Source of the DNA: Stappia indica
GTDB lineage: Bacteria > Pseudomonadota > Alphaproteobacteria > Rhizobiales > Stappiaceae
DNA: 64,000 nt
Direction of reading: 5' to 3'
Assembly (NCBI RefSeq): GCF_009789575.1
Contig: NZ_CP046908.1
Location: forward strand, 124,001-188,000
In this document: one piece after another, positions 1-64,000 of the stretch
Layout of the letters: each line of letters starts with the position of its first letter
How positions within the stretch are numbered: position 1 is the first letter of the stretch
Made by a program: the position numbers and the translations under genes
Notes under the pieces: model-generated
The model's database searches: none
What the model saw: only the letters and a program-made list of their open reading frames with translations
Told to the model about the DNA's origin: nothing

Positions 1-153
1 GATTTCGCATCTCGTCTCCGGATCGGTAGGGGCAGGGGCGTCCGGCCCGCTGACTGAAGCTGAGCAACTGGAACCGGCCCTTGCCAGGGTCGCATGTGTG
101 CATGTGTCACAGCGCCCCCGCTCGTCAAGTCCTTGTCTTCCGATGCCGGTGCC

Positions 154-159
154 TATAAC
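154..159 (+). promoter_or_regulatory. possible ctaA promoter -10
   Basis: A TATAAC hexamer lies 16 bases after a CTTGTC element at 132-137, which is a plausible but weak sigma-70-type arrangement. It would start transcription around 166, just before the hairpin at 173-191. This is inference from the bases only. Confidence 0.3.
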
Positions 160-172
160 CCCGCTCAGGCTT

Positions 173-191
173 GCGGCACGCCCCGTGCCGC
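173..191 (+). repeat. perfect hairpin in the ctaA leader
   Basis: GCGGCACG and CGTGCCGC form a perfect 8-bp stem around a CCC loop, 29 bases before the ctaA start codon. No T run follows, so it is not an ordinary terminator. It could be a structured 5' leader or a protein-binding inverted repeat. Confidence 0.5.
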
Positions 192-220
192 CTTCACGTA
201 ACATGGCACGGTAACTCCCC

Positions 221-1324
221 ATGTCCGACACGACGGCAGCCCCGCTCTCAGCTCCGCTGGATGATGCCACCGCTCGTATCGCGTCCGACCGCAAGGCGAT
301 CCGCCTGTGGCTCTACGCCATCTGCGTCCTGATCTTCGCCATGATCGTCGTCGGCGGCGCAACGCGGCTGACCGACAGCGGTCTTTCCATCACCGAGTGG
401 AAACCGATCCACGGCGTCATCCCTCCGCTTTCCGTTGCGGAGTGGGAGGAGGAACTGGAAAAATACCGCCAGATCCCCGAATACCAGCTCATCAACAAGG
501 GCATGTCGCTGGAGGAGTTCAAGTTCATCTTCTGGTGGGAGTGGGGACACCGCCTGCTCGGCCGCGTCATCGGTCTTGCCTTCTTTGTTCCGCTTGTCTG
601 GTTCTGGTGGCGCGGGCGGATCGAAAAGTGGCTGCTGCCCTGGCTCGTCGGCGGGTTCGTGCTCGGCGGCATGCAGGGCGTTGTCGGCTGGTGGATGGTC
701 GTGTCCGGTCTTGCCGAGCGGGTCGACGTAAGCCAGTACCGGCTGGCAACCCATCTGACGCTCGCCTGCCTGATCTTCATCTACCTCTTCGCCTTGGCGC
801 GCTATCTCGCGTTGATCCCGGCGGCCCGTACCTCGGCACGCCCGCAGGCCTCTCGGCCGTTTTCCGGGGCTGCCAAGCTTCTGCTCGGCCTTCTGGTGCT
901 GCAGATCTTTCTCGGCGGGCTCGTCGCGGGCCTCAAGGCGGGCCTCTCCTTCAACACATGGCCGTTGATGGACGGGGAATTCATCCCGTCCGGGCTGTGG
1001 ACCATGGCGCCGGCCTGGATCAATCACTTCGAGAACGTTCTGACGGTCCAGTTCCAGCACCGCATGACTGCCTATCTGATCGTCGGCTTTGCGCTGTGGG
1101 CGATGTGGGCGGTCTATCGGAGCGACGCCGCGCGCCATCTGCGCGGAGCCGCCCATGCCGTGGTCGCTGTCCTCTTCGTGCAGATGGTGATCGGCATCGG
1201 CACGCTGCTCGGTCACGTGCCTTTCTGGCTGGCGCTCTCCCATCAGGGCTTCATCGTGATCGTGATGATGGCGGTCGTTGAGTTCTGGGCGCGGGCGCGC
1301 TTTGCCGAGCCCGTTCGCACCTGA
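221..1324 (+). CDS. ctaA: heme A synthase (CtaA/COX15 family)
   Basis: Integral inner-membrane enzyme that oxidises the C8 methyl of heme O to the formyl group of heme A for aa3-type cytochrome oxidase. The 367-residue product has about eight membrane segments. Its four conserved histidines are visible: H110 in WEWGHRLLGR, H178 in LATHLTLA, H280 in FQHRMTAY and H341 in LSHQGF. The DSGLSITEWKP motif near residue 52 is typical of the alphaproteobacterial/mitochondrial COX15 type. It is monocistronic and converges on metY, with a shared bidirectional terminator between them. No cytochrome oxidase structural genes are in the window. Confidence 0.95.
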   Translation: MSDTTAAPLSAPLDDATARIASDRKAIRLWLYAICVLIFAMIVVGGATRLTDSGLSITEWKPIHGVIPPLSVAEWEEELEKYRQIPEYQLINKGMSLEEFKFIFWWEWGHRLLGRVIGLAFFVPLVWFWWRGRIEKWLLPWLVGGFVLGGMQGVVGWWMVVSGLAERVDVSQYRLATHLTLACLIFIYLFALARYLALIPAARTSARPQASRPFSGAAKLLLGLLVLQIFLGGLVAGLKAGLSFNTWPLMDGEFIPSGLWTMAPAWINHFENVLTVQFQHRMTAYLIVGFALWAMWAVYRSDAARHLRGAAHAVVAVLFVQMVIGIGTLLGHVPFWLALSHQGFIVIVMMAVVEFWARARFAEPVRT

Positions 1325-1344
1325 ACCACACCACGATGAAACAA

Positions 1345-1373
1345 AAAAAGCCGGGCAATTCGCCCGGCTTTTT
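1345..1373. terminator. bidirectional terminator between ctaA and metY
   Basis: A stem of AAAAAGCCGGGC with GCCCGGCTTTTT around a short AATTC loop. It has a T run on each strand, so it can stop both ctaA (plus) and metY (minus). Confidence 0.9.
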
Positions 1374-1396
1374 CGTTTCTAGGAACCGCGGTTCAA

Positions 1397-2680
1397 TCAG
1401 ACCGAGGCCAGTGCCTGGTCGAGATCGGCGATGATGTCTTCCGCGTCCTCCAGGCCGATCGACAGGCGCACCACGTCCGGGCCGGCTCCCGCCGCCGTCT
1501 TCTGCTCGTCGGTGAGCTGGCGGTGGGTGGTGGAGGCCGGGTGGATGATAAGCGAACGGGTGTCGCCGATATTGGCGAGATGCGACAGGATCTGGCAGTT
1601 CGAGACGAGCGCAACGCCGGCGTCATAGCCGCCCTTCACACCGAAGGTGAAGACCGCGCCCGCACCCTTCGGCATGTACTTCTGCTGCTTGGCGTGGTTT
1701 GCATCGCCCGGAAGGCCGGCATAGGACACCCACGCCACCTTGTCGTGACCGGCCAGGTGCTGCGCCACCTTCAGCGCGTTGTCGCTGTGGCGCTGCATGC
1801 GCAGTGGCAGCGTTTCGATGCCGGTCAGGATCATGAACGAATTCATCGGCGAGATCGCAGGGCCGAGGTCGCGCAGGCCGAGCACGCGGCAGGCGATGGC
1901 GAAGGCGAAGTTGCCGAAGGTCTCGTGCAGCACCATGCCGGAATATTCCGGACGCGGCTTCGACAGCATCGGATAGCGGTCGGTCGACGACCAGTCGTAG
2001 CTTCCTCCGTCGACGATCACGCCGCCCATCGAGTTGCCGTGCCCGCCCATGAATTTGGTCAGCGAGTGCAGCACGATGTCGGCGCCATGCTCGATCGGCC
2101 GGCACAGGTACGGCGTGGCCAGGGTGTTGTCGACGACGAGCGGGACGTTGTGGGCCTTTGCGACCTTCGAGATGGCCTCGAGATCGACCACGACACCGCC
2201 CGGATTCGCCAGGCTCTCGACGAAGATCGCCCGGGTGCGGTCGTCGATCAGCGCGGCGAAGCTCTCCGGATCCTGCGCGTCGGCCCACTTCACTTCCCAG
2301 CCGAAGCTCTTGAACGAGTGGTTGAGCTGGTTGATCGAGCCGCCATAGAGCTTGTTGGCAGCGACGATGTTGTCGCCCGGCGTCATCATCGTGTGGAAGG
2401 TGAGGAGCTGCGCCGAGTGGCCCGAAGCCACGGCAAGCGCTGCTGTGCCGCCTTCCAGGGCCGCAACGCGCTCTTCGAGCACCGCTGTCGTAGGGTTGGT
2501 GATGCGGGTGTAGATGTTGCCGAAGGCCTGCAGCCCGAACAGCGACGCCGCGTGATCGACATCGTCGAAGACGAAGGACGTGGTCTGGTAGATCGGCGTC
2601 ACCCGCGCGCCGGTGGACGGATCGGGCTGTGCGCCGGCATGAATGGCCAGCGTCGAAAAACCGGGAATGCGGTCGCTCAT
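1397..2680 (-). CDS. metY: O-acetylhomoserine sulfhydrylase (Cys/Met metabolism PLP enzyme)
   Basis: PLP enzyme of the cystathionine gamma-synthase family that makes homocysteine from O-acetylhomoserine and sulfide (direct sulfhydrylation). The 427-residue length fits MetY rather than the shorter MetZ/MetB types. The PLP lysine sits in [11 protein letters not shown] near residue 208, and the ASGHSAQ and NTLATPY motifs are also present. The start at 2680 has a strong AGGAGG ribosome site in front. I looked for a SAM riboswitch in the leader (2681-2860) and saw no SAM-II core. In related rhizobia I recall this gene following the CoA-binding protein gene directly; here higBA lies between. Confidence 0.9.
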
Positions 2681-2860
2681 GAATTCCTCCTGGACTGCAA
2701 ATCGGCGGCATACTGGCCGATGCCCGCAGACAGGTCAAAGGAAAGCGATTTCGTTTAAGGGGACTGAGGGGAATGGGTTTTGCATTCCCGTGGTGCAGTT
2801 CCTGATTTGGCCTGCCGGTCTCCACCGCGGCGACCCCCTGCGCTTCCGAACGAAGAGAGT

Positions 2861-3163
2861 TCAGGCCGTTTCGAGCGGCCGGATCTGCTCTATCTCGTCA
2901 GCCAATGTCTCACGTGCTGTCTGCAGATCGAATTGAGTCTGCAAGTTCAGCCAGAATTCGGCACTGGTACCGAAGAACCGTGAGAGACGCATGGCCGTGT
3001 CGATCGTGACTGGAGTTTCCTCCCGAACGATACGCTCCAGTCGCGTACGCGGGACGCCGAGTGCCTTGGCAAGGGCGTAAGGCGACAACCCGTACTCCGA
3101 CAGAAACTCCTCTCGGAGAATTTCTCCGGGATGGACCGGGGCGAGCATAGTGACGCTCCTCAA
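2861..3163 (-). CDS. higA: HigA-type antitoxin (XRE family)
   Basis: 100-residue helix-turn-helix antitoxin. The signature HPGEILREEFL opening is at residues 11-21, followed by the HTH (LSPYALAKALGVPRTRL) and the family ending FGTSAEFWLNLQ. It neutralises HigB and usually represses its own operon. The ATG at 3163 overlaps the higB stop by four bases (ATGA), so the order is toxin first, antitoxin second, as is typical of higBA. An ATG five codons later (3148) is an alternative start. The pair lies between the CoA-binding protein and metY genes. Confidence 0.92.
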   Translation of the reverse strand: MRSVTMLAPVHPGEILREEFLSEYGLSPYALAKALGVPRTRLERIVREETPVTIDTAMRLSRFFGTSAEFWLNLQTQFDLQTARETLADEIEQIRPLETA

Positions 3164-3438
3164 TGATAGTCGGTTATTTCCACATTCTCTGCTCCATCAT
3201 TCCAGATAAAGCAGATCCTGTACTGGTCGTTGATCCGGATCGAGTGTTGACCGGCTCTGTTTCCTTTAAGTGCCTCCAAGCGGTTTCCAGGAGGAATGCG
3301 CAAATCAACAAGAGAAATCGCAGCGTTCAGCATGGCAATCTTGCGTTGCGCGATCCTTAAAATTTCGGTTGGAAATTTTTTAGGTACGTTTCCTTGAAAA
3401 ATAATTCGAGCGCGCTCGTCCTTGAAGCTCTTGATCAT
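3160..3438 (-). CDS. higB: HigB-type toxin (RelE superfamily mRNA interferase)
   Basis: 92-residue RelE/HigB-fold toxin, expected to cleave mRNA at the ribosome. The family hallmarks LRIPPGNRLEALKGNRAGQ and SIRINDQYRICFIW, and the terminal EITDYH, are all present, so the protein looks intact. The gene is noticeably more A+T-rich than its neighbours, in keeping with horizontal acquisition. It is co-transcribed with higA. A perfect inverted repeat upstream (3474-3496) is a good candidate operator. Confidence 0.92.
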   Translation of the reverse strand: MIKSFKDERARIIFQGNVPKKFPTEILRIAQRKIAMLNAAISLVDLRIPPGNRLEALKGNRAGQHSIRINDQYRICFIWNDGAENVEITDYH

Positions 3439-3473
3439 GCGTCAAAGCCTGACAATCAATATAATATACTGAG

Positions 3474-3496
3474 TTGGTATCATGGCGAGATACCAA
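3474..3496. promoter_or_regulatory. inverted repeat, candidate HigA operator
   Basis: TTGGTATC and GATACCAA form a perfect 8-bp inverted repeat with a 7-base centre, 36 bases upstream of higB. An A+T-rich stretch that reads as a -10 region on the minus strand (TATATT, 3468-3463) lies between it and the gene. Autoregulation by HigA is the family norm; binding here is inferred. Confidence 0.6.
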
Positions 3497-3517
3497 ATGT
3501 CAAGTCTCGGGGTAGCT

Positions 3518-4063
3518 TCAGTCCTTCCGCAGTCCGCGGTGCTGGAAGCCGCCTTTCAGCGCCGGGCGCTTGGCCGAAAGCGTGCGCGAGTTGACGCCCG
3601 TCCAGCCGATTTCGCCCGACAGGCGGCCGTACTCGATCTTCGGGCAGCGGTTCATGATGACGCGCACGCCGGCAGCCTCTGCGAGCCTGGCCGCTTCGTC
3701 GTTCTTCACCGAAAGCTGCATCCAGATGACCTTGGGAAGCGGTGAAAGCTGCAATGCTTCCTGCGTCACGGCCAGCGCGGCGTCCGAATTGCGGAAGACG
3801 TCGACCATGTCGATGGGCGAGCGCACGTCCGCGAGGCTGGCATAGACCGTCTGGCCGAGGATCTCCTTGCCGGCGTGACCCGGATTGATCGGGAAGACCT
3901 CGTAGCCCTTCGACAGCATGTATTTCAGGACGAAATAGGAAGGGCGGACGGCATTCGGGCTCGCGCCGACCATGGCGATGGTCTTCACGTCGTCGAGGAT
4001 CGCCCGGATATAGCTATCCGGATAGGTGTCGTGCTGGGTCTCGCTCACGGCTTTCTCACTCAC
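3518..4063 (-). CDS. CoA-binding protein (YccU-like, CoA_binding_2)
   Basis: 181-residue single-domain Rossmann protein of the succinyl-CoA-synthetase-type CoA-binding fold. VAMVGASP-like nucleotide-loop residues (TIAMVGASPNAVRPSY) are near residue 31 and FPINPGHAGKEI follows. The biochemical role of this family is not established. The start is GTG at 4063, overlapping the end of the enoyl-CoA hydratase gene by 8 bases, so the two are translationally linked. The family often sits beside metY in Hyphomicrobiales, which fits the layout here apart from the higBA insertion. Confidence 0.85.
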   Translation of the reverse strand: MSEKAVSETQHDTYPDSYIRAILDDVKTIAMVGASPNAVRPSYFVLKYMLSKGYEVFPINPGHAGKEILGQTVYASLADVRSPIDMVDVFRNSDAALAVTQEALQLSPLPKVIWMQLSVKNDEAARLAEAAGVRVIMNRCPKIEYGRLSGEIGWTGVNSRTLSAKRPALKGGFQHRGLRKD

Positions 4064-4886
4064 CGGTCCACTCGGGCGTGCGCTTCTCGATGAAGGCGCC
4101 GATGCCTTCCTCCGCGTCGCGCGCCAGCATGTTCTCCACCATCACCTGCGCGCAATGACGATAGGCATCGGCGAGCGACATCTCCGCCTGCGCGTAGAAG
4201 GCTTCCTTGCCGTACTTCAGCGTCAGCGGCGACTTGGAGGCGATGGTCTCGGCATATTTCGCCGTCACCTGGGCAAGGTAGTCCGCCGGCACGACCCGGT
4301 TGACGAGGCCGAACTCGCGCGCCGTCGAGGCATCGATGATCTCGCCGGTGAGCAGCATCTCCATCGCCTGCTTGCGCGAGACGTTGCGCGACAGGGCCAC
4401 CATCGGCGTCGAACAGAACAGTCCGATATTGACGCCGGGAGTGCAGAAGCGGGCGCGGTCGCTGGCGATCGCAAGGTCGCACGAGGCGACGAGCTGGAGC
4501 CCGGCCGCGGTCGCCATGCCGTCGACCTCGGCGATCACCGGCTTGGGATGCGTGACGATGGTCTGCATCAGCCGGGCGCAGCGGTTCATCACCTCGGTGA
4601 AATAGATGCGCCCGCGGTCCGAATGGCTGCGGGCTGCGGTCATCTCCTTGAGATCGTGCCCGGCGCAGAACACATTTCCGTCGGCTCGCAGCACGATCAC
4701 CCGGACCGCGGCATTCTCGGCTGCGGCGTCGAGCGCGTCCTGTAGCGCAGCCATCATCTCTTCGGAGAGCGAGTTGCGCCGCTCGGGGCGATTGAGCGTC
4801 AGTCGCAACACTCCAAAGGACAGGTCCTGGGCGATCGGCCCGCTCTCTCTGGTCGCCGCGGCTTTTGCCGCTGTTGCATCGGTCAT
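4056..4886 (-). CDS. enoyl-CoA hydratase/isomerase family protein
   Basis: 276-residue crotonase-fold enzyme. Family features visible are LNRPERRNSL near the N terminus, the oxyanion-hole segment CAGHDLKEM, and GMATAAGLQLVASCDLAIA. I chose the ATG at 4886 because a GGGAG ribosome site precedes it; an upstream ATG at 4922 would add 12 residues without a good site. Exact substrate unknown: fatty-acid or branched-chain enoyl-CoA hydration is typical, but crotonases are diverse. First gene of a minus-strand pair with the CoA-binding protein. Confidence 0.85.
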   Translation of the reverse strand: MTDATAAKAAATRESGPIAQDLSFGVLRLTLNRPERRNSLSEEMMAALQDALDAAAENAAVRVIVLRADGNVFCAGHDLKEMTAARSHSDRGRIYFTEVMNRCARLMQTIVTHPKPVIAEVDGMATAAGLQLVASCDLAIASDRARFCTPGVNIGLFCSTPMVALSRNVSRKQAMEMLLTGEIIDASTAREFGLVNRVVPADYLAQVTAKYAETIASKSPLTLKYGKEAFYAQAEMSLADAYRHCAQVMVENMLARDAEEGIGAFIEKRTPEWTGE

Positions 4887-5035
4887 GGCGCTGTCTCCCT
4901 GTTTGACCTCGTTATAGGGCAAGCCGCAGGCCCGACAAAGCGGACCTTCGTTCCCCCTTGGGACTTGTCGGTTTTTCCAGCTTACGTTAACGAAAGCGTC
5001 AAAAGAGAAAGACCACCAGGGAAGGAACCGGATCC

Positions 5036-5461
5036 GTGCAGCCCATCATGACCGTCGCCGAGCTCAATGCCTTTCTGGATCGCGAGTTTCCGCAGATCCA
5101 TGTGGATGGACGCATTTACGAAATCGAGTCGGTGGCGCCGGGAGAGGCTGTGCTGTCGGTCAAGGCGTCCGAGAAGCACCTGCGTCCTGGCGGGACGATC
5201 TCCGGGCCGACGATGATGGCGCTCGCGGATCTCGCCGCCTACGCGGCAATCCTGGCGCATATCGGGCCGGTGGCGCTGGCCGTCACCACCAATCTCAACA
5301 TGAACTTCCTGCGCAAGCCCGAGCCGGGCGATCTCGTCGGCACATGCCGGTTGCTCAAGCTTGGCAAGCGTCTCGCCGTCACCGAATGCGGTATTACCGG
5401 CCGGGCAGGGGGCGATCTGGTGGCTCATGCAACCGCCACCTACTCGATCCCGCCCCGCTGA
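5036..5461 (+). CDS. PaaI-family hotdog thioesterase
   Basis: 141-residue hotdog-fold protein with the PaaI-type helix segment GGTISGPTMMALADLAAYAAI near residues 51-70 and a following NLNMNFLRKPEPGDL strand pair. It probably hydrolyses small acyl-CoA thioesters. The start is read as GTG at 5036 because AGGGAAGGA ends 9 bases upstream; the ATG at 5048 has no well-placed site. Divergent from the enoyl-CoA hydratase gene. The substrate cannot be told from sequence. Confidence 0.85.
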   Translation: MQPIMTVAELNAFLDREFPQIHVDGRIYEIESVAPGEAVLSVKASEKHLRPGGTISGPTMMALADLAAYAAILAHIGPVALAVTTNLNMNFLRKPEPGDLVGTCRLLKLGKRLAVTECGITGRAGGDLVAHATATYSIPPR

Positions 5462-5488
5462 CGAGGCGAAAAACACCTGTTTGTGTGT

Positions 5489-5502
5489 GGTATATATATA
5501 CC
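5489..5502. repeat. perfect A+T palindrome
   Basis: GGTATATATATACC is an exact 14-bp palindrome inside an A+T-rich patch (5465-5560) that stands out from the G+C-rich surroundings. Two TGTTTTTG-like repeats follow at about 5502 and 5518. It lies between the thioesterase stop and the rplM promoter. Function unknown; it could be an operator or an UP-element-like region. Confidence 0.6.
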
Positions 5503-5560
5503 GTTTTTGTAACATACTGTTTTTGAAGAACAATTTTAGACAATGTGGTTTTCAAATGCG

Positions 5561-5589
5561 TTGACAGTGCGTGCGAAGGCGCGTACATC
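5561..5589 (+). promoter_or_regulatory. rplM-rpsI promoter
   Basis: A consensus TTGACA -35 (5561-5566), a 17-base spacer and TACATC (5584-5589) as -10. It is well placed to drive the ribosomal operon with a start near 5597. The A+T-rich stretch just upstream would suit an UP element. Confidence 0.65.
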
Positions 5590-5605
5590 CTGCGCCGACA
5601 GGAAG

Positions 5606-5629
5606 CGGGCCCGTTTCGGGGCCCGTTTT
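5606..5629 (+). promoter_or_regulatory. attenuator-like hairpin in the rplM leader
   Basis: CGGGCCC and GGGCCCG pair around GTTTCG, followed at once by TTTT. This has the form of an intrinsic terminator, but it sits downstream of the rplM promoter and 61 bases before the start codon. It may attenuate rplM-rpsI, or simply stop read-through from the thioesterase gene. L13 leaders in other bacteria are autoregulatory; the link here is inference. Confidence 0.55.
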
Positions 5630-5689
5630 GCTTGACCTCGGGTGTTCCGCAATGATCGCGGCGCCCGCGACCAAAAACGGACCACAGCC

Positions 5690-6157
5690 ATGAAGACCTA
5701 TTCTGCCAAGACGGCCGAGGTCGAGAAGAAGTGGATCTTGATCGACGCAGAAGGCGTTGTCGTCGGCCGCCTGGCCGCCTTCATCGCCAACACGCTGCGC
5801 GGCAAGACCAAGCCGACCTTCACGCCTCACATCGACTGCGGTGACAACGTCATCGTGATCAACGCCGACAAGGCGGTGCTGACCGGCAAGAAGTACTACG
5901 ACAAGAAGTACTACTGGCACACCGGCTTCCCCGGCGGCATCAAGGAGCGCACCGCCCGCGCCATTCTCGAGGGTCGCTTCCCCGAGCGTGTGCTTGAGCA
6001 GGCCGTGAAGCGCATGATGCCGGGTGGCCCGCTGAGCCGCGCCCAGCTCAAGAATCTCCGGATCTATTCCGGTGCCACGCATCCGCATGAGGCCCAGTCG
6101 CCGGTTTCCGTCGACTTCAAGGCCTTCAACGCGAAGAACGACGGAAAGAGGGCCTAA
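5690..6157 (+). CDS. rplM: 50S ribosomal protein L13
   Basis: 155-residue early-assembly protein of the large subunit. The first residues [15 protein letters not shown] and the [16 protein letters not shown] and [12 protein letters not shown] motifs are diagnostic of L13. I start at 5690 rather than the upstream in-frame start at 5642, which would add a non-family extension. It is followed after three bases by rpsI, the universal L13-S9 pair. Confidence 0.98.
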
Positions 6158-6160
6158 TCC

Positions 6161-6637
6161 ATGGCTGAGCTCCAGTCCCTCGAAGAACTCGGCGGCGCCA
6201 TGGGCACTGCCCAGGCCGAAGCCCCGGTGCATGTCCAGAAGCTGGACTCCCTTGGCCGCGCCTACGCCACCGGCAAGCGCAAGGACGCCATCGCGCGCGT
6301 CTGGATCAAGCCGGGCACCGGCAAGATCACGATCAACAAGAAGGACTACTCCGCGTATTTCGCGCGTCCGGTCCTTCAGATGATCCTGCGTCAGCCGATC
6401 GTTCTGACCGACCGCGATGGCCAGTACGATGTGATCGCTACCGTTTCCGGTGGCGGTCTCTCCGGCCAGGCCGGCGCGCTGCGCCACGGCATCTCCAAGG
6501 CTCTGACCCACTATGAGCCGGAGCTGCGCGGCATCCTCAAGAAGGAAGGCTTCCTGACGCGCGACAGCCGCGTCGTGGAGCGTAAGAAGTACGGCCGCCG
6601 GAAGGCTCGCCGGAGCTTCCAGTTCTCCAAGCGCTGA
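6161..6637 (+). CDS. rpsI: 30S ribosomal protein S9
   Basis: 158-residue small-subunit protein whose C-terminal tail reaches the P-site tRNA. The [12 protein letters not shown] start of the S9 fold is at about residue 40 and the basic end [19 protein letters not shown] is intact. The first ~35 residues are an alphaproteobacterial extension. Co-transcribed with rplM and closed by a strong terminator. Confidence 0.98.
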
Positions 6638-6665
6638 TCGTCACCGATCACCTTGCGACACTCTG

Positions 6666-6690
6666 CGGCCCGCCTCTGGCGGGCCGTTTT
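6666..6690 (+). terminator. rplM-rpsI terminator
   Basis: CGGCCCGCC and GGCGGGCCG form a 9-bp stem around TCT, followed by TTTT. Ten bases further begins the stop end of the convergent Lrp gene. Confidence 0.9.
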
Positions 6691-6700
6691 GCGTTCGGGG

Positions 6701-7123
6701 CTATCCCTTGCGCGACGACAACAGGATGCTGGTTTCCGAGCCGGCGATCCCATCGAGCAGGCGGACGGTGGAAAGCAGCCGGTCGAACGCTTCCAGCGTG
6801 TCGGTCTCCAGTTCGGCGACCACATCCCAGCGACCGTTGGTCGTGTGCAGGGCTCGCACCTCCGGGAACCCCTGAAGCCGCCGCACGACGGTCTCCGCCC
6901 GGTGCCCCTCGACCTCGATCATCATGATCGCACGCACCCGTCCGCCCGCCTCGTGGCTGCGCAGGCGTATGGTGAACCCCTGGATGACGCCTGTTTCCGT
7001 CAGCCTGTCGATCCGCGCTTTCACCGTTGCCCGCGACACGCCGAGATCGGCCGCAAGCGAGGCGACGGGCAGCCGCGCGTCGTGGCGCAGCAGGGCGATG
7101 AGTCGGCGGTCCAGGTCGTCCAT
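6701..7123 (-). CDS. Lrp/AsnC family transcriptional regulator
   Basis: 140-residue feast-famine regulator. An N-terminal winged helix (DLDRRLIALLRHDARLPVAS, then LGVSRATVKARIDRL) is followed by an RAM ligand-sensing domain. It is divergent from rocF-rocD with a 188-base shared intergenic region, the usual layout for an arginine- or ornithine-responsive activator of the catabolic genes. Ligand and target are inferred from position. No clear Lrp box was found by eye. Confidence 0.9.
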   Translation of the reverse strand: MDDLDRRLIALLRHDARLPVASLAADLGVSRATVKARIDRLTETGVIQGFTIRLRSHEAGGRVRAIMMIEVEGHRAETVVRRLQGFPEVRALHTTNGRWDVVAELETDTLEAFDRLLSTVRLLDGIAGSETSILLSSRKG

Positions 7124-7311
7124 CTTGTCACTTTGCTAAATTCTGCTTTTCAGACTGGCGGATCATATCGACAAACTGACGAATTATCACCTGTTCGCTC
7201 ACTCTTCATCCGGACATCATCCGTCCTGAGCTACGCTGTTGCCGGCGGCCGCCGGATCCATTTTCCCGACGGATCGTTGATGGATGAGACAGCAAGGCAG
7301 GAGACAGACGC

Positions 7312-8265
7312 ATGTCGACGGACAGGACCCAACCGATTGCACTTCTCGGCGTACCGCTCGAGGCTGGTACTGGACGACGCGGCGCGGCCATGGGGCCGGC
7401 GGCACTGCGTGTCGCGGGTCTTGCCGAGCGGCTCGAAGCGCTCGGCTGGTCGGTCAGCGACTTCGGCGACGTGACGCAGCTTCCCCTGGAGACGATTGCC
7501 CCGCTGCACCTGCCGGGTAGGGCGCATGTGCCGGAGGTCGTCGCTTCCTGGGTGCGCCCTCTGGCGCGCGAGGCGCGGCGCCTGTGCGACGAGGGCTATC
7601 TGCCGGTGTTCATGGGCGGCGACCATTCGCTCTCCATGGGGTCGCTCTCCGGCGTTGCCAGCCATTGGCAGGAGAAGGGTCGTCCCCTGTATGTGCTCTG
7701 GCTGGATGCCCATGCCGACTTCAACACGCCGTCCATCTCGCCCTCCGGCAACCTGCATGGCATGTCGCTGGCGCTCGCCGCGGGTGAAGAGGAGCTCTTT
7801 CCCGTGATGGCGGACGCGCCCCGCGTCGTTGTAGATCCGTCTCGCATGTGCGTCTTCGGTGCCCGGTCCATCGACCCGCAGGAGCGCGAACTTCTGCGCC
7901 GCCGCGGCGTTACCGTCTGCGACATGCGGCAGATCGATGAGAATGGCGTGTCGCTTCTCATGCGCGACTTTCTCAAGAAAGTCAGGCGAGACGGCGGCGT
8001 CCTTCATGTATCGCTTGATGTGGATTTCCTCGATCCCGGCATTGCACCGGGCGTGGGAACCACCGTGCCCGGCGGGGCCACCTACCGCGAGGCCCATCTG
8101 GTGATGGAGCTGCTGGAGGACGCCGGCGTTACCGTTTCGCTCGATATCGTCGAGCTCAACCCCTTCCTGGACGAACGCGGCCGCAGCGCCATCGCTCTTG
8201 CCGAGCTGGTTGCCAGCCTCTTCGGCCAGGATGTCATGGACCGCCCGACCCAGGCCTTTGCCTGA
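7312..8265 (+). CDS. rocF: arginase
   Basis: 317-residue ureohydrolase that splits arginine to ornithine and urea. The binuclear manganese ligands are all present: His in [10 protein letters not shown], Asp-His-Asp in DAHADFNT, and two Asp in SLDVDFLDP. The C-terminal [12 protein letters not shown] matches true arginases. Cytosolic. It lies 13 bases before rocD, so the pair would turn arginine into glutamate semialdehyde under the divergent Lrp regulator. Confidence 0.95.
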
Positions 8266-8278
8266 CGGGCCCCGATCA

Positions 8279-9505
8279 ATGGAGATGGATGTGACCCGCC
8301 TGCCCGAAGACTATATCGCCGCCGAACACGAGCTCGGTGCGCACAACTATAAGCCGATCGACGTCGTTCTGACCCGCGGCGAGGGCGTCTGGCTGTGGGA
8401 TGTCGACGGCAACCGCTACATGGATTGCCTCGCGGCCTATTCGGCGGTCAATCAGGGTCACTGCCATCCCAAGATCCTCGCGGCGATGACCGAGCAGGCA
8501 GCGAAGCTGACGCTGACCTCCCGCGCCTTCCGCAACGATCAGCTGGCGCTTCTTTACGAAGATCTCGCAAGGCTCACCGGAGCCCACAAGATCCTGCCGA
8601 TGAATTCCGGCGCGGAGGCAGTGGAGAGCGCCGTCAAGGCGGTGCGCAAGTGGGGCTACGAGGTCAAGGGCGTGCCGGCCGGCAAGGCCGAGATCATCGT
8701 CTGCGCCAACAATTTCCACGGACGTACCCTCGGCATCGTCGGTTTCTCGACCGATCCCGTGGCCCGGACCGGTTTCGGCCCCTTCGCTCCGGGCTTTCGG
8801 GTTGTGCCCTTCGGCGACATCGACGCGCTCGAACAGGCCATCACTCCGAACACCGTCGCCTTCCTCGTTGAGCCGATCCAGGGCGAGGCCGGCATCCTGA
8901 TCCCGCCGGCCGGCTATTTCGCCCGGGTCCGCGAGCTTTGCACGCAGCACAACGTCACGCTGATCCTCGATGAGATCCAGACGGGCCTGGGGCGGACCGG
9001 CAAGCTGCTTGCCGAGGAGCACGAGGGCATCGAGGCCGATGTCACGCTGGTCGGCAAGGCGCTTTCGGGGGGCTTCTATCCCGTCTCCGCGGTGCTCTCG
9101 AATTCCGAGGTGCTGGGCGTTTTGCAGCCCGGCGAGCACGGCTCGACCTTCGGCGGCAACCCTCTGGCCTGCGCGGTGGCACGGGCGGCGCTCAAGGCGC
9201 TGATCGAGGAGGGAATGATCGAAAATGCCGAACGGCAGGGACAGCGGTTCATCGAGGGCCTGCGTTCGATCCGTTCGAACGCGGTGCGCGACGTGCGCGG
9301 GCGCGGCTTGATGCTCGCTGTCGAGCTGCATCCCGAGGCCGGCGGCGCCCGTGCCTATTGCGAAGCGCTGAGGGAGCAGGGGATCCTTGCGAAGGATACC
9401 CACGACCACACGATCCGCATCGCCCCGCCGCTGGTCATCAAGGCGGATGAGGTCGATTGGGCGCTCGAGCGCTTCGACAAGGTGCTGACCCGCACGGCTC
9501 ACTGA
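8279..9505 (+). CDS. rocD: ornithine aminotransferase
   Basis: Class III PLP aminotransferase transferring the delta-amino group of ornithine to 2-oxoglutarate, giving glutamate-5-semialdehyde. The product is 408 residues from the ATG at 8279; a GTG at 8291 has the better ribosome site (GGAG) and is an alternative. [13 protein letters not shown]-like and [17 protein letters not shown] motifs carry the cofactor Asp and Lys. The [10 protein letters not shown] segment near the N terminus is typical of ornithine transaminases. Directly follows arginase. Confidence 0.95.
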
Positions 9506-9531
9506 CCGGCGGCACGGCCGCCACGGCAATC

Positions 9532-9559
9532 GCAATGGGGGGGTCGGCTCCCCCATTGC
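9532..9559. terminator. hairpin between rocD and the DUF6653 gene
   Basis: GCAATGGGGG and CCCCCATTGC form a perfect 10-bp stem with an 8-base loop between two convergent genes. There is no T run, so termination strength is uncertain. Confidence 0.55.
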
Positions 9560-9584
9560 GGTTGACCGGCCCGGTGCCCGGAAA

Positions 9585-10202
9585 TCAGGACGCCGTACGG
9601 CGGTCGAGTTCGTGGCGGGAGGTGTTGTCGTTGTCGGGAACGACGGTCCAGGAGCGGTAGACAGGATGTGCATCGCGCATCCGGTCGTAGAGCACCACCA
9701 TGCCGGCCAGAAACGCCATCTTAGCCGCGTAGGTGACCACCGTGCCGACGATGACCAGCGAGAGGTTCAGTGTCAGCGCCCCCCACATGCCCAGCGCAAA
9801 GCCCACGGAAGTGGCAAGAGACAGTGCGATGGCCCGGCGGTTGTCTTCCGAGGGGATCGGTACGATGGCGCGGTTGAGCCAGACACGCTCGCCGAAGGTG
9901 GCGCGCGCATGCCAGGTGTCCAGGCGTCGGGGCGGAGGGAAGATGCGGGGATTGAGCCAGAGCCAGAGGCACACAGTGGCAATGGAGAGGCCGGCCAGCG
10001 GCCAGCCGAACCAGCCGTGCGACCACACTGCCAGATAGAGAAAGGGCAGCGTTGCGAAGCGTGTCCACACGCTCCAGCCGCTCGCGTGGCGGTGCCATAC
10101 ATCCGCATCCATGCCGAGCATGCGCAAGCGGCCGGCATTCATCGGCCGGTAGACCGAATAGCGCGCAGGTCTCGGCCGAGACGTGACCTTTTGCTGTTGC
10201 AT
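9585..10202 (-). CDS. DUF6653-like membrane protein
   Basis: About 205 residues from the ATG at 10202. Two pairs of hydrophobic segments (around TLPFLYLAVWSHGWFG and the LATSVGFALGMWGALTL stretch) flank a soluble loop containing WLNPRIFPPPRR and WHARATFGERVWLNR. The MLGMDADVWHRHASGWSVWTRF segment resembles DUF6653 proteins of unknown function. The start is unsure: ATGs at 10211, 10202 and 10142 are all possible and none has a strong ribosome site. It shares direction with phaC, 150 bases upstream. Confidence 0.65.
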   Translation of the reverse strand: MQQQKVTSRPRPARYSVYRPMNAGRLRMLGMDADVWHRHASGWSVWTRFATLPFLYLAVWSHGWFGWPLAGLSIATVCLWLWLNPRIFPPPRRLDTWHARATFGERVWLNRAIVPIPSEDNRRAIALSLATSVGFALGMWGALTLNLSLVIVGTVVTYAAKMAFLAGMVVLYDRMRDAHPVYRSWTVVPDNDNTSRHELDRRTAS

Positions 10203-10353
10203 CTCTCGCATCTCTTGCGAAGTCCGGGGCGACGCTCCCTCTTGCAGGGGGCTGGCACGATCCGGCAGGCGTTTCCTCAAGCCAGACAGTTTAGCCTAGC
10301 CGCCGGTTCCTCGCCACCCGAGATGCCTGACATGGTTTGCAGGCGGTATGCGA

Positions 10354-12159
10354 TCAGGAGGTCGCCTTGACGTAGCTGCCCGGCGCGTCCTCGACGATCT
10401 TCATCCGGTTGGCACCGGGCTTGCGCGGCTTTGCCGTGGTGCCCTCGTGCTTGCGGATCCAGCTGTCCCAGTGCGGCCACCAGGACCCGGGATGCTCTTT
10501 CGCCTTGGCAAGCCACGCTTCGTACTCGCCCTTGGGGCGCGGGCCGGTCCAGTACTGGTATTTGTTCCGAGCCGGGGGATTGACGACGCCGGCGATATGG
10601 CCGGACCCCGACAGAACGTAGTCGACGGGTCCGCCGAAGAACTGCGAGCCGAGGAACACCGACTGGGGCGGGGCGATGTGATCCTCGCGGGTCGCAAGGT
10701 TGTAGATCGGGATCGTCACCTTACCGAGATCGAGCTTCTCGCCGCCGATTTCCATCGAGCCCTTGCTGAGCCGGTTCTCCAGGTAGCAATTTCGCAGATA
10801 GAACGAGTGGTTTGCCGCGGGCATGCGGGTGGAGTCGGAATTCCAGTAGAGGAGGTCGAAGGGGAAGGGTTCCCGCCCCTTGAGGTAGTTGTTGACCACA
10901 TAGGGCCAGATGAGATCGTTCGAGCGCAGCAGGTTGAAGGCGGAGGCCATCTTCGAACCGTCGAGATAGCCTTTCTCGCCCATCCGCCGCTCGATGGCCT
11001 GGATCTGCTCCTCGTCCACGAAGACCTTCAGGTCGCCCGCATGGGTGAAGTCGACCTGCGTGGTGAAGAAGGTCGCGCTGGCAATGCGCTCGTCGCCCTT
11101 GGCCGCCATGTAGGCGAGCGTCACGCCCAGCAGTGTTCCGCCGACGCAATAGCCGATGGCGTTGACCTGCTCCTCCCGTGTCGCCTTCCGGATCACGTCC
11201 AGCGATTCCAGAATGCCTTCGCGCATGTAGTGCTCGAAGCCCTTTTGCGCCTGCCGCTCGTCCGGGTTCGCCCAGGAGATGACGAAGACCGTGTGTCCCT
11301 GATCCACCGCCCATTTGATGAACGACTTCTCCGGCGTCAGGTCGAGAATATAGTACTTGTTGATCCAGGGCGGGACGATCAGCAGCGGCCGCTTCAGCAC
11401 GGTTTCCGTCGTCGGCTCGTACTGGATCAGTTGGCGCACGTCGTTCTGGGCGATCACCTTGCCGGGGGTCAGGGCGAGGTTGGTGCCGACGCGGAACTTG
11501 GTCGGGTCGGACTGGCGGATCTTCAGGTCGCCCTTGCCGGCCTCGATGTCCTCGGCAAGCAGCTTCATGCCGCGCACCAGGTTCTCGCCGTTGGATTCCA
11601 GCGTCTCGCGCAGCAGCTCGGGATTGGTCAGCACGAAGTTGGAGGGCGACAGCGCGTTGGCGATCTGCTTGACGTAGAAATCCGCCTTGTGGCGGGTGTG
11701 CTCGTCGAGATCGGCCGCCTCCACCACCATCTGCTCGGCCCATTGCGAGGTGATGAGGTAGAGCTGCTTCACGAAGTCGAAGAACTGGTTCTCGCTCCAT
11801 TCCGGATCGCCGAAGCGCTTGTCGCGCGGATCGGGGCTGGCGGCGGGAAGCGACTGCTCGCCCATCATGCGCTTCAGCGACGAGTTCCACAGGTCGATAT
11901 ATTTGCCCCAGAGCCGTGTCTGCGCTTCGAGCGCGCGCTGCGGGTCGGACATCCAGTACTCGCCGACCTGGGCCAGCGTCTTCAAGATCACCGTAAGCTC
12001 GTCGCTCGTCTCCGGCTTGATCTCGCCTTTCTCGCGCGGCTCCACATAAGCCGCCATGGCGCGCCCGGCATTTTCGATGATGCGGCCGAAATTCTGAGCA
12101 AACGCCTCTGGATTCTTGACGATATACTGCAACAGCGGACTGGTTTTTTCGTCAGTCAT
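10354..12159 (-). CDS. phaC: class I poly(3-hydroxyalkanoate) polymerase
   Basis: Polymerises 3-hydroxyacyl-CoA into storage polyester on granules. The 601-residue length fits class I (single subunit). The catalytic triad is visible: Cys in the lipase-like box GYCVGG, Asp in REDHIAP, His in GSGHIAG. The N-terminal PhaC_N domain includes [13 protein letters not shown] start at the ATG at 12159 (MTDEKTSP); a GTG six codons upstream is possible. No phaA, phaB or phasin gene is nearby. Divergent from a small lipoprotein gene. Confidence 0.95.
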
Positions 12160-12294
12160 CCCTGGCGTATCCTCCACTCTCGTACCCGGTTGCCGTCAGC
12201 GACCGCACCCTCGCGCGGATCGTTTGCGGCGACCATTTCAGACCCCCGTTTGCACACCTTGTCCGCTTGACGCCATAATAGGGCTTGATGACGA

Positions 12295-12326
12295 CCAACT
12301 GACAAGTTGGACAAAGCGCTTACAAT
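12295..12326 (+). promoter_or_regulatory. promoter with inverted repeat ahead of the lipoprotein gene
   Basis: CTGACA (12299-12304), 16 bases, then TACAAT (12321-12326) makes a good -35/-10 pair. CCAACT and AGTTGG (12295-12300 and 12305-12310) form an inverted repeat across the -35, a plausible repressor site. TATTAT on the opposite strand (12280-12275) could be the -10 of a divergent phaC promoter. Confidence 0.5.
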
Positions 12327-12390
12327 GTCGTACGTCCCCATCAGCTTGCAAGCGGTGACGTTCGGGAAATTCGTGCAGGACCACGGTTAC

Positions 12391-12867
12391 ATGCGTGCAA
12401 CGGTCTTCACCACCTTTTTGGTCTCGACGCTGGTCGCCGGGTGCGCCTATGCGCCCTCCGGCACGCTGATCGACGCGCTGGAGCCGGAAGGTTCTCCGCG
12501 CGCGGCAGCGACGTCCCCCGTGAAGTCCCAGACAGGGACGGCTCAGCCGGCAACTCCATCCTCCACGACGGCCGAGGCTGCAGCGCCCCTGACACCGCCC
12601 GTCGCTTATGGGCCGACCGGCGTGCCCGCCATGTCGGGACCGGTCGCAGCGCAGGGAATCGCGGCGACACCTTCTGTGCGCGATCCCGACGGGTTGCTCA
12701 CCGAGGATGCGGCAGCGGCCACGCGCAGCCGTCTTCAGGAGATTGCACGCTCGCGCGGCGGCGCAAGGCCTGCCGTGGCCAGCAGCGTTTCCCAGCTGAA
12801 GAAGCTCGGAGAGAGCCATGGCGCCCGTGCCATTTCAGAGATCGAGGCGGACGGCGCGAGCCAGTGA
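12391..12867 (+). CDS. small lipoprotein, function unknown
   Basis: 158 residues. A short basic N terminus, hydrophobic stretch and lipobox LVAGC put the lipid-modified cysteine near residue 18. The rest is Ala/Pro/Thr-rich and low in complexity (residues ~35-75, likely an extended linker), then a short helical part ending LQEIARSRGGARP and a KKLGESHGARAI segment. I start at 12391, since the in-frame start at 12307 overlaps the putative promoter. No family recognised. Confidence 0.7.
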   Translation: MRATVFTTFLVSTLVAGCAYAPSGTLIDALEPEGSPRAAATSPVKSQTGTAQPATPSSTTAEAAAPLTPPVAYGPTGVPAMSGPVAAQGIAATPSVRDPDGLLTEDAAAATRSRLQEIARSRGGARPAVASSVSQLKKLGESHGARAISEIEADGASQ

Positions 12868-13040
12868 TCTCCTTGTGCCGTTTCAGGCGCGGATATTTTG
12901 GCCTCAACGCCTTTTTGCCGATGCGCGGCGGCCCGGCCACTGGTATGTAGCCGCCGTTTGGCATCGCGCCTCGGCCGATGCTTGTATGCGCCTGGATACG
13001 AGGCGCGCGCAGACCACGCTTTGCGGGTGAGGATTGGACC

Positions 13041-14258
13041 ATGGAAGAGTTCTACCAGACGCGGCGCTTGCCGCCCTATGTCTTCGAACAGGTCAACCGG
13101 CTCAAGGCAAAGGCGCGCGCGGCAGGCGCAGACATCATCGATCTCGGCATGGGCAATCCCGATCTGCCGACCCCCAAGCATATCGTCGACAAGCTGACGG
13201 AGACCGTCCAGAACCCCAGGACCCATCGCTATTCGGCGTCCAAGGGCATTCCGGGCCTGCGCCGGGCGCAGGCGGCCTATTACGAGCGCCGGTTCGGCGT
13301 GAAGCTCAACCCGGAGACGGAGGTCGTTGCGACCCTCGGTTCCAAGGAAGGCTTCGCCAACATGGCGCAGGCCATTTCTGCGCCGGGCGATGTGGTGCTG
13401 GTGCCCAACCCCAGCTATCCGATTCACGCCTTCGGCTTCCTGATGGCCGGTGCGGTGCTGCGCTCGATTCCCTCCGAGCCGGGACCGGAGGTGTTTCACG
13501 CGCTGGAGCGTGCGCTCATCCATTCGGTGCCGAAGCCGATCGCGATGATCCTGTGCTATCCGGCCAACCCGACCGCCTATGTCGCCGACATCGAGTTCTA
13601 CCGGGACATCATTGCCTTCGCGAAGAAGCACGACATTTTCGTGCTGTCCGATCTCGCCTATTCCGAGATCTATTTCGGCTCCACGCCGCCGCCCTCCGTG
13701 CTGCAGGTACCGGGAGCCATCGATGTCGCGGTCGAGTTCACCTCGCTCTCCAAGACCTTCTCCATGCCCGGCTGGCGCATGGGCTTCGCCGTCGGCAACG
13801 AGCGGCTGATCGCGGCGCTGGCGCGCGTGAAGTCCTACCTCGACTACGGTGCCTTCACGCCGATCCAGGTGGCCGCCTCCGCCGCGCTGAACGGCCCGGA
13901 CGACTGCATCGTCGCGGCGCGTGAGACCTACCGCAAGCGGCGCGACATCCTGGTCGAATCCTTCGGCCGGGCCGGCTGGGACGTGCCGGCACCGGAAGCG
14001 TCCATGTTCGCCTGGGCGCCGATCCCGGAGAAGTTCCGCCATCTCGGTTCGCTGGAATTCTCCAAGCTCCTGATCGAGCATGCGGACGTCGCCGTGGCTC
14101 CCGGCCTCGGCTTTGGCGAGTATGGCGACACCCATGTGCGCATCGCCCTGGTGGAAAACGAGCAGCGCATCCGTCAGGCAGCGAGAAGCCTGCGCCGCTT
14201 CCTTGAAACCGCGGACGAAAAATTGCACAACGTCATCCCCATCGGAGCCTCGGGTTAA
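13041..14258 (+). CDS. alaC: AlaC/YfdZ-like class I aminotransferase
   Basis: 405-residue fold-type I PLP aminotransferase of the subgroup that includes alanine transaminase AlaC and LL-diaminopimelate aminotransferase-like enzymes. Seen: DLGMGNPDLPTP near the N terminus, CYPANPTAYV, and the PLP lysine motif SLSKTFSMPGWRMGF. Start at 13041, with GAGGATTG as a possible ribosome site. It probably makes alanine or a related amino acid. Next gene is hom, 51 bases on, and this order recurs in rhizobia. Confidence 0.88.
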   Translation: MEEFYQTRRLPPYVFEQVNRLKAKARAAGADIIDLGMGNPDLPTPKHIVDKLTETVQNPRTHRYSASKGIPGLRRAQAAYYERRFGVKLNPETEVVATLGSKEGFANMAQAISAPGDVVLVPNPSYPIHAFGFLMAGAVLRSIPSEPGPEVFHALERALIHSVPKPIAMILCYPANPTAYVADIEFYRDIIAFAKKHDIFVLSDLAYSEIYFGSTPPPSVLQVPGAIDVAVEFTSLSKTFSMPGWRMGFAVGNERLIAALARVKSYLDYGAFTPIQVAASAALNGPDDCIVAARETYRKRRDILVESFGRAGWDVPAPEASMFAWAPIPEKFRHLGSLEFSKLLIEHADVAVAPGLGFGEYGDTHVRIALVENEQRIRQAARSLRRFLETADEKLHNVIPIGASG

Positions 14259-14309
14259 GGGCGTGCCGCCTCGCGCGGCGCGTCACTCCTCAAACGGATC
14301 GCGATCTTC

Positions 14310-15632
14310 ATGAAATCTGAATTGCGCGTCGGCGTTGCCGGCCTCGGAACGGTTGGTGCCTCCCTCGTTCGCCTGCTTCGCCGCAAGGCGGACAGTTTTG
14401 CCGCTCGTTGCGGCCGCCCCGTCACCGTCACCGGCGTTTCGGCGCGCGATCGCTCCCGTGATCGCGGTGTCGATCTTTCAGGGATCACCTGGCATGACCG
14501 GGCCGAAGATCTTGCCGTCTCTCCGGATATCGACGTCTTCGTCGAACTGATCGGCGGAGACAACGGCCCGGCGGAGGCGAGCGTGCGTGCAGCCCTTGCC
14601 GCCGGCAAGCACGTGGTGACCGCCAACAAGGCGCTGCTCGCCCGCCACGGTGTCGAGCTCGCCCGCCTTGCCGAGGAAAACGGCGTCAGTCTCGCCTTCG
14701 AGGCCGCCGCCGCGGGCGGTATCCCCGTCATCAAGGCGGTGCGCGAGTCCCTGGCCGGCAACGATATCTCGCGGATCTACGGCATCCTCAACGGCACCTG
14801 CAATTACATCCTGACCCGGATGGAGCAGGAGGGACTGGACTTTTCCGAGTGCCTCGCCGACGCCCAGCGACTGGGCTATGCAGAGGCCGACCCGACCTTC
14901 GATATCGAAGGCTTCGACACCGCCCACAAGCTGGCGCTGCTGACGTCGCTCGCCTTCGGCAACGAGATCGACGCCGACGCGATCTACATCGAGGGCATCT
15001 CCTCGATCACCCGCGCCGATATCGAGGCGGCGACCGAGCTCGGCTACCGCATCAAGCTGCTGGGTGTTGCCCAGAAGACCGACAGCGGTATCGAGCAGCG
15101 CGTGCACCCGACCATGGTGCCTCGCGCCTCGGCTATCGCCCGGATCGACGGTGTGCTGAACGCGGTCGCCATCGATGGTGACGCGGTCGGCGAGGTCGTA
15201 CTTGTCGGCCCCGGTGCCGGTGGCAACGCCACTGCCTCGGCCGTTCTGGGAGACCTCGCCGATATTGCGCGTGGCCTTGCCATTCCAGCCCTCGGCCGTC
15301 CGGTCGACAAGCTCACCCCCTATAAGGCCGCGCGCATGCGCATGCATGAGGGCGGCTACTATATCCGCCTCGCGGTCTACGACCGTCCCGGCGCCTTTGC
15401 AGAGATCGCACGGATCATGGCCGGCGAGGGCATCTCGCTGGAATCCATCGTCCAGCGCGACCGGACCCGCCGCGTCGGCGACCAGGCCCCGCATGGCGAC
15501 ACGCCGCAACCGGTGATCCTGATCACCTACGAAACCACCGAGGCCGCGGTGAAGCGGGCCCTTGCGACGATTTCCGCACAGAACGTCGTCGCCGGGACCC
15601 CGCAGCTCATCCGTATCGAGAAACTCGGCTGA
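14310..15632 (+). CDS. hom: homoserine dehydrogenase
   Basis: 440 residues. NAD(P)-binding GLGTVGASLVRLL at residues 10-23, catalytic region with GILNGTCNYILTRM and AEADPTFDIEGFDTAHK, and a C-terminal ACT domain (YYIRLAVYDRPGAFAEI onward) that normally senses threonine. It reduces aspartate semialdehyde to homoserine, the branch point to threonine and, through acetylation and MetY, to methionine. Followed by glpX after 39 bases. Confidence 0.97.
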   Translation: MKSELRVGVAGLGTVGASLVRLLRRKADSFAARCGRPVTVTGVSARDRSRDRGVDLSGITWHDRAEDLAVSPDIDVFVELIGGDNGPAEASVRAALAAGKHVVTANKALLARHGVELARLAEENGVSLAFEAAAAGGIPVIKAVRESLAGNDISRIYGILNGTCNYILTRMEQEGLDFSECLADAQRLGYAEADPTFDIEGFDTAHKLALLTSLAFGNEIDADAIYIEGISSITRADIEAATELGYRIKLLGVAQKTDSGIEQRVHPTMVPRASAIARIDGVLNAVAIDGDAVGEVVLVGPGAGGNATASAVLGDLADIARGLAIPALGRPVDKLTPYKAARMRMHEGGYYIRLAVYDRPGAFAEIARIMAGEGISLESIVQRDRTRRVGDQAPHGDTPQPVILITYETTEAAVKRALATISAQNVVAGTPQLIRIEKLG

Positions 15633-15671
15633 CCCGATCCGCCCCTGTCACGCGCCCTTCGAGGAACCCTG

Positions 15672-16670
15672 ATGCCCAGCAACGCAGACCTTCATAGCGA
15701 AGCACTCGACCGTATTCTGACCCTGGAGCTCGCCCGCGTCACCGAGCGTGCCGCCGTTGGCGCCGCCCGCCTGCGCGGCCGCGGCGACGAGAAGGCTGCC
15801 GATCAGGCCGCAGTCGACGCCATGCGCCGTGAACTGAACCGCCTGCCGATCGACGGCACGGTCACCATCGGCGAAGGCGAGCGCGACGAAGCGCCGATGC
15901 TCTATATCGGCGAGAAGGTCGGCACGGGCGAGGGGCCGGAGGTCGATATCGCGCTCGATCCGCTCGAGGGCACCACGATCTGCGCCAAGAACCTGCCGAA
16001 TTCGCTGGCCGTCATTGCCCTGGCCCCGAAGGGCGGCCTGCTCAATGCGCCGGACAGCTACATGGAAAAGATCGCCATCGGTCCGGGCTATCCGGCCGGT
16101 CTGGTCGATCTCGATGCGCCCGTGGCCGACAACATCAACGCGCTGGCCAAGGCCAAGGGCGTTCCGGTTGCCGAGATCACCGCTTGCGTGCTCGACCGTC
16201 CGCGCCACGCCCGCCTGATCGAGGACCTGCGCGCCACCGGCGTCGCGGTGCGTCTGATCGGCGACGGCGATGTGGCAGGCATCATTCATACGACCGATCC
16301 GGACGAGACCGGCATCGACATCTACATGGGTATCGGCGGTGCGCCGGAAGGCGTGCTGGCCGCGGCGGCGCTGCGCTGCATCGGCGGCCAGATGCAGGGC
16401 CGCCTCGTGATCACCCGCGACGAGCAGGTCGAGCGCGCCGGCCGCATGGGCATCGACGACATCCATCGCAAGTACACGATGGAAGAGATGGCGCGGGGCG
16501 AGGACGTCCTGTTCGCCGCCACCGGCGTTACCGATGGCAACTTCCTGCAGGGCGTGCGCTTCGGGCGCGGCGAGATCACCACCCACACGGTGGTGATGCG
16601 CGCGGCAACCGGCACGGTACGCTATATCAAGGCGCGCCACACCCAGCTCGACAAGTTCCACCTCGGCTGA
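15672..16670 (+). CDS. glpX: class II fructose-1,6-bisphosphatase
   Basis: 332-residue gluconeogenic phosphatase of the GlpX type. Metal-binding GEGERDEAPM, the ALDPLEGTT motif and GIGGAPEGVLAAAAL are intact. The class is unrelated in sequence to class I Fbp. It lies between hom and recJ in a plus-strand run with short gaps (39 and 23 bases), so it is probably co-transcribed with them. Confidence 0.95.
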   Translation: MPSNADLHSEALDRILTLELARVTERAAVGAARLRGRGDEKAADQAAVDAMRRELNRLPIDGTVTIGEGERDEAPMLYIGEKVGTGEGPEVDIALDPLEGTTICAKNLPNSLAVIALAPKGGLLNAPDSYMEKIAIGPGYPAGLVDLDAPVADNINALAKAKGVPVAEITACVLDRPRHARLIEDLRATGVAVRLIGDGDVAGIIHTTDPDETGIDIYMGIGGAPEGVLAAAALRCIGGQMQGRLVITRDEQVERAGRMGIDDIHRKYTMEEMARGEDVLFAATGVTDGNFLQGVRFGRGEITTHTVVMRAATGTVRYIKARHTQLDKFHLG

Positions 16671-16693
16671 AGGATGGAGGCCGATCGCGCCAG

Positions 16694-18523
16694 ATGACCG
16701 GCATCGACCAGACTGCTTCGACGGATGACGGGCGCCGCCGTGTTCTCGGCGTCGTCCGCTCCGCCGGCGAGCGGACCTGGCGGGAGCGGCTGACGCAGCC
16801 GCAGGCCGCAACGGCGCTGGCGATGGCACAGCGCCTCGGCGTGCCGGAGGTCGTCGCCCGGGTGATGGCCGCTCGCGATGTCCAGCTGGAAGCGGCCGAG
16901 CGGTTTCTCGATCCCGCCATCAAGGACCTGATGCCGGATCCTTCGTCGCTGCGCGACATGGATCCGGCCGTTGCCCGGGTCGCTGATGCCGTGGCCGCTG
17001 GCGCACGAATCGCGATCTTCGGCGACTATGACGTGGACGGCGCCACGTCCTCCGCGCTGCTGTCGCGCTATCTCTCTTCCCTCGGCATCGCCAGCCGCAT
17101 CCACATTCCCGACCGCATCATCGAAGGCTACGGGCCCAACGGGCCGGCCATCCGCATGCTGCGGGAGGAGGGGGCGGGGCTCCTCGTCTGCGTCGATTGC
17201 GGAAGCGTCTCCTTCGAGGCCTTCGCCGAGGCCCGCGCCGTCGGCCTTGATGTCGTGGTGCTCGACCATCACCAGGTGGGCGAGGAACTGCCCGCCACCG
17301 CTGCCCTGGTCAATCCCAACCGGCAGGACGACCTTTCCGGTCTTGGCCATCTCGCTGCCGTGGGTGTCACCTTTGTCTTCCTCGTCGGGCTGAACCGAGA
17401 GCTTCGCCGCCGCGGGCTGTTCCGCGGCAGGCGGGAGCCGGACCTGCTGGCGCTGCTCGATCTTGTTGCCGTCGGCACGGTCTGCGACGTGGTGCCGCTG
17501 AAAGGGCTGAACCGGGCTTTCGTGCGGAAGGGCCTGCTCGCCATGCACGGCCGTGCCAATGCCGGCCTTGCCGCGCTCGGCGACGTGTCGCGCGTCCACG
17601 GCCGGGCAACGCCCTATCATCTCGGTTTCATGATCGGCCCGCGCATCAATGCAGGCGGACGCATCGGCGATGCCGCGCTCGGCGCGCGGCTTCTCACCAC
17701 CGACGACATGGACGAGGCGCGCACCATCGCAGAACGGCTCGACGGACTGAATACCGAGCGCCAGGCCATCGAGGCCGAAATGCTGCTGGAGGGCGATGCC
17801 CAGGCACTGGTCGCCACGCAGCAGGACGACCCGGCTGTGCTCTTCACCGGCTCGCCCGGGTGGCATCCCGGCGTTGTCGGTCTTGTCGCGTCCCGCCTGA
17901 AAGAGCGGTACCGCCGTCCGGCCTTCGCCATCGCCTATGACGTCGACGGCAAGGGGACAGGCTCCGGGCGCTCGATCCCCGGTGTCGACCTCGGCGCTGC
18001 CGTGCGGCGGGCCGTTGACGAAAAGATCCTGGAGAAGGGCGGCGGACATGCCATGGCCGCAGGCCTTACCGTGCGCCGCGAGCGGCTGGACGATCTTGCC
18101 GCCTTCATGCAGGCGACGCTTTCCGATGCCGTTACGGCGGCCCGATCGGCGACCGAGCTGAAGATCGACGGCGCCATGACTGCAGGTGCGGCAAGTGCCG
18201 AGCTGCTGCACATGCTGGAGACGGCCGGCCCGTTCGGTGCGGGCCACCCGGAGCCGGTCTTCGCCTTTCCCAGCCACCGCGTGACCTTCGCCGATACGGT
18301 CGGCAAGGGGCATGTCCGCCTGACGCTGGCCGATGGCGGCGGAAGCACGCTCAAGGCCATCGCCTTCAAGGCTGCCGACACCCCGCTCGGCCAGGCGATC
18401 CTTGGAGCCCGGGGTAGCGCCCTGCATGTTGCCGGGGCGCTGTCCCTCGATACATGGCAAGGGCAGGAGCGCGTGCAACTGAGGGTGATCGATGTTGCCG
18501 ATCCGCAGCGTTCCCGCCTCTAG
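16694..18523 (+). CDS. recJ: single-stranded-DNA-specific exonuclease RecJ
   Basis: 609-residue 5'-3' ssDNA exonuclease of recombination and mismatch repair. DHH-family motifs: FGDYDVDGATSSALL near residue 110, VLDHHQVG near 195, and the DHHA1 motif GGGHAMAAGLT near 450, followed by an OB-fold region. I use the ATG at 16694; the open frame upstream overlaps glpX and does not match the family. Last gene of the hom-glpX-recJ run. Confidence 0.95.
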   Translation: MTGIDQTASTDDGRRRVLGVVRSAGERTWRERLTQPQAATALAMAQRLGVPEVVARVMAARDVQLEAAERFLDPAIKDLMPDPSSLRDMDPAVARVADAVAAGARIAIFGDYDVDGATSSALLSRYLSSLGIASRIHIPDRIIEGYGPNGPAIRMLREEGAGLLVCVDCGSVSFEAFAEARAVGLDVVVLDHHQVGEELPATAALVNPNRQDDLSGLGHLAAVGVTFVFLVGLNRELRRRGLFRGRREPDLLALLDLVAVGTVCDVVPLKGLNRAFVRKGLLAMHGRANAGLAALGDVSRVHGRATPYHLGFMIGPRINAGGRIGDAALGARLLTTDDMDEARTIAERLDGLNTERQAIEAEMLLEGDAQALVATQQDDPAVLFTGSPGWHPGVVGLVASRLKERYRRPAFAIAYDVDGKGTGSGRSIPGVDLGAAVRRAVDEKILEKGGGHAMAAGLTVRRERLDDLAAFMQATLSDAVTAARSATELKIDGAMTAGAASAELLHMLETAGPFGAGHPEPVFAFPSHRVTFADTVGKGHVRLTLADGGGSTLKAIAFKAADTPLGQAILGARGSALHVAGALSLDTWQGQERVQLRVIDVADPQRSRL

Positions 18524-18636
18524 GCGCGGATCGGACGCCCCGGAATCTTCTGCCCATCGGCATTTCCTGCCTCGTTAAGGAAGGCGAAACTCCGCCCGCA
18601 CTACTGTGTTCCCGGATGGAATTGCGGGATGGAATC

Positions 18637-18840
18637 ATGACTCCTCGGGCCCAGTTGCGTCATTTGATGGCCGAAGTCGACACTGCTGCGGACAATGCAG
18701 AGCGCGCCTTGCGCCGCCTGCAGGCGCAGGGCGTTTCCGCCGCTGTTCCCGAGCGCGCTCCCGCCGTCACGCCACTGCGGGCCGGGCTGGTGCTCGCCAG
18801 CCTGCTGATGGCGGCCAAGGTCATCGTCTCCAACGATTGA
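18637..18840 (+). CDS. small protein with C-terminal membrane helix
   Basis: 67 residues: an amphipathic helix (RHLMAEVDTAADNAERALRRL), a short Ala/Pro linker and one hydrophobic segment (RAGLVLASLLMAAKVIV) at the C terminus. The start at 18637 has GGGA upstream; an in-frame ATG at 18616 is possible. The pattern suggests a tail-anchored protein. No family recognised, and coding status rests on codon usage and structure only. Confidence 0.45.
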   Translation: MTPRAQLRHLMAEVDTAADNAERALRRLQAQGVSAAVPERAPAVTPLRAGLVLASLLMAAKVIVSND

Positions 18841-18941
18841 CGAGTTCGCGGCACCAACCTCGCTTCGCTGCGGCGCTTTTTGGTTGGTCGCGCGATTTGT
18901 CGCCTTGATTGTGGCGGTCGATGGGGCCAGCATCCGGCCTC

Positions 18942-19853
18942 ATGAACATCTCTTCCTCTCCCGAAACCTTTCGCTTGGCGCTATGCGCCTTCAACCTCGG
19001 CATGGGCGGACGCAGCCGCGAGGCATTCCTCGCCGGCATCTCGCAGCGTCTCGCCCGCGCCCATGCCCAGGGCGCCGAGCTCCTGGTCCTTCCCGAATAT
19101 CTCAGCGAGGCGTTTCTCGCCTGGAAGCCGAAGGGCCTGAAGCCGACGGCGGAACTTGCCTTCATGGCGGCAGAGGCGGAAGCCTTGCTGCCGGAAATGG
19201 CGGCTCTCGTCGCCGAACACGGGGTCTCGCTCGTTGCCGGCTCCGTACCTTGGGCCGACGGCAAGGGCGGCTTCGTCAACCGCGCCGTCGCCATGCTGCC
19301 CGATGGACGCAGTATCGCCCATGACAAGCTGGCCCTGACGCCGTTCGAGCTCGACCGCGAGAGCTGGTATCTCACCCCGGGCGACAAGGTGATCCGCTTC
19401 GAGTTCGCCGGCCTGTCCATGATGATGCTGATCTGCCTCGATATCGAGATGCCGGCGCTCTCCAGCCTTATCGCTCGCGATGCACCCGACCTGCTGATCG
19501 TGCCGTCGATGACCTCGAGCCTTGCCGGCTATCACCGGGTCTTCGGCTGTGCCAAGGCGCGTGCCGTCGAGCTCATGTGCTCGGTCGCCGTCTGCGGCGT
19601 CGTGGGGGCGGCGCCCGGCACCACGCAGAACGACAGCAACGTGTCCGGCGCCGCGCTCTACATCCCGTGCGAGCCCGCACTCGGTTATCGCGGCGTAGCG
19701 GCCGAGATGCCCCCCGTCGACGGCACGAAGGGCCAGGAGCCGTTCCTGGTGACCGATGTTCCGGTCGCAGCCATTCGCGCGTTGCGCGCCGGCGGTGCCG
19801 AGGTATGGCCGGGCGCGTGGTCGGCAGAACATGTCACGTTGTCGAGCGGGTGA
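18942..19853 (+). CDS. carbon-nitrogen hydrolase (nitrilase superfamily)
   Basis: 303-residue amidase/nitrilase fold. The catalytic triad is visible: Glu in LLVLPEYLSEAF, Lys in AHDKLALTPFE, Cys in MLICLDIEMP. The aliphatic-amidase-like layout suggests an amide or N-carbamoyl substrate but does not fix it. Start at 18942 (MNISSSPE). It ends four bases before the DUF423 gene, so the two are probably co-transcribed. Confidence 0.88.
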   Translation: MNISSSPETFRLALCAFNLGMGGRSREAFLAGISQRLARAHAQGAELLVLPEYLSEAFLAWKPKGLKPTAELAFMAAEAEALLPEMAALVAEHGVSLVAGSVPWADGKGGFVNRAVAMLPDGRSIAHDKLALTPFELDRESWYLTPGDKVIRFEFAGLSMMMLICLDIEMPALSSLIARDAPDLLIVPSMTSSLAGYHRVFGCAKARAVELMCSVAVCGVVGAAPGTTQNDSNVSGAALYIPCEPALGYRGVAAEMPPVDGTKGQEPFLVTDVPVAAIRALRAGGAEVWPGAWSAEHVTLSSG

Positions 19854-19857
19854 CACG

Positions 19858-20262
19858 ATGAGCGTTCCCGATGTTTCCGAGACCCTTGGCAGCGACCGCG
19901 CCTGTGGTGCGGTGGTCCTTCTCGGTGGCCTCAGCGGCGGGCTGGGCGTTGCACTTTCGGCGATGGCGGCTCATCTGCCGGGAGGCGAGTTGCTGGCTAA
20001 TGCGGCCAACATGCTGCTGTTCCATGCGCCGGCCTTCCTGGCATTGGCGGCGCTGAGGGGCACCGGCCCGCGCGGTGTCCTGGCGTTTGCGACGCTGGCC
20101 CTCGCCATCGGCCTGGCGCTTTTTGCCGGCGACCTTGCTTCGCGGGTCATGCTGGGAGACCGCCTGTTCGCAATGGCGGCGCCCACTGGCGGCAGCCTGA
20201 TGATCCTCGGCTGGGCCGGCATCCTCGTGGCTGGTGTCGCACGGTTGATGCGCCGGGCTTGA
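19858..20262 (+). CDS. DUF423 (YgdD/TMEM256-like) membrane protein
   Basis: 134 residues with four predicted membrane helices. DUF423 features are the GGLSGGLGVALSAMAAHLPGG segment (usually GAFGAHGL) and the closing PTGGSLMILGWAGIL. Small inner-membrane family of unknown function. It is immediately downstream of the nitrilase-family gene. Confidence 0.75.
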   Translation: MSVPDVSETLGSDRACGAVVLLGGLSGGLGVALSAMAAHLPGGELLANAANMLLFHAPAFLALAALRGTGPRGVLAFATLALAIGLALFAGDLASRVMLGDRLFAMAAPTGGSLMILGWAGILVAGVARLMRRA

Positions 20263-20437
20263 AGCCCGCCTTTGCCGTGGCCGTCGCAGGTGCGACGCAA
20301 AGCCTCGACGGAATGTCGTTTTTCGGCAAGACCGGTCGTGGGATCGGTAGCACAACGGGAGAGAAGGCGTTCGAAAGGTCGGCCCCATGTATGGGGCTGC
20401 CTCCCGTCCGCGAGAACGCCGTCGGCAAGAGGATCGC

Positions 20438-21691
20438 ATGACACGTTTCTCCTTCTGGGACCTGGCCTTGAAGGCCGTCAACGCCCATCAGGACTGGGGT
20501 CACCAGTGGCGCAAACCCGATCCGAAGCCCGAATATGATGTGATCATCATCGGTGCCGGCGGCCACGGTCTTGCCACGGCCTATTATCTCGCGAGCGAAC
20601 ACGGCATCACCAATGTCGCCGTGCTGGAAAAGGGTTGGCTTGGCGGCGGCAATACGGGCCGCAACACCACCATCGTGCGATCCAATTATCTCTGGGAGGA
20701 GAGCGAGGCGCTCTACGACCACGCGATGGACCTGTGGCAGGACCTGTCGCAGGAGCTGAACTACAACGTCATGTACTCCGCCCGCGGCGTGATGATGCTC
20801 GCCCATACGGTGCACGACATCCAGGTCTTCAAGCGGCACGTTCATGCCAACCGGCTGGCCGGCGTCCAGAACGAGTGGCTGAGCGCGGAGGAGGCCAAGG
20901 AGTTCTGCCCTCCGCTTAATATCGGCCGTAACATCCGCTATCCCGTGCTCGGCGCCGCGCTCCAGCGCAAGGGCGGCGTAGCCCGTCATGACGCAGTGGC
21001 CTGGGGCTACGCGCGCGGCGCTGACCGGCGCGGCGTCGACATCATCCAGAATTGCGCCGTCACGGGTATTCGCCGCCATGCCGACGGATCTGTGGCCGGG
21101 GTCGAGACCTCGCGCGGTTTCATCGGCGCGAAGAAGGTCGGCGTTGTCGCGGCCGGTCACACCTCGGTCGTGATGGACATGGCCGGCGTTCGCATGCCGC
21201 TGGAGTCCAACCCGCTTCAGGCGCTGGTGTCCGAGCCCGTGAAGCCGTGTTTCCCCTGCGTGGTGATGTCCAACACGGTGCACGCCTATATCTCGCAGTC
21301 GGACAAGGGCGAGCTGGTGATCGGTGCGGGCACCGACCAGTATGTCTCCTACAGCCAGACCGGCGGACTGCAGATCACCACGCACACGGTCGATGCCATC
21401 TGCGAGCTGTTCCCGATGTTCCGCCGCATGCGCATGCTGCGCAACTGGGGCGGCATCGTCGACGTGACGCCGGACCGCTCGCCCATCATCGGCAAGACCC
21501 CGGTGCCGGGCCTTTACGTCAATTGCGGCTGGGGCACGGGCGGGTTCAAGGCAACGCCCGGCTCGGGCCATGTCTTCGCCCACACCATCGCGCGGGACGA
21601 ACCGCATCCGATCAACGCGCCGTTCACGCTGGACCGGTTCCGCACCGGCCGGCTCATCGACGAGGCGGCAGCCGCCGCCGTCGCGCATTGA
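20438..21691 (+). CDS. soxB: sarcosine oxidase subunit beta
   Basis: 417-residue flavoprotein subunit of heterotetrameric sarcosine oxidase; it binds FAD, and FMN covalently with SoxA, and oxidatively demethylates sarcosine. The dinucleotide-binding motif IIGAGGHGLATAYYLA is at residues 34-50, and GLYVNCGWGTGGFKATPGSG lies near the C terminus. Start chosen at 20438 (MTRFSFWDL) to match the family. First gene of the sox operon; a cupin gene separates it from soxD. Confidence 0.96.
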   Translation: MTRFSFWDLALKAVNAHQDWGHQWRKPDPKPEYDVIIIGAGGHGLATAYYLASEHGITNVAVLEKGWLGGGNTGRNTTIVRSNYLWEESEALYDHAMDLWQDLSQELNYNVMYSARGVMMLAHTVHDIQVFKRHVHANRLAGVQNEWLSAEEAKEFCPPLNIGRNIRYPVLGAALQRKGGVARHDAVAWGYARGADRRGVDIIQNCAVTGIRRHADGSVAGVETSRGFIGAKKVGVVAAGHTSVVMDMAGVRMPLESNPLQALVSEPVKPCFPCVVMSNTVHAYISQSDKGELVIGAGTDQYVSYSQTGGLQITTHTVDAICELFPMFRRMRMLRNWGGIVDVTPDRSPIIGKTPVPGLYVNCGWGTGGFKATPGSGHVFAHTIARDEPHPINAPFTLDRFRTGRLIDEAAAAAVAH

Positions 21692-21699
21692 GGCCCGAC

Positions 21700-22056
21700 A
21701 TGACGCATCAGCCTGTGAACCTTGCCGGCAAGCTCGCTCTGTTCTCCGACCACTGGTCGCCGAAGATTGTCGGCTCGTTCAACGGTCACGATCTTATGGT
21801 GGTGAAGGTCAAGGGAGAGTTCACCTGGCATTCGCACCCCGACACGGACGACTTCTTTCAAGTCCTGTCCGGTAGGTTGACCATCCGCATGCGTGATGGC
21901 GACGTTACGCTCGGGCCCGGCGAACTGTTTGTCGTTCCCAAAGGCGTGGAGCATTGCCCGGTTGCCGAGGTCGAAACCCACCTGTTGCTGATCGAGCCTT
22001 CCGGGACGCCGAACACCGGCGACCCGGATACCGCCGCACGCAAGATCGAGATCTAG
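21700..22056 (+). CDS. single-domain cupin protein
   Basis: 118-residue cupin_2 protein. The first cupin motif (HSHPDTDDFFQVLSGRL) gives two His and a Glu-equivalent position held by Asp/Asp, and the second (PGELFVVPKGVEHCP) gives the third His. It is probably a metal-binding small-molecule enzyme or sensor. It sits between soxB (8-base gap) and soxD (10-base gap), so it is co-transcribed with the sarcosine oxidase genes, where it is not a standard member. Confidence 0.85.
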   Translation: MTHQPVNLAGKLALFSDHWSPKIVGSFNGHDLMVVKVKGEFTWHSHPDTDDFFQVLSGRLTIRMRDGDVTLGPGELFVVPKGVEHCPVAEVETHLLLIEPSGTPNTGDPDTAARKIEI

Positions 22057-22066
22057 GGGCAAGCCG

Positions 22067-22372
22067 ATGCTGTTGATCCACTGCCCCTGCTGCGGCGTCG
22101 ACCGCCCGGAGATCGAATTCCGCTATGGCGGCGAGGCGCATATCGCCCGTCCCGCGCAGCCGGCGGATCTCGACGATCATCAATGGGCCGAGTTTCTCTA
22201 CATGCGAACCAACCCCAAGGGCGTGATGGCCGAGCGCTGGCGCCACGTCCATGGCTGCGGCCGCTTCTTCAATGCGCTGCGCGACACGGTCAGCGACCGC
22301 TTCATCGCCGTCTACAAGACCGGCGAGCCGCGCCCGGATAGTGCCGCCGCCAGCGGGGAGGGCGCCCGATGA
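22067..22372 (+). CDS. soxD: sarcosine oxidase subunit delta
   Basis: 101-residue small zinc-binding subunit. CPCCGVDRPEIEF at residues 5-17 supplies the cysteine pair, and WRHVHGCGRFFNALRDT is the C-terminal family motif with further His/Cys ligands. Its stop overlaps the soxA start (ATGA), which is normal for this operon. Confidence 0.95.
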   Translation: MLLIHCPCCGVDRPEIEFRYGGEAHIARPAQPADLDDHQWAEFLYMRTNPKGVMAERWRHVHGCGRFFNALRDTVSDRFIAVYKTGEPRPDSAAASGEGAR

Positions 22373-25300
22373 CCGCCTCCTTCCGCACTTCGAAGGGCGG
22401 GCGCATCGACCGCGCGAAATCCGTCACATTCACCTTCGACGGCAAGACGCTCACCGGCCGGGCCGGCGACACGCTGGCCTCGGCGCTGCTCGCCAACGGC
22501 ATTCATCTCGTCGGCCGCTCGTTCAAGTACCACCGCCCGCGCGGCATCGTGACCGCCGGCTCAGAGGAGCCGAATGCGTTGGTCGGGGTGGCGAAGTCCG
22601 CGGCGGCCGCCGCCGGCCAGAGCGTGCCGAACCTGCGGGCCACCCAGGTCGAGATTCACGACGGGATGGTCGTCGTCAGCCAGAACCGCTGGCCTTCGCT
22701 CGACTTCGACATCGGCGCGGTCAACGACCGCCTGTCCCCGTTCTTCGTTGCCGGCTTCTATTACAAGACCTTCATGTGGCCGAAGAGCTTCTGGAACCGG
22801 GTCTACGAGCCGTTCATCCGCGCCGCCGCCGGTCTCGGAAAGGCGCCGACCGCGCCGGATCCGGACCGCTATGCCAATCGCTATACCCACTGCGACGTGC
22901 TCGTGGCTGGCAGTGGCCCGGCGGGTCTTGCTGCCGCGCTTGCGGCGTCGCGCGCTGGCGCCCGGGTGATCCTTGCCGACGAGCAGGGGGAGCCCGGCGG
23001 CTCGCTGCTGCACGAGGCAGGTGCCGAGATCGACGGCCGTCCCGCGACCGCGTGGGTCGCCGCGGCGATTGCCGAGCTTGCCGGCAACGACCGTGTCACG
23101 CTCCTGCCGCGCACCACCGTCTTCGGCTACTTCAACCAGAACTTCGTCGCGCTTGCCGAGCGGGTCACCGACCACCTCGCCGATCCGGACCCGTCGCTGC
23201 CGCGCGAGCGTCTGTGGCAAGTTCGCGCGCGCCAGGTGGTGCTTGCCACCGGCGCCATCGAGCGTCCGCTGGTCTTCCCCGAGAACGACCGTCCGGGCGT
23301 GATGATGGCCGAGGCAGGACGCATCTACGCCAACCGCTTCGGTGTCCTGCCGGGCCGGGCGATTGCGGTCGCCACGGCCTGCGACAGCGCCTGGCATGCG
23401 GCCTTCGACATCAAGGCGCTCGGCGGCAACGTGGTCGCCATCCTCGACATGCGCAGCGAGGTTGACCCGGCGCTGAAGGAGCGCGCCCGCGCGCTTTCGA
23501 TCCGGGTGGAAACCGGCTGCACAGTCACCGGCGTCAAGGGGTCGAAGCGCGTCCAGGGCGTCATGATTGGCCGGCTGGCAGGCGACAAGGTTTCGCCGGC
23601 TGGCAGTCTCGCCTGCGATTGCCTGCTGATGTCGGGCGGCTGGACGCCCAATGTCAGCCTGCATTCGCAGGCGCGCGGCAAGCTCGACTGGAACCCGGAC
23701 AAGGGCGCTTTCCTGCCCGGCGACCCGGTACAGGCGCAGCGCTCGGCCGGCAGCTGCCGCGGCATCGACGGACTGGCGCAGGTGCTGGCCGACGGTGCCC
23801 GTGCCGGCGCGGAAGCGGCGGAAGCCGCAACCGGGACTCCGGCCGATATTCCGGCCTTTTCCGCAAGCGGCGGCGAGGTCTCATCCGGCTGGTGGCTGGG
23901 GGCCGTGCCGCATGACCGCGATGCATCCCGCGTGCGCGCCTTTGTCGACTTCCAGAACGATGTCACGGCAAAGGATGTGAAGCTTGCCGTGCGCGAGGGC
24001 ATGCATTCCATCGAGCATATCAAGCGCTACACCACGACCGGCATGGCGACCGATCAGGGGCGCCTCTCCAACATGAATGCGCTCTCCATCGCCTCCACGG
24101 CACTCGCCAACGAGGTTCCGCAGGTCGGTCTCACCACCTTCCGCCAGCCCTATACGCCGGTGACCTTCGGCACGCTGGCGACGACCTCGCGCGGCGATCT
24201 GTTCGATCCCGTCCGCCGAACGCCGATCCACGACTGGGCGGCGGCGCAAGGCGCGGCGTTCGAGGATGTGAGCCTGTGGAAGCGCGCCTGGTACTTCCCG
24301 AAAGGCGGCGAAGACATGCACGCGGCGGTGCTGCGCGAATGCCGGACCGTGCGCGAGAGCGTCGGCATCTTCGATGCCTCGACCCTCGGCAAGATCGAGG
24401 TGGTCGGACCGGATGCGGCAGAGTTCCTCGAGCGGATCTACACCAACCCCTGGAAGAAGCTCGGCATCGGGCGGCTGCGTTACGGGCTGATGCTCAACGA
24501 GGCCGGGTTCATCATGGATGACGGCGTCGTCGGCCGTATAGCCGAGGACCGCTTCCACGTCACCACCACGACCGGCGGCGCCCCGCGCGTCCTCGCCCAT
24601 ATGGAGGACTATCTCCAGACCGAATGGCCGGACCTCAAGGTCTGGCTGACCTCCACCACCGAACAATGGGCGGTGATCGCCGTGCAGGGACCGAAGGCAC
24701 GCGAGGCGATTGCTCCTCTTGTCGATGACATCGATCTTGCGACCGAGGTCATGCCGCACATGTCGGTGCGCGAGGGGCATGTCATGGGCGGCATCCCCTG
24801 CCGGCTGTTCCGCATGAGCTTCACCGGCGAGTCGGGCTACGAGATCAACGTCCCGCCATCGCGGGCGCGTCAGGTCTGGGACGCAGTCTTCGCCAATGTC
24901 GAGCGGCTCGGCGGCTGCGCCTACGGCACGGAGACGATGCATGTCCTGCGCGCCGAAAAGGGCTACATCATCGTCGGTCAGGAAACCGACGGTACAGTGA
25001 CGCCGGACGATGTCGGCATGTCCTGGGCCATCGGCAAGAACAAGCCGGACTTCGTCGGCAAGCGTTCGCTCGCCCGCCCGGATCTTGTGGCGCCGGGGCG
25101 CAAGCAGCTCGTCGGCCTGCTGACGAAAGACGGCAAGGCGCTGGTGGAGGAGGGGGCACAGGTCACCGCCGAGGCTGACCCTGCACCGCGCACGCCCGCA
25201 CTCGGCCACGTCACCTCGTCTTACATGTCCGCCGCTGCCGGCCGGCCGATTGCGCTGGCGATGATCGCCAACGGCCGTGCCCGCCTCGGCGAGATCCTCC

Positions 25301-25386
25301 ACGTCCCGATGCCGAATGGCGCGATTGCCGTCGAGGTCGTCGCGCCGCTCTTCGTCGATCCGGAAGGAAGCCGGCTCAATGCCTGA
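22369..25386 (+). CDS. soxA: sarcosine oxidase subunit alpha
   Basis: 1005-residue large subunit. In order: a 2Fe-2S-ferredoxin-like N-terminal fold (FDGKTLTGRAGDTLASALLANG), an NAD-binding oxidoreductase core (VLVAGSGPAGLAAALAASRAG near residue 180), and a C-terminal GcvT/aminomethyltransferase-type folate-binding half (from about 600, including GESGYEINVP and ETMHVLRAEKGYIIVGQETDG). The last part makes methylene-THF from the released C1 unit. It overlaps soxD by four and soxG by eight bases. Confidence 0.96.
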   Translation: MTASFRTSKGGRIDRAKSVTFTFDGKTLTGRAGDTLASALLANGIHLVGRSFKYHRPRGIVTAGSEEPNALVGVAKSAAAAAGQSVPNLRATQVEIHDGMVVVSQNRWPSLDFDIGAVNDRLSPFFVAGFYYKTFMWPKSFWNRVYEPFIRAAAGLGKAPTAPDPDRYANRYTHCDVLVAGSGPAGLAAALAASRAGARVILADEQGEPGGSLLHEAGAEIDGRPATAWVAAAIAELAGNDRVTLLPRTTVFGYFNQNFVALAERVTDHLADPDPSLPRERLWQVRARQVVLATGAIERPLVFPENDRPGVMMAEAGRIYANRFGVLPGRAIAVATACDSAWHAAFDIKALGGNVVAILDMRSEVDPALKERARALSIRVETGCTVTGVKGSKRVQGVMIGRLAGDKVSPAGSLACDCLLMSGGWTPNVSLHSQARGKLDWNPDKGAFLPGDPVQAQRSAGSCRGIDGLAQVLADGARAGAEAAEAATGTPADIPAFSASGGEVSSGWWLGAVPHDRDASRVRAFVDFQNDVTAKDVKLAVREGMHSIEHIKRYTTTGMATDQGRLSNMNALSIASTALANEVPQVGLTTFRQPYTPVTFGTLATTSRGDLFDPVRRTPIHDWAAAQGAAFEDVSLWKRAWYFPKGGEDMHAAVLRECRTVRESVGIFDASTLGKIEVVGPDAAEFLERIYTNPWKKLGIGRLRYGLMLNEAGFIMDDGVVGRIAEDRFHVTTTTGGAPRVLAHMEDYLQTEWPDLKVWLTSTTEQWAVIAVQGPKAREAIAPLVDDIDLATEVMPHMSVREGHVMGGIPCRLFRMSFTGESGYEINVPPSRARQVWDAVFANVERLGGCAYGTETMHVLRAEKGYIIVGQETDGTVTPDDVGMSWAIGKNKPDFVGKRSLARPDLVAPGRKQLVGLLTKDGKALVEEGAQVTAEADPAPRTPALGHVTSSYMSAAAGRPIALAMIANGRARLGEILHVPMPNGAIAVEVVAPLFVDPEGSRLNA

Positions 25387-25954
25387 CGCCCTGTTTCACA
25401 CGCCCGCCGAGACGCTGGCACTGCCGCGGCTCGCCGGCACCGGAACCACGCTCCACCGCGCTGCGCCGCTGGTGCGCTTCGTGTTTCGGGGCGATGCCGC
25501 CGCCGCGGAGAAAGCGGGAGCCGCGTTCGGTGTGCCCCTGCCGCAATCGCCGCTCGCCGCCGAGACGTCCGGCGAACGCGCCGCACTCTGGCAGGGGCCG
25601 GACGAGTGGCTTCTGCTTGCCCGGCCGGCCGGCGATGGGCCGCAGGCGGTCGATGCACTCGCTCGCAGCCTCGCCGGCGAGATCGCCGCGGCACTCGGCG
25701 ATACACCGCATTCGCTGGTCGACGTGTCGGAGCGCAATGTCGCGCTGCTGATTGAAGGGCCGGGCGCTTCCGACCTCCTCAACACGCATGTCTTTCTGGA
25801 TCTCGACCCCGCCGCTTTCCCGGTCGGCATGGTGACGCGCACGCTCTTCACCAAGGCGGAGATCGTGCTCTGGCGCACGGGTGGCGACGCCTTCGCGCTG
25901 GAATGCTGGTCGAGCTTCGCGCCCTATGTCGAGGCGCACCTCGCCGAGGCGTGA
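25379..25954 (+). CDS. soxG: sarcosine oxidase subunit gamma
   Basis: 191-residue subunit with a GcvT-like fold. Family features: ERAALWQGPDEWLLLA in the middle and ALLIEGPGASDLLN followed by FPVGMVTRTLFTKAE near residues 120-162. The start at 25379 overlaps the soxA stop. Last gene of the operon, closed by a terminator at 25994-26020. A decayed copy of residues about 122-161 lies beyond the helicase gene at 28190-28303. Confidence 0.93.
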   Translation: MPDALFHTPAETLALPRLAGTGTTLHRAAPLVRFVFRGDAAAAEKAGAAFGVPLPQSPLAAETSGERAALWQGPDEWLLLARPAGDGPQAVDALARSLAGEIAAALGDTPHSLVDVSERNVALLIEGPGASDLLNTHVFLDLDPAAFPVGMVTRTLFTKAEIVLWRTGGDAFALECWSSFAPYVEAHLAEA

Positions 25955-25993
25955 TCCGGGTAACGCGTCCGCTCATCAAAAAAGAGCAGGGAA

Positions 25994-26028
25994 AACGGCG
26001 GCGACGCGGCCGCCGCCGTTGTTTGTTT
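25994..26028 (+). terminator. sox operon terminator
   Basis: AACGGCGGCG and CGCCGCCGTT form a 10-bp stem around a 7-base loop, followed by GTTTGTTT. It lies 39 bases after the soxG stop. Confidence 0.8.
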
Positions 26029-26370
26029 CTGGAGCGGCTCTTGCGCGGCGGCAGCGGTCGTGGTGAATGTGCAGGTCGTCGCCCCTGACCGATGGGAGGG
26101 GCCGGCAAGCCGTCTGGAGCTGGTTGCTGAAGGGACGGTTTCCGGGAAACGGCGCGCTATGGCGACGGGTGAACACCGTTCAGGACAAGTGATCCGCCAT
26201 GGTGTTGGTAGGCTGTTCGGCCTGCCCAGGAATCCTGCTGGTTCCGACCCTTCGGCCATTCCAGTGCTATTGTCGTCAGCTCGGCTCGCCAGCGAGCGAT
26301 GATCCCCGCAAACTATCGCTGCCCAATGTGCACACGCTATGATATTCGGCAGCTCGCAAAGATGGTGACC
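26029..26370 (+). other. 342-base region ahead of the helicase gene
   Basis: No convincing gene is seen here. It holds the probable promoter and leader of the DEAD-box helicase gene. Long leaders are common for cold-induced RNA helicases, but I could not identify a cold-shock element or a clear -35/-10 by eye. In-frame starts at 26299 and 26362 would extend the helicase by 24 or 3 residues. Confidence 0.4.
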
Positions 26371-28173
26371 ATGACGCCGAATATCGATCCCGACTCCGCA
26401 TCCCCGATCTCCGGGATACATCCGGCCCTTGCATCCGCCCTGGACGCCAAGGGATACAACCAGCTGACGCCGGTCCAGCTGGAGATGACGAACGAGAAGT
26501 ACGGCCAAGCGGACCTGCTCGTCTCGGCACAGACCGGGTCGGGAAAGACGATCGCCTTCGGTATTGCCATCGCGTCGACCTTGCTCGGCAGCGCAACACG
26601 CTTTGACGTCGCTGCCGCGCCGCTGGGGCTGATCATCGCTCCGACGCGCGAGCTTGCCATTCAGGTTCAGCGGGAACTCGCCTGGCTCTATGCGGAGACG
26701 CAGATCAGAATCGCGACCTGCGTGGGCGGCATGGACATCCGCAACGAGCGCCGCGCGCTCGAACGCGGCGCCCATCTCGTCGTCGGCACGCCCGGGCGCC
26801 TGCGCGATCACATCACGCGCGGGGCGCTGGATCTTGGCGGCATTCGCGCGGTGGTGCTCGATGAAGCCGACGAGATGCTGGATCTCGGTTTTCGAGACGA
26901 CCTGGAATTCATCCTCGGCGCGTCACCCAAGGAGCGCCGGACACTGCTGTTCTCGGCGACCGTGAGGCGAGGCATTGCCGAGCTGGCCAAGACGGTGCAG
27001 ACCGACGCGGTGCGTGTCGCGACAATCGCGACCACCGAACAACATGCCGACATCGAATATCAGCTCATGCTGGTGCGGCGCGACGAGCGCGAACACGCCA
27101 TCATCAACACGTTGCTGGAGTCCGACAGCAAGAGCGCCCTGGTGTTCTGCCACACGCGCGAAGCGGTTCGCCACCTCACGGCGCGCCTCGTCAATCGCGG
27201 CTTCTCAGTGGTGTCGCTGTCCGGTGAGATGGCGCAATCGGAGCGGTCGAATGCGCTGCAGGCCATGCGCGACGGACGCGCGCGCGTCTGCGTGGCGACC
27301 GATGTGGCGGCACGCGGCATCGACCTTCCGAACCTCGACCTCGTGGTCCATGCCGACTTGCCGAGCAAGCCGGAGACCCTGCTGCATCGTTCCGGACGCA
27401 CCGGGCGCGCCGGCCGCAAGGGCGTCTGCGTGCTCATCGTTCCGGAAAACAGGCGCGGTGCCGCTCAGCGCGTGCTGGCATTTGCGCAGCTGACAGCGAC
27501 CATGCGCTCGGCTCCCGGCATTGCGGAGATCGAGGCGCGCTACCGCCGGCAGATCCTCGATGCTGCCGGCTCGGCGGCGCTTCCCGATGACCTGGAGGCA
27601 GATTTCGTGGCCGAGTTGCTGGAGCGGGCCGGGCCGCAGCGCATTGCGGCCGCCTTCCTCCGCCAGAATTTGGCCGCGCATCCGGTTCCTGAAGACCTCT
27701 TGCCGCTGCCTGTCGAAGCACTGCAGAGCCGTGGCCCCAGCCGTGCCCATCGGTCTGGCGAGGACCGTGCACCGACCCGCGAGCCGCGCGGCCCGAGCAT
27801 GGAGAACGGCGTCTGGTTCACCATTTCGCTCGGGCGCAGGCACCGCGCCGACCCGAAATTCCTGTTGCCGATGATCTGCAACGCCGGCGGTGTGACAAAA
27901 CGCGATGTCGGCGCGATCAGGATCGACGAAAGCGAAACCCGTTTCGAGATTTCCGGCGACAAGGCCGGCAGTTATGCTTGGCAGATCATGCAGCCTGGCA
28001 GCCTCGAGAAGGGCATCAGGATCGCCCCGGTCGGCGAGGTACGCATGGCACCGAGGCAATTCAAGCCGAAATTCAAGCAGGATGACAAGCCTGCCCGCAA
28101 GGGCCGGCCCGCGGCGGCCGAACGCGGCAAGCCGCCCAAGCACAAGGGCCGCAAGCCGAAGCGCCCTGATTGA
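26371..28173 (+). CDS. DEAD-box RNA helicase (DeaD/DbpA-like)
   Basis: About 600 residues from the ATG at 26371 (624 from 26299). All helicase motifs are present: Q motif GYNQLTPVQ, Walker A AQTGSGKT, PTRELA, TPGRL, DEAD, SAT, VFCHTREA, TDVAARGID and HRSGRTGRAGR. After the RecA domains a linker leads to a DbpA-type RNA-binding domain (WFTISLGRRHRADPKFLLP near 485 onward) and a basic tail rich in Lys, Arg and Pro. It probably acts in ribosome assembly or cold adaptation. It stands alone between the sox operon and a decayed soxG fragment. Confidence 0.92.
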   Translation: MTPNIDPDSASPISGIHPALASALDAKGYNQLTPVQLEMTNEKYGQADLLVSAQTGSGKTIAFGIAIASTLLGSATRFDVAAAPLGLIIAPTRELAIQVQRELAWLYAETQIRIATCVGGMDIRNERRALERGAHLVVGTPGRLRDHITRGALDLGGIRAVVLDEADEMLDLGFRDDLEFILGASPKERRTLLFSATVRRGIAELAKTVQTDAVRVATIATTEQHADIEYQLMLVRRDEREHAIINTLLESDSKSALVFCHTREAVRHLTARLVNRGFSVVSLSGEMAQSERSNALQAMRDGRARVCVATDVAARGIDLPNLDLVVHADLPSKPETLLHRSGRTGRAGRKGVCVLIVPENRRGAAQRVLAFAQLTATMRSAPGIAEIEARYRRQILDAAGSAALPDDLEADFVAELLERAGPQRIAAAFLRQNLAAHPVPEDLLPLPVEALQSRGPSRAHRSGEDRAPTREPRGPSMENGVWFTISLGRRHRADPKFLLPMICNAGGVTKRDVGAIRIDESETRFEISGDKAGSYAWQIMQPGSLEKGIRIAPVGEVRMAPRQFKPKFKQDDKPARKGRPAAAERGKPPKHKGRKPKRPD

Positions 28174-28189
28174 TCGGGGCGCGCCGCAG

Positions 28190-28303
28190 CGCTCGCTTGT
28201 CGAATGGCCGGGCGCTGCCGATCCCTTGAACGCTGATGTCTTCCAAGATCCGCCGGCCTTTCCGGTCGGCAGGATGACGCGCGCGCTTTTCACCAAGGCC
28301 GAG
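28190..28303 (+). pseudogene. decayed fragment of a second soxG copy
   Basis: The translated stretch SLVEWPGAADPLNADVF, then PPAFPVGRMTRALFTKAE, matches SoxG residues ALLIEGPGASDLLNTHVF and PAAFPVGMVTRTLFTKAE from the intact gene at 25742-25861. By eye, DNA identity is around 80% over about 100 bases, with one 6-base (two-codon) gap and the same reading frame. No start codon or flanking soxG sequence survives, and a stop (TGA) follows at about 28316. It begins 16 bases after the helicase stop. Confidence 0.75.
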
Positions 28304-28575
28304 TGTCGGCGCCCTGAGTGAAGGGCTGGCTGGCATAGGGGGCATCCGGCACGCGCGTTGTCGCAGGCGGATCCGTGTCTCAGCCATTTCCGGCAACACG
28401 TTGATGCGACTTTGCATTGTATTGTTTGTGCGGTGTTTATCTTTCGTTGAGGGACTTCGTGCGTAGGTGCTGCGGTTGAACCGGCAGCCCCGGCGCGGCC
28501 CCGTTCGGGGGCATGCATCGGAAGGGCCCGGGGGGAGGCCTGCCGATGCGGCAGGCCAGAAAGAAGGATGCCGGA

Positions 28576-29301
28576 ATGTGCAAGGACCATGACTATGCCG
28601 TGTCGCGGCGCGGCCTGCTCGGGCTCGGTGCGGCGGCGGCTACGACCGCCTTTGCAGGCGGGTTCGCGCTGCCGGGCAAGGCAAGCGCCCAGCAGGCGGC
28701 CAGCGCACCCAACGACATTTCTCCCGACGAGGCGCTGGCGCGGCTTGTCGAAGGCAACGCGCGTTATGTCGCCGATTCCGGCTGCAACGGGGACTTCTCC
28801 GTCGGACGTGCCGCCCGGGCCGGGGTGCAGTATCCCTTTGCCGGAATCCTGTCCTGCGCCGATTCGCGCGTCGCACCGGAATTGCTTTTCGACCACGGGC
28901 CGGGCGAACTTTTCGTCATGCGCGTCGCGGGCAATTTCGTCGATGTCAGCGGTCTTGCCAGCATCGAGTATGGCGTTGCCGTTCTGGGCATCCCGCTTCT
29001 CGTCGTGATGGGGCACACCAATTGCGGTGCCGTCTCCGCCACCATCAATGTGGTGGAGGAGGGAACGGTGCTGCCGGGGCACCTGCCGGATCTCGTCGGC
29101 ATGCTGAAGCCGGGCGTTGAGGCAGCGCTGGCCGAAAAGCCGGCCGATCCGCTCGCCGCCGCGACCCGTGCCAACGTCGTCCACAATGTCGAGAAGTTGA
29201 AGGCGGCCGGACCGATCGTTGCCGAGGCGGTTGCTGCGGGCAAGGTGCGTGTCGTCGGGGCGATCTATGACATTGCCACCGGCAAGGTCGAGTTCATCTG
29301 A
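28576..29301 (+). CDS. beta-class carbonic anhydrase, Tat-exported
   Basis: 241 residues from the ATG at 28576. The N terminus carries a twin-arginine signal (SRRGLLGLGAAAATTAFAGG) ending near KASAQQA, so the enzyme should be folded in the cytoplasm and exported to the periplasm. Zinc ligands of beta-carbonic anhydrase are present: Cys in SCADSR, His and Cys in GHTNCGAV. It interconverts CO2 and bicarbonate. No bicarbonate transporter is adjacent. The upstream gap (28304-28575) is moderately A+T-rich around 28400-28450 and may hold the promoter. Confidence 0.9.
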   Translation: MCKDHDYAVSRRGLLGLGAAAATTAFAGGFALPGKASAQQAASAPNDISPDEALARLVEGNARYVADSGCNGDFSVGRAARAGVQYPFAGILSCADSRVAPELLFDHGPGELFVMRVAGNFVDVSGLASIEYGVAVLGIPLLVVMGHTNCGAVSATINVVEEGTVLPGHLPDLVGMLKPGVEAALAEKPADPLAAATRANVVHNVEKLKAAGPIVAEAVAAGKVRVVGAIYDIATGKVEFI

Positions 29302-29310
29302 CCTTTGCAT

Positions 29311-29338
29311 TGGCGGCGCGAGGAACCTCGCGCCGCCA
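29311..29338. terminator. 13-bp perfect hairpin between convergent genes
   Basis: TGGCGGCGCGAGG and CCTCGCGCCGCCA pair perfectly around AA, nine bases after the carbonic anhydrase stop and before the end of the M3 peptidase gene. There is no T run on either side; it may still terminate or protect both transcripts. Confidence 0.55.
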
Positions 29339-29364
29339 TCGCCTGTCCCGGCCGGCAGCAGCGC

Positions 29365-31422
29365 TTACGCGAAGCCGCGCTTCTTCAGCAGCGGACCGGC
29401 ATCGGGTAGTGCGCCTCGGAAGGCGACATAGGCATCCTTCGGATCCTGCCTGCCGCCGGCGGAATAGATCGCCTCGCGCAGGCGCCGGGCGAGCTCGGCG
29501 TTGAAGATATCGCCGGTTTCCTCGAACGCGGTAAAGGCGTCCGCGTCCATCACTTCCGACCACATGTAGCTGTAGTAGCCGGCCGAATAGCCGTCGCCCG
29601 AGAACACATGGGCGAAATGGGTCGGCCGGTGGCGCATGGTGATTTCCGCCGGCATGCCGATGCGGGTCAAGGTCTCGTGCTCCAGTGCCGCGATGTCCGC
29701 CTCGCCATCCGCCCGGCGGGTGTGCACGTCGAGGTCGAAGAGCGCGGAGGAGAGATACTCGACCGTTGAAAAGCCCTGGTTGAAGTTGCGTGCTGCCAGC
29801 ACGCGCTCCATCAGCTCGGCCGGCATCGGCTCGCCCGTCTCCACATGCACGGCAAAGCGCGACAGCACCTCGGGTTCGGACAGCCAGTGCTCGTAAAGCT
29901 GCGAGGGCAGTTCCACGAAGTCCCGCGCCACCGAGGTTCCGGAGATCATCGGATAGGTCACATCCGACAGCAGCCCGTGCAAGGCATGGCCGAACTCGTG
30001 GAACAGCGTGCGCGCGTCGTCGAAGGTCAGCAGCGTCGGCTGGCCCTTCGGCGCCTTGGCGAAGTTCATCACGTTGACGATGATCGGGCGGATGTTGCCG
30101 GCGAGCTTCTCCTGGCGGCGATACGCGCTCATCCAGGCACCGCTGCGCTTGGTCGAGCGGTTGAAATAGTCGCCGAGGAACAGGCCGACATGACCGCCAT
30201 CCGCGTCCAGCACCTCGAAGGCGCGCACGTCCGGATGGTAGAGTTTCAGCCCCTCCACCTCACGGAAAGTGAGGCCGAACAGCCGCCCGGCAGTGTGGAA
30301 CGCCGCCTCGATCATCTTCTCCAGCTGGAAGTATGGCTTGAGCTCGGCCTCGTCGAGCGCATGGTCGCGCTGGCGCAGCTTTTCCGCATAGAAGCGCCAG
30401 TCCCAGGGCGAGATGGCGATATTGTCGCCACTCTCGGCCGCAAGCTTTTGCAGTGCTTCCGCTTCGGTGCGTGCCTGTGCCACGGCCGGGGTCCACACGG
30501 TCTCCAGCAGCTCACGCACCGCATCCGGGGTGCCGGCCATCGTGTCGTCCAGCTTGTAGGCGGCAAAACTGTCGAAGCCCAGCAGGCGGGCCCGTTCGTC
30601 CCGCAGCTTCAGGATCTCGGCGATGATCACGCGGTTGTCCGTGTCGCCGCCCGTCTCGCCGCGCGAGATCCAGGCCTTGAACGCCGTCTCGCGCAAATCG
30701 CGACGGGTCGAGAACTGCAGGAAGGGCTCGATCAGCGAGCGCGACAGGGTGATGACATGCTTGCCCGGATGACCGCGCTCGCTGGCGGCCTCCGCCGCCG
30801 CCTGGCGCAGGAACCCCGGCAGGCCGGCAAGATCCTCCTCGCTTTCCAGCAGCAGCTGATAACCGGCCTCGTCCGCCAGCACATTCTGGGAAAACTGCGT
30901 GCCCAGTACGGCGAGGCGCTGGGTGATTTCCGCCATGCGAGTACGGCCGTCTTCATCGAGGTCAGCGCCGGCCCGGGTGAACATGCGGTGGTAGCGTTCC
31001 AGGACGCGGGCTTGCTCCTCGTCAAGGCCGAGGCTGTCGCGCGTCTCCCAAAGGGCGGCGACACGCGCGAACAGGGCCTGGTTGAGCAGCGTCTCGCTGG
31101 AATGACGCGCAAGCTTCGGCGCGATATCGCGCTCGATCCGCTGCAACTCCTCGGACGTATGGCTGCCCGCAAGGTTGAAGAACACGGAAGCAACCCGTGT
31201 CAGCTCGCGGCCCGAGAGCTCCATCGCCTCGATCGTATTGGCAAAGCTCGGCGCCTGCGGATCCGCCGCGATGCCATCCACTGCCTGCCGCGCCAGCTTC
31301 AGCGCCGCGTCGAAGGCCGTTTCGTAATGCCACGGCTCGATCTCGCCGAACGGCGGCAACCCGAACGGGGCGGTCCACTCGGCGAGCAGCGGGTTGCGGT
31401 CGGCGACGGGGGCGTCGGTCAT
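29365..31422 (-). CDS. dcp: M3 family metallopeptidase (Dcp/oligopeptidase A type)
   Basis: 685-residue zinc oligopeptidase. The thermolysin-like HEFGHALHGLLSD motif holds the two His ligands and catalytic Glu near residue 475; the third ligand Glu is in the downstream helix. Length and the SGTSVARDFVELPSQLYEHW segment fit peptidyl-dipeptidase Dcp / oligopeptidase A. I start at 31422 (MTDAPV); the open frame goes on to 31485. No signal peptide is seen, so it is cytosolic. It would degrade short peptides. Confidence 0.92.
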   Translation of the reverse strand: MTDAPVADRNPLLAEWTAPFGLPPFGEIEPWHYETAFDAALKLARQAVDGIAADPQAPSFANTIEAMELSGRELTRVASVFFNLAGSHTSEELQRIERDIAPKLARHSSETLLNQALFARVAALWETRDSLGLDEEQARVLERYHRMFTRAGADLDEDGRTRMAEITQRLAVLGTQFSQNVLADEAGYQLLLESEEDLAGLPGFLRQAAAEAASERGHPGKHVITLSRSLIEPFLQFSTRRDLRETAFKAWISRGETGGDTDNRVIIAEILKLRDERARLLGFDSFAAYKLDDTMAGTPDAVRELLETVWTPAVAQARTEAEALQKLAAESGDNIAISPWDWRFYAEKLRQRDHALDEAELKPYFQLEKMIEAAFHTAGRLFGLTFREVEGLKLYHPDVRAFEVLDADGGHVGLFLGDYFNRSTKRSGAWMSAYRRQEKLAGNIRPIIVNVMNFAKAPKGQPTLLTFDDARTLFHEFGHALHGLLSDVTYPMISGTSVARDFVELPSQLYEHWLSEPEVLSRFAVHVETGEPMPAELMERVLAARNFNQGFSTVEYLSSALFDLDVHTRRADGEADIAALEHETLTRIGMPAEITMRHRPTHFAHVFSGDGYSAGYYSYMWSEVMDADAFTAFEETGDIFNAELARRLREAIYSAGGRQDPKDAYVAFRGALPDAGPLLKKRGFA

Positions 31423-31541
31423 GAACTGATCCTTGAAAACATGGTCCGAGGAGAGGGCAGCGCCGGTAGGATCCGGCAGCTTCACCTTGCAATATGGGTT
31501 CGCTCCGGTCGCCTGTCAGCCCCCGCCGTGGCGTGTGTGAG

Positions 31542-32471
31542 CTACAATCCCGCCCATGTCAGCGCCAGCGAGACCGTGATCACGCCGGCGGTGGTCGACA
31601 GCAGGATGGCGGCCGAAAGCTGCTGGAGGAAGATGCCGTAGCGCTCGGCAACGACGAAGACATTGCCGGCGATGGGGAGCGAGGCGACAACGACCAGCAC
31701 GGCGGTATTCGCCGCGTCGAGGCCAAGCAACAGTGCTGCGGTGAAAACGGCGAGCGGATGCACGAACAGCTTCATCACGATCATCAGCGAAATCGCGCCC
31801 ACCTCGCCTTCGACCCGCCGGGAGGCAAGCTGCACGCCGAGAGAGAACAGCGCTGTCGCGCCGGCTGCGTCACCGAGGAAGTTGAGGAGATTGTCGCCGG
31901 CCGGCGGCAGTTTTCCGCCGGCAAGTGACAGGATCGTGCCGCCGACGATCGCCAGCACGAACGGGTTGAAGATGACGCCTTTCGCCACGGTGGCGACCAG
32001 CCGGACGCTGGCGCCCTTGCCCGAGGCCCATTCCAGAAGACCGATGCAGAGCGGGATGAAGATCGTCAGGTCCAGGACCAGCACCACCGCCATCGGCGCG
32101 GCTGCCCGGTCGCCGAACGCCGCAAGCATCAACGGCAGTCCGAGAAAGCCGATATTGCCGATGGTCGCAGCCTGGCCGCTGACAGCCATTTGGGCCAGGC
32201 CGCCGCCGCACAGGAGACGCATCGCCAACATGGCCAGGGCAAAGGTGACACCGCCCGCCAGAACCCAGACCGGCACCATCGGCCCGGTCAGGGCGGCGAT
32301 GATGTCCTGCCCGGCGAGCGCGCGGATGACCAGCGCCGGCATGGCGAAGTTGAAGACGAAGACATTCAGGCTGCGCACCGCTCCGTCCGGCATCCAGCCG
32401 CGCTTTGCTGCGAAAAATCCGAATGCGATGACGGCGAAAAAGGGTCCCGTGATCGAGAGCGTCAACAGCAT
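31542..32471 (-). CDS. AEC family transporter
   Basis: 309-residue membrane protein with about ten helices, related to auxin efflux carriers and malonate/malate carriers. Typical features are the paired halves with GNIGFLGLPLMLAAFG in the first and SLPIAGNVFVVAERYG in the second. Substrate unknown; organic acids are common. A second, different AEC gene is at 48566-49519. Same strand as the peptidase gene, with a 119-base gap. Confidence 0.87.
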   Translation of the reverse strand: MLLTLSITGPFFAVIAFGFFAAKRGWMPDGAVRSLNVFVFNFAMPALVIRALAGQDIIAALTGPMVPVWVLAGGVTFALAMLAMRLLCGGGLAQMAVSGQAATIGNIGFLGLPLMLAAFGDRAAAPMAVVLVLDLTIFIPLCIGLLEWASGKGASVRLVATVAKGVIFNPFVLAIVGGTILSLAGGKLPPAGDNLLNFLGDAAGATALFSLGVQLASRRVEGEVGAISLMIVMKLFVHPLAVFTAALLLGLDAANTAVLVVVASLPIAGNVFVVAERYGIFLQQLSAAILLSTTAGVITVSLALTWAGL

Positions 32472-32582
32472 GGCATTGCAATCCTTGGTTGAAATGACAG
32501 TGGAGGCTCCGGCACGCCTGGCTTGAATGCGAGGGATTGGACTCAGGATTCGTTAAGAGGGGACGCGGATACTGTGCAGATC

Positions 32583-32909
32583 ATGTCGGCCCTGTCCATC
32601 TCCCTTTCCGGCCTCCAGGCCGCAGGTCAGCGTTTCGAGGCTTCCGCGCGCCGCATCGTTGCGGCTGGCGCCGAGGCAGGCAACGCCCTGGTTGCTGCGA
32701 ACAGTAGCGGGGCAGGGGATGCCGGGCCGCAGGGACCTCCTCCTGCAACGGGCGCACCGGGGATCGGCTTTTCGCCCGATATGGCGGGCGCGATGGTCGA
32801 CATGATGCAGGCGGAAAATGCCTTCAAGGCGAACGCAAAGGTCGCAGGCCGCATCAGCGACATGCAGAAGGCCTATCTCGACATGATGGCCGAGCGACCC
32901 GACCGCTGA
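32583..32909 (+). CDS. orphan flagellar rod-like protein
   Basis: 108 residues. The N-terminal helix MSALSISLSGLQAAGQRFEASA resembles the first helix of axial flagellar proteins (FlgB/FlgC/FlgG/FlgE), and the C-terminal DMMQAENAFKANAKV with ISDMQKAYLDMM resembles their last helix. The middle is a Gly/Pro-rich linker, with no rod core domain. No other flagellar gene is in the window. I start at 32583, since the upstream in-frame extension is not family-like. Role unknown. Confidence 0.6.
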   Translation: MSALSISLSGLQAAGQRFEASARRIVAAGAEAGNALVAANSSGAGDAGPQGPPPATGAPGIGFSPDMAGAMVDMMQAENAFKANAKVAGRISDMQKAYLDMMAERPDR

Positions 32910-32915
32910 GCCGCC

Positions 32916-33524
32916 CTACGGCACCAGCCAACGGCCTTTCCATTCAGGTGCTTCACCCAGTTCATTGAACGAAAAGGCTGCCCGCCTATGGCCCTCATGA
33001 GCAAGGTGCAGCCACTCGATGCGATGGATGCGGGCGAGCAGGACGCAGAACTGGCTGCGCCCCTCGTCGGCGGCGTCATGATCGAACGCGACCTCATCCG
33101 GGTGCTCCACCTCGGCTCCCGGCGCTGCCGTGACCCGGTAACAGATCCTGCTCAAGGACCGCGAGGCAGTCCAGGCCGCCTCGACCTCGTCGCCGTCGGT
33201 CTCAATGGACAGGCTGGCGGCAAGGCGCAGCTGGATGCCGGAAGGCTTGTCGTAGATATGGATGGCGCCGGAGGGCACCCGCGCCACTTGCGCGATCTTG
33301 GCGCTGCGGCGGTCGGTGTGAAAGCGCAGCAACCGGCGTTCCGGCTCAGCGGCGCGCAGCACAATGGTGCGCAACTCGGGCAAGCCCTGCTCGTCGAGCG
33401 TTGCAACGGTCGGCACATGGAAGGCCGAGTGGCGCGATGTGGCCCCCTCCTGCAGAAGCCGCCAGCATTCGGCCAGCGTCAGATCGAGATCGTCGCGAAA
33501 GGCGGGAAGCGGCTCGCCGGTCAT
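32916..33524 (-). CDS. pyridoxamine 5'-phosphate oxidase family flavoprotein
   Basis: 202-residue FMN-binding split-barrel protein of the Alr4036-like group rather than PdxH itself. LPELRTIVLRAAEPERRLLRF near residue 55 and RSAKIAQVARVPSGAIHIYD are the FMN-binding strands. The C terminus is EWKGRWLVP. The substrate is unknown. It lies 11 bases after the UDP-sugar epimerase gene on the same strand and is probably the last gene of galU-epimerase-flavoprotein. Confidence 0.8.
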   Translation of the reverse strand: MTGEPLPAFRDDLDLTLAECWRLLQEGATSRHSAFHVPTVATLDEQGLPELRTIVLRAAEPERRLLRFHTDRRSAKIAQVARVPSGAIHIYDKPSGIQLRLAASLSIETDGDEVEAAWTASRSLSRICYRVTAAPGAEVEHPDEVAFDHDAADEGRSQFCVLLARIHRIEWLHLAHEGHRRAAFSFNELGEAPEWKGRWLVP

Positions 33525-33535
33525 CTCGCCCAGCC

Positions 33536-34546
33536 TCAGACCTTGTAGAAGTCGCGATACCACTCGACGAAGGCACGCACGCCGTCTTCCACCGAGGTGC
33601 GGGGGCGGAAGCCCGTCGCCTGCGTCAGGTCGTCGACATCCGCCCAGGTGGCCAGAACGTCGCCCGGCTGCAACGGCATGTAGTTGCGGGTCGCCTTGAC
33701 GCCGCAGGCCGCCTCGATGGCATCGACGTAGCGCAGCAGCTTCACCGGCTCGGAATTGCCGATATTGTGGATGCGATAGGGAGCGGAGCTGGTCGCCGGG
33801 TCGGCGGCCGCCGCATCCCAATCCTCGTTGACCGCCGGTGGCCGGTCGGCGATGCGCACGATGCCCTCGACGATGTCGTCGACATAGGTGAAGTCGCGCA
33901 GCATCTCGCCATTGTTGTAGATATCGATCGGCTCGCCCGACAGGATCGCGCGGGTGAACTTGTAGAGCGCCATGTCCGGCCGCGCCCAGGGACCGTAGAC
34001 GGTGAAGAAACGCAGGCCCGTCAGCGGGATGCGGAAGAGGTGGGCATAGCTGTGCGCCATCGCCTCGTTCGCCTTCTTCGTCGCCGCATAAAGCGAGATC
34101 GGATGGTTGCCGCCGCGATGGGGCGACAGCGGCATCGTCTCGTCGAGTCCGTAGATGGAGGAGGTGGAGGCGAAGACCACATGGTCGACCGGATGGGCGC
34201 GCGCCGCCTCCAGCACGGTCAGGAAGCCGGTGACATTGGCATCCACATAGGCCTGGGGTGCCTCCAGCGAGTAGCGCACGCCCGGCTGGGCCGCCAGATG
34301 GACGATGCGCTGCGGCGCGTGCTCGGCCATCAGCGCCATCACTGCATCGCGGTCCTCCAGCGAGATCCTTGCCTCGGTGAAGTTCGGATGCCGGCACAGA
34401 ATCTCCACCCGCGCTTCCTTCAGCGCCGGATCGTAATAGGGGCTGACGCAGTCGAGGCCGATCACATGCCATCCGTCGGCCAGCAGGCGGCTGGCCAGAT
34501 GGAAGCCGATGAAACCGGCCGAGCCCGTGACGAGGATCTTGCGCAT
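33536..34546 (-). CDS. UDP-glucuronate 4-epimerase-like NAD-dependent epimerase
   Basis: 336-residue short-chain dehydrogenase fold. GSAGFIGFHLASRLL binds NAD, and the catalytic Ser-Tyr-Lys set is in STSSIYG and SLYAATKKANE. Length and the GLRFFTVYGPWARPDMA segment match LpsL/CapI-type enzymes that make UDP-galacturonate from UDP-glucuronate for lipopolysaccharide or capsule. galU precedes it by 8 bases, which supplies UDP-glucose; a UDP-glucose dehydrogenase would be needed elsewhere. Confidence 0.88.
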   Translation of the reverse strand: MRKILVTGSAGFIGFHLASRLLADGWHVIGLDCVSPYYDPALKEARVEILCRHPNFTEARISLEDRDAVMALMAEHAPQRIVHLAAQPGVRYSLEAPQAYVDANVTGFLTVLEAARAHPVDHVVFASTSSIYGLDETMPLSPHRGGNHPISLYAATKKANEAMAHSYAHLFRIPLTGLRFFTVYGPWARPDMALYKFTRAILSGEPIDIYNNGEMLRDFTYVDDIVEGIVRIADRPPAVNEDWDAAAADPATSSAPYRIHNIGNSEPVKLLRYVDAIEAACGVKATRNYMPLQPGDVLATWADVDDLTQATGFRPRTSVEDGVRAFVEWYRDFYKV

Positions 34547-34554
34547 GGGCGGGA

Positions 34555-35436
34555 TCAGCCGTTCAGCAGCGACTGCAGCAGCGGCCGCAACTCGCGGGCC
34601 AGCTCCTCGTCCTCCAGCGCGAAGGCGATGTTGGCGGCAAGGAAGCCGGACTTGGAGCCGCAGTCGTAGGTCTCGCCCTCGAAGCGCAGGCCGGTGAAGG
34701 GCTGCATGCCCATCAGCGAGATCATCGCGTCGGTAAGCTGGATCTCGCCGCCGGCGCCCGTCTCCTGGCTGCCCAGTAGCTGGAAGATCTCCGGCTGCAG
34801 GATGTAGCGGCCGTTGATGAAGAGGTTCGTCGGTGCGGTGCCCGGCGCGGGCTTTTCGACCATGCCGGTGATGGAGAAGGTGCGCGCGCTTGCATCGCCG
34901 TCGACCTCGACGATCCCGTAATTCTGGGTCTGGTCCTCCGGCACGGCCTCGACCGAGATGACGTTGCCGCCGCTCTCGTTATAGACCTCGACCATCTGCG
35001 ACAGGCAGCCCGGCTCGGACTTCATCAGCATGTCGGGCAGCAGGATCGCGAAAGGCTCGTTGCCGATGATGTCGCGGGCGCACCAGATGGCGTGGCCGAG
35101 GCCCAACGGCTCCTGCTGGCGGGTGAAGCTGGTGGTGCCGGGGGCCGGGCGGATCGCCTCGAGCAGCTTCAGCGCCGACGCCTTGGAGCGAGACCGCAGC
35201 GTGTCCTCCAGCTCGTAGGCGATGTCGAAGTGATCCTCGATCACGTGCTTGTTGCGCCCGGTGACGAAGACGATGTGCTCGATGCCGGCGTTGCGCGCCT
35301 CGTCGACCACATACTGGATGATCGGCCGGTCGACGATGGTCAGCATCTCCTTGGGGAGGGCCTTCGTCGCGGGCAGGAAACGGGTGCCGAGGCCTGCCAC
35401 CGGAAGGACTGCCTTGCGGATCTTCTTGTTCTGCAT
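34555..35436 (-). CDS. galU: UTP-glucose-1-phosphate uridylyltransferase
   Basis: 293-residue nucleotidyltransferase making UDP-glucose. The N-terminal [23 protein letters not shown] motif is diagnostic and the metal-binding segment LLPDMLM follows. The start at 35436 (MQNKKIRKA) matches family length; the longer open frame upstream is not coding. First gene of a minus-strand run with the epimerase and flavoprotein genes. Divergent from kdsA, with a 289-base gap that shows no other gene. Confidence 0.95.
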
Positions 35437-35725
35437 GAAGCGCGTTTTCCGTGTCTGGTGGAATCGGGAGGCGGCACGGGCCGCAACGTAACCTGAAAGG
35501 ATGACGGAACCAAGTTGGCGAAAAGAATGGCGGCACAACGGCTTCGCGTCATACCCGCCGAACGATGACACGAGGATTGCGGCAAGGATCGGGCAGCCGT
35601 GATGGCATCTCCGGCGCGCGAGGTGCTTGCACCCGCTCGCCATGCGGACTACTGACGGGCGGAACGCGCCAGCGGGCGGGGCAGCCCACGCATTCGGGCA
35701 GGCCCAGCAGGAGAGACGAGCTGCC

Positions 35726-37949
<2,224 letters not shown>

Positions 37950-37986
37950 TCGGGCCCTTACGCCTCAACGCCTGAAACAATGAAAC

Positions 37987-38014
37987 CCGGTGCGCTCCCC
38001 GCGCACCGGATTTT
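37987..38014 (+). terminator. eno terminator
   Basis: CCGGTGCGC and GCGCACCGG form a 9-bp stem around TCCCC, followed by ATTTTG. It ends about 50 bases before the stop of the convergent low-G+C gene. Confidence 0.88.
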
Positions 38015-38065
38015 GTTTGAGGGTAACTTAAGATAATTGCTAGAACATCAAAATAACCCAGTTTT

Positions 38066-39313
38066 CTAGCTAGCCGATTGTATCATTCTCTTGGCTATGG
38101 CGCGATCTATAACGGCCCTTATTGAACTATCGACGTTCTGAAATTTAATTCTTGACATAAATGTGAGCGGTCCGAGTAAGACAAACAACCTGCCAAATAC
38201 CTCATCGGCAAAGCTGCTTGATATTATAGTTATATCTGTAAAATCTACAAGTATTTCTTTATCATTTTCTGATCTTATTAGATTTTCTATATGCAGTCTC
38301 GCGCCAATTCCCGCTTCGCGAGATCCAAAATATTTGCACTCTCGTGACATGGAAAAGATATAAGCCTCCCTATCCCCTAATTCATGCTGCCTCTCAAGGT
38401 AATCAAATCCTGGTTCATGAATTTTCTCTTTGAACATAAGTGCGTTCTCGATCAGCTTTTCATCTCCGCATTCAACGCGGCAAATTACTGCTGTGCCGGG
38501 GTACAGTCTTGTTCCGGATACAGTCTTGACACGGCCAGTTCCCTCAGCACTTAATATCGCTTTGCCAGATATTAGTTCAAATTTTCCGTGGGAGAGCGTA
38601 GCGACACGAAAAGCGCCATAAAGTCCATTACCTTGATTTGTTGCGGGATTCCTAGTCACGCCCTCCTTAATTGCTCTCTCCAGAGCTTTTCTGTCGTCTT
38701 TTTCTCCCAGTGATCTTTTGATGCCAATTCCTGCGTCTGCCACTACAAACTCGATAATCTCACGGTTCTCGGATTTGATGGTACTTGCTTGTATAACTCC
38801 TCCAGTAGGGGAGTTGGCGTGATTTAATACATTATCTGTAATCTCGTTTACAGACCATTCCAAGGCAGCTATTTGTCGCCTCTTAAGCGGAACCGTCTTT
38901 AATATCATAGACATTATGCGATCAATTGACTCAGTAAGTTCGTCCGAATTTAAAAATCTTGAGGCTGGAAGGTGGTGATCATCTTCAAAGGTAGACGCTT
39001 CATTTTCAGTTTCATTTATCAGGTATGCCCAATTTGCGTTGTGAAAAATATTTCTTGCAGCTGCGTTTTCTGGTCTCACGATTGAAAAATCTATTCCATC
39101 GCGACGATAATGACGAATTAGCGCTATTGCCGGAATCATAAAAGATTCCCGAACAGGATATGCTTCTGTGAAGTTTAAGGATATATCTTTGTATCCTCGC
39201 GCGATTATTGTTTGATGAAGCGCGCTCGAGAAATGGAATACACTTCTGGATGCGAGTGTTCCTTTAAGGTTAATGGTATTATTTTCCCATCTAATTGAAG
39301 TTGGAACTTTCAT
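38066..39313 (-). CDS. STAS - GHKL ATPase - DUF4325 (STAS-like) protein
   Basis: 415 residues in three parts. Residues ~8-85 look like a STAS fold. Residues ~145-260 are a GHKL/HATPase domain with the N box SVNEITDNVLNHA, the DAGIGIK (G1) and GNGLYG (G2) motifs. Residues ~320-410 match DUF4325, with the hallmark SSSFADEVFGR. No sensor, HisKA or membrane segment is seen. In partner-switching systems such ATPases phosphorylate a STAS protein, so this single chain may carry kinase and substrates together. The gene is strikingly A+T-rich (about 40% G+C by eye), unlike all neighbours, so it was probably acquired. GTGAGGAAAA precedes the start. It lies 24 bases after the frnE-like stop, on the same strand. 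Confidence 0.8.
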   Translation of the reverse strand: MKVPTSIRWENNTINLKGTLASRSVFHFSSALHQTIIARGYKDISLNFTEAYPVRESFMIPAIALIRHYRRDGIDFSIVRPENAAARNIFHNANWAYLINETENEASTFEDDHHLPASRFLNSDELTESIDRIMSMILKTVPLKRRQIAALEWSVNEITDNVLNHANSPTGGVIQASTIKSENREIIEFVVADAGIGIKRSLGEKDDRKALERAIKEGVTRNPATNQGNGLYGAFRVATLSHGKFELISGKAILSAEGTGRVKTVSGTRLYPGTAVICRVECGDEKLIENALMFKEKIHEPGFDYLERQHELGDREAYIFSMSRECKYFGSREAGIGARLHIENLIRSENDKEILVDFTDITIISSSFADEVFGRLFVLLGPLTFMSRIKFQNVDSSIRAVIDRAIAKRMIQSAS

Positions 39314-39337
39314 TTTTCCTCACTGAAAATCAGGCTC

Positions 39338-40033
39338 CTATCCCGCTTTCGTCTCATAGGCATGCTTGATCGCGGCGGCGAGGGTTTCCGGCTTCTCCGC
39401 ACCCATGACGATGAAGCGCTCGTCGATGATGAAGGCGGGGACGCCGGTGACGCCGATGCGGTGGGCCTGTTCGACGGCGGCGGTGATCTTGTTGCGGTCG
39501 GAATCCGTCGGCAGCAGCTCGGCGACGAGATCCGACATCATGCCGACATCTGCGGCGGCCGAGACCAGCGTCTGCGGGTCGCTGAGGTCCGCGCCTTCCA
39601 GGAAATAAAGGCGGAACAGGCGCTCGGCCATCTCGCTCTGCAGCCCGTCGGCGCGCGACCACAGCAGCAGGCGGTGGCAGTCCAGCGTGTTGGGCGAGGT
39701 GCGGATGCGCTCGAAAGCGAAGGGGATGCCTTCCTGCAGGCCGGCGGCGGCGATCTGTTCGTGCAGCGCATCGATGCGCGCCTGGCTGCCGAACTTCTCC
39801 ATCAGGTAGTGCTGGCGGTCCTTGCCCTGCGGCGGAATGGTCGCGTCCAGCTGGTAGGGCTGCCAGCGCAGGGCAACCGGAACGTCCGGCAGGCTCGCCA
39901 GCGCCTTTTCCAGCCGCCGCTTGCCGATATAGCACCAGGGGCAGACCACGTCGGAAATGACGTCGATGGGCATTGCGGCCTGATCGGGCGAGGCTGCCTG
40001 CTGCCTGTTTGCGGTATCCGTCTCGGCTGGCAT
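39338..40033 (-). CDS. DsbA-family oxidoreductase (FrnE-like)
   Basis: 231 residues from the ATG at 40033 (AAAGGA upstream). Thioredoxin-fold protein with the redox motif CPWC in ISDVVCPWCYIGKRR and the family segment SPNTLDCHRLLLWS; the C terminus has the cis-Pro loop GVTGVPAFIID. There is no signal peptide, so it is cytosolic, as for FrnE/2-hydroxychromene isomerase-like proteins. Role probably thiol-disulfide exchange under oxidative stress. An internal ATG at 39973 would give a shorter form. Confidence 0.88.
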   Translation of the reverse strand: MPAETDTANRQQAASPDQAAMPIDVISDVVCPWCYIGKRRLEKALASLPDVPVALRWQPYQLDATIPPQGKDRQHYLMEKFGSQARIDALHEQIAAAGLQEGIPFAFERIRTSPNTLDCHRLLLWSRADGLQSEMAERLFRLYFLEGADLSDPQTLVSAAADVGMMSDLVAELLPTDSDRNKITAAVEQAHRIGVTGVPAFIIDERFIVMGAEKPETLAAAIKHAYETKAG

Positions 40034-40078
40034 GGGCAGTCCTTTCAAGGGTTGCGCAAGAAGCGTGAAATGGGCGCG

Positions 40079-41263
40079 TCAGGCGAAGGCGGTGCTGGTG
40101 ACGATGGCGCCGATCCGCCGGCGGATGCGCTCCTGCGCCTCCGCATCCCGCAGCACGGCGATATCGCCCAGCCCCTCGACCGTAGCAACAAAATCCTCGT
40201 CGCGCGATGCGGCAAGCGTCGCCGAAAGGACGGGGTTGACAGAAGAAACGGCGAAAGGACCGTCGTTGGCGGCAAGGGAGGCGAGCGGCGGCGGCGCGAT
40301 ATGCGCCAGATTGAGGGTCAGCGGCTCCAACCCGCGCAAGGCCAGCGCGCCGCCCAGGGCCGCAAGATAGCGCTCGAACGCCGCCCGCGGCAGCGCCGGC
40401 AAACCCTTGCCCGAACGATGACGCGGGCGATAGCCGGCCAGCACCCGATCGGCAAGAGCCCGGCGCGCGCCGGCCCGCAACAGGCACAGGAGATGCCGGG
40501 CGAGGATCTGCGGCGCGACCGCGCGGGGCACGCAGTCGCTGGCGCCACTCGTCAGCAGGGCGGCAGCCTCCGCCTCGTCCGCGCACAGCGCCAGCACGGG
40601 CAGGGCGATATGGCGCGGATCGGCGCGAAGGCGGCCGAGAAGCTCGGCCGCGCGGGAGGCGGGCAGGTCGGCCACCATCAGCCGGGCAGGGGCGTCCTCC
40701 AGTGCGGCGAGCGCGGCCTCCGCCGTGAGGCAGCCTCGCAGGTCGAGCGCCGCAAGGTGGGCGCCGAGCGCCATGCCGATACGGGCACTGTCGCCGGCGA
40801 CCAGCACCGGAATGCCGCGGGAGAGGTCCTGGGTTGGGGCTGCTGTCGGCAAGGCGCCTGCGGCCAGAGGGCCGAAGGTAGCCCGGCGCAGCCGCGCTTC
40901 CTCCATCCGCCGCGCCTGGCGCACGGTCTCGGCCAGCCGCTCCAGCGCAAGCTCCGGCGGGCAGGCGGCAGACAGGGTCGCGTCCGGCAGGGCCGCCTCG
41001 TCGCTTTCGGGTGCGGAGACGGGATCGGTACACAGCACGACGCGCGGCACGTGCACGCCTTTGGCGCGCGCCTCCGGGAACCTGCAGGCGGTTTTGCCGG
41101 CAAGGCTCACCACCGCGTCGGGCAAGTGGGAGCCATGCTCGCCGGCCCATGAGATATCGGCGCGTTCGCCCCAGGCAAGGGCAAGACGCGCAAGCGGACC
41201 GTCCGGGCGCTGCGCGGGCCCGTCCAGCAGCACCGACAGGCGGCGGGCGGCCTCCCGGCTCAT
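40079..41263 (-). CDS. PleD-like response regulator with decayed domains
   Basis: 394 residues. The central part (~190-300), from GIPVLVAGDSARIGMALGAHL through VLALCADEAEAAALLTSGASDCVPR, reads as a receiver fold without a standard phospho-Asp site. The C-terminal ~100 residues follow a GGDEF domain (LEPLTLNLAHI, then SRDEDFVATVEG and AQERIRRRIGAIV), but the GGDEF signature is replaced by SRDEDF, so diguanylate cyclase activity is unlikely. The N-terminal third is another divergent receiver-like region. The start at 41263 overlaps the upstream gene by four bases (ATGA), implying coupled translation. Partner and function unknown. Confidence 0.6.
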   Translation of the reverse strand: MSREAARRLSVLLDGPAQRPDGPLARLALAWGERADISWAGEHGSHLPDAVVSLAGKTACRFPEARAKGVHVPRVVLCTDPVSAPESDEAALPDATLSAACPPELALERLAETVRQARRMEEARLRRATFGPLAAGALPTAAPTQDLSRGIPVLVAGDSARIGMALGAHLAALDLRGCLTAEAALAALEDAPARLMVADLPASRAAELLGRLRADPRHIALPVLALCADEAEAAALLTSGASDCVPRAVAPQILARHLLCLLRAGARRALADRVLAGYRPRHRSGKGLPALPRAAFERYLAALGGALALRGLEPLTLNLAHIAPPPLASLAANDGPFAVSSVNPVLSATLAASRDEDFVATVEGLGDIAVLRDAEAQERIRRRIGAIVTSTAFA

Positions 41264-42882
41264 GCGACCTGCGAGTGGCCGAAGCCGGCGCGGGTGGCCA
41301 GCGCCTCGCGGTCGACCTTGCCGGCCGCATTGCGCGGCAGGGCGGCGACGGGCAGCACCCGGTGCGGCACCTCGGCAAGGCTGGCGTGCTCGGCCTCCAG
41401 ATAGGCGTAGAAGCCCTCCACATCGAACAGCAGGCCGTTCTGCGGCACCAGGGCGGCATAGAGCCGGGCGCCGAGAATACCGTCTTCCACGAGGAAGGCG
41501 GCCGCCTCTCGGATGCCGGGGAAGGCGGCATAGAGCGCGTCCAGCGTCGGCAACGAACCGACGCCCGGCGCCATCTGCCCCGGAATGCCGAAGCCGGTGA
41601 TGCCGTGCTCGGTCTGGCGCAGCGGCAGCAAGGTGTCGACGAAGCCGGCCTTGTCGGTCGGCATGCGCACCTTGCAGGCGGGCCAGGCCGAATCCGGCAC
41701 CATGGCGCCGCGCACCTTCAGCGTCGCCGGGCTGACTTCGGTGTCGATGGCGATTTCCAGCAGCGCCGGCGCCTGCGGGGCGGAGGAGGGCGAGCCGACG
41801 CGCCCGCTCGGCAGCGGGCGGGGCAGGGCGCTGCCCTCGCGCATGCGGGCGACCATGGCGAATTCGTCGGCGATGTGCAGGTCGACCATCTCGCGGTTGC
41901 TGGCATGGGGGGCGGGTGCGGGCGAATGCGCCTGCCAGACCGGCACGATGCGGCAGTCGGGCCGCTCGATCCGCCGGTCGAGCGCCGGCACCAGGGCGCC
42001 GGGGCACAGCACGATGTCGGCCTTGACCGCATCCGCATGGGCGGCGAGCCGGCGCAGCGAGGCGGGATGGTGCAGATGCAGCGTGCCGCCCGACAGCAGC
42101 CAGGGCACCAGGCCGGCGCCGATGCCGGTCATGCCGGTGAGCGCGTAAGGGAGCAGGAAGCTCGGTGCCTGCGGCAGGGAGAGCTCGAGATAAGGCATCA
42201 GGCCGCAGGCGACCCACTGGTTGTGGCTGCGGGCGATGGGCAGCGGCTCGCCGCTGGTGGAGCGGGTCCAGGTCAGCGTCGCGACATGGTCGGCGGCGTT
42301 CTGGTCGCGGCGGATCGGCGCGGGCTCCATGTCCTCGGGCAGCTCGTTCAGGATCTGCTCCACCTCCATCAGGCCATCGGCGACATCGCGCCCCAGGCCG
42401 AAGACGAAGCGCAGCGCGAAGAGATCGGCAGCGGTGTCGCGCGCCTCCAGCCCGATGGAGCGCCCGCCGAAGCTCTCGCCGGCGACCAGCGCCTTGGCGC
42501 CGGCACGGGTCAGGGCCTCCAGCACGTTCTTCTGGCGCCAGTGCAGCGGCAGCGGCGCGACGACCAGCCCGGCGCGCAGGGCCGCCAGCAGGGCGATGAC
42601 CGCATCCACCGTGCCGGCGCTCTGCAGGCCGATGACGTTGTCGTGCTTCAGCCCGACGGCGGCGAAAAAGGCTGCCAGCCGGCTGATCTCCGCATCGGCC
42701 TCGGCATAGGTGAGGCGGCGCGGCACCTCGCGAAAGCCGCCTGCGGCCTCGTCCGGATCGCACAGGGCGAGCCGCTCGGGATGGGCGGCGGCCGTCTTGC
42801 GGAACAGCGCATCCAGCGTGACACGGCCCCAGATGCCGCTCTGCCGGTGTGCCTCGATTGTCTTCAGCGGGGTCAGGATCAT
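41260..42882 (-). CDS. ANL-superfamily (acyl-CoA synthetase-like) protein, degenerate motifs
   Basis: 540 residues with the overall shape of an AMP-forming acyl-CoA synthetase: LTYAEADAEISRLAAFF near residue 60, a TRSTSGEPLPIARSH segment where TSGTTGxPK is expected, and a C-terminal LPRNAAGKVDR with the catalytic Lys. The YGxTE and TGD motifs are poor or missing, so adenylation may be lost or altered. Start at 42882 (MILTPLKT). It is translationally coupled to the PleD-like gene and 19 bases after the solute-binding protein gene. Confidence 0.7.
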   Translation of the reverse strand: MILTPLKTIEAHRQSGIWGRVTLDALFRKTAAAHPERLALCDPDEAAGGFREVPRRLTYAEADAEISRLAAFFAAVGLKHDNVIGLQSAGTVDAVIALLAALRAGLVVAPLPLHWRQKNVLEALTRAGAKALVAGESFGGRSIGLEARDTAADLFALRFVFGLGRDVADGLMEVEQILNELPEDMEPAPIRRDQNAADHVATLTWTRSTSGEPLPIARSHNQWVACGLMPYLELSLPQAPSFLLPYALTGMTGIGAGLVPWLLSGGTLHLHHPASLRRLAAHADAVKADIVLCPGALVPALDRRIERPDCRIVPVWQAHSPAPAPHASNREMVDLHIADEFAMVARMREGSALPRPLPSGRVGSPSSAPQAPALLEIAIDTEVSPATLKVRGAMVPDSAWPACKVRMPTDKAGFVDTLLPLRQTEHGITGFGIPGQMAPGVGSLPTLDALYAAFPGIREAAAFLVEDGILGARLYAALVPQNGLLFDVEGFYAYLEAEHASLAEVPHRVLPVAALPRNAAGKVDREALATRAGFGHSQVA

Positions 42883-42901
42883 CTCGTCATTCCCAAGCCA
42901 C

Positions 42902-44755
42902 TCAGCGCCTTGCGGCGGCCGACCACCAGGTTTCGAAGCGCGGTCCGGTAATGGACTGTACCTCGGGGCGGCCGATCGCGGTCCAGCGCGCCACCCATTT
43001 TTCAGGAAGATGGAACAGGGGCACCACATAGGCACCCGAAATCAGCGCGCGGTCGAAGGCGCGCACGGCAGCGGTGAAGCCTTCCGCATCGCGTGCGGCC
43101 AGCATGGCATCGATCGTCGCATCGACCGCCGGGCTTTTCACCCCGGCGTAGTTGAACGAGCCGTCCTGCCCGGCCGCATCGCTGCCCCAGCGGTAGCGCT
43201 GCTCGTTGCCGGGAGAGAGCGAGACCAGCCAGGTATTCATCACCAGGTCGTAGTCGAAGGTCTGGCGACGGCGCTGGTACTGCGCGCTGTCGACGGACCG
43301 GATCCGCGCCTCGATGCCGATCAGCTTCAGCGCGCGCTGATAGGCCAACGCCAGGCGCTCCTGGTCCTGGGACGCGACGAGGATCTCGAAGGAAAGCGGC
43401 GCGCCGCCGGGGTCGCGCAGTGTGCCGCCATCGATGCGGTAGCCGGCCGCGCCGAGCTGTTCCACCGCCGCGCGCAGCACCTTGCGGTCGCGGCCCGATC
43501 CGTCGGCATGGGTCGGCTGCCAGGTGCCGGCAAGCACGTCCGGGGCGATCTCGTCCGCGAACGGGGCAAGCAGCGCGCGCTCCGCCTCGCTGGCCGGACG
43601 GCCGAGCGAGGAAAGGACGGAATTGTCGAAATAGCCGCCGGTGCGGGCAAAAAGGCCGTGATAGAGGGTGCGGTTCACCCATTCGAAATCGAACAGCATG
43701 GCCAGCGCCCGGCGCATCCGCACATCGGCGAAGACCGGCCGGCGGGTGTTGAAGACGAAGCCGTGCATGCCGGCCGGCGTGCCGAGGCGAAAACCCTCCT
43801 TGACCACCTTGCCCTCGGCCACCGCCGGGAAGTCGAGCGAGGTGGTCCAGCGCGCCGGGTCGGCCACGGGCAGCACCTGTACCAGCCCCTTCTTGAAGGC
43901 CTCGAACAGCGTGTTCTCGTCGCGATAATATTCGATGCTCACCTCATCGAAATTGTAGAGGCCGCGGCGGATCGGCAGATCCTTCGCCCAGTAGTCGGGA
44001 TCGCGGCGATAGACGATGCGGTTGCCCGGATCGACGCTGTCGATGACGTAGGGGCCGGAGCCGACCGGCGGCACCAGGGTGCTGCGATCGAAGCTCTCGG
44101 GGTCGATCGTATGCCTGGCAAAGATCGGCGACATGCCGACCAGCAGCGGCAGCTCGCGGTCGGTGCCGTCGGCGAAGGTGAAGCGGACGCTGCGCTCGCC
44201 GGTCTTCTCCATGGCGGTGATGCGGCTGTAGCGTGCGCGGAAATGCGGCCGCCCCTTGTCGCGCAGGATCTCGAAGGAGAAGATCACGTCTTCCACGGTG
44301 ACGGGCGTGCCGTCGGAGAAGCGGGCCCTTTCGTCGAGGCGGAACTCGATCCAGTCGCGCGCCTCGGGCATGCGCACCGATTCGGCGAGCAGTCCGTAGA
44401 GGGTGAAGGGCTCGTCGAGATTGCGCTCCAGCAGGCTCTCGATCACCAGCGCGCCGAAATCCGTGTCGCGGATGCCGCGTGCAGTGGTCGTGCCGCCCTG
44501 GACGATGAACTGGTTGAGGCTGTCGAAGGAGCCCTGGACGCCGTGGGTGATCGCGCCGCCGCGCGGTGCGTCCGGATCGGCATAGGGCAGGTGGGAGAAG
44601 TCGGCCGGCAGGGCCGGATCGCCATGCATGGCGATGCCGTGGCTCCACGGCACCTCGGCCTCTTGCGCTGCTGCGGCAACCGGCGCAAGCGCAAGCACGG
44701 CCGCGGCAAGCAGCTTCGCAAGGAAGAGAATCGGGACTGGTCGCATCTCGGTCAT
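42902..44755 (-). CDS. peptide-type ABC solute-binding protein (YejA-like)
   Basis: 617 residues with a signal peptide (hydrophobic LLAAAVLALAPVAAAAQ, cleavage near residue 30). SBP family 5: PRGGAITHGVQGSFDSLN, FSDGTPVTVEDVIFSFE and VPPVGSGPYVI are typical, and the length and GIAMHGDPALP opening fit YejA rather than OppA/DppA. It binds a peptide or similar ligand in the periplasm. No permease or ATPase gene is adjacent, so it must work with a transporter encoded elsewhere. First gene of a five-gene minus-strand run. Confidence 0.88.
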   Translation of the reverse strand: MTEMRPVPILFLAKLLAAAVLALAPVAAAAQEAEVPWSHGIAMHGDPALPADFSHLPYADPDAPRGGAITHGVQGSFDSLNQFIVQGGTTTARGIRDTDFGALVIESLLERNLDEPFTLYGLLAESVRMPEARDWIEFRLDERARFSDGTPVTVEDVIFSFEILRDKGRPHFRARYSRITAMEKTGERSVRFTFADGTDRELPLLVGMSPIFARHTIDPESFDRSTLVPPVGSGPYVIDSVDPGNRIVYRRDPDYWAKDLPIRRGLYNFDEVSIEYYRDENTLFEAFKKGLVQVLPVADPARWTTSLDFPAVAEGKVVKEGFRLGTPAGMHGFVFNTRRPVFADVRMRRALAMLFDFEWVNRTLYHGLFARTGGYFDNSVLSSLGRPASEAERALLAPFADEIAPDVLAGTWQPTHADGSGRDRKVLRAAVEQLGAAGYRIDGGTLRDPGGAPLSFEILVASQDQERLALAYQRALKLIGIEARIRSVDSAQYQRRRQTFDYDLVMNTWLVSLSPGNEQRYRWGSDAAGQDGSFNYAGVKSPAVDATIDAMLAARDAEGFTAAVRAFDRALISGAYVVPLFHLPEKWVARWTAIGRPEVQSITGPRFETWWSAAARR

Positions 44756-45094
44756 GGCGTTGAATCCTAGTGCCCAATCACTTTGTTATGGTTAACGCTG
44801 TCTCAACGACAGCCCTGCAGCGGCGCGTGACGGGGAGGGGCGAGAGACTGCGGCATTCTCGCAACAGCGTGGCGATCCCGCACGAATGAACGCCGGTAGC
44901 CGCCGCCATCTCGCCCGAGAAACTGGATATTCCCTGCGGCAGACTGTAAAGATGCGCCCGTGATCGCACGAGCCAAGGTCTTGCCGCATTCGTTGCGCAC
45001 AGGTTTGGCGAGCGAGGGACAGAATTTCCCGTTCGCGGCGACGACGCGCTTCGTGTCCGCCGTGGCGAAACAACGGACTTTAGGGACGCATTGC
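44756..45094. other. 339-base divergent intergenic region
   Basis: This lies between the solute-binding protein gene (minus) and ialB (plus) and must hold both promoters. No convincing gene, RNA or hairpin terminator was seen. A slightly A+T-rich patch occurs at 44760-44800. Confidence 0.4.
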
Positions 45095-45733
45095 ATGGCA
45101 GAAAGACTGAAGAACCACCTGGCTGGCCTGACCATCGCCGCTGCGGCGACCATGGCTTTCGCCGGCGGCGCCGCTGCGCAGACCCAGACGATTCAGCCGC
45201 CGGCGGACACGCCCTGGGTGAAGATCTGCAATACCGACCCGCAGTCCAACAAGGAAATCTGCGTCGTGACGCAGGAGCTGCGCACGGATACAGGCCAGTT
45301 TCTGGCGTCCGTGGCGGTGCGCGAGATCGGCGGCGAGGCCCGCAAGACCCTGCTGATGGCCGTGCCCCCCGGCATGCTGATCCAGCCGGGCCTGCGCGTG
45401 CAGGTCGACAGCGGCAAGCAGACCGAAGCCAAGTACGGCATCTGCTTCCCGAACGCTTGCTACTCGGAGCTCGTGATCGACGACGCCTTCATCACTTCGA
45501 TGAAGGCCGGCGGCAATCTTGTGCTGACCACGCTGAACCAGCAGGCCAAGCAGGTGCCGTTCCAGCTGACCCTGTCCGGCTTTACCAAGGTGTATGACGG
45601 CCCGGCGATCAACCCGGAAGAGCTTCAGCAGAAGCAGCAGCAGCTGCAGTCCGAACTGCAGAAGCGCGCCGAAGAGGCCCGCCAGCGGCTGATCGAAAAG
45701 CAGAAGGAAGTGACCGGCTCGGGCGCGAACTGA
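45095..45733 (+). CDS. invasion-associated locus B (IalB) family protein
   Basis: 212 residues. The signal peptide ends at GGAAAQTQT (about residue 29). The IalB domain follows: WVKICNTDPQSNKEICVVTQE, LLMAVPPGMLIQPGLRVQVD and KYGICFPNACYSE, with paired cysteines. The last ~35 residues (EELQQKQQQLQSELQKRAEEARQ) form a Gln/Glu-rich coiled coil not needed for the domain. Periplasmic or outer-membrane associated. The name comes from Bartonella; most alphaproteobacterial members have no link to invasion. Ends in a strong terminator. Confidence 0.9.
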   Translation: MAERLKNHLAGLTIAAAATMAFAGGAAAQTQTIQPPADTPWVKICNTDPQSNKEICVVTQELRTDTGQFLASVAVREIGGEARKTLLMAVPPGMLIQPGLRVQVDSGKQTEAKYGICFPNACYSELVIDDAFITSMKAGGNLVLTTLNQQAKQVPFQLTLSGFTKVYDGPAINPEELQQKQQQLQSELQKRAEEARQRLIEKQKEVTGSGAN

Positions 45734-45760
45734 TCCGGACTATCCAGCCTTCGATACGAC

Positions 45761-45790
45761 AACGCCGCGGCCCTGGCCGCGGCGTTTTTC
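45761..45790. terminator. ialB terminator, probably shared with hspQ
   Basis: AACGCCGCGGCC and GGCCGCGGCGTT pair with a minimal CT loop, followed by TTTC on the plus strand. It lies between two convergent genes. Confidence 0.85.
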
Positions 45791-45839
45791 GTTGTGGCAT
45801 CGGTCGGAACCGAATGGGGGAAGGCGAGGCTCGTCGCCC

Positions 45840-46163
45840 TCAGTGCAGGTCCACGTCGCGCGGGCGGTAGGTACCGTCGTCCTGCTGTTCGAAGATCTCG
45901 TCGACCTGGGGATGACGCACGGGCTCGCCGGTGTCGTCCGGAACCAGGTTCTGCTCCGAAACATAGGCGACGTATTCCGTCTCCGCATTCTCGGCGAGCA
46001 GGTGATAGAACGGCTGGTCGCGATCCGGGCGCACGTCTTCCGGAATCGCGTCCCACCACTCTTCGGTGTTGGAAAATGTCGGGTCGACGTCGAAGATGAC
46101 CCCCCGGAAGGGGTACACCCGGTGCCTGACGACCTGACCGATCATGAATTTCGCGGTGCGCAT
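45840..46163 (-). CDS. hspQ: heat shock protein HspQ
   Basis: 107-residue hemimethylated-DNA-binding/YccV-like domain. KFMIGQVVRHRVYPFRGVIFDVDP at residues 5-28 and RPDRDQPFYHLLAE are diagnostic. In E. coli HspQ is a Lon specificity enhancer and binds hemimethylated oriC DNA; the role here is inferred. Monocistronic, with a short upstream gap to the malyl-CoA lyase gene. Confidence 0.93.
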   Translation of the reverse strand: MRTAKFMIGQVVRHRVYPFRGVIFDVDPTFSNTEEWWDAIPEDVRPDRDQPFYHLLAENAETEYVAYVSEQNLVPDDTGEPVRHPQVDEIFEQQDDGTYRPRDVDLH

Positions 46164-46256
46164 CTGTTCAGGTTTCAGCCAGTTTGAGCGTAAGTCGGGA
46201 GGTTCTCCCTCGATTCAACATTAGCGCATACGCTCTGAACGGGCGGTTTACAAGTC

Positions 46257-46276
46257 GCGAGCCGCTGGCGGCTCGC
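46257..46276. repeat. hairpin downstream of the malyl-CoA lyase gene
   Basis: GCGAGCCGC and GCGGCTCGC form a 9-bp stem around TG between the lyase stop and hspQ. No T run is present on the minus strand. It may be a weak terminator or a structured 3' end. Confidence 0.5.
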
Positions 46277-46307
46277 ACTCTTCGTCCTTGTTCGCTCCTT
46301 CAGCCGC

Positions 46308-47351
46308 TCACAGACCGTAAAGATCGGCCATGGCCGGATCTTTCGCCGCGACGATACGGGCAAGATCGACGATCACCTTTGCCTGCTTCCAGGTGGCATC
46401 GTCCTGCATCTTGCCGTCGATCATCACGGCCCCGGTGCCGTCGGGCATCGCCTCCAGGATGCGCAGCGCGAAGGAGACCTCTGCCGGCTCTGGGCTGAAC
46501 ACGCGCTTGGCGATGTCGATCTGGCTCGGATGCAGCGACCAGGCGCCGACACAGCCCATCAGGAACGCGTTGCGGAACTGGGCCTCGCAGGCAGCCGCAT
46601 CGGAGAAGTCGCCGAACGGCCCGTAAAAGGCCTTGATGCCTGCCGACATGCAGGCATCCACCATCTTGGCGACGGTGTAGTGCCACAGGTCCTGCTGAAA
46701 GGCCGGACGCGGTGCGCCGGCATCGCCCGCATCGGCGAGAACCGTGTAATCCGGATGGCCGCCGCCGACCCGGGTGGTCTTCATGCCCCGCGAGGCGGCA
46801 AGATCGGCCGGCCCCAGGCTCATGCCGTGCATGCGCGGGCTGGCGGTGGCGATCGCCTCGACGTTCTTGACGCCCTCGGCGGTCTCCAGGATCGCGTGGA
46901 CGAGGATCGGCTTCGACACGCCGGCCCGCGCCTCCAGCTGCGCCAGCAACTGGTCGATATAGTGAATGTCCCAGGCGCCCTCGACCTTGGGCAGCATCAC
47001 GACGTCGAGCTTGTCGCCGATCTCCGTGACGATCTCGACCAGATCGTCCAGCATCCAGGGGCTGTTCAGGCAGTTGATGCGGGTCCACAGGCCCGTGCTG
47101 CCGAAATCGTTGTCCTGCGCCATGCGGATGAAGCCGCGGCGCGCGTCCGTCTTGGCGTCGGCGGGAATGGCATCCTCGAGATTGCCCAGCACCACGTCGA
47201 CCGAGCGGATCAGGTCCGGCACCTTGGCGCGCATCTTTTCCACATGCGGCGGCACGAAATGGATCATGCGCTCAAGGCGGACGGGCTGTTCGCGCAGCGG
47301 TGCCGGTGCGCCGATGGCCAGCGGCTGGTAGAAGGCGCGCGGTGTCTTCAT
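46308..47351 (-). CDS. mcl1: malyl-CoA/beta-methylmalyl-CoA lyase (HpcH/HpaI family)
   Basis: 347-residue CitE-like TIM-barrel lyase. [28 protein letters not shown] (metal Glu and Asp region), [18 protein letters not shown] and [21 protein letters not shown] match Mcl1-type lyases. It splits malyl-CoA to acetyl-CoA and glyoxylate and beta-methylmalyl-CoA to propionyl-CoA and glyoxylate. This fits an ethylmalonyl-CoA pathway, consistent with the phaC gene in the window. GGGGAGGACA precedes the start. Confidence 0.9.
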
Positions 47352-47493
47352 GGTGTTGTCCTCCCCGACGGTCCGCCTTGTTGCGGTTCCTCACCCGTTA
47401 TGTTGCGATGCATATAATGGCTTTCGCAACGCGGCACGCAAGCGGGACCTTCGGCGAACGGCGCGGAGAGGGAAGGTTGGGCGCTCAGGCCCC

Positions 47494-48411
47494 TTACAGC
47501 CACTTGCGCATGATCCACATCCACTGGGACGGGTTCTCGCGGATCCATTGCTCGAACAGGGCATGATAGCGCTGCGTTGCGACAAGGGCATCGGCCTTGC
47601 GGTCGCCGGTGCGCGGCATCTCGACGATACGCGCCTCGATGCGGAAGCGGTTGCCGGGCAGCCGGATGACGCGGCTTGCAACCAACGGCACGCCGGCGGC
47701 ACGCGCGATGGTGGCGGGATAGACGGTGGCCCAGGCGTCACGACCGAAAAAGGGAATCACCGCGCCGCGGCGGTCCTGCAGGTCGGCTAGCATCGCGGTG
47801 CGACCGCCGGAGCGGGCGATGGACAGCAGGCGGCGCGCCGTCTCGTGGCTCTTGGCGTAGAGGCCGCCGGGATAGATGCGGGCACGCAGGTCATAGACCA
47901 GCTTGTCGACCAGCGGATTCTTGATGGTCTGGTAGACGCCGACCGGCTGCCAGCCGGCAGCAAGCCCGCCCATCGCGGTGACCTCCCAATTGCCCGAATG
48001 CAGGGAAACGACGACGGCGCCGCTGTCTCCCACCGCGTCGCGCACGGCCTCCACATCGTATTCGAAGCGGTCGGGATCAGAGACGAGCCGGTCCAGCTGC
48101 AGCGTCTCGGCGGCGATCCGACCAAGATTTTCCCACATTCCCAGCAGGATGCGCCGATGCTCTTCGCGCGGCAGTTCCGGCATCGCCTTTGCCATATTGG
48201 CAAGCGCGCGCCGGTGCCGGCTGTTGAACCGGGCGAACAGACGCCAGGCCTTGCCCATTACGGCGGAGGCCGTATCCGGCGGCATCAGGCGCAGCAGCCA
48301 GAGCGCGAAGCTCAGCAGCGCCCATTCCAGCCGATAGCGCAATCCGCCGCGCTCGCCAGGCAGCTTGCCGGGCTGCGTGCCCGTTTCGCCGGGGGCATCG
48401 GTCTGCATCAT
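47494..48411 (-). CDS. LpxL/HtrB-family lipid A acyltransferase
   Basis: 305 residues of the lysophospholipid acyltransferase-like family. One N-terminal membrane anchor (ALLSFALWLLRLM) is followed by the HX4E motif in SLHSGNWEV and QDRRGAVIPFFGRDAW. It would add a secondary acyl chain to lipid A in the inner membrane. The chain specificity (LpxL, LpxM or the long-chain LpxXL branch) cannot be decided by eye. Stands alone between the lyase gene and an AEC transporter gene on the other strand. Confidence 0.85.
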   Translation of the reverse strand: MMQTDAPGETGTQPGKLPGERGGLRYRLEWALLSFALWLLRLMPPDTASAVMGKAWRLFARFNSRHRRALANMAKAMPELPREEHRRILLGMWENLGRIAAETLQLDRLVSDPDRFEYDVEAVRDAVGDSGAVVVSLHSGNWEVTAMGGLAAGWQPVGVYQTIKNPLVDKLVYDLRARIYPGGLYAKSHETARRLLSIARSGGRTAMLADLQDRRGAVIPFFGRDAWATVYPATIARAAGVPLVASRVIRLPGNRFRIEARIVEMPRTGDRKADALVATQRYHALFEQWIRENPSQWMWIMRKWL

Positions 48412-48565
48412 TGCCTGTCGCCGTCTCTACTCACTTATGCGGAGGGTCGTTGCCGTTGACCGGTTTGTGCGAACCCGTTAGGCCTGCGGTGATTAACCAA
48501 GCGGTCGAGGCTTGGCAACATGCTCCCTGTTTGGCGGGCGCCCCTCCCGTCCGCCGGAGGCCCTG

Positions 48566-49519
48566 ATGGAAAATGTGATATCGCTGGCGCTTCCGTTTTT
48601 CGGGCTGATCTTTCTCGGGGTCGCCGCAGGAAAACTGAAGGACATTCCCGCGTCCGGCCTGGCGTGGATGCAGTTCTTCATCATCTACATAGCGCTGCCG
48701 GCGCTGTTTTTCCGCCTTCTGGCCAAGACGCCGATCGAGGAACTGACCAATATCGGCTATGTGGCGGCGACGACCTTCGCCACCTATTGCGCCTTCGCCA
48801 TCGCCTTTTGCGTCGGCGTTCTGGCATCGCGCGGCAACATTCCCGAAGCGACGATCCAGGCGCTGGCCGGCTCCTACTCCAACGTCGGTTACATGGGGCC
48901 TGGCCTGACGCTGGCGGTGCTGGGCCCGGCCGCGGCCGTGCCGACCGCGCTGGTCTTCTGCTTCGACAATATCCTGCTGTTCACGCTGACGCCGCTGATG
49001 ATGGCCATCGGCGGCACCGACAACGAACCGCCGCTGAAGACCATGATCACGGTGGTGAAGCGGATCTTCACCCATCCGTTCATTCTGGCCACCATCGCCG
49101 GCGTTCTGGCGGCGGCGGTCGAATTCCAGCCGCCGCAGGCGATCGAGACGCTGCTGACCTTCCTCAGCAACGCGGCCGCACCTTGCGCGCTCTTCGCCAT
49201 GGGCGTCACGGTCGCGCAGCAGCCGATGGGGCGGGTGCCGCTGGAACTGCCGGTGATCCTCTCCGTCAAGCTGATCGTGCATCCGCTGATCGTTCTGATG
49301 CTGCTGAACTGGATGGGCGGAGTCGAGCCGGCCTGGGTGGCGACGGCTGTGCTGATGGCCTGCCTGCCGCCGGCTGCGAATGTCTTCGTGATCGCCCAGC
49401 AGTATCATGTCTACATCCAGCGAGCCTCCAGCTCGATCCTGATCGGCACCATCGCCTCGACGGTGACCGTTTCCGTCTTCATCTATCTGATCACGGAAGG
49501 CCTGCTGCCGCTTCAGTAA
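48566..49519 (+). CDS. AEC family transporter
   Basis: 317-residue carrier with about ten helices; the PALFFRLLAKTPIEELTN segment and MACLPPAANVFVIAQQY repeat are typical. Start at 48566 (MENVISLAL). It is only distantly like the AEC gene at 31542. The CoA-transferase gene follows after 40 bases on the same strand, so a joint role in organic-acid uptake or efflux and activation is possible but unproven. Confidence 0.87.
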   Translation: MENVISLALPFFGLIFLGVAAGKLKDIPASGLAWMQFFIIYIALPALFFRLLAKTPIEELTNIGYVAATTFATYCAFAIAFCVGVLASRGNIPEATIQALAGSYSNVGYMGPGLTLAVLGPAAAVPTALVFCFDNILLFTLTPLMMAIGGTDNEPPLKTMITVVKRIFTHPFILATIAGVLAAAVEFQPPQAIETLLTFLSNAAAPCALFAMGVTVAQQPMGRVPLELPVILSVKLIVHPLIVLMLLNWMGGVEPAWVATAVLMACLPPAANVFVIAQQYHVYIQRASSSILIGTIASTVTVSVFIYLITEGLLPLQ

Positions 49520-49559
49520 GTCCGTCCCGGCATAAGAACGGGCGACAGGGAGGAGACCC

Positions 49560-50648
49560 ATGCCAATGACGCAACAGCCGCTTGCCGGGGTCACGGTGCT
49601 GGATTTCAGCACGTTGTTGCCCGGGCCGCTCGCCAGCCTGATGTTGGCCGAGGCCGGAGCAACGGTGATCAAGATCGAGCGGCCGGGCGGCGAGGACATG
49701 CGCTTCTTCCCGCCCAAGGCAGGCCCGGCGAGCGCGCTCTACGCCATGCTCAATCGCGGCAAGACCTGCATCGAACTCGATCTCAAGGACCCGGCCGCGC
49801 GCGAGAAGGTGCTGGAGCTTGTCGACACGGCCGACGTGGTTCTGGAGCAGTTCCGGCCCGGGGTGATGGAGCGGCTCGGCCTCGGCCCGCAGGAGCTGAC
49901 GAAGCGCAACCCGCGCCTCGTCTACTGTTCGATCACCGGCTTCGGACAGACCGGTCCGCGCGCGCTCGATGCCGGGCACGACATCACCTACATGGCGCTG
50001 ACCGGGCTGCTCGCGCTGTCCTGCGGCACGGCCGAGGCGCCGGTTCTGCCGCCGGCACAGATCGCCGATATCGGCGGCGGCAGCTTTCCGGCGGTGATGA
50101 ACATCCTGCTCGCCCTGATCGCGCGCGAGCGCAACGGGCACGGCACGGTTCTCGATATCGCCATGTGCGACGCGATGTTCACGCTCGCCCTGTTCGCCCA
50201 GGCGAAACTCACCGCGACCGGCAAGGCGCCGGGCAACGGCGCCGACCTGCTGACCGGAGCCTCACCCCGCTACCGAATCTACACGGCCGCCGATGGCGGG
50301 CTGATCGCCGTCGGTGCGCTGGAGGAGAAATTCTGGACCGCGCTCTGCGATACGCTCGGCCTGTCGCAAGAGGCGCGCGACGATCGCCGCAATCCGGAAG
50401 CATCGGGACTGGCGCTGGCAGAGGCGTTTGCCGCGCATGACACCGCCTATTGGGCACCGCGGCTTGCGGCGGCCGATTGCTGCGCCGCCCCGCTCGCCGA
50501 TCTCGCGGAGGCTTTCCGCGATCCGCATTTCCGCGAGCGCGGGCTGTTCGACTTCGAGGTCACCACGGGCGACGTGGCCCTGCCGGCGACGGTGGTGCCG
50601 ATTGCCCCGGTCTTCCGGGGCGACCGCAGCGCCAAGGCGCCGATCTGA
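49560..50648 (+). CDS. CaiB/BaiF family CoA-transferase
   Basis: 362-residue class III CoA-transferase or racemase. VTVLDFSTLLPGPLASLMLAEAG at the N terminus, IKIERPGGEDMR, and the catalytic Asp in LDLKDPAAREKVL are present. The DIGGGSFPAVMNILLAL segment is alpha-methylacyl-CoA racemase-like. Substrate unknown. Preceded by GGGAGGAGACC, a strong ribosome site, and placed just after an AEC transporter gene. Confidence 0.88.
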   Translation: MPMTQQPLAGVTVLDFSTLLPGPLASLMLAEAGATVIKIERPGGEDMRFFPPKAGPASALYAMLNRGKTCIELDLKDPAAREKVLELVDTADVVLEQFRPGVMERLGLGPQELTKRNPRLVYCSITGFGQTGPRALDAGHDITYMALTGLLALSCGTAEAPVLPPAQIADIGGGSFPAVMNILLALIARERNGHGTVLDIAMCDAMFTLALFAQAKLTATGKAPGNGADLLTGASPRYRIYTAADGGLIAVGALEEKFWTALCDTLGLSQEARDDRRNPEASGLALAEAFAAHDTAYWAPRLAAADCCAAPLADLAEAFRDPHFRERGLFDFEVTTGDVALPATVVPIAPVFRGDRSAKAPI

Positions 50649-50663
50649 GGGCGTTGACCCGGC

Positions 50664-51899
50664 TCAGCCGAGCGTCAGCCCGCGCATCAGGCGCGGGCGC
50701 GCCATGGCGGGGGCAATGCCTTCGCGCATCAGGAAGCGGCGCAGCGACGGCACCCGGCCGGCGAGATAGAGCCCGAGCCCGCGCAGCAGCTGAACGGGAA
50801 GCAGGTCGCTCAGCAGCGAGCGGTTGAGCAGGTCGACGGCGGTCGTGCGGGAGGCGATATCGGGGCGGCGGGCTCGCTCATAGGCCGCCAGAACGGACGG
50901 CGCGCCGATATCCTCGCCGCGGCGACGGGCCGCCACCAGCGCCTCGCCCAGCGTTGCGACATCGCGGAAGCCGAGATTGAGCCCCTGCGCCCCGATGGGC
51001 GGGAAAACGTGAGCGGCTTCGCCGATCAGTGCGCAGCGATTGGCCGCCACGGTCTTCGCGCTCAAGCCGCCGAGAGGATAGAGCTGGCGCGTTCCGACGA
51101 TCCGCATGCGTCCGAGGATGGAGGCGGCGCGGCGCTCGATCTCCAGCGCCAGTACCTCGTCGTCGGTCGCATGCAGCCGCTCGGCCTCGCCCGGCTCCTG
51201 CACCCAGACCAGCGACGAGCGACGGCCCTTGAGCGGGACCAGCGTGAAGGGTCCGGTGGGGGTGTGGAACTCGCTGGAATGGTCGTGATGCGGCGCATCG
51301 TGCTCGAGATTGAGCACCAGCGCGCATTGCGGGTAGCGCCACTCGCGCACCTCGATGCCCGCCGCCTCGCGCACGGCGGAGCGACGCCCGTCGGCGCCGA
51401 TGGCAAGTCGGGCCGCAAGCGTGGTGCCGTCCGAGAGGGCTAGGGAAACGCCATTTTCGCCGGTTTCCAGCGCGTCGAGACGTGCATCGACTCGTTCCAG
51501 CAGCGGCTCGGCCTTGCAGGCGTCGGCCAACTCGGCATTGAGGTCCGCATTGCGGATGTTGTAGCCGAAGGCCGGCAGTTTCAGCTCCGACGCGTCGAAA
51601 ACGACTTCCGGCGCCCGAATCAACCGACCCGTCGCGTCGATGATGCGCATATGCTCCAGCGGCGCGGTATGCGGCGCGATGCGATCCCACAGCTTCAGCG
51701 AGCGGAGCATCTCCACAGAGGACTCCAGCAGCGCCGTGGTGCGGTCGTCGGAGGCCGGCAGGGCAGGGGCGATAAGGGCAGTGCGAAACCCGTGGCGCGC
51801 AAGCAGCAGCGCCATCGCCATGCCGGAGGGGCCGGCGCCAATGACGGCGATATCGGCCTCGCGCGAAGGGGTGCCGGTTGCGGTTTTGCGCTGTGTCAT
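50664..51899 (-). CDS. UbiH/UbiF-type FAD-dependent monooxygenase
   Basis: 411 residues. FAD motifs are IAVIGAGPSGMAMALLLARHG, the DG motif AIGADGRRSAVREAAG, and the UbiH-family GEAAHVFPPIGAQGLNLGFRD. It is most likely a ubiquinone-ring hydroxylase, but other family members hydroxylate different aromatics. I start at 51899 (MTQRKTATG); the long open frame upstream is not coding. It converges on the CoA-transferase gene and is divergent from the DUF2182 gene. Confidence 0.87.
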   Translation of the reverse strand: MTQRKTATGTPSREADIAVIGAGPSGMAMALLLARHGFRTALIAPALPASDDRTTALLESSVEMLRSLKLWDRIAPHTAPLEHMRIIDATGRLIRAPEVVFDASELKLPAFGYNIRNADLNAELADACKAEPLLERVDARLDALETGENGVSLALSDGTTLAARLAIGADGRRSAVREAAGIEVREWRYPQCALVLNLEHDAPHHDHSSEFHTPTGPFTLVPLKGRRSSLVWVQEPGEAERLHATDDEVLALEIERRAASILGRMRIVGTRQLYPLGGLSAKTVAANRCALIGEAAHVFPPIGAQGLNLGFRDVATLGEALVAARRRGEDIGAPSVLAAYERARRPDIASRTTAVDLLNRSLLSDLLPVQLLRGLGLYLAGRVPSLRRFLMREGIAPAMARPRLMRGLTLG

Positions 51900-52077
51900 G
51901 GCCAACTTCCGATCATTGGTGGAACCTTGCCGGGAAAGATGACGCGGCAGCGGCGTAATGCAAGCCCGTGCGCAGCGCATTTGGTCGCATCCGGTACGGC
52001 GCGGATGGCATGTGGGCCTGAACGTTCTATCATCCGCAAAGCCTCCGGAGCAGGTTCCGGAGCGAAGGAGCGACACC

Positions 52078-53058
52078 GTGTCGGCAGGCATCGAGACTTC
52101 GGCAAAGAGAACAGGCGGGCCCCGCGATCCGCAGGAGGAGCCAGGCATCTGGAGCCTTGCCGCCCGGCATCCGCGTGCCGTCGTTCTGATCTGCATCGGC
52201 ATCGTTTCGCTGGCCGGCTGGATGTATCTGGCGGCGATGGTGGCGGCCATGCTTCCCGTCATGGACATGGGCGAGCTCGGCCCCGGCATGGCGCTGTTCA
52301 ATGCCTTCAACATCTTTGCCGGGCTGCCGGCGGAGGCCCGCGCGCTGCTCGCCGCGATCTGCCTGCCGGAAGGGGCGTCCACTTTCGGCATGCCTGCTTC
52401 CGCCGTCTGGTCGGTGCACGACATGCTGCTCGTGCTCGTCATGTGGGTCGCGATGGCACTGGCAATGATGCTGCCGACGGCCGCGCCGGTGATCGCGAAT
52501 TTCGCAGAGCGTGCCCGGCGGGATCCGCAGGCCGGCGGCTATGGCCTGCCGGCCGGGCGGGCAACGCTGGTGCTGACCCTCGGCTATCTCTCGGTGTGGA
52601 TGGCCTATGCTGTCGTTGCGACAGCGGCCCAGGCAGCGCTGACAATGGCCGGCGCGCTGACCCCGATGATGGCTCCGGTGACGACGGTGCTGGCCGGCAC
52701 GACGCTGGTCGCCGCCGGCATCTACCAGTTCACGCCGGCCAAGGCGGCGTGCCTCTGGCGCTGCCGCAACCCGAAGCTGTTCTTCGCAAGCCATCGGCCG
52801 GCCTCGCTTGCCGAGACCTTTCGCCTCGGCGTCATGCAGGGGATGTTCTGCTTCGGCTGCTGCTGGGCGCTGATGACGGTGATGTTCGCCGTCGGCATCA
52901 TGAACGTGCTGTGGATCGCGCTTCTGGGCCTGCTGATGGGCCTGGAGAAAACGTTCCTCTCCGAGCGCCTGCCGCAGGTGATCGGCGTCTTCCTGCTTCT
53001 GTGGGGCGGCTTTCTACTGTCGCTTGCCGCGTTCGGGCGTGTTGCGTTGGCTGGCTGA
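52078..53058 (+). CDS. DUF2182 membrane protein
   Basis: 326 residues from a GTG start at 52078 with GAAGGAG eight bases upstream. About seven membrane helices. The family signatures are MWVAMALAMMLPTAAPVI, YQFTPAKAACLWRCRNP and FCFGCCWALMTVMF, ending MGLEK. The cysteine motifs suggest metal binding (COG5486, predicted metal-binding integral membrane protein). Exact function unknown. Confidence 0.82.
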   Translation: MSAGIETSAKRTGGPRDPQEEPGIWSLAARHPRAVVLICIGIVSLAGWMYLAAMVAAMLPVMDMGELGPGMALFNAFNIFAGLPAEARALLAAICLPEGASTFGMPASAVWSVHDMLLVLVMWVAMALAMMLPTAAPVIANFAERARRDPQAGGYGLPAGRATLVLTLGYLSVWMAYAVVATAAQAALTMAGALTPMMAPVTTVLAGTTLVAAGIYQFTPAKAACLWRCRNPKLFFASHRPASLAETFRLGVMQGMFCFGCCWALMTVMFAVGIMNVLWIALLGLLMGLEKTFLSERLPQVIGVFLLLWGGFLLSLAAFGRVALAG

Positions 53059-53201
53059 GAGAGCGTCTAGCCTCGCTTTTTACGACAAAAGCATGTCAGT
53101 CTTATTGCAGTCCGGCCCTCTTGCGGGCATAGGAAGGACAGGGGGAAGCATTCTCTCGTCCCTTCCGGCAGGGAACGGGACCAGGTTGCGAGGCTGAGCC
53201 T

Positions 53202-53942
53202 GTGGCAAAGGGAAAGATGGCGGATCTCGACGCTGGCGTTGCGGACAGGCTGAAAAGCGCGCATCCGCTGTTCCTCATCCATGTGCTGACCGCGCTCGGT
53301 GCCCCCATCGCGCTGCTGGCGCTGCTGGCCGGCTCGCGCGGCGACTGGACCATGCTGTTCGTCTGGCTCGGCATCGCGCTTGTCATCGACGGCATCGACG
53401 GCCCGCTCGCCCGGCATTTCGACATCGCGCGCCGCATGCCGCAATGGTCCGGCGCCTCCCTCGACTTCGTCATCGACTACGCGACCTACGTCTTCCTGCC
53501 GGCCTTCGCGCTTGCAGCCAGCGGCATGCTGTCGACGCCGTGGAACTGGATCTGCGGCGGCCTCGTGGTCTTCACCGGCGCGCTCTATTTCGCCGACAAC
53601 GGCATGAAGCAGCCGGACGGCTCCTTCAAGGGCTTCCCGGCCGGCTGGAACATGGTGATCTTCGGGCTGATGGTGCTGTCCTCCTCGCAGGTCTTCACCG
53701 TGCTCTTTGTCGTCGCGCTGTGCGCGCTGACCTTCGCGCCGATCCGCTTCGTCCATCCGGTGCGTGTGGTGCGCTGGCGCCCGCTGACGCTGGCCGTGAC
53801 GCTGCTCTGGTTCGTTGCCGCAGGCTTTGCCATTGCCGACGGCATGTCGGCCGACGGCCCGGTGAAGTGGCTGCTGGCCGCGACCAGCATCTATCTCCTC
53901 GGCGTTTCCGCCCTGCACCAGCTGCTCGAGCGCCTGCGCTGA
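53202..53942 (+). CDS. pcs: phosphatidylcholine synthase
   Basis: 246-residue inner-membrane CDP-alcohol phosphatidyltransferase with about eight helices. The catalytic DG..AR..G...D...D pattern is in DGIDGPLARHFDI and GASLDFVIDYATY. The length and the FADNGMKQPDGSFKGFPAGWN segment are specific to Pcs, which joins choline to CDP-diacylglycerol. A GTG at 53202 is the first start and an ATG at 53217 the alternative. Typical of rhizobia and relatives. Confidence 0.95.
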   Translation: MAKGKMADLDAGVADRLKSAHPLFLIHVLTALGAPIALLALLAGSRGDWTMLFVWLGIALVIDGIDGPLARHFDIARRMPQWSGASLDFVIDYATYVFLPAFALAASGMLSTPWNWICGGLVVFTGALYFADNGMKQPDGSFKGFPAGWNMVIFGLMVLSSSQVFTVLFVVALCALTFAPIRFVHPVRVVRWRPLTLAVTLLWFVAAGFAIADGMSADGPVKWLLAATSIYLLGVSALHQLLERLR

Positions 53943-54073
53943 CGGTTTCTCTCCGCCCGCGCGCAAACGCCTGAAAAAGCAAAACACCATCATGCGAAAG
54001 GGGGTTGCCGCCGCAGGCGGGGCCGCCCATCATCCGGCTCACAATCGAGAACCAATCCCGACGGGAGCAGGAC

Positions 54074-55051
54074 ATGGTGAAAGCAATCAGGGTGCATGAG
54101 ACCGGTGGACCGGAAGTCATGCGCTGGGAAGACATCGAGTTGGGCAGCCCGGGCAAGGGCGAGGCGCTCATCCGCCACACCGCCATCGGCCTCAACTTCA
54201 TCGACATCTATTTCCGCTCCGGCCTTTATCCGGCACCGGCCGGCCTGCCCTTCACCCCGGGCAACGAGGGCGCGGGCACCGTCGTCGCGGTGGGCGAGGG
54301 CGTGACCCACGTGGTGCCGGGCGACCGGGTCGCCTATGTCGGCCCGCTCGGTTCCTATGCCGAAGAGCGCCTGATCCCGGCCGATCGTCTCGTGAAGATC
54401 CCGGACGGGGTCGACGACAAGACCGCCGCCGGCATGATGCTCAAGGGCATGACGGCGCGCTACCTGCTGCGCAAGACCTACAAGGTGACGTCCGACACGA
54501 CGCTGCTGTTTCATGCGGCCGCGGGCGGCGTCGGCCTGATTGCCGGCCAGTGGGCGGCCAAGCTCGGCGCCACGGTTATCGGCACGGTCGGGTCGCAGGA
54601 AAAGGCCGAGCTTGCCAAGGCCAACGGCTACACCCACGTCATCAACTACCGGACCGAGAATTTTGTCGAGCGCGTGCGCGAGATCACCGGCGGCAAGCTG
54701 TGCGACGTGGTCTACGATTCGGTCGGCAAGGACACCTATCCCGGCTCGCTCGATTGCCTGCGCCCGCTCGGCATGTGGGTTTCGTTCGGCCAGTCGTCCG
54801 GCCCGATCACCGACTTCAATCTCGGCCTGCTCGGACCGAAGGGCTCGCTCTTTGCCACCCGGCCGACGCTCTTCACCTATATCGCCTCGCGCGCCGACCT
54901 GGAGGAGACCGCCAACGATCTCTTCGACGTGGTGCGCTCGGGCGACGTGAAGATCGCGGTGAACCAGGAGTACAAGCTCGCCGACGCCGTAACGGCGCAT
55001 GAGGACCTGCAGGGTCGCAAGACCACCGGAACCACCGTCCTGGTGCCCTGA
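54074..55051 (+). CDS. NADPH:quinone oxidoreductase (zeta-crystallin type)
   Basis: 325-residue zinc-free MDR protein. MVKAIRVHETGGPEVM opens it, GNEGAGTVVAVGEGV and the NADPH-binding HAAAGGVGLIAGQWAAKLGA near residue 145 follow. It reduces quinones with NADPH. Start at 54074 after GGGAGCAGG. It is followed by a LysR gene after 9 bases on the same strand, but the xdh genes are the more likely target of that regulator. Confidence 0.9.
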   Translation: MVKAIRVHETGGPEVMRWEDIELGSPGKGEALIRHTAIGLNFIDIYFRSGLYPAPAGLPFTPGNEGAGTVVAVGEGVTHVVPGDRVAYVGPLGSYAEERLIPADRLVKIPDGVDDKTAAGMMLKGMTARYLLRKTYKVTSDTTLLFHAAAGGVGLIAGQWAAKLGATVIGTVGSQEKAELAKANGYTHVINYRTENFVERVREITGGKLCDVVYDSVGKDTYPGSLDCLRPLGMWVSFGQSSGPITDFNLGLLGPKGSLFATRPTLFTYIASRADLEETANDLFDVVRSGDVKIAVNQEYKLADAVTAHEDLQGRKTTGTTVLVP

Positions 55052-55060
55052 CCGCAAGCC

Positions 55061-56080
55061 ATGGACCGATCCCGCTCCCTCTACGGCCCGGCCTTGCGCT
55101 ACTTCGCGGCCGTCGCCAGATCGGGATCGATCCGCTCGGCATCGCGTGAGCTGAACGTCGCCTCGAGCGCCGTCAACCGGCAGATCCTGTGGCTGGAGCA
55201 GTCGCTCGGCCACACCTTGTTCGACCGGCTGGCGCGCGGGGTGCAATTGACCCCCGCAGGAGAGATCCTGCGGGCGCATGTCGCCCGGACCTTCGCCGAC
55301 CTGGAAGCAACGCTCGGCGATCTCGACGCCCTGACAGGCATGCAGCGGGGCACCGTGCGCATCGCCAGCGTCGAGAGCGTCACCGAAAGCCTGTTGCCCG
55401 ATGTGATCGCCGCCTTCCGTCGCAGCTATCCGGGCATTCACCTGCATACGGTGCTGACCGGATCGGAACAGGTGGTGGAGGCGATCATCGCCGGCGAGGC
55501 GGATGTCGGTTTCGCCTTCGAGCCGCCGGAGGATCCGCGTCTTGCCGTCGCCTTCTACCGGGATCTGGAGATCGGGGCCGTGGTGCGGCCCGGCCATCCG
55601 CTGACAAGACTTGCGCGCGTGTCGCTCGCCGACTGTCTGTCGCATCCGTTCTGCTTTCCCTCCAGCGACCTGTCGCTGAGGAAGCGTCTCGACATCGCTC
55701 TGTCCGATGGGGGCTTTCCGCAGGGCGCCTTTGTCGAGGCCAATTCGTTGAAGCTGATGAAGGAGCTGACCAGGAGCGACGACACCGTCGCGTTCCTGAC
55801 CACGCTGGGTCTGGAACAGGAGCTCGTGGACGGCTCGCTCGTCTTCCTGCCGCTGGCCGACCAGCCTTTGAAGCGGGACCGCTTCACCATCCTGACCTCG
55901 GCGCACCGGAGCCTTGGTCATGCAGCACGGGCGTTCTTCGAACATTCGATGGACGCATTGCGAGCGCGCCTTGCCATGATCGATGCCAATTCGGCATCAT
56001 TGGGGGCGAAAATATCTTCTGGTCGCGTCGGCCAAGCTGCTGCACCCTTTCAAGGCATGCACAATGCGTGGTCACCTTGA
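55061..56080 (+). CDS. LysR family transcriptional regulator
   Basis: 339 residues. The N-terminal winged helix contains [35 protein letters not shown], and the [12 protein letters not shown] wing follows. A periplasmic-binding-like effector domain fills the rest. Its start codon is nine bases after the quinone oxidoreductase stop. Placed directly before uraH-xdhABC, so it probably controls purine catabolism in response to a purine or pathway intermediate; this is inferred from position. Confidence 0.9.
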
Positions 56081-56123
56081 GGCTGCGAGGGGCCGCGCGA
56101 CAGCACGCATGGGAAGGGGGACC

Positions 56124-56477
56124 ATGGGACGACTGACAACGCATGTACTGGACACCGCGCTCGGCAAGCCGGCAGCGGGCCTGTCGCTGTCGCTGTGGCG
56201 CGAGCAGGACGGTGCCTTCGAGTGCATCCGCACCGCGGCGACCAATTCCGACGGCCGGGTCGATGCGCCGCTGCTGGAGGGCGACGCCTTCCGCGCGGGC
56301 GTCTACGAGCTGCGCTTCGAGGCCGGCGCCTATCTTGTCGCCTCGGGGGCCGATCTGCCGGACCCGCTGTTTCTCGATATCATTCCGCTGCGGTTCGGGA
56401 TTGCCGACGAGAGCGGCCACTACCACGTTCCGCTGCTGCTCTCGCCCTTCGGCTATTCCACCTATCGCGGGAGTTGA
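56124..56477 (+). CDS. uraH: 5-hydroxyisourate hydrolase (transthyretin-like)
   Basis: 117-residue enzyme that hydrolyses 5-hydroxyisourate to OHCU after urate oxidation. [17 protein letters not shown] at the N terminus and the C-terminal [18 protein letters not shown] end (YRGS) are diagnostic. Start at 56124 after GAAGGGGG. Xanthine dehydrogenase genes follow at once. No urate oxidase or OHCU decarboxylase gene is in the window. Confidence 0.95.
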
Positions 56478-56480
56478 GTG

Positions 56481-57968
56481 ATGCGTGAGGTCGTCCGTTT
56501 CCTGCAAAATGGCCGTGTCGTCGAACTGGCCGATGTGCGGCCGACCGAGACCGTGCTCGACTATCTGCGCCTGCGGCGCGGTCTGGTCGGAACCAAGGAA
56601 GGTTGCGGCGAGGGCGACTGCGGCGCCTGCACGGTGGCGGTCGGACGGCTCGTCGAGGGACGCCTCGTCTATCAGCCGGTCAATTCCTGTATCCAGTTTC
56701 TGGGCATGCTCGACGGCGCCGAGCTGGTGACGGTGGAGGACCTGGCGGAGGACGGACGGCTGCACCCCGTGCAGCAGGCGATGGTCGATCATCACGGCTC
56801 GCAATGCGGCTTCTGCACGCCGGGCTTCGTGATGAGCCTCTTCACGCTCTACCACGCGCCGGAAAGGCAAGCGACGCGCAAGACCGTCACCGACTGGCTG
56901 GCCGGAAACCTGTGCCGCTGCACCGGGTACCGGCCCATTGTCGATGCGGCACTCGAGGCCTGTTTCAGCGAGATCGACGACGCCTTTTCGCGGCGCGAGG
57001 CCGAGACCGTCGCAGCGCTGCAAGCCATGGAGCAGGACGCGCGCGATGTATTCATCGCGCAAGAGGGGGACGGCTTCTTCGCAGCTCCCGCCTCGCTGGA
57101 TGCGCTTGCCGAACTGACGGAGCGCCATCCGGAGGCCACGCTGGTGGCCGGGGCGACCGATGTCGGCCTTTGGGTCACCAAGCAGCTGCGCCAGCTGCCG
57201 CAGGTTATCTGGCTCGGCCGGGTGCGCGATCTCGACCGCATCGAGGAAACGCCGGGCGGCGTGCTGATGGGGGCGGCCACGACCTTCGCCGCCGCGCATC
57301 CCTACATGGCGCGGATCGATCCGGACCTCGGCGAGTTGTGGCGGCGCATCGGCTCGCGCCAGGTGCGGGCCTCCGGCACGGTCTGCGGCAACATCGCCAA
57401 CGGCTCGCCCATCGGCGACAGTCCGCCGGCGCTGATTGCCCTCGGGGCGACCATCGAGCTGCGCCGGGGCGAGGCCTCGCGCACGCTGCCGCTGGAAGCC
57501 TTCTTCATCGACTACGGCAAGCAGGATCGGGCGCCGGGCGAGATCGTCACCGGGCTCTACGTGCCCCGGCTCGATCCGAACCACGCCTTCCGCTGCTTCA
57601 AGATCTCCAAGCGTTTCGAGCAGGACATCACCTCCGTGCTTTGCGCCCTGCGGGTGACGCTGGCCGACGGCACGATCACCGACGCACGGCTTGCCTATGG
57701 CGGCATGGCCGCAACCCCGAAGCGTGCGGAGATCGCCGAACTCGCCCTGATCGGCGCACGGCCCGACCGTCCGTCCACCTGGGCAGCGGCGTTGAAGGCG
57801 CTGGCGGACGACTTCGCCCCGATCTCCGACATGCGGGCGGGCGAAGCCTATCGCAAGGAGGTGGCACGCGCCTTGCTGGCCAAGGCCTTGGTGGAAATCG
57901 GCGGAACGCCGGACGAGCGTACGAGGGTGAGCGGATTGCGAGCCGGGGAGGTTATTCATGCAGCCTGA
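56481..57968 (+). CDS. xdhA: xanthine dehydrogenase small subunit (2Fe-2S and FAD)
   Basis: 495 residues. The two iron-sulfur cluster motifs are CGEGDCGACTV near residue 42 and CGFCTPGFVM with NLCRCTGYRPI near 112-150. The FAD domain (LVAGATDVGLWVTKQLR near residue 225) and the CO-dehydrogenase-type C-terminal domain follow. It receives electrons from the molybdenum subunit. Start taken as the ATG at 56481, three bases after uraH; a GTG one codon earlier is possible. Overlaps xdhB. Confidence 0.96.
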   Translation: MREVVRFLQNGRVVELADVRPTETVLDYLRLRRGLVGTKEGCGEGDCGACTVAVGRLVEGRLVYQPVNSCIQFLGMLDGAELVTVEDLAEDGRLHPVQQAMVDHHGSQCGFCTPGFVMSLFTLYHAPERQATRKTVTDWLAGNLCRCTGYRPIVDAALEACFSEIDDAFSRREAETVAALQAMEQDARDVFIAQEGDGFFAAPASLDALAELTERHPEATLVAGATDVGLWVTKQLRQLPQVIWLGRVRDLDRIEETPGGVLMGAATTFAAAHPYMARIDPDLGELWRRIGSRQVRASGTVCGNIANGSPIGDSPPALIALGATIELRRGEASRTLPLEAFFIDYGKQDRAPGEIVTGLYVPRLDPNHAFRCFKISKRFEQDITSVLCALRVTLADGTITDARLAYGGMAATPKRAEIAELALIGARPDRPSTWAAALKALADDFAPISDMRAGEAYRKEVARALLAKALVEIGGTPDERTRVSGLRAGEVIHAA

Positions 57969-60297
57969 GAGCGGCGGAAAAGCCCTTGGCGCGGCTGCGC
58001 TCGCCAGCGTCGGCCAATCCCTGCCGCATGACAGCGCCATCCGCCATGTCAGCGGCAGCGCAGTCTATGTGGACGACATCCGCGAGCCGGCCGGCACGCT
58101 GCATGTGGTGCCCGGTTGGGCACGTGACGTCACAAGAGGCAGGATCGTCTCGCTGGATCTCGATCCGGTCCGCGACTATCCGGGCGTCGTGGCGGTGATC
58201 GGCCCGGCGGACATTCCGGGCAAGAACGACGTCTCTCCGGCGCTCGGCGACGAGCCGATGTTCGCGGACGAGGAGATTCTCTTCTGGGGGCAGCCGCTCT
58301 TTGCGGTCGTTGCGAAGACGCGCGAGGCGGCGCGCCACGCGGCCCGCAAGGCGCGCATCGAGGTGGAGGACCTGCCGCCGCTGCTGACCGTCGAGGACGC
58401 GCTGGCGGCCGACGAGACGGTGCTGCCCGACTACCAGTTCCGCAAGGGCTCTCCCGAGACCGGACTCGCGACCGCCAGCCATCTGCTGGAGGGTTCGCTG
58501 CGCATCGGCGGGCAGGAGCATTTCTACCTGGAAGGCCAGGTATCGCTGGCCGTGCCCGGCGAAGACAGCGACATGTTCGTCCACACGTCCTCGCAGCATC
58601 CGAGCGAGACGCAGCACATCATCGCCCGCGTGCTCGCCGTGCCGGATGCGGCGGTGACGGTGGAGGTGCGCCGGATGGGCGGCGGCTTCGGCGGCAAGGA
58701 GTCCCAGGCGAACCACTGGGCAGCGATCGCGGCCATTGCCGCGCGCGCGACCGGCCGGCCCTGCAAGCTGCGGCTCGACCGCGACGACGACATGATCATG
58801 ACCGGCAAGCGGCACGACTTCCGCGTCGATTGGAAGCTCGGCCACGATGCGGAAGGGCTGTTGCGGGTGGTCGACATGCGGCTCTTCGCCCGCTGCGGCT
58901 ATTCGGCGGACCTGTCGCTCGGCGTGGTCGACCGGTCGATGTTCCACGCAGACTCCAGCTACTACTATCCCGATGCGATGATCCATTCGCGCCGGCTCAA
59001 GACCCATACCTGCTCCAACACCGCCTTTCGCGGGTTCGGCGGGCCGCAGGGCATGCTGGCCGCCGAGCGGATGATGGACGCGCTGGCGATCCGCCTCGGG
59101 GTGGATCCGCTCGACCTGCGCAAGCGCAATTTCTACCGCGACGGGCGCGACGTCACGCCCTACGGCATGAAGGTGGAAGAGCACGCGACGCTGCACGCCA
59201 TCGTCGATGAGCTGGAGGAGAGCTCCAACTATCGCCGGCGCCGGGAGGAGATCGCCGCCTTCAACGCCTCCAGCCCGATCCTGAAGAAGGGGCTGGCGCT
59301 GACGCCGGTGAAGTTCGGCATCTCCTTCACGCTGAAGCATCTGAACCAGGCCGGCGCCCTGGTGCATCTCTACACCGACGGCTCGATCCACCTGAACCAC
59401 GGCGGCACCGAGATGGGGCAGGGCCTGTTCCAGAAGGTGGCGCAGATCGTCGCCGAGGAATTCGGCGTCTCGCTCGACAGGGTGAAGATCACCGCGACCC
59501 ATACCGGCAAGGTGCCCAACACTGGCCCGACGGCGGCCTCCTCCGGCACCGATCTCAACGGCATGGCCGCCAAGATCGGCGCCGAGACCATCCGCGGCCG
59601 CCTCGTTGCCTTTGCCGCCGAGCGCTACCAGGTGGCGCCGGATGCGATCACTTTCGCAGACAATTCCGTGCAGATCGGCGAGCGCAGCATGACGCTCGGC
59701 GAACTGGCCCGCGAGGCGCATCTGGCGCGCATCCAGCTGTCGGCGGCGGGCTTCTACGCCACACCCAACATCACCTGGGACCGGCCGAGCGCGTCGGGGC
59801 GGCCGTTCTTCTACTTTGCCTATGGCGCAGCCTGTTCGGAGGTCACCGTCGACACGATGACCGGCGAAATGCGGGTCGACCGCGTCGACATCCTCCACGA
59901 TGTCGGCCACTCGCTCAATCCGGCCATCGACATCGGCCAGATCGAGGGCGGCTTCGTGCAGGGGATGGGCTGGCTGACCACCGAGGAACTGGTCTGGGAC
60001 GACCGGGGGCGCCTGCGCACGCACGCTCCTTCCACCTACAAGATCCCAACCGCCTCCGACGTGCCGGAGGACTTCCGGGTGGAACTCTATGCCTCGGCCG
60101 GCAACCCGTCCCCCACGGTCTACCGCTCCAAGGCGGTCGGCGAGCCGCCGGTGATGCTGGCAATCTCCGTTTTCAGCGCCATCCACGATGCACTGGCCAG
60201 CCTCAATCCCGGAGCGATACCGGATCTCGATGCCCCGGCAACGCCGGAGGCGATCCTGCGGGCCGTCCTCGCCATGAAACGGGGCAGGGCCGGCTGA
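57958..60297 (+). CDS. xdhB: xanthine dehydrogenase molybdenum subunit
   Basis: 779 residues. Molybdopterin-binding motifs include GGGFGGKESQ, AFRGFGGPQG, EMGQGLFQKVAQI and the catalytic Glu near the C terminus in AVGEPPVML. It oxidises hypoxanthine and xanthine to urate in the cytosol as an XdhA2B2 complex. The start overlaps xdhA and the stop overlaps the xdhC start (TGATG), so the three genes are translationally coupled. Confidence 0.96.
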   Translation: MQPESGGKALGAAALASVGQSLPHDSAIRHVSGSAVYVDDIREPAGTLHVVPGWARDVTRGRIVSLDLDPVRDYPGVVAVIGPADIPGKNDVSPALGDEPMFADEEILFWGQPLFAVVAKTREAARHAARKARIEVEDLPPLLTVEDALAADETVLPDYQFRKGSPETGLATASHLLEGSLRIGGQEHFYLEGQVSLAVPGEDSDMFVHTSSQHPSETQHIIARVLAVPDAAVTVEVRRMGGGFGGKESQANHWAAIAAIAARATGRPCKLRLDRDDDMIMTGKRHDFRVDWKLGHDAEGLLRVVDMRLFARCGYSADLSLGVVDRSMFHADSSYYYPDAMIHSRRLKTHTCSNTAFRGFGGPQGMLAAERMMDALAIRLGVDPLDLRKRNFYRDGRDVTPYGMKVEEHATLHAIVDELEESSNYRRRREEIAAFNASSPILKKGLALTPVKFGISFTLKHLNQAGALVHLYTDGSIHLNHGGTEMGQGLFQKVAQIVAEEFGVSLDRVKITATHTGKVPNTGPTAASSGTDLNGMAAKIGAETIRGRLVAFAAERYQVAPDAITFADNSVQIGERSMTLGELAREAHLARIQLSAAGFYATPNITWDRPSASGRPFFYFAYGAACSEVTVDTMTGEMRVDRVDILHDVGHSLNPAIDIGQIEGGFVQGMGWLTTEELVWDDRGRLRTHAPSTYKIPTASDVPEDFRVELYASAGNPSPTVYRSKAVGEPPVMLAISVFSAIHDALASLNPGAIPDLDAPATPEAILRAVLAMKRGRAG

Positions 60298-61316
60298 TGC
60301 GCAATCCCTGGAGCGCCGTTCGTGACCTGCTGGAGCGCCATGGCCGCTGCGCGATGGTCAGCGTTCTGGCGCTGCAGGGCTCGGCACCGCGCGAAGCGGG
60401 TGCGCGCATGGTGGTCGCGCCGGACGGCTCGTTCCACGGCACCATCGGCGGCGGCACGCTGGAATACGAGGCCATCGCCATGGCTGCCGCGCAGGCCGCG
60501 GACGAGACCTCGTTCGATCTCCTGAAGCTGCGGACCTTCACGCTGGGCCCCGACCTTGGCCAATGCTGCGGCGGCCGCGTGACGCTGGCGGTCGAGAGTT
60601 TTTCGGCCGCCCGGCTCGACGAGGCGCGGTGCCTTGCCGAACTTGCCGAGCGAGGCGGTTTTGCGACCCGCGCAGCCATCGGCGCGCAAGGAGAAGTGGC
60701 CCCTCGCGAGATCGTCGCCGGCGAGGGCACGGTGGATGCGCCGCTCGCGCTCTCGGCCGGCCTGCTGGAGGAGCGGTTCTCGGCCGGCGAGACCCGGCTG
60801 ATGCTGTTCGGCGCCGGCCATGTCGGGCGTGCCATCGTGCTGGCGCTGGCCAGCCTGCCGTTCCGCGTTACCTGGGTCGACAGCCGGCTCAATGCCTTTC
60901 CCGTCCACATGCCGCGCAGCGTCGAGCCCCGCCACATTGCCGAACCGCCTGAGATCTTTGGCGAGGGCGGTATTGCAAAACCCGTCCCGGCCGAGGTGCT
61001 GATCATGACCCATGATCACGCACTCGACCTCGCCATTGCCGATGCGGCGCTCCGGGCGCCTGGCATCGGCGGCGTCGGCATGATCGGCAGCGCCACCAAG
61101 GCTGCCCGCATGGTCTCGCGGCTGCGGGCCGCAGGCCACGGCGAAGAGGAGCTGGCGCGCTTCCGCTGCCCCATCGGCATTTCCGGTATCGCCTCGAAGG
61201 AGCCGGCGGCCATCGCCATCTCCGTTGCGGCCGAACTCATGCTTCGCCGCGAACAGGCGGGAGCTTTCCACAACAAACGCGGCGGCAGGCTTGCAGGGGG
61301 AATGAGGCTCGTATGA
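60297..61316 (+). CDS. xdhC: XdhC molybdenum cofactor insertion protein
   Basis: 339-residue accessory protein that binds and sulfurates the molybdenum cofactor and delivers it to XdhB. The N-terminal CoxI-like part has VLALQGSAPREAGARM, and a Rossmann domain begins at LMLFGAGHVGRAIVLALASLP near residue 168; the C-terminal RCPIGISGIASKEPAAIAI is typical. Start codon overlaps the xdhB stop by one base. The ABC transporter genes follow after 19 bases. Confidence 0.94.
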   Translation: MRNPWSAVRDLLERHGRCAMVSVLALQGSAPREAGARMVVAPDGSFHGTIGGGTLEYEAIAMAAAQAADETSFDLLKLRTFTLGPDLGQCCGGRVTLAVESFSAARLDEARCLAELAERGGFATRAAIGAQGEVAPREIVAGEGTVDAPLALSAGLLEERFSAGETRLMLFGAGHVGRAIVLALASLPFRVTWVDSRLNAFPVHMPRSVEPRHIAEPPEIFGEGGIAKPVPAEVLIMTHDHALDLAIADAALRAPGIGGVGMIGSATKAARMVSRLRAAGHGEEELARFRCPIGISGIASKEPAAIAISVAAELMLRREQAGAFHNKRGGRLAGGMRLV

Positions 61317-61335
61317 TAACGCGGCGGGGGAAGCG

Positions 61336-62916
61336 ATGACAGCCACGACACCGACAGATCCGCCCGCGACAGGCCGTGAGAGACAGGGCGAAATCCTGCT
61401 CGAGGCGCGCGGCATCACCAAGCGCTTCGGCGAGGTTCTCGCCAACGACGCGGTGTCGCTGACGCTGCGCGCCGGCGAGATCCACGCCCTGCTCGGCGAA
61501 AACGGTGCCGGCAAGTCCACGCTCGTCAAGATCCTCTACGGCGCGCTCGAGCCCAACGGCGGAACGCTGCACTGGCAGGGCAGGGAGGTGACCATCGCCT
61601 CGCCGGCCGAGGCCCGGCAGCTCGGCATCGGCATGGTGTTCCAGCACTTCTCGCTGTTCGAGGCGCTGACCGTTGCCGAAAATATCGCGCTCGCCCTGCC
61701 GAAGGGCACAGGCATGCGCGAGCTGTCCGCGCGCATCCGCGAAGTCTCGCGCGACTATGGCCTCACCCTCGATCCCGACGCCATCGTCGCCGACCTTCCC
61801 GTCGGCATCCGCCAGCGCATCGAGATCGTCCGCTGCCTGCTGCAGGAGCCGCGGCTGATCATCATGGACGAGCCGACCTCGGTGCTGACGCCGCAGGAGG
61901 CCGACCAGCTCTTCGTGACGCTGGAGCGTCTCACCTCCGAAGGCTGTGCGATCCTCTACATCTCCCACCGCTTGGAGGAGGTGAAGCGCATCTGCCACCA
62001 CGCCACCGTCATGCGCCACGGCAAAGTCATCTCCGAATGCGACCCGGCGCAGGAAACCGCCGCCTCGCTGGCGCGGATGATGGTGGGCGCCGCGGTGCAC
62101 GATCTCGACCGCGGTCCGAGGCCGGAGGCCGGCGCGGTGCGGCTGGAGCTACGTGCCCTTTCGGCTCCGGCGGACGGGCCCTTCTCCGTTGCCATCGACA
62201 CTGTCGACCTGCAGGTCCGCGGCGGTGAGGTCGTGGCGATCGCAGGTATCGCCGGCAACGGCCAGGGAGAGCTCTTCGATCTCCTGTCGGGCGAGCGGCT
62301 GTCGTCTCCCGATGCCGTGCAGATCGACGGCCAGTCGGCCGGGCGCGGCGGCATCACCGCACGGCGGCGTGCGGGAGCTGCCTTCGTCCCGGAAGAACGG
62401 CTCGGCCACGGCGCCGTGCCCGGCCTCAGGCTCTCGGAAAACATCGTCCTGACGCGCCATTCCACCGGCGACGGTCTCGTGCGCGGCGGCTTCGTCGACC
62501 GCGACCGGGCCGGGCAGCTGGGGCAACGTCTGAAGAACAATTTCGACGTGCGCATGTCCCATGACGATGCCGAGGCGCGGGCGCTGTCCGGCGGCAATCT
62601 GCAGAAATTCGTCATCGGTCGGGAGCTCGACCGCCGTCCCGGCGTGCTGGTGGTGAACCAGCCGACCTGGGGTGTCGATGCCGGCGCTGCCGCGCTCATC
62701 CGGCAAGAGCTGATCGATCTCAGCCGCCAGGGATCGGCGGTGCTGGTGATCAGCCAGGACCTTGACGAGATCTTCGAGATCGCTGACCGCATCGCCGTCA
62801 TCTCGCGCGGCCAGATGTCCGCGGCGGAGCCGGCGGAAGCCATGACCCGCGAGCGCATCGGCCTGCTGATGGGCGGTATGGACGAACGGCAGGGAGGCGC
62901 GACCCATGCGGCTTGA
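61336..62916 (+). CDS. ABC transporter ATP-binding protein, two ATPase domains (nucleoside/purine type)
   Basis: 526 residues with two fused ATPase domains. In the first: Walker A GENGAGKST, signature region LPVGIRQRIEI and Walker B LIIMDEPTSVL. In the second: a degenerate Walker A (GIAGNGQGEL) and signature LSGGNLQKFVIGREL. This is the layout of RbsA-type and BmpA-type nucleoside importers. Its place behind xdhABC suggests purine base or nucleoside uptake. The two permease genes follow, the first overlapping by 11 bases. Confidence 0.9.
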   Translation: MTATTPTDPPATGRERQGEILLEARGITKRFGEVLANDAVSLTLRAGEIHALLGENGAGKSTLVKILYGALEPNGGTLHWQGREVTIASPAEARQLGIGMVFQHFSLFEALTVAENIALALPKGTGMRELSARIREVSRDYGLTLDPDAIVADLPVGIRQRIEIVRCLLQEPRLIIMDEPTSVLTPQEADQLFVTLERLTSEGCAILYISHRLEEVKRICHHATVMRHGKVISECDPAQETAASLARMMVGAAVHDLDRGPRPEAGAVRLELRALSAPADGPFSVAIDTVDLQVRGGEVVAIAGIAGNGQGELFDLLSGERLSSPDAVQIDGQSAGRGGITARRRAGAAFVPEERLGHGAVPGLRLSENIVLTRHSTGDGLVRGGFVDRDRAGQLGQRLKNNFDVRMSHDDAEARALSGGNLQKFVIGRELDRRPGVLVVNQPTWGVDAGAAALIRQELIDLSRQGSAVLVISQDLDEIFEIADRIAVISRGQMSAAEPAEAMTRERIGLLMGGMDERQGGATHAA

Positions 62917-63985
62917 GCTGGAAAAACGCGCCGAGCACTCGACGGCGATGGCCCTGTTGTCGCCGGTGATCGCGCTCGCCCTGACCCTCGTCAGCGGCGC
63001 TATCCTCTTTGCAGCGCTCGGGGAGAACCCGGCCGAGGCGCTCTATGTCTTCTTCATCGAGCCCCTGACCGCGTCCTGGTCGCTGCAGGAGCTGGTGGTC
63101 AAGGCAACGCCGCTGATCCTGATCGGCGTGGGTCTTGCCGTGTGCTACCTGTCCAACACGTGGAACATCGGCGGTGAGGGCCAGTTCACGGCCGGCGCGC
63201 TCGCCGGCTCGGTCCTGCCGATCCTGGTTCCCGAGTTCCAGACCCCGCTGACCTTGCCCTTGATGCTGTTGATGGGCATTGCCGGCGGCATGGCCTGGGC
63301 TGCGATCCCGGCCTTTCTCAAGGTGCGCTTCGGCACCAACGAGATCCTGACCAGCCTGATGCTGGTCTATATCGCGCAGCTCCTGCTCGACTGGCTGGTG
63401 CGCGGGCCCTGGCGCGATCCCGACGGCTACAATTTCCCAGAAAGCCGCCTCTTTTCGGACGCGGCGTCCCTGCCGGCGCTGGCCGACGGGCGCATGCATG
63501 TGGGGGCGATCTTCGCGCTGATTGCGGTCGCAGCGCTCGCCGTTGTGCTGATGAAATCGCTCAAGGGCTTCGAGATCCGCGTCCTCGGCCAGGCGCCGCG
63601 GGCAGGGCGCTTTGCCGGCTTCTCGCAGAACAGGATGGTGTGGTTCGCCTTCCTGTTGTCGGGCGGGCTTGCCGGGCTTGCCGGAATCAGCGAGGTGTCC
63701 GGCTCGATCAACCAGCTTACCCCGGTGATCTCTCCCGGCTATGGCTTCACAGCGATCATCGTCGCCTTTCTTGGCCGGCTGAATCCCATCGGCATCCTGT
63801 TTTCCGGCCTGCTTCTTGCGCTGTCCTATCTCGGCGGCGAGGCGGCGCAGGTGGCGCTCGGCATCTCCGACAAGACGACCCGCGTGTTCCAGGGGATGCT
63901 GCTGTTCTACGTGCTTGCCTGCGACACGCTGATCCTCTACCGGATCCGGCTCGGCGGACCTGCAGCCACGGCGAAGGGGGCCTGA
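62906..63985 (+). CDS. ABC transporter permease (YufP/BmpA type)
   Basis: 359 residues with about ten membrane helices. CYLSNTWNIGGEGQFTAGALAGS near residue 78 and RAGRFAGFSQNRMVWFAFLLSGGLAGLAG are typical of the BPD_transp_2 permeases of purine nucleoside importers. It pairs with a second permease whose gene begins at 63987. The substrate-binding protein gene is not in the window. Confidence 0.9.
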   Translation: MRLELEKRAEHSTAMALLSPVIALALTLVSGAILFAALGENPAEALYVFFIEPLTASWSLQELVVKATPLILIGVGLAVCYLSNTWNIGGEGQFTAGALAGSVLPILVPEFQTPLTLPLMLLMGIAGGMAWAAIPAFLKVRFGTNEILTSLMLVYIAQLLLDWLVRGPWRDPDGYNFPESRLFSDAASLPALADGRMHVGAIFALIAVAALAVVLMKSLKGFEIRVLGQAPRAGRFAGFSQNRMVWFAFLLSGGLAGLAGISEVSGSINQLTPVISPGYGFTAIIVAFLGRLNPIGILFSGLLLALSYLGGEAAQVALGISDKTTRVFQGMLLFYVLACDTLILYRIRLGGPAATAKGA

Positions 63986-63986
63986 C

Positions 63987-64000
63987 ATGGGTGCTTTCGA
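63987..64000 (+). CDS. start of second ABC permease gene (cut by the window edge)
   Basis: Only ATGGGTGCTTTCGA is visible, one base after the upstream permease stop. In this transporter type a second permease gene normally follows, so the identification rests on position alone. Confidence 0.45.

Follow-up and report, generated by a model that had tools for sequence, protein, structure and literature searches.

A solitary A+T-rich gene of Stappia indica encodes a STAS–GHKL–STAS (DUF4325) fusion, a candidate mobile one-gene partner switch

The gene at positions 38066–39313 of the window, the 64,000-nucleotide stretch of Stappia indica DNA that was analysed, encodes one chain in which an N-terminal STAS domain, a SpoIIAB-like GHKL domain and a C-terminal STAS domain of the DUF4325 type are joined. 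It was best explained, with a probability of roughly 0.55, as a mobile one-gene partner switch that unites in one chain what the CapK–CapS and VapK–VapS pairs divide between two proteins, and it probably has a role in defence or DNA-damage stress. The homology, the motif conservation and the patchy, transferred occurrence were supported by the sequences compared; phosphorylation of S366, activation by single-stranded DNA (ssDNA), kinase activity and the defence role are proposed by analogy with those pairs.

The open reading frame of 415 residues started with ATG and lay on the minus strand of the window. Its G+C content was 41.5%, with 35.6% at third codon positions, against 65.9% for the window, close to the 40% and 65% that the earlier note had estimated by eye, and the dip in G+C covered about 38000–39400. 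The gene stood alone between two genes that we take, by eye, to be eno and a frnE-like gene, which agrees with the single-gene insert described in that note. The frnE-like gene was located 24 bp upstream on the same strand. No sigma-70-like site was seen on the strand of the gene in 37900–40300, and the fusion gene may be transcribed together with frnE. Neither an integrase nor clear direct repeats were found beside the gene (short repeats only), no tRNA gene was present in the 64-kb window, and no toxin gene or regulated operon adjoined the gene, which was flanked by eno and the frnE-like gene.

38066–39313, minus strand: whole gene, STAS–GHKL–STAS (DUF4325) fusion of 415 residues (open reading frame, Pfam, AlphaFold2 model)
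39317–39320, minus strand: AGGA, likely ribosome-binding site, separated from the ATG by 3 nt (sequence)
37983–38013, no strand assigned: terminator-like hairpin that follows eno, where the insert has its left edge (sequence)
38020–39341, no strand assigned: insert, with approximate limits taken from the empty site of G007 (L010 compared with the window by blastn)

The protein was composed of three regions, assigned as follows.

39005–39313, minus strand: N-terminal STAS, residues 1–103, sensor-type by analogy with CapK/VapK (folds of TM1442, SpoIIAA and RsbS)
38462–38980, minus strand: GHKL ATPase/kinase, SpoIIAB-like, residues 112–284 (1til_E, Z 15.7; family profile)
38066–38383, minus strand: C-terminal STAS/DUF4325, residues about 311–415 plus the stop codon, putative kinase substrate (Pfam, model, VapS profile)

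Pfam DUF4325 was matched above the cut-off at residues 341–398 (E 1.4e-11), the matches to HATPase_c_2 and HATPase_c fell below it, and no Pfam match to HisKA was obtained up to an E-value of 1 in the 415-residue protein. The AlphaFold2 model was calculated from a 61-row alignment with a mean pLDDT of 93.8 and a pTM of 0.91. When the model was compared with known folds by VIA-align, the best match of residues 112–284 was SpoIIAB (1til_E, Z 15.7, 2.7 Å, 135 residues aligned), and residues 3–103 matched the STAS folds of anti-sigma antagonists (1vc1_A, TM1442; Z 11.2, 2.5 Å, 99 residues aligned); in such match rows the absence of another fold carries no evidential weight. The C-terminal domain modelled alone ranked STAS folds at the top with a Z of about 7, below the level trusted alone (RsbS, Z 7.1; SpoIIAA, 1tid_B, Z 6.8), and its profile matched one PDB sequence, Escherichia VapS (9z7o, E 1.4e-7). 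The whole-family profile matched VapS and SpoIIAB, and the N-terminus matched STAS antagonists weakly (E 0.02 and worse). In the model, a STAS-like fold ended the chain and no helical domain preceded the first STAS.

The combination of STAS, GHKL and DUF4325 regions in one chain, which the earlier note had read from the sequence, was thus borne out by the fold matches and the VapS profile, and the structure prediction it had proposed as a check returned STAS folds and a SpoIIAB-like ATP domain, not a model lacking them. Its statement that the chain has no sensor or HisKA stood for HisKA. The part on the sensor may be wrong, because ssDNA binding has been modelled between the STAS and GHKL domains of CapK. 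Assignment of the protein as a sensor histidine kinase was rejected, with no HisKA match and a STAS fold ahead of the GHKL domain.

The residues expected for ATP binding and for phosphotransfer were examined in the 61-row alignment A3, which contained the window protein, the prophage-like copy L021 and 59 of the 80 loci taken from the scan. Seven split pairs, five STAS-only matches, six partial or broken frames (L042, L064, L084, L085, L095 and L103) and three near-duplicates (L049, L099 and L102) were left out of it, and alignment A2 additionally contained L023 and L024.

38819–38845, minus strand: N box, E157–N161–H165 (61 of 61 rows)
38723–38737, minus strand: G1 motif, D193–G195–G197 (D193 in 61, G195 in 60 and G197 in 59 of 61 rows)
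38615–38632, minus strand: G2 motif, G228–G230–G233 (61 of 61 rows)
38213–38218, minus strand: S366–S367, putative phosphoacceptor (61 of 61 rows; S366 aligns with VapS S48)

Residues Trp153, Glu157, Asn161, His165, Asp193, Gly228, Gly230, Gly233 and Gly273 of the kinase half were identical in all 61 rows, so that the N, G1 and G2 motifs named in the earlier note held throughout except at Gly195 and Gly197. In the C-terminal part, Arg332, Asn344, Ser366, Ser367, Phe368, Ala369, Asp370, Glu371 and Arg409 were identical in all rows. The invariance of residues 367–371, Phe373 and Gly374 is partly by construction, because the GTDB-contig scan for the family used the pattern SFADE[VL]FG, which contains them; Ser366 and the GHKL motifs lie outside the pattern. 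The fused member L184, found by the Pfam model instead of the pattern, reads SSSVADE and has both serines. Ser366 aligned with Ser48 of VapS, whose number was derived from chain position 66 minus an 18-residue tag. At the equivalent place of the first STAS (columns 55–58) no serine was conserved, the best column having Ser in 13 of 61 rows. The second STAS therefore looks like a substrate and the first does not.

The aromatic residue that stacks on ssDNA was not clearly conserved. CapK W68 and VapK F54 could be placed only tentatively, through the Deinococcus gobiensis kinase, whose W53 was taken as equivalent by position only. Column 55, which is two residues away from the place inferred for VapK, contained Phe, Tyr or Trp in 40 of 61 rows, and an aromatic residue was found somewhere in columns 51–56 in 47 of 61, spread over several columns. 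The window protein has Arg55 in this region, with Tyr52.

The pattern scan of GTDB contigs gave a family of at least 80 loci. By record labels, the rows of the tree came from ten phyla (Pseudomonadota, Nitrospirota, Gemmatimonadota, Chloroflexota, Acidobacteriota, Myxococcota, Thermodesulfobacteriota, Chlorobiota, Bacillota and Actinomycetota), and many family rows were metagenome bins, the contigs of which can be misassigned. Members were also found in prophage-like and plasmid DNA. Separate, adjacent kinase and STAS genes were present at L108, L109, L111, L112, L113, L115 and L116, and the same adjacent arrangement occurred on the plasmids of L025 and L026; the split form was seen in Coriobacteria, Clostridia and plasmids. 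Among 11 separate STAS proteins, the position of Ser366 was Asn in seven and Ser in four. In the Asn carriers (L108, L111, L112, L113, L115, L117 and L119), the Asn is aligned with VapS S48, and the serine that follows it is kept. In L064, L084 and L085 the fused frame was broken into two reading frames, possibly as pseudogenes, by sequencing errors or in a return to two genes.

In a quick tree of 72 rows, several of them long-branched, all fused proteins were on one side of one branch. A single fusion event fits, because the tree requires one change between fused and split forms. The phylum labels changed 13 times on the tree, compared with a possible minimum of 9 and a shuffled mean of 27.2, and much of the inheritance may therefore be vertical.

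DUF4325 was detected in 29 of 398 Pseudomonadota genomes, in 31 frames: 19 of 101–159 residues, six of 335–374, five of 417–443 and one of 533. Fused GHKL–DUF4325 chains are not rare, because 12 of the 31 frames had at least 335 residues and nine of these 12 showed GHKL similarity or a GHKL region. The earlier note had regarded the joining of a kinase to its STAS substrate, normally separate proteins, as distinctive; the joining was confirmed, and its uniqueness was not. The form at issue is STAS–GHKL–STAS with an intact serine pair. All six chains of 335–374 residues were without Ser at 366 and 367, reading GQAF (L171, L173, L174 and L183), GPGF (L180) or GHGF (L186), and they are possibly a non-phosphorylatable sister class. 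Two longer frames and one short frame (L182, L190 and L198) read PHSF at the serine position.

Within Stappia, the gene was absent at the eno–frnE site in 13 of 13 congeners. Full-length homologues were present in two of the 14 genomes of the genus, and two further genomes matched residues 151–249 only. At an E-value of 1e-15, a homologue was found in two of 87 genomes of the family, the window genome and Stappia stellulata DSM 5886 (G012), in which it shared 59% identity and occupied a different genomic place. The nearest relative of the window protein by identity was the prophage-like copy. In the quick tree, the S. stellulata gene grouped with prophage-like L021 and not with the window gene (96), an indication that the two Stappia genes were acquired separately. 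The gene was probably acquired recently by transfer, as the earlier note had argued from composition: absence at the site in all congeners, presence in 2/87 family genomes and a prophage-like nearest relative agree with that claim, and the comparison of the eno–frnE interval it had suggested did not turn up the same gene at this site in relatives.

The eno–frnE interval (37950–39337 in the window; L027–L039 in the relatives) appeared as a hotspot, with different A+T-rich inserts in 8 of 14 genomes. The inserts encoded STAS–GHKL–STAS, OLD, NACHT, ParA/HEPN, ImmA/IrrE and membrane or coiled-coil proteins. The interval measured 104–374 bp and had no A+T-rich gene in G013, G007, G009 and G004, contained G+C-rich genes only in G006 and G008, and contained A+T-rich genes in G001, G002, G003, G005, G010, G011 and G012, beside G+C-rich ones in G003, G010 and G012. 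Recognised defence or toxin–antitoxin types were present in four of these seven A+T-rich intervals. Strong PADLOC matches were obtained for G011 (Old, E 2.1e-34) and G010 (RmrA, E 4.3e-24; Pfam Peptidase_M78), and Pfam labels only for G001 (NACHT, E 1.5e-7) and G005 (ParA-like with HEPN_RiboL-PSP, E 2.7e-11); the ParA-like genes of G003 and G005 were of one type. The insert of G002 gave no match and that of G012 a weak coiled-coil match only (LmuB, E 5.5e-7). When 13 loci of 4.9–14.8 kb were compared with the window by a permissive test of translated similarity, 12 stretches of 450 bp or more had no counterpart, and all of them were inside the interval. The interval of G012 also contained a second, diverged eno fragment, 61% identical over 46 residues (L030:713–850, in reverse-strand orientation).

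The S. stellulata copy was located between genes that by eye are invasin-like and M20-peptidase-like. In G006 this slot was occupied by a 551-residue gene with matches to PADLOC PDC-M55C and HEC-05, and in G005 by a gene that by eye is transposase-like. It was nearly empty in G000, G001, G002, G003, G004, G010, G011 and G013, and the invasin gene was not found there in G007, G008 and G009. The occupants of G006 and G005 span L157:5530–7743 and L162:6205–7697 (L162 in reverse-strand coordinates).

In 62 of 63 loci the gene had a lower G+C content than the flanking sequence, the mean difference being 12 points; all these loci had a complete frame and 3 kb or more of flank, L022 and L023 were excluded, and related loci are not independent. 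In L021, genes for an HNH protein, terminase, portal, protease, major head, neck and head closure were followed by the homologue and then by an integrase. No recognised tail genes were present between the head module and the integrase (L021:398–12384), and the element may be a truncated prophage or a capsid-carrying satellite. A pattern scan of viral contigs gave one locus, and a second scan with an alignment gave the same locus. In L048, a candidate defence gene of the PDC-S54 type (E 6.5e-140) was next, 74 nt downstream on the same strand (L048:9310–10554). A PDC-S54 look-alike was seen at the same 74-nt distance in L049 (2288–3532).

Ten neighbourhood genes, chosen for low G+C or by eye, were scanned singly; four gave a PADLOC match at 1e-10 and six gave none. 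The four were PDC-S33 (RelA/SpoT) at L079, an OLD-like ATPase at L074, a capP-like ImmA/IrrE gene at L075 and a ParA-like gene at L059, the last more distant from the homologue. Judging from gene sizes, L056 probably has genes of type I restriction, PsyrA and PsyrT as neighbours. Pooled PADLOC matches of neighbours, taken without locus assignment or background control, included RT_UG29, PDC-S01, PDC-M05A and PDC-S63. No recurrent partner was found among 97 neighbour frames, in which the commonest Pfam families, among the 25 of 109 listed, occurred three times each and were housekeeping families. These frames comprised 89 of 119 automatically called immediate neighbours and eight added by hand, with the glyQ/glyS clade left out; gene calls in the relatives came from a rough ORF picker, and some listed frames are probably not genes.

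A divergent member of the family was present at nine beta-proteobacterial loci, some of them close relatives (L094, L096–L102 and L106). A GlyS motif lay at most 40 bases downstream in all nine, and a GlyQ motif or start preceded the gene in seven. In L102, the gene overlapped its neighbours by 4 nt on both sides. In Dehalococcoidia, the gene was located after an oxidoreductase gene.

In the proposed mechanism, the half comprising the N-terminal STAS and GHKL domains would work like CapK or VapK. A signal, most likely ssDNA or another cue of DNA damage or infection, would bind between the two domains and turn the GHKL domain into a serine kinase, which would phosphorylate Ser366 of the C-terminal STAS in cis or between copies. 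Phosphorylation would release the C-terminal STAS from a bound partner, and the release would switch on an output that arrests growth or acts against phages. No adjacent gene encodes the partner, and the output would be either a host protein encoded elsewhere or the STAS domain once it is freed. A bolder form, which we regard as tentative and somewhat unlikely, is a complete one-protein immune or stress system with sensor groove, kinase, phospho-switch and effector, in which the freed STAS would itself arrest an infected cell, neither a separate toxin nor a regulated operon being needed. The earlier suggestion of a self-contained switch or phage-conflict protein gains from the precise precedent of CapKS and VapKSC, which the note had not named, the conflict role by association only.

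The same chemistry could instead control translation or a sigma/anti-sigma pair in a general stress switch, the gene being a moderately useful accessory that travels. The fixed places beside housekeeping genes in beta-proteobacteria, Dehalococcoidia and Gemmatimonadota are in line with this; a position kept so constant fits a general stress switch equally and is not typical of a defence gene. The recurrent housekeeping families among the neighbour frames and the closest folds, which are those of sigma-factor regulators, point the same way. However, such a switch would hardly be expected to be so patchy in the family (2/87), A+T-rich relative to its flanks at nearly all loci (62/63), housed in a cargo slot shared with defence-type genes, carried by prophage-like and plasmid DNA, and closely akin to the anti-phage VapKSC, and we consider this account somewhat unlikely. 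A role within mobile elements, in lysogeny, induction or superinfection exclusion on DNA damage with the chromosomal copies as remnants, would fit the copy between head module and integrase in L021. It would also fit the split pair L109 and the STAS gene L119, which lie between XRE-like and serine-recombinase-like genes (by eye), and the Francisella prophage KIRK, for which a passage of PMC7924643 places a 293-residue gene and a DUF4325 gene beside cI. This role is improbable, given a single locus in viral contigs with the patterns used, a single phage record, and listed immediate neighbours that by eye are mainly chromosomal.

It is equally doubtful that the C-terminal STAS is an autoinhibitory lid on an orphan kinase, the real substrate of which is a STAS protein encoded elsewhere. 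The six DUF4325 chains of 335–374 residues without the serine pair show that the domain can persist without a phosphosite, but Ser366 is invariant in the subfamily (61/61). The mobile one-gene partner switch was kept as the preferred reading. If it is true, a fused, solitary and widespread version would indicate that no linked effector is needed for the module to work or to be wired to its output, and would provide a one-gene system for dissecting sensing, phosphotransfer and output. By gene-fusion logic, the natural fusion supports the pairing of kinase and substrate. Furthermore, the eno–frnE slot of Stappia is a testable place in which to look for other defence systems of one gene.

No description of the fused form was found in the open-licence PMC literature. 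In PMC13373217, 'fusion' did not occur, and among the passages listed 'fused' concerned epitope tags or a vector title; passages on GHKL in a jumbo-phage paper (PMC7824862) and on a STAS-like protein in PMC9341999 gave nothing further. Residues 102–410 of the window protein matched positions 91–393 of the 1750-position PADLOC DrmA model of DISARM (PDLC02567, E 5.5e-33). The match reflects a GHKL–STAS stretch in the model and not DISARM, because in the other 14 of 15 DrmA-matching genomes (398 searched) the listed matches began at model position 419 or later. Membership in DISARM was rejected, the protein having 415 residues with no helicase match, and its flanks being eno and the frnE-like gene; tblastn of the protein against 18 DrmA loci found nothing. 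The first 400 positions of the model matched, in part, GHKL–DUF4325 proteins, including the GHKL domain of the D. gobiensis kinase, and the model may mislabel GHKL–DUF4325 genes as DrmA.

When compared with SpoIIAB–SpoIIAA and RsbW–RsbV, the window protein shared the GHKL domain, for which SpoIIAB was the best match, and the N, G1 and G2 motifs. They also share a STAS substrate, the phosphosite serine of SpoIIAA being at the place equivalent to Ser366. Those systems consist of two proteins and a sigma factor, whereas the window gene encodes one protein that has an additional STAS at its N-terminus, and no sigma-factor gene adjoins it. The HTH–GHKL–DUF4325 chains of 335–374 residues also join GHKL and DUF4325 in one chain (L174 and L183, from full reads), but a start that by eye is wHTH-like replaces the N-terminal STAS, and no serine is found at 366 or 367.

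The closest systems are CapK/CapS and VapK/VapS/VapC, in which a STAS–GHKL kinase acts on a separate STAS protein (EMBO J, June 2026; Chambers et al., PMC13373217). Both are DNA-damage-triggered anti-virus systems that control immune operons or a toxin. CapK is activated by ssDNA, the binding of which was modelled between its STAS and GHKL domains, and activation of VapK by ssDNA is a prediction. Direct phosphorylation was demonstrated for CapS S54 and not for VapS; the S48A substitution of VapS abolished phage protection, and S48E left VapS unable to counter VapC (PMC13373217). With CapKS, the window protein shared the STAS–GHKL kinase, the STAS substrate with its conserved serine and the defence-type surroundings; it differed in having neither the HTH of the kinase nor the wHTH of CapS, in being fused, and in having no adjacent immune operon to repress.

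With VapKSC, the window protein shared a kinase half of STAS followed by GHKL without HTH, and a DUF4325-type STAS substrate half with Ser366 on VapS S48. When residues 44–285 were compared by hhalign with a VapK-like protein of D. gobiensis, the probability was 97.1% (E 6e-11, 240 columns), this ATPase being used as a stand-in for Escherichia VapK. The D. gobiensis gene belongs to an HTH–ATPase–STAS–PIN row on plasmid P5 (L120:2512–4864) that resembles vapKSC apart from an additional HTH gene. VapK and VapS are separate chains with a VapC-like PIN toxin in the operon, in contrast to the single 415-codon frame of the window with none adjoining. The VapC-inhibiting C-terminal region of VapS (94–116) has no counterpart here, because in the window protein nothing follows the C-terminal STAS. 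Separate kinase and substrate proteins were already known from CapKS and VapKSC, and what appears to be new, at the level of sequence, is the fused STAS–GHKL–STAS chain with its serine pair.
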